Assembly: GCA_947625435.1 (NCBI GenBank)
Contig: CANQOI010000023.1
Coordinates: forward strand, 1 to 35,313
Direction of reading: 5' to 3'
DNA length: 35,313 bases
DNA from: an uncultured Clostridia bacterium
Lineage (GTDB): Bacteria; Bacillota; Clostridia; UBA1212; UBA1255
Part shown: piece by piece, positions 1 to 35,313 of the stretch
Layout: the number at the start of each line of letters is the position of its first letter
How positions within the stretch are numbered: the first letter of the stretch is position 1
Notes under the pieces: model-generated
Databases searched by the model: none
Seen by the model: the letters and a program-made list of their open reading frames with translations, nothing else
What the model was told of the DNA's origin: nothing
Made by a program: the position numbers and the translations under genes

Positions 1-1508
1 CCGCAGATTATGTAAGGAGTCGGAGCGACACGGAGCTGATACAGCTCAATTCCTTCGGATGCGGACTCGATGCCGTTACAACGGATCAGGTAGACGAGAT
101 ACTCAGATCCGCAGGTAAGATATATACCTGTCTCAAGATAGATGAGGGATCGAATCTCGGGGCGGTACGCATAAGGATACGTTCTCTTAAGGCGGCCATG
201 TCCGACCGTGACAGATCCCGGGCCGCGTCAACGGTCAAAGTACGCAGCTACGCTCTAAAAAGAGCCGTCTATACAAATGAAATGCGCAAAGAGCGCTATA
301 CTATACTGGCACCTCAGATGTCGCCCATACACTTTGATCTGCTGTCCGAGGCGTTCAACAGCTTCGGCTATAATTTCGAAGTACTCCCGTCAAATGACAG
401 GAGCGCAGTAGATCATGGGCTCAAATATGTAAATAACGACGCATGCTATCCTTCCGTTATAGTTGTGGGGCAATTTGTTGAAGCGCTTAAATCGGGCAGA
501 TATGACCTGAACAGGACTGCTCTTATGATCACACAGACAGGCGGAGGATGCAGAGCTACGAATTATATAGCTTTTATACGCAAGGCGCTGAAGGACATGG
601 GCCTTTCGCATATACCCGTCATATCGCTCAGCGCCGCAGGGTTGGAGAGCAATCCGGGATTCAAGATATATCCGAGATTGCTCGAAGCGTCAATGATGGC
701 CGTATGCTACGGAGATCTTTTCATGCGTGTCCTGTACAGGACAAGGCCGTATGAGAAGGAGCCGGGCTCTGCGAATGCTCTGTATCAGAAATGGAACGCA
801 ATATGCAGAGAGTCTGTCAGACACCCCGGCATTGCTTCATTCAGGAAAAATATACGCGGTATAATAAATGACTTCGACACTCTTCCGCTCACGGACGCCG
901 TTAAACCGAAGGTAGGCATAGTGGGTGAGATACTTGTAAAATTCCATCCGACCGCCAACAATAACGCCGTGGAGCTTTTGGAAAGCGAGGGAGCGGAGGT
1001 GGTAGTACCGGATCTTATGGATTTCCTGCTGTATTGCTGCTACGGAGCTATATACAAGCACAAAGAATTAAGCTGGAAATATTCGTCCATGCAGGTGTCG
1101 AAGCTTATAATCAGAATAATAGAGATGTTCAGGAGACCCATGAAAAAATATCTCCGTATGAGCAAACGGTTTGCGCCGCCGTCCGATATATATACTCTTG
1201 CCGAGAGTGCAAAAAATGTGCTCTCCCTCGGCAACAGTACAGGTGAAGGGTGGTTCCTTACGGCGGAAATGATAGAGCTCATAAATTCGGGAACAATGAA
1301 CATCATATGCATGCAGCCTTTTGCATGTCTGCCGAATCATGTGACGGGTAAGGGTATGATAAAGGCATTAAGGCGCCTGTATCCCGATTCAAATATCGTG
1401 GCTGTCGACTATGACCCGGGAGCCAGCGAGGTAAATCAGCTGAACAGGATACGGCTTATGCTGTCTACGGCATTCAAGAATCTGAACAAGAGGGACCGGG
1501 CCGAATGA
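1..1508 (+). CDS. 2-hydroxyacyl-CoA dehydratase/activase-type protein, C-terminal part (5' end outside window)
   Basis: The reading frame is open from base 3 with no start codon before it, so the gene begins upstream of the window. About 501 C-terminal residues are visible. The motifs match the large clostridial proteins that join a BcrAD/BadFG-type ATPase activase to DUF2229 and dehydratase-like domains: NDACYPS, QTGGGCRATNY, VGEILVKFHPTANNN, and STGEGWFLTAEM followed by CMQPFACLPNH with a Cys. Family members bind Fe-S clusters and are related to the activators of (R)-2-hydroxyacyl-CoA dehydratases, but the substrate of these long fused proteins is generally unknown. The ATPase part is not in the window. 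The stop codon overlaps the spoIIP start by ATGA, which suggests translational coupling. An ATG at 198 is internal, because conserved sequence (LNSFGCGLDAVTTDQ) lies before it. Confidence 0.85.
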   Translation, partial: ADYVRSRSDTELIQLNSFGCGLDAVTTDQVDEILRSAGKIYTCLKIDEGSNLGAVRIRIRSLKAAMSDRDRSRAASTVKVRSYALKRAVYTNEMRKERYTILAPQMSPIHFDLLSEAFNSFGYNFEVLPSNDRSAVDHGLKYVNNDACYPSVIVVGQFVEALKSGRYDLNRTALMITQTGGGCRATNYIAFIRKALKDMGLSHIPVISLSAAGLESNPGFKIYPRLLEASMMAVCYGDLFMRVLYRTRPYEKEPGSANALYQKWNAICRESVRHPGIASFRKNIRGIINDFDTLPLTDAVKPKVGIVGEILVKFHPTANNNAVELLESEGAEVVVPDLMDFLLYCCYGAIYKHKELSWKYSSMQVSKLIIRIIEMFRRPMKKYLRMSKRFAPPSDIYTLAESAKNVLSLGNSTGEGWFLTAEMIELINSGTMNIICMQPFACLPNHVTGKGMIKALRRLYPDSNIVAVDYDPGASEVNQLNRIRLMLSTAFKNLNKRDRAE

Positions 1509-2668
1509 ACAAACTGAGGAATAAAAATGATTTTAAGCTGCTCATGACTTTCTTCGCGCTTGAGACTGTCATGCTCCTGATATGCGCCGTCATATCGCAT
1601 TATAAGGTAAACGGAGGTAAAGTATATGCTGTCTCCGACGCCGCAGCCTTTGCCGTATCAAGCCGCTCGGTACGGGAGAATATACTCTTAAAATCTTTCG
1701 GCGGAACAGGCGTGAATGCTTTCGAGAGCATAGGGGATAATGCGGACTATGACACGATAACGCCCGGAAACGGCAATGAACTGTATAAATATTATACATT
1801 CAACCTGACGGATAACGGCGTGACATCAAATCTGACGAGGGCGGAAGCAGGCGCTAAAATGAGCGGCATAGCAAACAATACTGCAACATCTACCGTGATA
1901 GAACCGGCGAAGAGCACTTTTAAGCTCGGCAATCTCACAGTTGAGAACAGATATGTGCATGAAAGCCTCGATCTCGTTTCCATACTTGAGAAGCCGCTTG
2001 TGATAGAGCCTATGGACAGGAGCGGCATACTTATATATCACGTGCATGCCACAGAGGGATACTGTGCGACAGAAAGTGAAAAATTCGATGTGAACGAGCA
2101 TGTTTCGGAAGGAGAGACAAATAATGTCGTATATATCGGAAATACATTACGCGATACTATAGCCGCAAAAACAGGTATAAGTGTACTGCATGACAAAACC
2201 GTATTCAAAGAAGGCGTCACGTCCGATATAGCATACAACAATGCGGCTCTGAGGCTCAATGAAATATATTCTGAAAATAAAAACGTGAAATTACAGATCG
2301 ATCTGCACAGAAATTCTGCCGTGTCGGACAATGCAAAATTCGGACCGGTCGTTGAAGCCGGCGGCGTGAGATATGCACAGTTTTCATTTGTCATAGGACT
2401 TGATTGGGATCCGATCACGGGAGACAGATCGGAATCCGCCAACCCTTACTGGGAAGATAATTTCAAGCTCTGCATGCTCGTAATCGAAAAATTGGATGAA
2501 AAGGTGCCCGGCATAGTCAGACAGATAGAGCTGAGGCGCAATCCCTACAATCAGAACTTCGTCGAAAATTCACTCCTGGTTGAAATAGGATTTGACGGAA
2601 ATCTTACATCGGAGGCCGATTCTTCTTCAAGACTTTTCGGAGAAGTACTGAGCGACATATACGGCTGA
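1505..2668 (+). CDS. spoIIP: stage II sporulation protein P (peptidoglycan amidase/endopeptidase)
   Basis: The 387-residue protein has one N-terminal membrane segment (about residues 13-31) and an extracytoplasmic SpoIIP domain in its second half. The predicted zinc-site motifs are visible: YHVHATEGY (His179, His181, Glu184) and QIDLHRNS (Asp266, His268). SpoIIP is known to work with SpoIID and SpoIIM in septal peptidoglycan degradation during engulfment of the forespore. The usual family motif is HTH; here it is HVH, but the outer histidines and the Glu are kept. The start overlaps the previous stop by 4 bp, and lepA follows after 33 bp. The order spoIIP-lepA-hemW is common in Firmicutes. 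This is the main evidence that the organism forms endospores. Confidence 0.92.
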   Translation: MNKLRNKNDFKLLMTFFALETVMLLICAVISHYKVNGGKVYAVSDAAAFAVSSRSVRENILLKSFGGTGVNAFESIGDNADYDTITPGNGNELYKYYTFNLTDNGVTSNLTRAEAGAKMSGIANNTATSTVIEPAKSTFKLGNLTVENRYVHESLDLVSILEKPLVIEPMDRSGILIYHVHATEGYCATESEKFDVNEHVSEGETNNVVYIGNTLRDTIAAKTGISVLHDKTVFKEGVTSDIAYNNAALRLNEIYSENKNVKLQIDLHRNSAVSDNAKFGPVVEAGGVRYAQFSFVIGLDWDPITGDRSESANPYWEDNFKLCMLVIEKLDEKVPGIVRQIELRRNPYNQNFVENSLLVEIGFDGNLTSEADSSSRLFGEVLSDIYG

Positions 2669-2701
2669 TCTGGGATCATTTTACTATGAAAGGAAAAAAC
2701 A

Positions 2702-4504
2702 ATGGCCGGTGAAAATATAAGAAATTTCTGTATAATAGCACATATAGATCACGGAAAATCCACACTTGCAGACAGGATACTCGAGAAAACGGGCGTGCTT
2801 ACTCAGCGCGAGATGGAGGATCAGGTGCTCGACAACATGGATATAGAGCGCGAGCGCGGCATAACAATCAAAGCGCAGTCTGTGAGGCTGAATTACAGGG
2901 CAAGTGACGGAAATGAATATGTATTTAACCTCATCGACACGCCGGGACACGTAGATTTTAACTATGAGGTGTCACGTACGCTTGCCGCCTGCGAGGGAGC
3001 GGTGCTGGTCGTCGATGCGGCGCAGGGCGTGGAGGCACAGACTCTCGCAAATGTATATCAGGCCATAGATCACAATCTCGAAGTAGTACCCGTTATAAAT
3101 AAAATCGACCTTCCTGCCGCTCAGCCTGAGCTCGTGAAAAAGGAGATCGAAGACGTTATAGGCCTGCCGGCGTCCGATGCGCCTCTCATTTCGGCAAAGG
3201 CCGGCATAGGTATCGAAGAGGTACTCGAACAGATCGTAAAGCGCATACCTCCTCCGCAGGGAGATGAAAATGCTCCTCTTAAAGCTCTTGTATTTGATTC
3301 ATATTACGACTCATATAAGGGCGTCATAATATACGTGCGCGTATTTGACGGTACGCTCAGAAAAGGGGATACCGTTCGCCTTATGGCGTCGGGCAGGGAA
3401 TATACCGTAACGGAAACGGGCTGGTTCAAGCCGGGAACGCTCCTTCAGTCTGACATTTTACAGGCGGGGGATGTCGGATATATAGCGGCAGCAATTAAAA
3501 ATATATCGGACGCGAGCGTGGGTGACACCGTCACTCTTGCCGACAGACCTGCGTCCGAGCCTCTTCCGGGATATAAAAAGGTTCAGTCAATGGTATTCTG
3601 CGGCGTTTATCCGGTAGACGGAGCTGATTATGAGGCACTCAGAGATGCCCTCGGAAAGCTGCAGCTGAACGATGCGTCTCTACTTTTCGAGCCCGAGACA
3701 TCAAAAGCTCTCGGATTCGGCTTCAGATGCGGCTTCCTGGGGCTGCTTCATCTCGAGATAATACAGGAGCGCCTTACAAGAGAATATAACCTCGATCTGA
3801 TAACTACAACTCCCAGCGTCATCTATCTGGTTCGCAAAACGAACGGAGACACCGTAAGGCTCGACAATCCCACCAATATGCCGAATCCAAGTGAAATAGA
3901 CTCCATAGAGGAGCCTGTTGTCAAGGCGTCCATAATGACGCCCGTGGAATATGTGGGCAATATAATGGAGCTTACGAACGAGCGCAGAGGCACATTCATC
4001 AATATGGACTATATAGAAGACACAAGGGTACTCATGACATATGAAATGCCGCTCAATGAGGTCATATACGATTTCTTTGACGCCCTTAAGTCCCGCACAA
4101 GAGGCTATGCTTCTCTTGACTACGAGATAACCGGCTATCGAAGATCCAATCTCGTAAAGCTCGATATATATCTCAACGGTGAGATCGTAGATGCCCTTTC
4201 AATGATCGTACATGCGGACAAGGCCTACGCAAGAGGCCGTAAAATGGCGGAAAAACTGAAGGATACTATACCGCGCCATCAGTTCGAGATACCCATACAG
4301 GCGTGCATCGGCGGCAAGATAATAGCAAGAGAGACGGTAAAGGCATACCGAAAGGACGTGCTCGCAAAATGCTACGGAGGAGACATATCAAGAAAAAAGA
4401 AGCTCCTTGAAAAGCAAAAGGAAGGCAAGAAGAAAATGCGCCGCTTCGGGAGCGTCGAGGTTCCGCAGGAGGCGTTCCTCAGTGTTCTTAAGCTGGATGA
4501 ATGA
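2702..4504 (+). CDS. lepA: elongation factor 4 (LepA), ribosome back-translocase GTPase
   Basis: The protein has 600 residues, the usual LepA length. The GTPase motifs are intact: the P-loop [13 protein letters not shown] near residues 13-25, DTPGHVDF near residue 79 and NKIDLP as G4. They are followed by the EF-G-like domains and the LepA-specific C-terminal domain ending in VPQEAF. LepA is a ribosome-binding GTPase that affects elongation and ribosome biogenesis. The ATG at 2702 follows a GAAAGGA ribosome binding site. The stop codon overlaps the hemW start (ATGA at 4501), so the two are probably co-translated. Confidence 0.97.
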
Positions 4505-5664
4505 TCATGGACTGCGGGTTGTATTTTCACATACCGTTTTGCATAAAGAAATGTATTTACTGTGATTTTCTTTCATTTCCGAGATCCTCCGGATATACAT
4601 GCCGCGAGGAGGAATATTTCACCGCTCTTTCAAATGAGTGGCGGGAAAGATCCGCTCTTGTAACAGACGGCGTGGATACGGTTTATATAGGAGGCGGCAC
4701 TCCCAGCTCCGTATCGCCCCGCAGGATATATGATATTTTAAATGACGTGCGAGGGCGCGCAGCTTTACGCGAAAACGCCGAGATAACCGTTGAGGTAAAT
4801 CCGGGAACGGTTTCGGAGGAGCATTTTAGAATATATAAAGAGGCGGGAGTGAACAGGATAAGCATAGGGATTCAGAGTACGCAAGAAAGACTCCTAAGAT
4901 CCCTCGGACGGATACACACATATAAGGATTGCGAAGCCGCCGTCCGTATGGCCCGAAACGCCGGTATAAGCAATATAAGCTGCGACCTCATATTCGGAAT
5001 ACCCTCCGTATGCGAAGAGCCCGCCCAGACATATGAAGAGCTCAAGGAAGATATAGAGAGACTCATTTTACTCGGAGTACGCCATATATCGGCATACAGC
5101 ATAATAGTAGAGGAGGGCACGCCTTTATACGAGCTTTACAAGTGCGGCAGAGCCTTTGACGCGGATCCGGACACGGAAAGAAGAATGTATTACTATATCA
5201 GAAAACGTCTCGTAAAAGAAGGCATACAGAGATATGAGATATCAAATTACGCGTATCCCGGCCATGAGAGCAGACATAACATGAAATACTGGGAATGCAG
5301 GCCTTATCTGGGTATCGGACTCGGAGCGGCCTCATATTATCCCGGCAGTAATGATGATTATATAAGAGAAACAAATACGCGTGATCCTGATGAATATATG
5401 AGCGGACGTTACAGAGGTGAGACGGAAGTGATCTCCGCGGAAGAGCAGAAACGCGAGTTTATGATGCTTGGCTTTCGTAAAATGTCCGGTCCGTCGCCCG
5501 AAATGTATAAGGAGCGTTTCGGTACGGACTGCTCCGATGATTTTAAAGACGAAATAAGGCGTCTTAAAGATAAAGGCCTTGTATATAAAAAAGACGGGAG
5601 CATGAGACTGACTTTAAAAGGCTGCGACTTTGCCAATGAGGTATTCAGGGAGTTTGTTTTATGA
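4501..5664 (+). CDS. hemW: HemW-type radical SAM heme chaperone
   Basis: The 387-residue radical SAM protein has the CxxxCxxC cluster motif as [10 protein letters not shown] (Cys14, Cys18, Cys21). The residue two after the last Cys is Phe. This pattern is typical of HemW, whereas the true coproporphyrinogen oxidase HemN has CxxxCxxCxC. GGGTPS and the HemN C-terminal domain region ([13 protein letters not shown]) are also present. HemW is thought to carry heme to respiratory or other targets; older annotations call it an oxygen-independent coproporphyrinogen oxidase. The start overlaps the lepA stop. An ATG two codons later (4507) is an equally possible start. The 3' end overlaps the helicase start by ATGA. 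Confidence 0.92.
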
Positions 5665-8090
5665 AAGAGTCAAATGACATAAGTGTCAATGTACGGACTT
5701 TGGTCGAATTCCTGCTCAGAAACGGAGATATAACGGCGGGCGACAGCTTTATGTCTCCCGAAAGGGCTCAGAAAGGCTCTGAGATACACAGAGAGATACA
5801 AAAAAGGGCAAAAGAAAAATACAGTGATTATGTCTCGGAAAAAACACTTTCGGCAAGATTTGAAAGAAGCGGCATTTTGCTCACGATAGAGGGAAGGTGC
5901 GACGGCTTCCGCGTATCGGACAATGTACTTTATGTAGATGAGATCAAAACGGTAATGAATATCGAAAAGAAGAATTTTGCTCCGAATACGGTGCATATTT
6001 CTCAGGCGCTCTGTTACGCCGCAATGCTTTCGGACATGCCGGAATATTCGTGTAAAAATATATGCATAAGGGTATTATACCGCGGCATAAAGGATTCAAA
6101 ATGCGCCGAAACGCGTACGCTGCTCACAAAAGATGATGTGACTTATATATTCGGTCTGCTCGCAGATGAATATTTTAAATGGATCGCGGTCTATTCAGAC
6201 AGAAACAGTATGCTCCGTAAGGAGCTTGAAACGCTGTCGTTCCCGTTCGGAGGCTACAGGAAGGGCCAGAGGGAGCTGGCGGTGTGCGTGTATAAAACGA
6301 TCACGGAATACGAAGGCGCGGGACTTTACGCGGCCGCACCTACCGGAATAGGCAAGACAGTGTCCGTGCTTTTCCCGTCCCTTAAAGCAATGTGCCGCGA
6401 AATATCCGGGAAAGATATAAGTAAGATATTTTACTTCACGGCGGCAAATTCCGGCGCCGCATCTCCGGAAAAGGCGTCGTCGGTCCTTTCTGAGCAGCTT
6501 CGCTCAATGCAGAGCATCTCTCTTTCTTCCAAAGAAAAAATATGCGCCGGACCTTTGGCAGAGTGCTCGCCGGAAACGTGCCCAAGAGCCAAAGGACATT
6601 ATGACAGAGTAAATGAATGCATATATGAGGCCTGCAAAGAAGGCGGGATGTTTACAAAAGACCGCATATCGGAGCTTGCTCAAAAATACAATGTATGCCC
6701 CTTTGAGCTTCAGCTCGACATATCGCTCTTTTGCGATCTGATAATAGGGGATTATAATTATCTGTTCGATCCGAGCGCGAGACTGAGGCGTTTTTTCGGG
6801 GAGTTCAAAAACACATTGTCAAAACAGAGTGAACGTCTGAAATACATTTTTCTCATCGACGAGGCTCACAATCTCCCTTCAAGGGCGCGTGAAATGTATT
6901 CGGCTTCACTCCGTGAAAATGACATAAGAAAATTCAGGGATATTTTACCGACTGATTCGAGGAAATATTCTTCCGCCGCCGAAAAGATCGGTCTTATACT
7001 CGAAAGATTGGGCGATATTGCCCGCAGTGCGGCATCGGGACAGCTTTCGGAGCTGAGTCCGGACGGTATATTGGCGGACAGATGCATCGGATTCTGTGAA
7101 ACGGCGAGCAGGATGCTCACAAACAGCGTCGTAAACAAAAAAATACGCAAAGAATTTTTAAACATGTATTTTGTGATAAAATCTTTTTATGAAACGTCAC
7201 AGCGCTTTGACAAAAATTACAGAGCCTATTATGACAGTGAAGACGACGCTTATACGCTCTACTGCGTGGAGCCTTCCGATATCTTACACACAGTATCATC
7301 CTGCGCCGCCGCCTCCGTGTTTTTCTCGGGTACTATGCAGCCCTTCGGATTCTGCGTCAGATCTTTGGGAGCGGATATGAGCAGGGATCGCTTTATAAAA
7401 GTGCCTTCGCCTTTTCCTCCCGAAAACAGGCTCTGTATAGTGTCCGCGGACGTTTCAACTCTGTATTCGAGACGATCCGAATATTATTCATCCGTTGTAA
7501 GATATATTTATATGATAAAGGACTTTGCCGATCATTCATGCGGAGGGAAGGGCAATTTTATGTTCTTTTTCAGCTCATACAAGTATATGGACGATATACT
7601 TGAAATGCTTGACGACGATTTTAAGAGCAGGTACGTACGCACTCAGCCGAGGAGCGCAGGGAATACGGAAAGGGATGAATTCATCTCTTCCTTTGTTGAA
7701 AATCCGGATAAGATACATATAGGCATGTGCGTGCTCGGAAGCGTTTTTTCGGAGGGCATAGATCTTCCGGGCTCGAGACTCTCGGGAGCAGTCATAGTAG
7801 GTGTGGGCCTGCCCGGCATATCGCGAAGACGCGATATGATATCGGAGCTTAATAATGAAAGACAGCCCGGCAGCGGTTTTCTGAACGCATATCTCTATCC
7901 GGGAATGAATAAAGTACTCCAGGCCGCCGGAAGAGTCATACGCACTTGCGACGACAGGGGCTTTGTGATCTTCCTCGACAGCAGGTATTTTACAAAAAAT
8001 TACGAAGGCCTTTTTCCCGAGGATTACATTGTGAATAAAGCAAGAAATTTTGATGAAGTACGGGCACTTTTGTTTGACTTAAAGCTTTAA
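5661..8090 (+). CDS. Fe-S DNA helicase of the XPD/DinG family with N-terminal PD-(D/E)XK nuclease domain
   Basis: The 809-residue protein has two parts. Residues 1 to about 180 look like a RecB/Cas4-type nuclease: His43 in EIHREI, Asp81 in GRCDGF, Glu94-Ile-Lys96 in DEIKT, and QxxxY at 115-119 (QALCY). From about 194 comes a superfamily 2 helicase with Walker A APTGIGKT (226-233), the DEAH box IDEAHN (399-404) and motif VI QAAGRVIR near the end. Cysteines 295, 302, 307 and 346, with CPRAKGHYDRVN and CPFELQLD nearby, are placed like the Fe-S ligands of XPD/DinG helicases. A role in DNA repair, possibly unwinding coupled to cleavage, is inferred. Related fused proteins occur in Clostridia (COG1199). 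The ATG overlaps the hemW stop, and the carboxyltransferase promoter lies in the 3' end. Confidence 0.88.
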   Translation: MKESNDISVNVRTLVEFLLRNGDITAGDSFMSPERAQKGSEIHREIQKRAKEKYSDYVSEKTLSARFERSGILLTIEGRCDGFRVSDNVLYVDEIKTVMNIEKKNFAPNTVHISQALCYAAMLSDMPEYSCKNICIRVLYRGIKDSKCAETRTLLTKDDVTYIFGLLADEYFKWIAVYSDRNSMLRKELETLSFPFGGYRKGQRELAVCVYKTITEYEGAGLYAAAPTGIGKTVSVLFPSLKAMCREISGKDISKIFYFTAANSGAASPEKASSVLSEQLRSMQSISLSSKEKICAGPLAECSPETCPRAKGHYDRVNECIYEACKEGGMFTKDRISELAQKYNVCPFELQLDISLFCDLIIGDYNYLFDPSARLRRFFGEFKNTLSKQSERLKYIFLIDEAHNLPSRAREMYSASLRENDIRKFRDILPTDSRKYSSAAEKIGLILERLGDIARSAASGQLSELSPDGILADRCIGFCETASRMLTNSVVNKKIRKEFLNMYFVIKSFYETSQRFDKNYRAYYDSEDDAYTLYCVEPSDILHTVSSCAAASVFFSGTMQPFGFCVRSLGADMSRDRFIKVPSPFPPENRLCIVSADVSTLYSRRSEYYSSVVRYIYMIKDFADHSCGGKGNFMFFFSSYKYMDDILEMLDDDFKSRYVRTQPRSAGNTERDEFISSFVENPDKIHIGMCVLGSVFSEGIDLPGSRLSGAVIVGVGLPGISRRRDMISELNNERQPGSGFLNAYLYPGMNKVLQAAGRVIRTCDDRGFVIFLDSRYFTKNYEGLFPEDYIVNKARNFDEVRALLFDLKL

Positions 8091-8102
8091 TGACGATATA
8101 CT
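8074..8102 (+). promoter_or_regulatory. sigma-A-type promoter for the carboxyltransferase operon
   Basis: TTGACT (8074-8079) and TATACT (8097-8102) are separated by exactly 17 bp. The -35 box and part of the spacer lie in the last codons of the helicase gene. The predicted start near 8109 gives a leader of about 40 bases before ATG 8151. The leader holds the short inverted repeat GCCTG-CA-CAGGC and a strong AGGAGG ribosome binding site. The promoter is predicted from sequence only. Confidence 0.65.
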
Positions 8103-8150
8103 ATTTAGGTTAATAAGTTTGCCTGCACAGGCTACTTCAGGAGGTATGGT

Positions 8151-9521
8151 ATGTGTACCGATATATTAAAATTATTATATGACGCCGACACATTCGTTCA
8201 GACAAATTCCTACGTGTCAGCGTATTTTGATGAATGCAAAAATAAGGACGGCAGATCGCCCTACGGCGACGGAGTCATAACGGGATACGGTTCGGTCCGC
8301 GGCAGAGCCGTTTTCACGGCGGTACAGGACGAAAGCTTCATGAACGGGTCGGTGGGTTCTGCTCATGCCCGTAAGATTTCGGAATGCATAGATATGGCTG
8401 TTAAAACGGGAGCGCCTTTTGTGCTCGTGCTCAGCACTCTCGGAGCGAGGCTTGATGAGGGAACGGCCCTGCTTAACGGCTACGGACAGATAATGAGATC
8501 TCTTGCGGCGGCTTCGGGAGTCATACCCACGATAGCATATATCAACGGACAGTGTACCGGAGCGGACGCTATAATAGCTTCTATGGCCGATTTTACGGTG
8601 ATGCCGGAGAAAAATGCTTATTTCGCCGTAGCGGGCGCGGATACTCTCGGCGCAGGTCTGGGAGACAGAGCGGGATCCGCGTCTCTGAACCTTACATACG
8701 GCACTCTTTCATGCGCAGGTAAGGATATGTCCGGCTGCATGGATATCATAAAGGATCTTCTTGATTATATGCCGGATAATTCGGAATGCCTCATTCCGGA
8801 TAACGAATCCGGAGACGACATGTCGGCCCTTATAGATACTTCCGGGTTCGGTACGTTCGACGAATATGACGTAAGAAAGCTCATATCCGAGATCGCGGAT
8901 GACGGAAAATGGGTTGAGATATGTTCCGGATATGCCGAAAACATCGTATGCGGTTTTATGAGAACGGGAGGCAGGGCAGCGTGCGTGATCGCCAATCAGC
9001 CTTCGGTAAAGAGCGGAGTCATTGATTCCGATGCATGCGGTAAAGCATCCGGGATACTGGCATTCTGCGACAAGTTCAACATACCTGTCGTTACTCTCAC
9101 AAATACGTGCGGCGTGGCAGCTTCAGAGGCGGAGGAGGCAAAAGGCATATCCGCATCATGCGCTCTCCTTGCTGCTTCTTTTGCAAACAGCTCTGTTCCC
9201 AAAATAAATATAATAACAGGCAGAGCGTACGGAAGCTCATATCTTATCATGAACGGTAAGAATACGGGCGCCGATATGGTTTATGCATGGAAGGATGCCG
9301 ATGTTTCCGTCATTTCACCGGAAACGGGCGCACTTATAATGTATGACGATGAGATAAGGACTTCGGCGGATCACATAAAGGCGAGACAGGACGCGATCGT
9401 AAAATACAGGGATGAGTATGCATCCCCGCTCGGGGCCGCCTCCTGCGGTCTCGTTGATGACATAATAAACCCGCGTGAGACGAGAGCCCGTATCATAAGC
9501 GCTTTATATCTTCTGAACTGA
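8151..9521 (+). CDS. acyl-CoA-type carboxyltransferase subunit (12S/MmdA-like, divergent active site)
   Basis: The 456-residue protein has both halves of the crotonase-like carboxyltransferase fold. The first half contains DGVITGYGSVRG, ARLDEGTALLNGYGQIM and ASGVIPTIAYINGQC. The second contains MRTGGRAACVIANQP, FCDKFNIPVVTL and YAWKDADVSVI. Family members move CO2 between biotin and an acyl-CoA: the beta subunit of propionyl-CoA carboxylase, the alpha subunit of methylmalonyl-CoA decarboxylase and the 12S subunit of transcarboxylase. It is shorter than the usual 500 or more residues. The Gly-Gly pairs normally forming the oxyanion holes read CTGADA and AYGSSY here. The biotin carrier and an OadA-like gene follow at once, so it is the first gene of a small operon. 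The acyl-CoA substrate cannot be told from sequence. Confidence 0.85.
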   Translation: MCTDILKLLYDADTFVQTNSYVSAYFDECKNKDGRSPYGDGVITGYGSVRGRAVFTAVQDESFMNGSVGSAHARKISECIDMAVKTGAPFVLVLSTLGARLDEGTALLNGYGQIMRSLAAASGVIPTIAYINGQCTGADAIIASMADFTVMPEKNAYFAVAGADTLGAGLGDRAGSASLNLTYGTLSCAGKDMSGCMDIIKDLLDYMPDNSECLIPDNESGDDMSALIDTSGFGTFDEYDVRKLISEIADDGKWVEICSGYAENIVCGFMRTGGRAACVIANQPSVKSGVIDSDACGKASGILAFCDKFNIPVVTLTNTCGVAASEAEEAKGISASCALLAASFANSSVPKINIITGRAYGSSYLIMNGKNTGADMVYAWKDADVSVISPETGALIMYDDEIRTSADHIKARQDAIVKYRDEYASPLGAASCGLVDDIINPRETRARIISALYLLN

Positions 9522-9559
9522 ATGATCATGACTATACATTTGAAAGGACGGAGAATCTT

Positions 9560-9919
9560 ATGAAAAAATACAATATAAAGGTAAACGGCGTACAGTACGA
9601 AGTGGAAGTGGAAGAGGCAGGCGGAGATGACGTCCTGAAAAGTGCCGCGGCTCCCGTTAAGGAGGTAAAGACCGCCGCGCCGAAGCCGCAGACAGCGGCA
9701 AACGGAGGATCGGATTCGGTAAAGGCTCCCATGCCCGGTACGGTAGTAAAAATATCGGTCAAGGCCGGAGACAGCGTCAGGAAGGGCGACGTTCTTCTTG
9801 TGCTGGAGTCTATGAAAATGGAAAATGATATAACCGCTCCTCAGGACATGACTGTCGCTTCCGTAAATGTATCTCAGGGCGCTTCGGTAGCCACCGGGGA
9901 CATACTTGTAACGTACTGA
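9560..9919 (+). CDS. biotin carboxyl carrier protein
   Basis: The 119-residue protein has a Pro/Ala-rich linker (about residues 28-52) followed by a biotinyl domain with the classic ESMKMEND motif. Lys86 is the expected biotinylation site. The N-terminal sequence KKYNIKVNGVQYEVEVEE is typical of the small carriers in oxaloacetate or methylmalonyl-CoA decarboxylases and transcarboxylase 1.3S. It would carry CO2 between the two carboxyltransferases encoded on either side. The ribosome binding site GAAAGGACGGAG lies just before the start. The spacing to both neighbours is under 40 bases. Confidence 0.95.
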   Translation: MKKYNIKVNGVQYEVEVEEAGGDDVLKSAAAPVKEVKTAAPKPQTAANGGSDSVKAPMPGTVVKISVKAGDSVRKGDVLLVLESMKMENDITAPQDMTVASVNVSQGASVATGDILVTY

Positions 9920-9946
9920 TATTTTACCGGGAAAGGACTGAAAGCC

Positions 9947-11338
9947 ATGGTAAAGATTACAGAGACCGTTCTGAGAGATGCCCACCAGTCTCTCATTGCC
10001 ACGAGAATGACTACGGAGCAGATGCTGCCTATAATCGAAAAGCTGGACAACATCGGTTACAATGCTCTGGAAGCCTGGGGCGGCGCCACTTTCGACGCGT
10101 CGCTGAGATTCCTGAATGAGGATCCCTGGGAGCGCTTGAGAAAGATTAAAGCCATAGCGAAGAAGACTCCTCTGCAGATGCTCTTGCGCGGTCAGAATCT
10201 ACTCGGCTACAAGCACTATGCCGATGATGTGGTAGATTATTTTGTGCGTAAGGCCATAGCAAACGGCATCAACATAATACGTATTTTTGACGCCCTTAAT
10301 GACGTCAGGAACATTGAGTGCGCCATGAATGCATGTATCAAAGAGGGCGGACATGCGCAGGGATGCATATGTTATACTATAAGTCCGTACCACGATCTGG
10401 ATGTTTTCGTTAAAGATGCAAAACGTCTTGAAGATATGGGCGCTTCTTCCGTATGCATCAAAGATATGGCAGGACTTCTTCTTCCGTTCGAGGCCTACCG
10501 TCTCGTAAAGGCGCTCAAGGAAAATGTTTCGGTGCCCGTAGAGCTTCATACTCATTATACGAGCGGATGCGGTTCCATGACATATCTGAAAGCAATAGAG
10601 GCGGGCGCGGATATCATAGACTGTGCTATATCGCCCTTTGCGATGGGTACGTCACAGCCTGCTACGGAACCTATGGTCGCCACGCTTCAGGGAACAGAAT
10701 ACGACACCGGACTCGATCTTAAAGCACTCGGCGAGATAGCCGCATATTTCCGTCCTTTGCGTGAGGAATACATAAAATCCGGGCAAATGGATCAAAAGGT
10801 GCTCGGAGTCGACATAAACACACTGATATATCAGGTGCCCGGCGGAATGCTCTCGAATCTTGTTTCACAGCTTAAACAGGCAGATGCCCTGGATAAGTAT
10901 GAGGAAGTGCTGGAAGAGGTGCCGAGAGTGCGCGCCGATCTCGGTTATCCTCCTCTTGTTACGCCTTCAAGTCAGATAGTGGGCTCACAGGCCGTTCTGA
11001 ACGTGCTGTCGGGGGAGCGGTATAAAATGATAACAAAGGAGACAAAGGGGATCGTGGCGGGCGAATACGGTAAGACTCCCGCAGATGTGAGCGAAGAGCT
11101 CAGAAAACGCGTTTTAAATGACAAAGAGCCTATCACATGCCGCCCCGCAGACCTTATAGAACCTGAGCTCGACAGGATCAGATCCGAGATAGGAAGGTAT
11201 ATTGAACAGGACGAGGATGTGCTCACATATGCATTATTCCCACAGCAGGCGCTCACGTTCTTTAAAAGACGTCAGGCCGTGAAATACGGTGTTCAGGGCT
11301 CTCAGGCCGAATATGAGCAAAAAATACACAGCATATGA
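9947..11338 (+). CDS. oadA: pyruvate/oxaloacetate carboxyltransferase subunit (OadA/transcarboxylase 5S-like)
   Basis: The 463-residue protein has the HMGL-like TIM-barrel of oxaloacetate decarboxylase alpha, pyruvate carboxylase subunit B and transcarboxylase 5S. The metal and active-site residues are visible: Asp11 in RDAHQSL, Lys172 in CIKDMAG (the lysine that is carbamylated in the family), and His201 and His203 in ELHTHYTSG. It ends without a biotinyl domain, so it depends on the separate carrier gene upstream. No OadB or OadG membrane subunit is encoded nearby, which argues for a soluble transcarboxylase, a pyruvate carboxylase arrangement, or pump subunits encoded elsewhere. The stop overlaps the next start by ATGA. 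Confidence 0.9.
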   Translation: MVKITETVLRDAHQSLIATRMTTEQMLPIIEKLDNIGYNALEAWGGATFDASLRFLNEDPWERLRKIKAIAKKTPLQMLLRGQNLLGYKHYADDVVDYFVRKAIANGINIIRIFDALNDVRNIECAMNACIKEGGHAQGCICYTISPYHDLDVFVKDAKRLEDMGASSVCIKDMAGLLLPFEAYRLVKALKENVSVPVELHTHYTSGCGSMTYLKAIEAGADIIDCAISPFAMGTSQPATEPMVATLQGTEYDTGLDLKALGEIAAYFRPLREEYIKSGQMDQKVLGVDINTLIYQVPGGMLSNLVSQLKQADALDKYEEVLEEVPRVRADLGYPPLVTPSSQIVGSQAVLNVLSGERYKMITKETKGIVAGEYGKTPADVSEELRKRVLNDKEPITCRPADLIEPELDRIRSEIGRYIEQDEDVLTYALFPQQALTFFKRRQAVKYGVQGSQAEYEQKIHSI

Positions 11339-12597
11339 AATACGATCATATAAAATATGATTACGATTGCATTGTAATAGGAGCAGGCCCTGCGGGACTT
11401 ATGGCTGCGTGCTGCGCGGCCGAGGCCGGCCGCAGGGTTCTTGTTTTAGATAAAAATAATATTGCCGGAAGAAAACTCAGGATAACGGGCAAGGGCAGAT
11501 GCAATATCACAAATGCCTGTGAATTCGATCGCCTGATGGAAAATATACCCGATAACGGCAAATTCCTTTTTTCTTCTTTAAAGAGATTTTCAAACAGAGA
11601 CATAATCGATTTCTTTGAAAATATAGGAGTCAGGACCGTCGTGGAAAGGGGAGGCCGTGTCTTCCCCGCCTCTCAGAAGGCATCCGATGTGGCCGAGGCG
11701 CTCGCTGCATATACCGAAGGCTGCGGAGCCCGTATACTTCTCTCTTCTAAAGTGACGGAGATCCTCACAGATGAGGATACTGTATACGGCGTAAGCTACA
11801 CAGGCGGCAGCCGTGACGTTCATACAGTGTACGCACCTTCGGTGATCGTGGCAACGGGAGGTCTTTCTTATCCCGGCACCGGGAGCACGGGCGACGGATA
11901 TAGATTCGCACAAAACGCCGGACACACTGTCACGCCTCTCAGAGCGTCTCTTGCCGCTCTTATTTCAAAAGATGAATTCATACCCGATATTGAGGGTCTG
12001 TCGCTTAAAAACGTATCTGTCGTGCTTTATTCGGAGGGCAGGGAGGTATACCGGGATTTCGGAGAATGTCTCTTCACGCGAAACGGCATATCCGGGCCGG
12101 TGATACTGAGCGCATCGGCTTATTACAGACCGGGCGCCCATACGTACATTTCCGTCGATCTGAAGCCGGCTCTTGACGTAAATATGCTGTATGAACGCAT
12201 AAAGCGTGATTTTTCCGGATATGACCGTAAAATATTCGCCAATTCGCTCGACAGGCTCCTTCCGCGTAAAATGATACCGGTCTTTGTAAAACGCACATGT
12301 ATCGATCCTCATAAGCAGGTCAATCAGATAACCAGGGAAGAACGCATGAAGATAGCAGCTCTGCTCAAGGATTTTACAGTGGGTATTGATGATATTGACG
12401 ATGTAAGGAATGCCGTAGTGACTGCCGGAGGCGTCTGCGTCAAAGAAATAGACCCGCGCACAATGGAATCGCTTAAATGCAGAGGCCTGTATTTTGCCGG
12501 GGAAGTGATAGATGTGGACGGATATACGGGAGGCTTTAATCTTACGATAGCCTTTTCTACCGGGCATGCAGCCGGCACTGCAGCGGCCCTTAAGTGA
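11335..12597 (+). CDS. BaiN/HI0933-family FAD-dependent flavoprotein
   Basis: The 420-residue protein begins with a dinucleotide-binding motif (VIGAGPAGLMAA) followed by AGRKLRITGKGRCNITN, a signature of the HI0933/YhiN/BaiN flavoproteins. It also has ATGGLSYPGTGSTGDGY and the C-terminal GGFNLTIAFSTGHAAG FAD-binding region. The family includes BaiN, reported to act on bile-acid intermediates in Clostridium scindens, but most members have no proven substrate, so a bile-acid role should not be assumed. The start overlaps the oadA stop by 4 bp, so it is probably part of the same transcript, though a link to carboxyl transfer is not obvious. Confidence 0.88.
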   Translation: MKYDHIKYDYDCIVIGAGPAGLMAACCAAEAGRRVLVLDKNNIAGRKLRITGKGRCNITNACEFDRLMENIPDNGKFLFSSLKRFSNRDIIDFFENIGVRTVVERGGRVFPASQKASDVAEALAAYTEGCGARILLSSKVTEILTDEDTVYGVSYTGGSRDVHTVYAPSVIVATGGLSYPGTGSTGDGYRFAQNAGHTVTPLRASLAALISKDEFIPDIEGLSLKNVSVVLYSEGREVYRDFGECLFTRNGISGPVILSASAYYRPGAHTYISVDLKPALDVNMLYERIKRDFSGYDRKIFANSLDRLLPRKMIPVFVKRTCIDPHKQVNQITREERMKIAALLKDFTVGIDDIDDVRNAVVTAGGVCVKEIDPRTMESLKCRGLYFAGEVIDVDGYTGGFNLTIAFSTGHAAGTAAALK

Positions 12598-12626
12598 AGC
12601 CCTTCGGTGCAGGCGTCAACAGACAG

Positions 12627-12655
12627 GTGACTTTTGTGCGAAAATATAATATAAT
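12627..12655 (+). promoter_or_regulatory. possible promoter for galE
   Basis: GTGACT (12627-12632) and TATAAT (12650-12655) are 17 bp apart in the 100-base gap before galE. A second overlapping TATAAT lies at 12645-12650. The -35 box is imperfect. The gap otherwise holds only the galE ribosome binding site. Confidence 0.4.
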
Positions 12656-12697
12656 TAAACGGCAGGTTTGAATTCAGCTATACGGAGGTTATTTCAC

Positions 12698-13711
12698 ATG
12701 AATATATTAGTTACAGGCGCTGCGGGATTTATAGGAAGCCATACATGCGTTTCCCTCATAGAGGCCGGGCATACCGTAGTCGCTTTTGATAATTTTTATA
12801 ATTCCAAAAAGAATGTGATATCAAAGATCGGAAAGCTTACGGGAAGCAGTCTCAGATTCTATGAAGCCGACATGACCGATACCGCTTCGCTTGATAAGAT
12901 ATTCATGGAAAATAAGATTGACTGCGTTATCCATTTTGCCGGATACAAAGCCGTCGGCGAGTCTGTAAGGATACCTTTATCTTACTATTACAATAATGTC
13001 TACGGCACATTATGTCTTCTTGAATCTATGAAAAAGCACGGCGTGAAACGTATAATTTTCAGTTCTTCCGCGACGGTATACGGAAAGCCTGCATCTCTTC
13101 CCATCAAAGAGGATTTTCCTTTAGGCGGCGTCACTAATCCGTATGGGAGGACAAAGCTCATGATAGAGGATATTTTACGTGATCTTTGGATCTCCGACAA
13201 CTCATGGTCTATAATACTGCTCAGATATTTCAATCCCGTAGGAGCTCATGAGAGCGGCCTCCTTTGTGAGGATCCGAACGGTATCCCCAATAATATAACA
13301 CCTCGTATTCTCGATGTTCTTTTCGGCAAGGAACAGTATATTACGGTTTTCGGTGACGATTATGACACAAAGGACGGCACGGGAGTGCGTGATTATATAC
13401 ATGTGTGCGATCTGGCGGAGGGTCATGTCAAGGCTGTAGATTATGCATGCACACGAAACGGTGTGTGCGCCGTAAACCTCGGTACGGGTGTCGGATATTC
13501 CGTTTTTGAGCTCATAAAAGCTTTTGAAGCCGCAAGCGGTAAAGAAATACCTTATAAGATCTGTCCGAGAAGGGCGGGGGATATTGACGCCTGCTATGCC
13601 GATCCGTCTAAAGCGCTCGAGCTCTTTGGCTGGAAGGCTGAACGCGGTATATCCGATATGTGCCGTGATGCATACAATGCGAGAGTGATATTGGAGCGTG
13701 AAGGCAGATGA
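12698..13711 (+). CDS. galE: UDP-glucose 4-epimerase
   Basis: The 337-residue short-chain dehydrogenase/reductase has the NAD-binding motif GAAGFIGSH (7-15), the catalytic region SSSATVYG (122-129) and the YxxxK pair Tyr149/Lys153 in NPYGRTK. GalE interconverts UDP-glucose and UDP-galactose for galactose use and for surface polysaccharides. ATG 12698 is chosen because ACGGAGG sits at the right distance and the protein then starts MNILVTGAAG as in the family. A TTG at 12668 would add ten unrelated residues. The stop overlaps the next gene by ATGA. Confidence 0.96.
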   Translation: MNILVTGAAGFIGSHTCVSLIEAGHTVVAFDNFYNSKKNVISKIGKLTGSSLRFYEADMTDTASLDKIFMENKIDCVIHFAGYKAVGESVRIPLSYYYNNVYGTLCLLESMKKHGVKRIIFSSSATVYGKPASLPIKEDFPLGGVTNPYGRTKLMIEDILRDLWISDNSWSIILLRYFNPVGAHESGLLCEDPNGIPNNITPRILDVLFGKEQYITVFGDDYDTKDGTGVRDYIHVCDLAEGHVKAVDYACTRNGVCAVNLGTGVGYSVFELIKAFEAASGKEIPYKICPRRAGDIDACYADPSKALELFGWKAERGISDMCRDAYNARVILEREGR

Positions 13712-14256
13712 AGAGTGTGAACAGCTACAGAAATTCGACTATTTTTCTGATCGCTGCCGGTTTATCGCTTCTTCTGCTCGGTCTATTCCTTATTGTTTTC
13801 CCTTTTGACGATTACTCGTCAAATATGAATCTTATGAGCATCGCTCTGGCCGCGGCAGGAGCGCTTTATGTTATAGCATTTTCGGTAAACAAAAAGCTTC
13901 AGTTCAGACCGGGATGGACTTTGTCTCAGGGATTTTACCTGATCATAATGGGTATACTCGTTCTGTATTCTTATGACAGAGAATTTTCCGACTCTATGAA
14001 TCTGTTGTTCGCAATGTGGGCGCTGTCTTCCGCTTCTGCTCAGTTAGCCGCCTGTGTACAGCTTCGTTCACTTGAGTACGTAAATTGGTGGAGAATGATG
14101 CTCGCGGGTATTTCAAACATCATTTTTTTCGCTTATTTTGTCATTGACCCGCTTTCGGATTATATATCGACATATACTTCATTCGGAATCTATATTCTTG
14201 TTTCCGGTATCATATGTCTTTCCGAACCCTTCATATACAGGATAACGCTTGACTGA
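13708..14256 (+). CDS. six-helix membrane protein, possibly DUF308/HdeD-like
   Basis: The 182-residue protein has about six predicted membrane segments (near residues 11-31, 41-60, 71-88, 97-117, 128-146 and 157-175) and short loops. The paired short helices, with aromatic residues after helix 4, resemble the DUF308/HdeD group, whose role is mostly unknown. This assignment is by general pattern only. It overlaps galE by 4 bp and is followed after 24 bp by another membrane protein, so the three may be one operon. Confidence 0.55.
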   Translation: MKSVNSYRNSTIFLIAAGLSLLLLGLFLIVFPFDDYSSNMNLMSIALAAAGALYVIAFSVNKKLQFRPGWTLSQGFYLIIMGILVLYSYDREFSDSMNLLFAMWALSSASAQLAACVQLRSLEYVNWWRMMLAGISNIIFFAYFVIDPLSDYISTYTSFGIYILVSGIICLSEPFIYRITLD

Positions 14257-14280
14257 CGAGCGCTGTGAGGAGATGATATT

Positions 14281-15012
14281 TTGAATTTCAAAACTAATAT
14301 TTTTACACTGAAAATAGTCGCTTTTGTTTCGCTTACGTTTTTTACTCTGTCTCTTTCGGGTTTTGTCACAAATACTGTTCTTTTGTTTGTTTTTAAGGTT
14401 CTGGGGTATATCTGTGTTCCGTTGTTCGTACTCATAATATCCGAAGGGCTCAAACATACGAGAAGCGTGAACAAATATATTCTGAAGGTTTTTCTTGTAG
14501 CCGTGCTCGCCGCGCTCCCGCACAGATATGTGTGTGCCGCCGCCGATAATCTGAGTGACCCGAGACTGTTCTACAGTGCAGCTCTTACGGGTTTTTTCTG
14601 TCTCGGTTCTCTTATCCTGTATGAAAAAATGAATAGCAGAGCGACACGTATCATATGTATCGTTTTTACTGTCACTCTGTCGTTTTTTCTCGGACTTGAG
14701 TTCGCTCCTCATGCGCTCATAATAATGTACATCATGTACGTATGCCGCAACAAAAAATTTGCGGAGCTTGCATATTATGTCTCAAGCTACTGTATAGTCA
14801 TAGCGGCTGTGAGTTTATTTATGATATATTCAAATTTCGATTCGGCGAACATAAAAAACGAGCTTATAAATAACGTCGCCATCATAGGATGCATACCTGC
14901 GCTTCCTCTTATAAAAAAATATGACGGTTCAAGAGGACCGTCATGTAAAATATTCAGCTACCTGTATTATGTTGTGTTACTTGCCGTGATCGTAACCGTC
15001 AAGGTTATGTAG
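14281..15012 (+). CDS. TraX-like membrane protein
   Basis: The 243-residue hydrophobic protein resembles the TraX acyltransferase-like family. It has LKIVAF near the N-terminus, VPLFVLIISEGLKHTRSVNKY (46-66), which fits the family's FP.F..L..EG..HT.N..KY pattern, and a C-terminal KKYDGSRGP before the last helix. TraX of the F plasmid acetylates pilin; chromosomal Firmicutes homologues are of unknown function and may modify surface polymers. The Asp-His that usually follows the first LK..A segment is not seen. The start is TTG at 14281, eight bases after GAGGAG; no better in-frame ATG exists. It converges with the next gene. Confidence 0.6.
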   Translation: MNFKTNIFTLKIVAFVSLTFFTLSLSGFVTNTVLLFVFKVLGYICVPLFVLIISEGLKHTRSVNKYILKVFLVAVLAALPHRYVCAAADNLSDPRLFYSAALTGFFCLGSLILYEKMNSRATRIICIVFTVTLSFFLGLEFAPHALIIMYIMYVCRNKKFAELAYYVSSYCIVIAAVSLFMIYSNFDSANIKNELINNVAIIGCIPALPLIKKYDGSRGPSCKIFSYLYYVVLLAVIVTVKVM

Positions 15013-15015
15013 CGG

Positions 15016-15030
15016 GCTTCGTTATGAAGC
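15016..15030. terminator. weak bidirectional hairpin between convergent genes
   Basis: GCTTC (15016-15020) and GAAGC (15026-15030) form a 5-bp stem with a 5-base loop. On the + strand it is followed by the T-rich ATTATTTGTTG. It covers the stop codon of the CNNM-type gene on the other strand. The stem is short, so terminator activity is uncertain. Confidence 0.3.
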
Positions 15031-16452
15031 ATTATTTGTTGTCTGAGCCTTTGAACTTTCCGGGGAGGACTGTTTGTCGTCGCGCGGATGTATCCTGATC
15101 TCGGCTCTCACTATTATCTTTTCATTGCTTGAAATGACTTTAAATGTATAATTCTCATAATCCACCTCAGGATGTTCGTCTTCTTCAGGTATTTCACCGA
15201 GAAGTGCTATTATGAGTCCGCTTATAGTGTCATATTCGTCGGTAGGAAGTTCGATATCAAGCTCATCATTAAGATCGTCGATTTCAAGAAGACCGTCCAC
15301 ATTGTACGTACAGTCATCGATCTTTTCTATCGAGTGTTCCTGTTCCTCTTCGCCGTCGTATTCGTCACGTATGTTTCCGACAAGCTCTTCAAGTATATCC
15401 TCCATTGTTACGATTCCGGCAGTGCCTCCGTATTCATCAACAACGATCGCCATATGTGTGTTGTTTTCCTTAAGAACAGTAAATACGTCATCAATTTTCT
15501 GTGATTCGGGCACGAAAGCGGGAGAACGCATCATGGCGCGTATATTAAATGTGCTTTCGGTCACATTCAAAAGATCTTTAATGTGTATGATTCCTATAAT
15601 ATTGTCGACACTGTTCTCATATACCGGGAATCTTGAATAACGTTCATCGACCGCAAGCTTCATTACATGTTCATACGTATCCGTTATGTTTATGGCAACT
15701 ATTTCGGTCCTGTGCGTCATCACATCCATAGCCATCTGATCATCGAATTTGAATATATTGTTGATCATTTCGCTTTCCTCATCACCGATAACGCCTTTCT
15801 CCTGACCCTCATTTACCATAAGGAGTATTTCCTCCTCAGTGACGTTGTCACCGTCGTCATTGGGATTGATCCCTATTAGACGGAGCACGCCGTTTACCGA
15901 AAGGGTTACGACTTTAATGAAGGGGGAGAATACAACGCCTGTGAAACGAAGAGGCTTGACCGACATTTTAGCCATTCTCTCGCTGTATTTCATAGCGTAT
16001 CTTTTAGGTACGAGCTCGCCGAATACGAGTGTGATGAAAGACAACAGTATCGTTATCACGACAATGCTCACACTGTTTATTACGCCTCTGTGAACTGCCG
16101 CGAAATGCCATTTATCCGCCAGCCATGTCGTGATCATATAGGCAAATGAATTTGATGCAACGGCACTGTTCAGAAATCCCGCAAGTGTTACGCCCACCTG
16201 TATCGTAGACAAAAATTTGCTCGGATTTTCTACGATCTTAAGCAGAATTGCGGATTTTTTGTCACCGCCGTCAGCTTCTTTTTTTAATTTTGTATCATTG
16301 ACCGAGAGCAGTGCAATTTCAGAAGAAGCAAAGAATGCATTAAGAAAAATGAGAAATATTATGAGTAGAATCTGCAGAATTATATTCCCTCCGGAATCGG
16401 CATCCGATACGGCTGCAAGGCATCGTAAGGGTATACTTCCATCATCGCTCAT
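15022..16452 (-). CDS. CNNM/CorC (HlyC)-family membrane protein with CBS domains
   Basis: The protein has the DUF21 (CNNM) transmembrane domain with NAFFASSEIALLSVN and FGELVPKRYA, then two CBS domains (SRFPVYE...IIGIIHIKDLL and MAIVVDEYGGTAGIVTMEDILEELVG), and the C-terminal CorC_HlyC domain (DEYDTISGLI). Relatives take part in Mg2+ export or homeostasis or related ion handling; many are mislabelled hemolysins. The start is uncertain. ATG 16452 is 13 bases after AAGGA, while a TTG at 16464 is only one base after it and would add four residues. A TTGACA-18-TATTAT promoter and a 32-base palindrome lie upstream. Confidence 0.92.
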   Translation of the reverse strand: MSDDGSIPLRCLAAVSDADSGGNIILQILLIIFLIFLNAFFASSEIALLSVNDTKLKKEADGGDKKSAILLKIVENPSKFLSTIQVGVTLAGFLNSAVASNSFAYMITTWLADKWHFAAVHRGVINSVSIVVITILLSFITLVFGELVPKRYAMKYSERMAKMSVKPLRFTGVVFSPFIKVVTLSVNGVLRLIGINPNDDGDNVTEEEILLMVNEGQEKGVIGDEESEMINNIFKFDDQMAMDVMTHRTEIVAINITDTYEHVMKLAVDERYSRFPVYENSVDNIIGIIHIKDLLNVTESTFNIRAMMRSPAFVPESQKIDDVFTVLKENNTHMAIVVDEYGGTAGIVTMEDILEELVGNIRDEYDGEEEQEHSIEKIDDCTYNVDGLLEIDDLNDELDIELPTDEYDTISGLIIALLGEIPEEDEHPEVDYENYTFKVISSNEKIIVRAEIRIHPRDDKQSSPESSKAQTTNNAS

Positions 16453-16490
16453 GTTATAGTTCAAATCCTTTCAAATTAAAATAAAATAAA

Positions 16491-16522
16491 TACACCTGCA
16501 TATAATATTATATACAGGTGTA
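16491..16522. repeat. 32-base near-perfect palindrome (operator or terminator stem)
   Basis: Arms of 16 bases pair with 15 of 16 matches. The outer arms are TACACCTG and CAGGTGTA and the core is A/T only. The only mismatch is 16499/16514. On the minus strand it is followed by a T-rich run (TTTATTTTATTTTAATTT), so it could end transcription of the 588-residue gene. It also overlaps a predicted promoter, so it could be an operator. The sequence does not decide between the two. Confidence 0.7.
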
Positions 16523-16531
16523 TATTGTCAA
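16502..16531 (-). promoter_or_regulatory. promoter for the CNNM-type gene, overlapped by a palindrome
   Basis: On the minus strand TTGACA (16531-16526) and TATTAT (16507-16502) are 18 bp apart. The -10 box lies at the centre of the palindrome at 16491-16522, so binding of a dimeric regulator there would be expected to affect transcription. Predicted from sequence only. Confidence 0.5.
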
Positions 16532-16545
16532 TATGTCAGACAATT

Positions 16546-18312
16546 TTATTTTTTCTTCTTTTTACTTGAAACAACTACTATAATAACGATTGCCGCGACT
16601 ACTACTACGCCACCCGCGATTATGACTATTATAGCCCATGTCGGAATTCCGGAAGTTTCCGTGCCGGTATCACTTACGGCTTTAAGGAGTCCCTTGCCGA
16701 GAACAGCCTTCTGATCGGCTTCCGTATCTGTTCTGAGTTTAACTCTCTGAGAGAGAAGAGATGTTGCTCCGGATTTGTCTACATAGTAAACCTTCTTAAC
16801 ATAGTCTTCGTTGATAAGATCGGCAGGCTGATTCTCTTCAATGTGGAAGCTCAGATAAAGCGATGCGCTGGCCGGTATCCGACTGAGAGCATCCTCAGAG
16901 GCTTCCAATGTAACACTCTTTACTGTCGGTGAATATCCGTACTCGGAGGCACCCTTATAATCACCCTTGGTCGTTGTGACTTCTGTCTTAGTCGTAACAC
17001 TCTTTGCCGTTCCTACAACAAAGGACATAAGGCTGTTGTAAGTTTCTTCTGTGCAGAGCTTATCGTCATACCATTTCTTATAGAGCTCGGCATCCTGCTT
17101 TGTAGCGCCTACCGAAAGCGTTATCGTATTCTTCTGCTGAGGATCGTCAGCTACGTTATCGTAAAGCTGTGTGCCGGCAGCATCGATCTCAAGAGTTATG
17201 CTCTCTATCTTTGCTTTGATCACGGGAGTACCTATCCTCGGAGTACCCATAGCTATTATACCGTTCTCGTCTTTGAGTATATCATTTGCCGTAAATGTCC
17301 TGTCGGTATTGAAATAGGTATCGGGATCAAGCTCTTTGTTCATTCTGAGAGTCTGTGCATAAACAATCGTTTTAGCCTTGTTGGGAGCTGCTTTATATTC
17401 ATCCAGCGACGATGCGAGATGCATGGATATGGATGTCTGTGACTCGTCGGCAAGAAAATTGTCATACTCGTCATCGGTGAGCACGTACCAGTACGAAATG
17501 GACTGTATGTCTTTAACCTTGCCGCCGTTATCCGGATCAAATCTGTCGGCGTACGGAACCCATACCATCTCGTCGGATTCAACTATCTGAACTTCCGGCT
17601 TCTTTCCTTTGTATGTACCGGTCTTACGCAGAACGGGAACGGATATGAAGAGCTCTATCCTGTCGTCGTCGGCTGTTCTCCATATGCAGTCGTTTGTATC
17701 GATGAGATAACCGTTTCTGTCGATCTTGTACTGATTGCCGTTTTCGTCTTTTTCCACAGCAAGAGCATATCCGTCATCGGCATATTCAACATTGGGATTC
17801 TGATTTACATAAGGATTATCATCATAAGGTGCGGTTATGCCGAGCAGATCGACTTTCGATGTAGTCGTCACGGCAGAACTGTCAATGATATGTGTGATGA
17901 ACGCGTTGTTGTACGGAATCTTGGAGTACTGAAGGCCGGTCTTGATCGTACCGTCATCAGTGCTTACCTGGTAGAAGTTGCCGCCGCTTCTTATACCTGC
18001 CGGAACGACAAGTGAATCGGAAAGAAGGGAATCGTCGCCGTCCATATATTTGTCGGCATCGGACGTCGCTTCGGGGTTAACGAAATACTTAACTTCCTTA
18101 CTGACTTTCTTTCCCTGCTCGTTCTCAACTTTTATTTTATCCTCGTAATAACGTACAAGTATGGGTTCTTTATATTTGATGGTAATTGAATACAGATCCA
18201 ATCCTCCCGTTGTATCAGCCGCAGCCTCTTCCGCAAATACTGCCGGAACTGATGCAAATACAGACACTAGCATAATAAGCATCGTAATAGTTGTAAAAAT
18301 TTTCTTTTTCAT
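16546..18312 (-). CDS. secreted, membrane-anchored protein of unknown function
   Basis: I do not recognise this 588-residue protein. It has a clear signal peptide (KKKIF, hydrophobic core, likely cut after VFA at residue 27), a long extracytoplasmic part rich in Asp, Thr, Lys and Tyr, and a single C-terminal membrane helix (about 559-581) ending in SSKKKKK. No LPxTG sorting motif, enzyme motif or known repeat was seen. The topology suggests a surface protein held by its C-terminal helix. The start at 18312 is preceded by AAGGAGG. A near-consensus promoter lies in the divergent gap. A T-rich palindrome follows the stop. Confidence 0.8.
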   Translation of the reverse strand: MKKKIFTTITMLIMLVSVFASVPAVFAEEAAADTTGGLDLYSITIKYKEPILVRYYEDKIKVENEQGKKVSKEVKYFVNPEATSDADKYMDGDDSLLSDSLVVPAGIRSGGNFYQVSTDDGTIKTGLQYSKIPYNNAFITHIIDSSAVTTTSKVDLLGITAPYDDNPYVNQNPNVEYADDGYALAVEKDENGNQYKIDRNGYLIDTNDCIWRTADDDRIELFISVPVLRKTGTYKGKKPEVQIVESDEMVWVPYADRFDPDNGGKVKDIQSISYWYVLTDDEYDNFLADESQTSISMHLASSLDEYKAAPNKAKTIVYAQTLRMNKELDPDTYFNTDRTFTANDILKDENGIIAMGTPRIGTPVIKAKIESITLEIDAAGTQLYDNVADDPQQKNTITLSVGATKQDAELYKKWYDDKLCTEETYNSLMSFVVGTAKSVTTKTEVTTTKGDYKGASEYGYSPTVKSVTLEASEDALSRIPASASLYLSFHIEENQPADLINEDYVKKVYYVDKSGATSLLSQRVKLRTDTEADQKAVLGKGLLKAVSDTGTETSGIPTWAIIVIIAGGVVVVAAIVIIVVVSSKKKKK

Positions 18313-18401
18313 ACATATCCTCCTTATCTAATTCCTCACACCCAAATACCTAAATACACTTTATATGCATCGTATCTGTGCGCGTATTACATGATGCTAT
18401 T

Positions 18402-18430
18402 ATAGTAAATCATTTTGTTATAATTGTCAA
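18402..18430 (-). promoter_or_regulatory. sigma-A-type promoter for the secreted 588-residue protein
   Basis: On the minus strand TTGACA (18430-18425) and TACTAT (18407-18402) are exactly 17 bp apart. The predicted start near 18395 gives a leader of about 80 bases. The sequence GTAAATCATTT overlaps the -10 region and recurs upstream of the -35. Confidence 0.65.
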
Positions 18431-18438
18431 TAATGAAT

Positions 18439-18461
18439 GTTTTGTAAATCATTTGCAAAAC
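18439..18461. promoter_or_regulatory. palindromic operator candidate in the divergent gap
   Basis: GTTTTGTAAAT and ATTTGCAAAAC are 11-base arms around a central C with one mismatch. The site lies just upstream of the -35 box of the minus-strand promoter. It also covers the -35 region of a possible + strand promoter for the capA-like gene (TTTGCA at 18452-18457, TATAAA at 18474-18479, 16-bp spacer). GTAAATCATTT occurs again at 18405-18415. This suggests one regulator controlling both genes. The remainder of the 222-base gap shows no other gene. Confidence 0.45.
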
Positions 18462-18534
18462 GTCATGTTTTATTATAAAATAAAAATCGAGTTGAGTTTT
18501 TACAATTTTACATATGAAACGGAGAAATACTGCC

Positions 18535-19905
18535 ATGGGATCACGCATGAAAAAATCTTTAAAACTGCCTGTATTGCTTCTTGCATTAATCATATCCGTT
18601 ACCGGATTGTACGGCTGCACTGCCGCGCGGGTCGGAGACAATGAACTGCCGTCACTGCAGATCGGTACGCCTGTTCCCGGAAGTCCGGACGGAAATGTAT
18701 CCGATCCGACTGATACTTCTCAGGAACTGTCTTACACAGACATCACGTTGCTGAGTGCCGGCGACATAATGTATCACATGCCTCAGGTAAGATCGGCCTA
18801 CAACGGCAGCACGGGAAAATATGATTTTACGGATAATTTCAAATATGTTAAGAGTATCATTTCTTCTGCCGACTATGCCGTAGTCAATTTTGAGACTACT
18901 CTGGCGAACCAAGATGAATATACGAGTTATCCTATATTCAATTCTCCTCTTGAAACGCTTGACAGCATAAAAGATGCCGGATTCGACATGCTGCTGTATG
19001 CGAACAACCACTGCTACGATTACAAAAAAGACGGATTCATGGCTACTCTCACAAGATTTTCGGAGTACGGCTTTGATTATATAGGCGGCAGGAGAGATTC
19101 TTCGTCCAAGTCTTATACAGTAAAGGAAATAAACGGTATAAAGCTCGGGCTTCTGAATTATGCCGATACGCTCACACCGGACAGCGGCAGTTATCACACA
19201 ATAAACGGAATAACCATAAATGACGGCTGCGATGAATTCATGGATATTTATGTCCGCGGACAGGAGGACAGGCTGTATGCGCAAGTATCCGAGCGCATAG
19301 CAGAGATGAGATCCGAGGGAGCGGAGCTTATAGTACTTTATATTCATTGGGGAGACGAATATCAGCTCGATCCGGTCTCTTCACAGAAAAATACGGCGCA
19401 GAAGCTGTGCGATCTCGGAGTTGACGTTATAATAGGGTCTCATCCTCATGTAATAGAGCCGATGCAGATACTCACATCCGCATCAGATCCGTCACATTCA
19501 ACTGTCTGCTTCTATTCGCTGGGAAATTATATTTCAAATCAAAACAGGCTGTCTTTTGAAGACCTCTCTCAGTCTATAAGGCCTTATACCGAAAACGGGC
19601 TCATGGTGACGCTCACTATAAGGAAATACAATACCGGAGACGTATTTGTAAAATCCATTCAATATACGCCTACATGGGTGCACAGATATCAGACGTCAGA
19701 CGGTCTGTATGATTATAATGTAGTACCTCTTCCGCAGGCAACAGCCGATCCTTCCGGTTACGGACTCACGATATCCGATTTCGGTACCGATCACGCCGCC
19801 GCGGCTCTCAATATGACCGACAGCGTATTTTCATCGGCAGTCAGTGCGTATAACTCACAGATGGACAGTGCGATAGAAGCGTTTGCGGCAGCACACGGCA
19901 ATTAA
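18535..19905 (+). CDS. CapA-like metallophosphatase-family lipoprotein
   Basis: The protein matches the CapA (PgsA) family: LLSAGDIMYH, VVNFETTLAN, YANNHCYDY, VLYIHWGDEY, IIGSHPHVIEP and FYSLGNYIS carry the Asp, Asn and His residues of the metallophosphatase-like fold. CapA is needed for poly-gamma-glutamate capsule formation in Bacillus, but many lone homologues have no proven role, and no capB or capC is present here. A signal peptide with lipobox LYGC predicts a lipoprotein. ATG 18535 is chosen because GGAG (18521-18524) is 10 bases upstream; ATG 18514 lies before this site and ATG 18547 is too far from it. It is divergent from the secreted protein gene. Confidence 0.88.
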   Translation: MGSRMKKSLKLPVLLLALIISVTGLYGCTAARVGDNELPSLQIGTPVPGSPDGNVSDPTDTSQELSYTDITLLSAGDIMYHMPQVRSAYNGSTGKYDFTDNFKYVKSIISSADYAVVNFETTLANQDEYTSYPIFNSPLETLDSIKDAGFDMLLYANNHCYDYKKDGFMATLTRFSEYGFDYIGGRRDSSSKSYTVKEINGIKLGLLNYADTLTPDSGSYHTINGITINDGCDEFMDIYVRGQEDRLYAQVSERIAEMRSEGAELIVLYIHWGDEYQLDPVSSQKNTAQKLCDLGVDVIIGSHPHVIEPMQILTSASDPSHSTVCFYSLGNYISNQNRLSFEDLSQSIRPYTENGLMVTLTIRKYNTGDVFVKSIQYTPTWVHRYQTSDGLYDYNVVPLPQATADPSGYGLTISDFGTDHAAAALNMTDSVFSSAVSAYNSQMDSAIEAFAAAHGN

Positions 19906-20004
19906 ACGCAGCTCAGGAACATCTCTGAAAAATTTTATGCACATATAACAGTGGCTCCGCATATCATTAGTATAGAACACGAGCATGAAGCGGGGTATAC
20001 TGTG

Positions 20005-20316
20005 ATGGCAAACATATTTGACAGGATCGAAAACAGGATAACAGGAGTCAGGATAGAACAGGGGATAGAGAAATTAAAATCTACCCCTGTTGAACAGCTT
20101 TCAAAAGAACTTGAAAAAGTAAACAGAGCCGAGCTCCTTAAAAAGATCAATGAGCTTGATACAAAGAAGATCAAGGACATGAAGATAGATCCCGAAGCGA
20201 TAAAGAAAAGGCTCACGCCCTCCGATATAGAAAAAATAAAAAAGCTGGCAGGGAAGGACGCAGATACGGTCATGAGGAAGCTGGATGAGCTCACAGCTAA
20301 AGAAAACAGACCATGA
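20005..20316 (+). CDS. small charged protein of unknown function
   Basis: Not recognised. From ATG 20005 (CGGGG nine bases upstream) the 103-residue product is soluble, very rich in Lys, Glu and Asp, and predicted mostly helical (LKKINELDTKKIKDMKIDPEAIKKRL). A GTG at 19951 in the same frame would add 18 residues but has no clear ribosome binding site. It has no Cys or hydrophobic segment. The stop overlaps the next gene by ATGA, so the two small proteins are likely made together. The 99-base gap after the capA-like gene shows no convincing sigma-A promoter. Confidence 0.65.
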   Translation: MANIFDRIENRITGVRIEQGIEKLKSTPVEQLSKELEKVNRAELLKKINELDTKKIKDMKIDPEAIKKRLTPSDIEKIKKLAGKDADTVMRKLDELTAKENRP

Positions 20317-20663
20317 ATGAGCTTAATGATAAAATCAAAGAGATCGGCAGCATGTTCGGGATAAGTGAACTGCCGGACAATATAGGAGATATCATTTCGT
20401 CTTTCCTTGGCGTCAGCAGTGAAAGTAAAAAAGAGGACGAAGGAGATATTGGTAGTACCAATTCAGATATTTCAGATATTGAAAAGATACTTCCGATCGT
20501 CAATAAATACTTTGAGATAAAAAGAAATTCACCGAACGACAGAAAAATAAAGCTGCTGTATGCCATCGAACCTTTCCTGAGCGATAAAAGAAAAGATAAA
20601 ATAGATATATGCATAAAATTCCTAACATTCACTCAGCTCGCGAAGGAATTTAAAAATATATAA
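20313..20663 (+). CDS. small protein of unknown function with C-terminal helical motif
   Basis: Not assigned. The 116-residue protein has an amphipathic N-terminal part (IGSMFGISELPDNIGDII), a Ser/Asp/Glu-rich middle, and a C-terminal segment DRKIKLLYAIEPFLSDKRK followed by KIDICIKFLTF. The pattern of LL.A..PFLS..R...ID.C looks like a real conserved helical pair rather than random sequence; I have the impression of similar small proteins in spore-forming Clostridia, but cannot confirm it. It overlaps the previous gene by 4 bp and precedes another small gene by 19 bp. Confidence 0.65.
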   Translation: MNELNDKIKEIGSMFGISELPDNIGDIISSFLGVSSESKKEDEGDIGSTNSDISDIEKILPIVNKYFEIKRNSPNDRKIKLLYAIEPFLSDKRKDKIDICIKFLTFTQLAKEFKNI

Positions 20664-20682
20664 TAAGGGATTATATAATAAA

Positions 20683-20961
20683 ATGAGACGAAGATCGTAC
20701 CGCATACATCAGAATTTTAATCTTGAGGAAGTGATTGTTTTTTCTCCGACAGGCTGCAGGTCATCGGAAAAAAATGCAAAAGAAAAAAATGAGGATGGAT
20801 CACCGGCTTTTTCAGCTTTTTCTTTAGACGATATAATACTTCCGGTACTGATAGGAATACTGATATATGAAAGGTACGATCTGAAAAAAAGCGGCGCTTC
20901 AAAAGAAGAACTTACAGATTACGATCATATGATCGCATCGCTGATATATATTTACATATGA
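20683..20961 (+). CDS. small protein with one hydrophobic segment, unknown function
   Basis: Not recognised. The 92-residue product starts with a basic stretch (MRRRSYRIHQNF), has a charged linker, then a hydrophobic stretch (DDIILPVLIGILIYERYD, about residues 49-66) and ends in SLIYIYI. It may be weakly membrane-associated. It starts at ATG 20683 after AAGGGA at a rather long distance. It is the last gene of the three-gene small-protein group and is followed 8 bases later by a strong inverted repeat. Confidence 0.55.
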   Translation: MRRRSYRIHQNFNLEEVIVFSPTGCRSSEKNAKEKNEDGSPAFSAFSLDDIILPVLIGILIYERYDLKKSGASKEELTDYDHMIASLIYIYI

Positions 20962-20968
20962 GCAGCTT

Positions 20969-20998
20969 AATTGAACAAAATTTTTATTTTGTTCAATT
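20969..20998. terminator. 13-bp inverted repeat after the small-gene group
   Basis: AATTGAACAAAAT (20969-20981) and ATTTTGTTCAATT (20986-20998) pair perfectly around a TTTT loop, eight bases after the last small gene stops. There is no T-run after it (GGGCGG follows), so it is not a textbook intrinsic terminator. It could protect the 3' end of the mRNA or bind a regulator. Confidence 0.45.
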
Positions 20999-21038
20999 GG
21001 GCGGATGTCTTCGGCAATTCCGTTTTTCGAAATTCATC

Positions 21039-21067
21039 TTGAAAAAAAGGCTGTAAAAATATATAAT
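21039..21067 (+). promoter_or_regulatory. sigma-A-type promoter for the histidinol-phosphatase gene
   Basis: TTGAAA (21039-21044) and TATAAT (21062-21067) are exactly 17 bp apart. The leader would be about 50 bases, A/T-rich, with only a weak ribosome binding site (GCGGGTAG) before ATG 21125. Confidence 0.6.
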
Positions 21068-21124
21068 CCGTCGGTGTTCCCTATTATAAGTATTTTTTAT
21101 TTTTATTGATGCGGGTAGATAATT

Positions 21125-21937
21125 ATGTATGATATGCATGTTCATTCCGGATATTCTTCTGACTGCAGGCTTGATATGGAAAAGGCTGTGCTCTGCGCGA
21201 TACAGAAAGGACTGTCAGGCATTGCTTTTACCGATCATCTTGATATTGATTATACTGATCATGAAAATGAATTTCAGTATGACTTTAACGATTATTTCGG
21301 CAGAATAGATCTTCTTCGCCGTAAATATTCGACTGAGATCGATATACTGAGCGGTGTTGAGATCGGTGTCCAGCCTCATGTCATTGCCGAAACAAAGGCC
21401 CGTATCAAAGATTTTGATTTTGATTTTATCATTGGATCTACGCACCTCATCAAAAGACGCGATCCTTATTACGGTTCATATTTCAGCGACGGAGTTTCGA
21501 AGGTCGATGCCTACGGCGAGTATCTTGACGAGCTTTTCGGCAATCTGATGCTTTATTACAGTGATCTTTCAGATGACGATAAGCCTTTTTGTGCCATGGG
21601 TCATTTTGATTATATAGTCAGATATGCACATTTTGACGATTCGCGCTTTCTGTACTCGGACCACGCCGACAAGGTCGACGATATATTCAGATTTATCATT
21701 GAACGGGATATTGCCCTTGAGATAAACACATCCACATATTTGAGGCAGCCGCTTGACCTCAGGATGCTGACGCGTTATAAGGAGCTCGGCGGCCGCCTCA
21801 TTACACTCGGTTCTGACGCACATTCCGATGACAGACTCGGCGTGAATTTCAGAAAATATGCTGACTGCGTTAGAAGCTGCGGCTTCGACAGACTGTATTA
21901 TTATAAGGATATGACTCCCCTTCCCTATGATATATAA
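21125..21937 (+). CDS. hisK: PHP-family histidinol phosphatase
   Basis: The 270-residue PHP-domain protein has the metal-binding motifs in order: MHVHSGYSSD at the N-terminus, AFTDHLD, GVEIGVQP, GSTHLIKR, MGHFDYIVRYA and GSDAHSDDRLG. These match the HisJ/HisK type of histidinol-phosphatase, which makes histidinol from histidinol phosphate in histidine biosynthesis. No other his gene is in the window, so a related phosphatase role cannot be excluded. It has its own predicted promoter. Its 3' end overlaps the convergent permease gene by 13 bp. Confidence 0.88.
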   Translation: MYDMHVHSGYSSDCRLDMEKAVLCAIQKGLSGIAFTDHLDIDYTDHENEFQYDFNDYFGRIDLLRRKYSTEIDILSGVEIGVQPHVIAETKARIKDFDFDFIIGSTHLIKRRDPYYGSYFSDGVSKVDAYGEYLDELFGNLMLYYSDLSDDDKPFCAMGHFDYIVRYAHFDDSRFLYSDHADKVDDIFRFIIERDIALEINTSTYLRQPLDLRMLTRYKELGGRLITLGSDAHSDDRLGVNFRKYADCVRSCGFDRLYYYKDMTPLPYDI

Positions 21938-23057
21938 GTTGCTGCCATTTCCGCGCACGTCAGGATCATAAGGAAAGCGAAGTTCACGATCGTGAATTTT
22001 AAAATATACGAGAACGTTTTACCCGGGTTATGTTTTACATATTCTCTGAATGTGATCAGGCTTGCAAGAGACGCTATGAGAGTACCGACGCCTCCTATAT
22101 TGACACCCGGGAGCAGCGCCCGGTAATTGCCCGTAAACTGAGAGAGCAGTATGGCAGAGGGCACGTTGCTTATGAACTGGCACGACAGAATGCTGAATAA
22201 AAGTGTGTTCTTATTGAGTAAAAAAGAAAACAGTGACCTTACGCAATCGATCCTCGCCATATTTCCCGCAAAGATGAAAAAGAACACGAATGTCAGCAGA
22301 AGCCCGTAATCTACCATTTTAAGGGCCTTCCTGTCGGCAAATATGAGCACGGCGGGTATGATGATGAGGCCAATCCAGAAGGGTATCACTCTGAATACCA
22401 TTATGATAGCTATAACAAAAAGACTGAGGTATTGAGGTATAAAGCTGTCCTGCCGGGGTTCAATGTATATGATTCATCGGTAAAATGCAGTTCTTCATTT
22501 TTAACGAAAAATATGCAGCACAGTGTGATGAGTAATACCGATATCGCAAAAGGAAACCACATTATCTTAAAAAATTCAGCATTGCTTATATTAAATTTCG
22601 TATATAAGTACAGATTCTGAGGATTTCCGAACGGAGTGAGCATACCTCCCAGATTTGCCGCTATGTTCTGCATTATGAAAGTAAACGCCATATACCTGCC
22701 TTGTCCGGTCGTTGAGAGAACGAAATAACCCAGAGGCAGAAATGTGAGCAGAGCCATGTCATTGGCTATCAGCATAGAACCTATGAATGTTATGTAAACA
22801 AGAGCCAGAACGGCCTTCCTTGCCGTGCGGAACAGTTCGACTGTCTTATCTGCCAAAATGTAGAAAAAATTGATATTTTTAAGTGCACATACGACTGCGA
22901 GCACGCAAAACAAGCAAGAAAGTGTCTTATAATCAAAATATCCGATATATTTTTTGTCAACAGGTACGATGACAGTTGTCACCGATGCCGCAGCGAGCGC
23001 GACTAACATGACCATATTTCTTTTAAAAAATGGTCTGCATACTTCTATTATCCTCAT
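21925..23057 (-). pseudogene. SLC13/ArsB-type anion permease split by an 8-bp tandem duplication
   Basis: Two adjacent minus-strand frames encode one permease. The first 215 residues (from 23057) have several membrane segments and NLGGMLTPFGNPQN; the second part (to 21925) has VDYGLLLTFVFFFIFAGNMA, CQFISNVPSAILL and NIGGVGTLIASLASL. These are hallmarks of the SLC13/ArsB/NhaD superfamily (anion or ion/proton transport). The frame breaks in a tandem repeat, TGAGGTAT at 22425-22432 and again at 22433-22440. Removing one copy joins the halves in frame (GRTALY-LSLFVIAIIMVFRVIP) and gives a 374-residue protein. As sequenced, the product ends at the TAG at 22410-22412. The gene lies one base after the Ca2+-ATPase gene. 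Confidence 0.88.
22425..22440. repeat. 8-bp tandem duplication causing a frameshift
   Basis: TGAGGTAT is repeated twice without a gap. Eight extra bases shift the reading frame of the permease. Losing one copy restores a continuous hydrophobic helix. This is the signature of slipped-strand replication. Confidence 0.9.
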
Positions 23058-23058
23058 T

Positions 23059-25704
23059 TTAACGCTTCTTTACTCTTCTCTGTATAAATTTTATGATCTC
23101 AACAATGGGGATCACCGAAAACGCCAGCCCGAGAGCGGTCGCATATTCCTTAACACCCAGTCTCGTAAAATCGAACGCATTCGCGAGGAACGGTATCTCT
23201 ATTACGGAAGATGTAAGTAAGATGCTTATGACAGCGGCGGACCACAACAGCTTGTTCTGTCCTTTTACGGTAAAAATACTGCCTCTCTGACTTCTCATAT
23301 TGAAGCTGTGGAATATCTCGGCCATACTCATCGTGAGAAATGCCATCGTTATACCGTGATCGCTGCTCGCGTTCAGAATATTCCATGTTCCGTGCTCAAA
23401 ATGGTTTCCTATGAGGAAAGCCGTAACTGTGAGCGCCGAAACAAGTACTCCCTGATATAAGACATCAATGCCGAGTCCTCCTGCGAATATACCGTCTTTA
23501 GGATCGCGCGGGGCTCTTTTCATTATGTCCTTCTCGCCTTTTTCCACACCGAGAGCAAGCGCAGGCAGACAGTCGGTTATGAGATTTATCCACAAAAGGT
23601 GAACGGGCTTCAGTATCACGAAGCCGAGTACGCTTGACGCAAATACGCTCAGCACTTCACTCATGTTTGAACCGAGCAGGAACTGTATTGCTTTACGTAT
23701 GTTGTCATATATACGTCTTCCCTCGCCTACGGCGCCCACGATCGTGGCAAAATTATCGTCTGCGAGCACCATATCCGCCACGTTCTTAGTGACATCTGTT
23801 CCCGTTATGCCCATACCTATGCCTATATCGGCATTTTTAATGCTCGGCGCGTCATTGACTCCGTCGCCTGTCATGGCGGTTATATATCCGTTGCTGCGCC
23901 ATGCGTTTACGATACGTACCTTGTGCTCCGGCTGTACCCTCGCGTAAACTCCGAACTCCGTTATACGTCTGCTAAGCTCTTCATCGCTCATTTTGTTTAA
24001 TTCGGAACCGGTTATTGCCTGTGATGCATCATCTATTATTCCGAGCTGCTTTGCAATGGAGGCAGCCGTATCTCTGTGATCGCCGGTTATCATAACCGCA
24101 CGTATGCCGGCACTCTTGCATTCTTCTATTGCCGCTTTAACCTCAGGGCGTATAGGATCCATCATACCTGTGAGCCCTATGAATATGAGCTCATTTTCTG
24201 CGGTGTCGGAGTCGGGATCCTCGGGAAGCTCATCGTAAAGCCTCATAGAAGCCGACAGGACTCTCAGAGCCATGTCCGCCATTTTTTTGTTGGCTTCTGT
24301 CACGGCCTCTCTGTATTCATCCGTCATGGCACGTATCTCACCGCTGTCATAATAAGCCGTGCAGCGGCTCAGTATCACATCGGGAGCGCCCTTTGTATAC
24401 TGAATGATCTTACCGCCGTGTGAATGGAAAGTTGACATCATTTTACGCATGCTGTCAAACGGTATCTCGGACACTCTGGGATATTCCGCTTTTAATGCGG
24501 GCTTCGGGACACCTGCGGCGGCGGCATAATTCACGAGAGCACATTCAGTAGGCTCTCCGGTAGATTCATTCTTATCGGGGTCGAATTCGGCATCGCTGCA
24601 GAGAGCCATAGCGCTTGCGAGCAGCTTTTCGTCCGAGCCGAAATGTTCAACCACAGTCATTTTATTCTGTGTGAGCGTTCCCGTCTTGTCACTGCATATT
24701 ATCTGTGCGCAGCCTAATGTCTCGACTGCCGTGAGCTTGCGTATTATGGCGTTCCTCTTCGACATTTTAGTAACGCCTATCGAAAGTACGATCGTGACGA
24801 CGGTAGCAAGTCCCTCGGGTATGGCGGCCACTGCAAGACTGACGGCGACCATGAATGAGTCCATAATCGGTTCGAAGTGAAGATCACCCGATTTGATCAC
24901 GTTGAAAGCAAATATAAAAACGCATATTCCGAGAACTACCCACGTAAGGGTCTTGCTCAGCTGTGAGAGCTTTATCTGAAGAGGCGTTTTACCCTCCTTA
25001 GTCATCGTAAGGGCATTTGCGATCTTACCCATTTCGGTCGACATACCGGTGTCCGTTATAACGGCCTTTCCGCGGCCGTATACGACGGTACTGCCCATGT
25101 ATATCATATTTTTCCTGTCGCCGAGAGGTACGTCCTGCGCTCCATCTTCGATCCGGTCCGGATATTTATTTACGGGAACGCTCTCACCCGTAAGAGCCGA
25201 CTCTTCTATCTTCAGACTGGCGGATTCTGTTATCCTGCCGTCAGCCGGCACGGCGTCTCCCGCTTCGAGTAAAACGACGTCTCCCGGTACAAGATCCTCA
25301 CTCTTTATAACTGTGAGCACGCCGCCGCGGAGTACCTTGCTCGTGGCTGCCGACATTTTCTGAAGCGCGTCTATAGCTGCCTCGGCCTTGCTCTCCTGTA
25401 CGACGCCGAGTACCGCGTTTATAAGAACGACGATCATTATGATTATAACATCGGCGTATCCTTCGCCCTCGCCCCCGGCTGCTGCCGTAACAGCTGAAAT
25501 GACAGCCGCGGCTATCAATATTATTATCATAGGATCTGCCAGCTGTTTGAGGAAACGTTTGAAGACGGATGTCTTCTTACCCTCCTCCAACTTATTCCTG
25601 CCGTAAACGGCCGCCCGCTTCTGCGATTCCGATCCGGAAATGCCGTCATATGAGCTGTTTAATTCTTTCAAAACATCATCTGTATTTTCAAGATAATATT
25701 TCAT
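23059..25704 (-). CDS. P-type calcium-transporting ATPase
   Basis: The 881-residue cation P-type ATPase is complete: N-terminal actuator region with LTGES (171-175), the AIPEGL membrane motif (295-300), the phosphorylation site CSDKTGTLT with Asp339, a KGAPD nucleotide-binding motif, and TGDGVNDAPSIKNADIG in the P domain. It also has the cation ATPase N- and C-terminal domains. The sequence best fits the bacterial SERCA/PMCA-like group (P2 type), which exports Ca2+ from the cytoplasm. It sits between tyrS and the SLC13-like permease on the same strand, with a one-base gap to the permease. Confidence 0.93.
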   Translation of the reverse strand: MKYYLENTDDVLKELNSSYDGISGSESQKRAAVYGRNKLEEGKKTSVFKRFLKQLADPMIIILIAAAVISAVTAAAGGEGEGYADVIIIMIVVLINAVLGVVQESKAEAAIDALQKMSAATSKVLRGGVLTVIKSEDLVPGDVVLLEAGDAVPADGRITESASLKIEESALTGESVPVNKYPDRIEDGAQDVPLGDRKNMIYMGSTVVYGRGKAVITDTGMSTEMGKIANALTMTKEGKTPLQIKLSQLSKTLTWVVLGICVFIFAFNVIKSGDLHFEPIMDSFMVAVSLAVAAIPEGLATVVTIVLSIGVTKMSKRNAIIRKLTAVETLGCAQIICSDKTGTLTQNKMTVVEHFGSDEKLLASAMALCSDAEFDPDKNESTGEPTECALVNYAAAAGVPKPALKAEYPRVSEIPFDSMRKMMSTFHSHGGKIIQYTKGAPDVILSRCTAYYDSGEIRAMTDEYREAVTEANKKMADMALRVLSASMRLYDELPEDPDSDTAENELIFIGLTGMMDPIRPEVKAAIEECKSAGIRAVMITGDHRDTAASIAKQLGIIDDASQAITGSELNKMSDEELSRRITEFGVYARVQPEHKVRIVNAWRSNGYITAMTGDGVNDAPSIKNADIGIGMGITGTDVTKNVADMVLADDNFATIVGAVGEGRRIYDNIRKAIQFLLGSNMSEVLSVFASSVLGFVILKPVHLLWINLITDCLPALALGVEKGEKDIMKRAPRDPKDGIFAGGLGIDVLYQGVLVSALTVTAFLIGNHFEHGTWNILNASSDHGITMAFLTMSMAEIFHSFNMRSQRGSIFTVKGQNKLLWSAAVISILLTSSVIEIPFLANAFDFTRLGVKEYATALGLAFSVIPIVEIIKFIQRRVKKR

Positions 25705-25745
25705 TTTAAAATATGCGTCCCGTCCTTTCGATCAAAAGCTTTAAC

Positions 25746-26919
25746 TTAAAGTGTGAACCTGTGAAATACTTTTTTTCCTTTTCTGAGTATCACGCCTTCG
25801 GCAAGATCGGCTTCCGAAACGGATGCATCAGCAGCCTCGATCCTGACATCGTTTATGAATACGCCGCCCTGCTGTATGAGCCTTCTCCCCTCGCCTTTTG
25901 ACGGTATGAGCTTCGCCGCCAGCATCATGTCGATAACGGATATCAGACGATCCGGAGCCGCCGAACAGTGACCTTGAAACCTCAGCGGCCTTGTCGGCTT
26001 CTTCCTTTCCGTGTACTATCTTAGTGACCTCATATGCGAGACGTTCCTTTGCCTGATTTATCTTACTGTCCTTCCACTGCTCCATTTCACGAATTTCTTC
26101 TATCGGTACAAATGTGAGAAGCTTCAGGCATTTTATGACATCGGGATCGGCTACGTTCCTCAGATACTGGTAAAGCTCATACGGAGGCGTTTTATCCTTA
26201 TTGAGCCATACCGCGCCTTTGACTGTCTTGCCCATTTTCACGCCGTCGCTGGTAGTGAGCAGTGAAAATGTGACTCCGTATACCTCTTTTGCTTCCTTCC
26301 GCCTTACGAGCTCCACTCCTCCTATTATATTCGACCACTGATCGTCGCCGCCGAATTCCATTATGCACCCGTAATCCTTGTAGAGCCTGTAAAAATCATA
26401 GCTCTGCATCAGCATATAGTTGAATTCTATAAAATTGAGGCCGCGCTCGAGACGCTGCCTGAAGCACTCGGCGGTCAGCATCCTGTTTACGGAAAAGTGG
26501 ACGCCTATATCACGCAAAAAGTCCACATAATTCAGATTTAAAAGCCAGTCGCCGTTATTTACGAGAAGCGCTTTGCCGTCTGAAAAATCTATGAAACGGG
26601 AAAGCTGTTCTTTAAGTCCTGCGGCATTGCGGGCGATGTCGTCGTCCGAAAGCATTTTACGCATATCCGTCTTACCGGAAGGATCTCCTATTTTGGCCGT
26701 GCCTCCCCCTACGAGAGCGATAGGAATGTGTCCGGCTCTCTGCATGTGCGCCATCACCATTATCTGAACAAAATGCCCTATATGCAGGCTGTCGGCCGTG
26801 GGATCGAAGCCTATATAAAAAGGCACTTTAGTATTATCGAGGATCTCCCTGACCTTCTCTTCATTTGTACACTGCGCTATTATACCGCGCTCTACAAGTG
26901 TTTCGTAAATATTTGACAT
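25746..26919 (-). pseudogene. tyrS: tyrosyl-tRNA synthetase with frameshift before the S4 domain
   Basis: The first frame (from 26919) encodes a normal TyrS catalytic and anticodon-binding region: [37 protein letters not shown] and KMGKT are present. After LFGGSGSSD, near 25940, the correct sequence continues in another frame: [27 protein letters not shown] to KKVFHRFTL, the S4 RNA-binding domain ending at 25746. In the first frame translation runs on out of frame to 25828. Most TyrS proteins have about 15-20 more residues between LFGG and the S4 part, so a deletion of about 50 bases rather than one indel may be the cause. Start: ATG after AGGGAGG. A sequencing or assembly error is possible. 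Confidence 0.85.
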
Positions 26920-26952
26920 TTAAAATTTCCTCCCTTTATGCATGGAAAACCG

Positions 26953-27867
26953 TTATCCCGTTATCTTTTCACCGTTGGAAGTCACGTCGGCATTCTCGCC
27001 TATGATGCATTCGCCCGTATATACAAAGTCCTTGTCTTCCGTTTTTATGTCCACCGTTCCGCCGGTTATCTCGATATTCCCGTCTGACTTGACGGCATTA
27101 TTCTTTGTATCGATGTTTACCGTGCCGCCTGATATGCTGACACGCGTTATCGCAGATATCGCCTCATCGGAGGCTGTGAGCGTGAGCGTGCCGCCGGAAA
27201 TCTCAAGATATCCGAGAGATGCATCCTTATCGTTAGTGGACTTTACGGCGTCATTCCCGGCGTTTACCGTTATATTTCCTCCCTTTATGCTGAGATAGTC
27301 TTTGCCCTTTATTCCGTGGTTTACGGCTGTTATATTTATATTTCCGCTCTCTATCGTAACGGAGTCGCGTCCTGCCACGGCGTCATTGTAATTTGCATTT
27401 ACGTTCAGAGTACCTTCCCCGCTCACAGTCATATCGGCCTTTGTGAATAATGCGGCGTCCGGTTCGTTCGCACCCGGTTCAAGACTGTATGAGGCGCCGT
27501 CCGATATTGTGTTCGTACTTCCCTCGGGAAGCTGTATATACACATGCCCCGCGCTTATGACGTATATAGGAGCAGAATGATCGCACTTTATGTCCGCATT
27601 ATTCAGAACGAGCGTTACATTGCCCGTAGAATTGACTATTATCTGACCGTTATCGAGGCTGCCCGTTATCTCATATGTTCCGGCACCCGTTATAACGGCA
27701 GAAGAACCGTCCGCCGTGACACCGGACGGCACCGAAACGGATGTGCCCTCAAGCTTTATAACGGCAGTGCCCTCATTTTCATTTACGGATTTATCCGGAC
27801 TGCCGCAGCCGGGCGCGGCCGTTATGATCAAAGCGCATACAAAAAACAATATAAAATACTTTTTCAT
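26953..27867 (-). CDS. Cthe_2159-like carbohydrate-binding beta-helix lipoprotein
   Basis: From ATG 27867 the 304-residue protein starts with a lipoprotein signal (KKYFILFFVCALIITAAPGC). It continues with repeated short beta-strand units (GAGTYEITGSLDNGQIIV, SGNINITAVNHGIKG, SGGTLTLTASDEAI, TGGTVDIKTEDKDF), as in the Cthe_2159 family (DUF4353). Cthe_2159 is a polygalacturonate-binding beta-helix protein. The binding target here is unknown. AAAGGA lies eight bases before ATG 27867. The frame is open further upstream into rarA, but those starts have worse spacing. Confidence 0.85.
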   Translation of the reverse strand: MKKYFILFFVCALIITAAPGCGSPDKSVNENEGTAVIKLEGTSVSVPSGVTADGSSAVITGAGTYEITGSLDNGQIIVNSTGNVTLVLNNADIKCDHSAPIYVISAGHVYIQLPEGSTNTISDGASYSLEPGANEPDAALFTKADMTVSGEGTLNVNANYNDAVAGRDSVTIESGNINITAVNHGIKGKDYLSIKGGNITVNAGNDAVKSTNDKDASLGYLEISGGTLTLTASDEAISAITRVSISGGTVNIDTKNNAVKSDGNIEITGGTVDIKTEDKDFVYTGECIIGENADVTSNGEKITG

Positions 27868-27880
27868 AAGCTGCATCCTT

Positions 27881-29188
27881 TCATTCATTTTTATCTTCAT
27901 TCCTGTTTTCCTGTTCTCTTTTCCATGACATATATTCGATGATCTTATTTTCATACCCGTTCCCATAGGGACGGTAATATACGGTTCCCAGCATTTCATC
28001 CGGGAGGAACTGCTGTCTTACGACATTGCCCGGATAATCGTGCGCGTACTTATATCCTTCGGCATACCCCAGCTTTTCCATTCCCTCCGCCGCGGCGTTC
28101 CTCAGGTGAAATGGCACGCTGCCGGTGTTCTTTGTACGTACGTCGTTAAGAGCGCTTTCCACGGCCATATATGACGCGTTGGATTTAGGACTCACTGCTA
28201 CCGTCACGGCAGCCTGTGCGAGTAAAATGCGCGCCTCAGGCATACCTATCATACGCACGGCAGCTGCTGCGGCTACTGCGACAGTTAGTGCCGTGGGATT
28301 TGCGGTGCCCACATCTTCGGACGCACATATAACGATCCTTCTGGCCAGAAAATTTATATCTTCTCCCCCTTCGAGCGCTCTCGCAAGATAGAAGACAGCC
28401 GCATCCGGGTCGCTTCCGCGCATGGATTTTATAAATGCGCTTATGTTGTCATAGTGTTCTTCTCCCGATTTATCGAAGCGCACGGTCTTCTTCTGAACAC
28501 ACTCTGAGATTATGTCGGTCGTGATCCTGAGCACGTCGGAATCGGCCGTCTGCGTCGTAAGTACAGCGAGCTCAAGGGAATTGAGGGCAACGCGCGCATC
28601 TCCGTTTGAGACGGCTGCGATAAAATCAAGAGCTCTGTCGTCTATTTCAATATTCATCTTACCGTAGCCGCGTTCCTCATCCTTCAATGCTCTTCTCACT
28701 ATATTTTTGATGTTATCCTCCGTGAGAGGATAGAGCTGAAATACGGTGGAACGTGATATCAGAGCTTTGTTCACTTCAAAGAAAGGATTCTCGGTAGTGG
28801 CTCCTATCAGCACTATAGTGCCGTCCTCCACATACGGGAGGAGGGCATCCTGCTGAGCTTTGTTGAACCTGTGTATCTCGTCTATAAAAAGAAGCGTTCT
28901 TCCGGCAGGATTCATAAAATAGTTCTGTGTGTCGGAGACTATTTTTTTTATGTCGGCGATACCCGATGAAACGGCGTTTATCTTAACAAAATTGATCTTA
29001 GTTACGTTTGCTATGAGGCGGGCGAGCGACGTTTTACCGGTGCCCGGAGGGCCGAAAAATATTATAGAGGAAAGCCTGTCCGCTTTTATCATGCGGTAAA
29101 GAAGCTTTCCCTCTGCTAATATATGCTCCTGCCCTTCATATTCTTCAAGGCAGGTCGGACTCATTCTGTAAGCCAACGGCTCTTTCAC
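27881..29188 (-). CDS. rarA: replication-associated recombination ATPase RarA/MgsA
   Basis: The 435-residue AAA+ protein has the start [21 protein letters not shown] typical of RarA, Walker A GPPGTGKT (46-53), Walker B LLFIDE (99-104) and the C-terminal MgsA domain ([28 protein letters not shown]). RarA acts at stalled replication forks together with SSB and RecA. The GTG start at 29188 is preferred because the conserved N-terminus begins there; an ATG eight codons later would remove it. A weak AAGG lies just upstream. It is part of a long minus-strand group of genes. Confidence 0.95.
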
Positions 29189-29229
29189 ACTGCCTTCGCC
29201 CTTTCTGAATGTATTTCTTTAACTTCCCG

Positions 29230-30471
29230 TCAGGCGTAAAGAGGAAAACGCTCGAGAAGATCTGCCACGCCCTTTATTACCTTCTCTTTGTTTCCTTCAA
29301 AGTCTTTGAGCGTAAGTATTATGAGCTCCGCTATCTCGTCCATGGCCTTCTCATCCATGCCTCTTGTAGTGACCGCAGCGGTGCCGAGTCTTATACCGCT
29401 CGTTATGAAGGGGCTCTGGGGGTCGTAGGGTATGCCGTTCTTGTTGCATGTTATGTTCACCTCGTCAAGGTTGAGCTGCGCCTGTTTTCCGGTGATATCC
29501 ATATTCCTCAGATCCACGAGCATGAGATGATTGTCCGTTCCTCCGCTTACGAGGTCTGCTCCCCTGTCTTTGAGGCCTTTTGCAAGAGCGGCGGCATTTG
29601 AGACTATGCGCTTCTGATATTCCTTAAATTCGGGTGAGAGCGCTTCTTTAAAGCTTACGGCCTTTGCGGCTATGACGTGCATCAGAGGGCCGCCCTGTAT
29701 TCCCGGGAATACCGCCTTATCTATCGTCTTGGCAAATTCTTCCGATGTGAGTATCATGCCTCCCCTCGGGCCGCGCAATGTCTTATGTGTCGTTGTGGTG
29801 GTAAAATGTGCGTACGGCACGGGATTCGGATGCAGGCCGGCTGCCACGAGTCCCGCGATGTGAGCCATGTCTACCATAAGATATGCGCCCACTTCATCGG
29901 CTATCTCTCTGAATTTCTTGAAATCGATTATCCTCGGGTACGCGCTGGCTCCCGCGATTATGAGCTTGGGGCGCGTTTCATGTGCCAAACGTCTTATTTC
30001 GTCATAATCTATGAGCATTGTCTCTCTGCTCACGCTGTAAGGTATGATATCGAACCACTTGCCGGACATGTTTACCGGACTTCCGTGTGTTAAATGGCCT
30101 CCGTCCGCAAGGCTCATGCCCAGCACCTTATCTCCCGGCTTTAATACGGCAAAGAATACCGCCATGTTCGCCTGGGCGCCGGAATGCGGCTGTACGTTCG
30201 CATGCTCCGCTCCGAACAGCTTTTTTGCACGCTCTATCGCCAGCTTTTCGACTATATCAACGTACTCACAGCCACCGTAATATCTCTTTTCCGGATAGCC
30301 CTCCGCATATTTGTTGGTAAGCGGGCTCCCCATAGCCTGCATTACGGCTTCGCTCACAAAGTTCTCGGAAGCTATGAGCTCTATCTTACTTCTTTGCCTT
30401 CCGAGCTCAAGATCCATTGCATCGGCGATCTCGGGGTCTGTCTTTCTTACGGTATCTGTGTTGTAATACAT
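29230..30471 (-). CDS. glyA: serine hydroxymethyltransferase
   Basis: The 413-residue PLP enzyme converts serine and tetrahydrofolate to glycine and 5,10-methylene-THF. Visible motifs are [42 protein letters not shown] (Asp201 binds the PLP nitrogen) and [11 protein letters not shown], where Lys230 forms the Schiff base. The ATG at 30471 is chosen because GGAGG lies eight bases upstream. The TTG at 30486 would include that site in the gene. A TTGTAA-17-TATAAT promoter is directly upstream, so glyA can be transcribed on its own. Confidence 0.97.
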
Positions 30472-30504
30472 TGAGTGATCCTCCAAAAAAATTTTTCGCA
30501 GACG

Positions 30505-30533
30505 ATTATATAATATATTCGTGCAATTTACAA
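30505..30533 (-). promoter_or_regulatory. sigma-A-type promoter for glyA
   Basis: On the minus strand TTGTAA (30533-30528) and TATAAT (30510-30505) are exactly 17 bp apart. The -35 box is inside one copy of the 23-base direct repeat that flanks the unknown lipoprotein gene. Confidence 0.6.
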
Positions 30534-30544
30534 GGTCGTCCCGA
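30522..30544. repeat. direct repeat copy A (downstream of the lipoprotein gene)
   Basis: This 23-base sequence matches 31336-31358 at 22 of 23 positions; 18 bases in a row are identical (TTTACAAGGTCGTCCCGA). Weaker similarity extends to about 40 bases on the low-coordinate side (shared CGATTAT). Copy A lies between the end of the lipoprotein gene and glyA. Confidence 0.85.
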
Positions 30545-30556
30545 AGACGCAGGCAT

Positions 30557-31300
30557 CTACTGTTTGTTGGGATCCTTACCGTAAATATTGATATCGATTA
30601 AGCTTTTGAAAACATCGTATATCGCGTTTAATTGCTCTTGTGTCGCGTTATTTATCGTTTCTTCATTTATTTCAAATCCGGGGTAAACCTTTCTGCCAAA
30701 AAATGTAGGTGACAAATCATGGTCTTCAATATATTGCCAATCAACTATCGCACTTTCATATCCGAATGTATCACACATTTTTTCAAAGGAATCCTGAGAC
30801 ATTCCTATATTAACGTAATCAACGGAAGTGGTCTTTCCGTTTACCATAAGTTCTATATTTACGGAGCCGGCATAAATATTATTAAAATATTCTTTTTCCG
30901 GTTTCACTTTCTCCCAATCGGATTGGTGGTTTGTGGCATACGATTCGGCGAAAAAGTATACTTTATCAGGTTGCTCTGCATTTGAAAGGTCCGGTCTTAA
31001 ACAATTGAACTTGACCGATACATTTGCACCCGGCCTTCTGTCTTTGTAAAATGCTACCAAGCAATCCTGAAATTCATAATTTATCGTGTTTATGACGTCT
31101 TCTTTTGTAACGCCTGTTTTCTCGATCTCATCCTGCGGTCTCGGAGTGATGACAGGATACGGTGTAGCCTCAGAACTGTTTCCGAAGATCAGACCTCCCG
31201 TACCGCTGTCACCCTTGCAGCAGGCAGCCACAGATAATGCTGCCGCTATAAGAAGCGCTGCCAAGCATTTTACCGGTATCATTTTGACTTTTCGATCCAT
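30557..31300 (-). CDS. lipoprotein of unknown function, flanked by direct repeats
   Basis: Not recognised. From ATG 31300 the 247-residue protein has a signal peptide with lipobox VAAC followed by CK, a Pro-rich stretch ([13 protein letters not shown]), then a soluble domain with several Tyr, Phe and Asp residues and no enzyme motif I know. AAGGTGG lies five bases before ATG 31300; the GTG at 31309 is part of that site. By eye the gene is more A/T-rich than its neighbours. It sits between two copies of a 23-base sequence, one of which is the 3' end of the upstream glycosyltransferase gene. Transfer or insertion is therefore likely. Confidence 0.75.
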
Positions 31301-31335
31301 TTTTACCACCTTGATAATCGATTATTTTTATACCA

Positions 31336-31358
31336 TGCATTTTACAAGGTCGTCCCGA
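31336..31358. repeat. direct repeat copy B (3' end of the glycosyltransferase gene)
   Basis: Copy B covers the last codons (GIGTT-Leu-stop) of the glycosyltransferase gene and the bases after it. It is the partner of 30522-30544, 814 bp away. Because copy B is coding, it is probably the original and copy A the duplicate. Confidence 0.85.
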
Positions 31359-32475
31359 TGCCGCACAGGGACTCCGCGAACGCGCATATATTCTCCGTTG
31401 CGTTAGGAGGGAGCGTACCTATCTGCATGTTTATCATATTTTTTCTGAATGCATCGTCTTCAAGCCTTCTGCACGCGTCCAACAGCTCGTCTTCTGCCGA
31501 GGATATGCTCACGCTCATACCGTGGCTGCCGAAGAAACGCATATTGTGTATCTCGCAGCCGGATATGGGAGACATCAAGATAAGAGGTATGTTCGAAACG
31601 GCCGCTTCCGTTGTGGAAAGGCCTCCCGGCTTTGATATATAAATATCGCACGCCCTTAAATAATCTGCCATGCGGTCGGTGTGCGTTATAACAGTACACT
31701 TGTCCGCATATTTTTTTACTAATTTTTTATGAAGAGCTTCATTGTTCCCGCATATCACTATGAGCTCGGTATTATTGTCGGAGCGCCCTTCGTATGAGCT
31801 TAGTATGAGCGATATGGTATCTTCTATCCTGCCGGCGCCCATGCTCCCGCCCGCTATGAGAATGTACTTAACATCTTCCTTAAGTCCGAGAGATCTCTTC
31901 GCTTCCGACTTGTCGACATGCCCGTAAAATGCCGGGCTTACCGGTATGCCGAAGGGTCTTATGCGCTCCTCCGGGATACCCTTCTCGCAGTATTCGGATG
32001 TAAGCTCTTCCGACGGTATTATATAATGATCACAGTCCGTTTCCTCCGTGAAAGGAATGCATGTATAATCCGTTGAAATGAAAATTGTCTTGGGCAGGTG
32101 AAATCCGCGGCGTTTCACGGCCGTTAGGATCTCAGCGGGAAATAAATGCGTCATTAAAATGACGTCGTATGCGTTTTCTTCAAGATACTGCTCCATGAGA
32201 GAACACATCATCTGATTTATATGATACACGGGCGATTTGACGGGAAGCTTTCTGTAAACATTCCCCAGCTTATATATGGCGCCGAAGGCGTGCGGCACCT
32301 TTTGTACGAGCTTTATATAAGCATTGTCGACCGCATCTGCGGTCTTTTGGCTTTTTAGTGTATAGGGGTTCAGTATCGTTGCTTTATGGCCGCGCGCTTC
32401 AAGGCCTTCATAAACGGCGCGGCAGGCAGCGTTGTGTCCCCCGCCCGTTCCGCAAGTCAATATCAGTGCATCCAT
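31342..32475 (-). CDS. diacylglycerol glucosyltransferase-like GT28 enzyme (UgtP/MGDG synthase type)
   Basis: The 377-residue protein has the N-terminal LTCGTGGGHNAACRAV (family G-GGH-A motif), VILMTHLFPAE, FISTDYTCIP, PFGIPVSPAF, LIAGGSMGAGRIE and the donor-site region YISKPGGLSTTEA. It matches MGDG synthase/UgtP-type glycosyltransferases that transfer a sugar from a UDP-sugar to diacylglycerol for glycolipid or lipoteichoic acid anchors. The start overlaps the end of plsY by 13 bp, so it is made together with a phospholipid enzyme, which supports a membrane lipid role. The sugar and acceptor are not proven. Confidence 0.88.
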   Translation of the reverse strand: MDALILTCGTGGGHNAACRAVYEGLEARGHKATILNPYTLKSQKTADAVDNAYIKLVQKVPHAFGAIYKLGNVYRKLPVKSPVYHINQMMCSLMEQYLEENAYDVILMTHLFPAEILTAVKRRGFHLPKTIFISTDYTCIPFTEETDCDHYIIPSEELTSEYCEKGIPEERIRPFGIPVSPAFYGHVDKSEAKRSLGLKEDVKYILIAGGSMGAGRIEDTISLILSSYEGRSDNNTELIVICGNNEALHKKLVKKYADKCTVITHTDRMADYLRACDIYISKPGGLSTTEAAVSNIPLILMSPISGCEIHNMRFFGSHGMSVSISSAEDELLDACRRLEDDAFRKNMINMQIGTLPPNATENICAFAESLCGIGTTL

Positions 32476-33098
32476 AACAGTCTTACCTTTGGCCTCTCTT
32501 TTTCTTCTTTACTCAGATACATCTTGAGTATCACGACCGCGGATATGAGCAGAAAAGCCATTCCGGCGGCCGGCTGCGTTTTAAATACGAACATAAGCGC
32601 CGCCGTCAGTATGTAGGTTGCGATCGTTCTGTAAAAATGCGGCGTGATGCGTACACACACCGACAGGAAGATGAATACAGATGCGAAGATACACAGCGGG
32701 AGCGCATCGGGCAGAAGTCCGAGAAGGCATCCGAATGTGGCCGCTATCCCCTTACCTCCGCGGAATCCGTAAAATACGGGAAAGGCATGGCCTATTACGG
32801 GAGCTGCCGTCACTGCCGCAAGTATGTAATCATAGTATGCGGATTCAGACAGATATGAGGGAGCCAATGAGCAAAACAGATATACGGGAAGAAAGCTTTT
32901 GAGTATATCACCCGCCAATGTGAATATCCCGCATGAAAAGCCGCCGTACATAAAAGCGTTGGCAGTTCCCGGATTCTTGTCGGAGCTCCCGGAGAGCATA
33001 TCTTCTTTTTTAAACAAACGTGCCGCTATATTTGCAAAAATTATACTGCCGCTCAAATAGCCTATCAGAATGCCGATACCTATAAAGACAAGCCTCAT
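32463..33098 (-). CDS. plsY: glycerol-3-phosphate acyltransferase PlsY
   Basis: The 211-residue membrane protein has the three PlsY motifs: GYLSGSI near the start, SSDKNPGTANAF (usual form GSGNxGxTN) and GHAFPVFYGFRGGKGIAA. PlsY acylates glycerol-3-phosphate from acyl-phosphate to begin phospholipid synthesis. It overlaps the next gene by 13 bp. A TTGACA (33159-33154) lies upstream on this strand but no good -10 box was found at 16-18 bp. The first motif is less conserved (Asp/Lys before NPG), but the catalytic GGKG loop is intact. Confidence 0.93.
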   Translation of the reverse strand: MRLVFIGIGILIGYLSGSIIFANIAARLFKKEDMLSGSSDKNPGTANAFMYGGFSCGIFTLAGDILKSFLPVYLFCSLAPSYLSESAYYDYILAAVTAAPVIGHAFPVFYGFRGGKGIAATFGCLLGLLPDALPLCIFASVFIFLSVCVRITPHFYRTIATYILTAALMFVFKTQPAAGMAFLLISAVVILKMYLSKEEKERPKVRLLWMH

Positions 33099-33170
33099 AA
33101 TGCTGTGTTCTCTCTCTTTCTTTTTGTAATCATTTTGAAATCTTTACAATTTATGTCAACGTGCACTCCG

Positions 33171-33199
33171 TTGATTTTACCGCTATCCGGTGATATAAT
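33171..33199 (+). promoter_or_regulatory. sigma-A-type promoter for the tyrosine recombinase gene
   Basis: TTGATT (33171-33176) and TATAAT (33194-33199) are 17 bp apart. The pair lies between two inverted arms: GCACTCCGTT (33163-33172) and AACGGAGAGTGC (33219-33230), which match except for two extra bases. The second arm contains the ribosome binding site GGAG. Confidence 0.6.
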
Positions 33200-33237
33200 C
33201 AAGCAAATATTTTACATAAACGGAGAGTGCTTTGTAA

Positions 33238-34230
33238 GTGGCTACTTATGAATACGGGGTCCTTCCCTATTACGCAGATGATTTTCTTGTATATCTTGAA
33301 TCGATATCGGGCAAGTCCCAAAATACAGTAGGCGAGTATTTTTACGATCTGCTCATGTTCTTCCGCTTTATGAAGGTACGGAACGGCTCTGCGTCCCATG
33401 ATACCGATTTTAACGATATAAATGTCTCCGATTACGGCATTGACAAGTTGGCGGAAATAAGGCTCTCCGATCTGTATGCATTCCTGAATTATATGAACAG
33501 TGAGAGAAAGGATAAGCCGGCGACACGCGCGAGAAAGGTCGCCTGTCTGCGTTCTTTTTTTAAATATATATGGGGCAAGGCAAAGCTCATACCCGAAAAT
33601 CCGGCGGCAGAGCTTGAATCTCCGAAGCTTACGAAAAGACTGCCGCGATATCTTGAGCTTGATGAGAGCATAGCGCTCCTGGAAGCGATAGACGGTGATC
33701 AAAAGGAACGCGATTACTGCATGATCACTCTGTTCCTTAACTGCGGCATGCGTCTTTCTGAGCTCGTGGGGATAAACCTGAGTGATATAAGGGCCGACAC
33801 TCTCAGGGTGCTGGGTAAAGGAAGCAAGGAGAGAACGATATATCTTAACGACGCATGCTTAGACGCGCTCAGGCGATATATCGCCGTGAGGCCCGATTAT
33901 GAAGAAGCAAGCGGAGCAAAGCCGTTGTTCCTGAGCAAAAGAAAAAAGCGCATAAGCCCGAAGACCGTGCAGTACACGGTAAAGAAATATCTGCGTGCGG
34001 CGGCTCTCGATACAACGAAATATTCAACTCACAAGCTGCGCCACACAGCAGCTACTCTCATGTATACTATGGGTGATGTGGACATACGTTCCCTGCAGGA
34101 GATACTCGGCCACGAAAGCGTTGCGACTACTGAGATATATACACACGTGAACAATGCACGACTTAAGGACGCCGTCAACAAAAATCCTCTGGCAGGATAT
34201 AAAAAGCAGAGTGACGATCTGTCAGTTTGA
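33238..34230 (+). CDS. tyrosine recombinase of the XerC/XerD type
   Basis: The 330-residue protein has an N-terminal SAM-like core-binding domain (about 10-115) and a C-terminal catalytic domain with all expected residues: Arg172 in GMRLSEL, Lys194 or Lys197 in GKGSKER, His265 and Arg268 in HKLRH, His292 in LGHES and Tyr301 in IYTHV. It resembles XerC/D-type recombinases that resolve chromosome dimers, but relatives also move genomic islands. The start is GTG at 33238, 12 bases after CGGAG. No att site, phage gene or integron-like array is next to it. It is convergent with the LCP-like gene and overlaps it by 9 bp. Confidence 0.9.
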   Translation: MATYEYGVLPYYADDFLVYLESISGKSQNTVGEYFYDLLMFFRFMKVRNGSASHDTDFNDINVSDYGIDKLAEIRLSDLYAFLNYMNSERKDKPATRARKVACLRSFFKYIWGKAKLIPENPAAELESPKLTKRLPRYLELDESIALLEAIDGDQKERDYCMITLFLNCGMRLSELVGINLSDIRADTLRVLGKGSKERTIYLNDACLDALRRYIAVRPDYEEASGAKPLFLSKRKKRISPKTVQYTVKKYLRAAALDTTKYSTHKLRHTAATLMYTMGDVDIRSLQEILGHESVATTEIYTHVNNARLKDAVNKNPLAGYKKQSDDLSV

Positions 34231-35223
34231 TTTAAAATCACTCATTATTATGGAATCACTGTCGAAATCCGAATCTGATATCAGATTTCTGCACATATTG
34301 TTGTAAATGATATAATATTTTTCGAGATACTGCTCTCTTCCCGCAAAGCGGTAATATCTTACGTTCTCGGCGCTCATGCCCGTAAATACCGCAGCCAACG
34401 ATCTGATCACGTCTTCGTTTATGTTCGTTTCACATTTTTCGAGGAAAGGCAGCATCTTGCTCACGAATGTCTCTTCATAAGACTTATCGCCTGTCTTTAT
34501 TACTTTCTGAGACAGGAATGCGGACAAGAGCTTCTGAGAAGCCTCTATGCGTTTTATATCGCTGCCGTCGTAGAAGCTCAGCATCTCTGCCGGATATTCA
34601 TCATCTTCCGTTCTGTAAAATTGTATGAATGACAGCGCCTCGGCTCCGCGGAGTGACTTCGTATCCTTCTTTAAGTCGATCGCGTACTTGCCTACACTGT
34701 ATTTCATATCTATGGGTATCGTATACTGTATGCCGGTACCGTCGGCATCAAGTGTATTTATAAGATCAACGAAGCTCACAGATGACAGATGAACATAATA
34801 ATCTATGTTCATATCAAAATAAGATGCTATTATGCTCGTGCAGCTGTCGGGCGTGCCTTTGAGAGCCAGCAGATTACCCATTATGTCGACCGTACGGTCG
34901 GCGCTTGTAGCGAACTGCATGTCTTTAGGTACATACATAAAATTCAGAGACGGTGTTTCAGTGTCTGCGTGCATTATCACGAGAAGCTCTGTTTCTGTCC
35001 CGTCCGAGTCGCCTATGATGAACAGTATGTTTCCGTTAAAGCTTTCCTGCTGCTTCCCGTCAGGCGGGTTAGAGGGATCATATGTGGGAGCCGAAACCTC
35101 GAGACTGTGTTCTTCCTCATGAGCCATCTTACGGTACTGGTTCGCAAGTACGATACCGCTTATTGATACAGTGAGAAAAATGACAAATATGAACACTACT
35201 AAAAACCGTCTCAGATTATCCAT
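34222..35223 (-). CDS. divergent LytR-CpsA-Psr (LCP)-like protein
   Basis: The 333-residue protein has one N-terminal membrane helix (about 5-27) and an extracytoplasmic part resembling the LCP domain: ELLVIMHADTETPSLNFMYVPKDMQF, YFDMNIDYYVHLSSVSFVDLI and LRGAEALSFIQFYR follow the family layout. LCP enzymes attach wall teichoic acid or polysaccharide to peptidoglycan. Here the usual PRD is PKD, and other arginines that bind the pyrophosphate are not evident, so catalytic activity is doubtful. ATG 35223 follows AAGGAGA. The upstream 90 bases to the window end hold only a short hairpin (CCTTAC/GTAAGG) and no gene. Confidence 0.7.
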   Translation of the reverse strand: MDNLRRFLVVFIFVIFLTVSISGIVLANQYRKMAHEEEHSLEVSAPTYDPSNPPDGKQQESFNGNILFIIGDSDGTETELLVIMHADTETPSLNFMYVPKDMQFATSADRTVDIMGNLLALKGTPDSCTSIIASYFDMNIDYYVHLSSVSFVDLINTLDADGTGIQYTIPIDMKYSVGKYAIDLKKDTKSLRGAEALSFIQFYRTEDDEYPAEMLSFYDGSDIKRIEASQKLLSAFLSQKVIKTGDKSYEETFVSKMLPFLEKCETNINEDVIRSLAAVFTGMSAENVRYYRFAGREQYLEKYYIIYNNMCRNLISDSDFDSDSIIMSDFKSN

Positions 35224-35313
35224 TTAGTTTTCTCCTTACTACAATATATTTATGGTTAATACCCCTTACAGCCAGTAAGGAATTACCCATCTTGTTGCTT
35301 AAGCTGTTAGAAT

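Follow-up and report, generated by a model that had tools for sequence, protein, structure and literature searches.

Within the 35,313-nucleotide stretch of contig CANQOI010000023.1 of an uncultured Clostridia bacterium that was analysed here (hereafter the window), the minus strand carries a permease gene that is read in two frames. The N-terminal part (22410..23057) starts with the ATG at 23057 and continues for 215 residues to a TAG at 22412-22410, running off-frame past an exact 8-bp tandem duplication at 22425-22440, and residues 12-189 of its product match Pfam CitMHS (E 8.8e-22); the C-terminal part (21925..22440, minus strand) lies in a different frame that is open from at least 22440 to 21925. 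An intact P-type cation ATPase gene (23059..25704, minus strand) precedes the permease, a single nucleotide separating its stop from the permease ATG; given this spacing, the two genes probably share one transcript. Next to the ATPase lies the tyrosyl-tRNA synthetase (TyrRS) gene (25746..26919, minus strand), which is also frame-broken, near 25942-25952. An Rfam scan of the window returned no match.

The duplication at 22425-22440 consists of two copies of TGAGGTAT (ATACCTCA on the coding strand) and coincides with the frame break of the permease, as the sequence-only reading of this DNA had claimed. The resulting plus-strand sequence TGAGGTATTGAGGTAT was found by sequence search to be unique in the genome, its single occurrence being the one in the window; in shuffled sequence no occurrence was expected. 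Since the match at period 8 spans eight bases and no more, the GAC and AAA flanks extending nothing, microhomology at the junction does not go beyond the repeat itself. Neither the 28-base one-copy junction nor the 31-base two-copy junction had a match in viral contigs, and a search of plasmids for similar DNA found none. Deletion of one repeat copy gives a stop-free permease of 374 residues, the very length that had been predicted from the sequence.

Among 97 relatives searched with the N-terminal half, the matches that align well are single open frames of ~370-400 residues, and scanning reference genomes yielded 80 further loci, up to ~75% identical. The homolog set comprises 99 loci, a few of which represent the same genome twice and the closest of which have ~75% identity or less. 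All 99 are single open frames, of ~355-391 residues, and the one-copy reading aligns with them without gaps over residues 198-222, retains 148 of the 150 columns conserved at >=95% in the 99-locus alignment and stands at a normal distance from the family in both halves (rank 25 and 22 of 99). Because of the gap-free alignment, the conserved columns and the unsplit state of the homologs, the lesion is a single insertion of 8 bp and the gene is otherwise undamaged, the duplication being the cause of the break, in keeping with the sequence-only reading. By the same alignment, the permease is to be read as frame-broken by this single insertion without later decay, which argues against the decaying gene that had been envisaged as one option, no second lesion being present in the permease; nor does the family naturally terminate at the break, a circumstance under which the gene would not be broken at all. 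The proposed comparison of the locus with relatives covered homologs of ~75% identity or less, an insertion at the duplication site being absent in 99/99 (the codons were displayed for 21).

As to the nature of the permease, the N-terminal part scores 78.1 bits with Pfam PF03600 (CitMHS), well above the gathering cut-off of 31.9, and the same model is matched by all 16 aligned homologs. The fold comparison was made on the intact homolog L043, not on the broken protein; the model of this homolog (pLDDT 81.5, pTM 0.80) has as its best Foldseek matches VcINDY, Pho90 and ArsB, with E-values from 5.5e-07 to 1.8e-05. The designation "SLC13-like" is supported, the window gene sharing with the ion transporter superfamily a sequence score above the Pfam cut-off and the predicted fold of its intact homolog; it differs in being ~370 residues long and frame-broken and in falling far under the cut-offs that NCBIfam sets for DASS (SLC13) and for NhaD. 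TIGR00785 (DASS/SLC13) gives 25.6 bits for the window protein and 27.5 for L043, missing the curated cut-off of 198.6, whereas the NhaD models NF038006 and TIGR00775 give 22.6 and 26.1 bits against cut-offs of 80 and 577, respectively. Run against PDB sequences, the family profile yielded chance-level matches only.

In the L043 model the break corresponds to residue 201-202 and falls within the predicted membrane helix 195-212, the continuity of which across the break had been surmised from the sequence and which is the first helix past the loop dividing the two halves of the fold. Because the second half of the fold is missing, the 215-residue product would be expected to be inactive. Could the two parts nevertheless work, either as separate chains, the second restarting at ATG 22401, or through ribosomal frameshifting? 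The break is near the boundary of the two fold halves, and the first in-frame ATG of the C-terminal part lies at 22401, 8 nt past the premature stop, where residue 217 of the permease (22399-22401) is M instead of the I found in 98% of homologs. However, it is the helix that is cut by the break instead of the preceding loop, ATG 22401 has no Shine-Dalgarno-like sequence upstream, a canonical slippery heptamer is lacking (there is merely CTTTTTG, with a run of five T) and none of the 99 homologs is split. The methionine at residue 217, and with it the position of the ATG, is probably due to chance, and a working split or frameshifted gene can hardly be credited.

Short tandem repeats of this size belong to the common background of the genome, exact 8-bp pairs occurring 23 times in 726 kb (1.1 per 35 kb), compared with 18 for a same-genus genome (697 kb) and 15 for class relatives (771 kb) (0.7–0.9 per 35 kb); what rises above chance is the coincidence of one such pair with the permease frame break, since from the background rate we calculate a probability of ~3 in 10,000 for an 8-bp repeat within ~10 bases of the break. 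Genome-wide slippage or genome-wide artefacts were rejected as an explanation, the repeat rate being merely mildly above that of the relatives. The window itself contains three exact 8-bp tandem repeats, at 22425, 26950 and 27900, the last two lying where the coding sequences of a Cthe_2159-type carbohydrate-binding protein (26950-26965) and of RarA/MgsA (27900-27915), respectively, reach their C-terminal end. All three were considered as possible assembly scars, and for these two the idea was dismissed, the gene ends of relatives agreeing with the two-copy readings: RarA of relatives ends in ...WKKQQENKNEKE and the Cthe_2159 protein in ...NGEKITST, which suggests that both repeats are natural. 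In the genome sample, whose readable stretches add up to ~0.76 Mb (contig C2 reads N over 72 kb), no other gene was found to be convincingly broken by a tandem repeat, and repeats near L141:18281 and L210:15302, inspected by eye, were discarded as gene breaks in that they are situated upstream of gene starts. Tandem repetition of another type is seen at L140:474-650 (contig C16 of the genome under study, G000), where TTTTCTG-type units accompany longer repeats in which the peptide KWLFSVKYARVRKALREIFCKK is encoded again and again.

These data bear directly on the suggestion that the number of 8-bp units alternates between one and two in the population and thereby switches the permease on or off. 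Slippage can remove one copy from a two-copy direct repeat, so that reversion is possible in principle, and the locus has in common with simple-sequence-repeat phase variation a tandem repeat within a reading frame, its unit length being indivisible by three. Phase variation of this type calls for a hypermutable tract: the loci concerned mutate 100-10,000 times faster than background, and short tracts close to the lower limit are indistinguishable from chance appearance (PMC11868660). Unlike such loci, the permease has just two units, which do not form a hypermutable tract and belong to a class of pairs found about once per 35 kb, and the relatives have no tract, the site being free of tract and insertion in 99 homologs; furthermore, no comparable break was found in the ~0.76 Mb sampled from this genome, and microhomology at the junction is confined to the repeat. 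An off state of the permease that reverts naturally and is kept as a low-frequency switch is therefore very unlikely, though less so than a split or frameshifted gene that still works.

An exact direct repeat of 8 bp that no additional microhomology prolongs is also the remnant expected of an excised insertion sequence, the repeat being its target-site duplication, or of an element dropped from the assembly between the two target copies. IS256, ISL3, IS1595 and IS6 elements generate target duplications of ~8 bp, and multi-copy elements may be missing from draft genomes. On the other hand, transposases of these four families, the ones searched for, are absent from the assembly, and such an origin has only a slight probability. 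As a separate observation, a tyrosine recombinase of the phage integrase family, which may belong to an element or else resemble XerD, is encoded at 33238-34230 on the plus strand, adjoining a LytR-CpsA-Psr gene.

The weighing is altered by the second frame break, which the sequence-only reading had not mentioned and which is located in the sole TyrRS gene of the genome (a weak third TyrRS match on contig C34 is probably TrpRS), 3.5 kb from the permease break on the same contig. Here a deletion has removed ~47-50 bp from the segment that separates the S4 domain from the anticodon-binding part, with a change of frame at this point, the S4-domain part staying open in the other frame to its natural end. 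TyrRS is intact in each of the four remaining same-genus genomes and in most other relatives. The gene order rarA, Cthe_2159-type protein, tyrS (25828-29188) is kept in four same-genus genomes, in three of which the permease is on a different contig. Since prokaryotic-type TyrRS without the S4-like domain has a lower tRNA affinity (PMC6310243), the lesion, if real, would be severely harmful. The TyrRS break is likely an assembly error, or else a very odd mutation. In a tblastn survey of ~210 kb of aligned coding DNA of the genome, the permease and TyrRS breaks were the only genuine ones; the same-genus genome G002 had none in 277 kb, and a third apparent break, at L129:13807, was traced to antisense read-through of two adjacent genes.

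The occurrence of two fresh lesions side by side, one of them in a hardly expendable gene, indicates that the contig is locally unreliable, and raises the question of whether the duplication is itself an artefact of assembly or consensus, arising in a poorly covered or strain-mixed stretch, while the real permease is intact. Contig pieces could have been joined with an 8-bp overlap left unmerged in the permease and with ~50 bp lost at another join in TyrRS. This explanation is favored by the two unrelated breaks in genes that are both otherwise undamaged, by the absence of microhomology at the duplication and by the nature of the genome, a draft assembly of 86 contigs. Against it stand the fact that exact 8-bp tandem duplications are seldom invented by short-read assemblers, for which k-mers spanning the duplication junction must exist in the reads, the lack of any other tandem-repeat break in ~0.76 Mb of the genome and the natural appearance of the other two 8-bp repeats of the window. 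Frameshifted genes in assemblies are often low-coverage artefacts, according to a study that did not include metagenome-assembled genomes (PMC11017572). The spurious pseudogenes of draft assemblies resemble the present case in that a clean gene is broken and a second, essential gene is broken nearby, but such errors do not usually take the shape of an exact 8-bp duplication. All in all, local assembly trouble has a substantial probability, nearly as high as that of a real recent null mutation.

Such a null mutation in the permease is nonetheless the reading that we prefer, and we would give it close to an even chance. It is favored because an exact 8-bp duplication, unusual as an assembly error, is natural as a mutation, exact short tandem duplication being a common type of spontaneous mutation and atypical as a short-read base error. 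The duplication would then be present in real cells, and a single recent event would have duplicated eight bases within a dispensable permease gene of the ion transporter superfamily; owing to the +8 shift, ribosomes would terminate after 215 residues, in the first helix of the second transporter half, and the product, devoid of that half, would be inactive, making the gene a fresh null allele. Such a loss is tolerable because the permease is single-copy here, no second copy being found in the genome, and absent from the same-genus genome G003 (94% complete), in which no permease match was obtained; with the N-terminal half as query, 47 of 97 relatives gave a match. From this distribution the family is judged dispensable. 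Moreover, the frame is lost with respect to the homologs through one lesion with no further decay, as befits a recent null allele, and the gene shares with spontaneous tandem-duplication null alleles one exact extra short unit, the loss of frame and the possibility of one-step reversal. It differs from them in its junction without microhomology.

Two considerations weigh against a real mutation and, through the TyrRS break and the absent microhomology, in favor of an artefact. A fresh lesion in the adjacent essential TyrRS gene is biologically hard to believe, and the junction lacks the microhomology that replication slippage usually employs; a junction of exactly this type would be left by blunt joining, by filled-in staggered ends, by excision of an insertion sequence with 8-bp target duplication or by pasted contig ends. 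The permease break thus has the appearance of a fresh mutation of an ordinary type or of an error in assembly, without any sign of a designed switch.

In itself, a single-lesion break in a transporter missing from half of the searched relatives has little significance. The lesson concerns data quality: because the sole TyrRS gene on this contig is also frame-broken, claims of pseudogenes or of phase variation made from this stretch need read support first. Elsewhere in the window, three small adjacent open frames of 121, 116 and 92 aa, without Pfam match, occupy 19951-20961 on the plus strand, and an exact 9-bp tandem repeat lies within them, at 20462.
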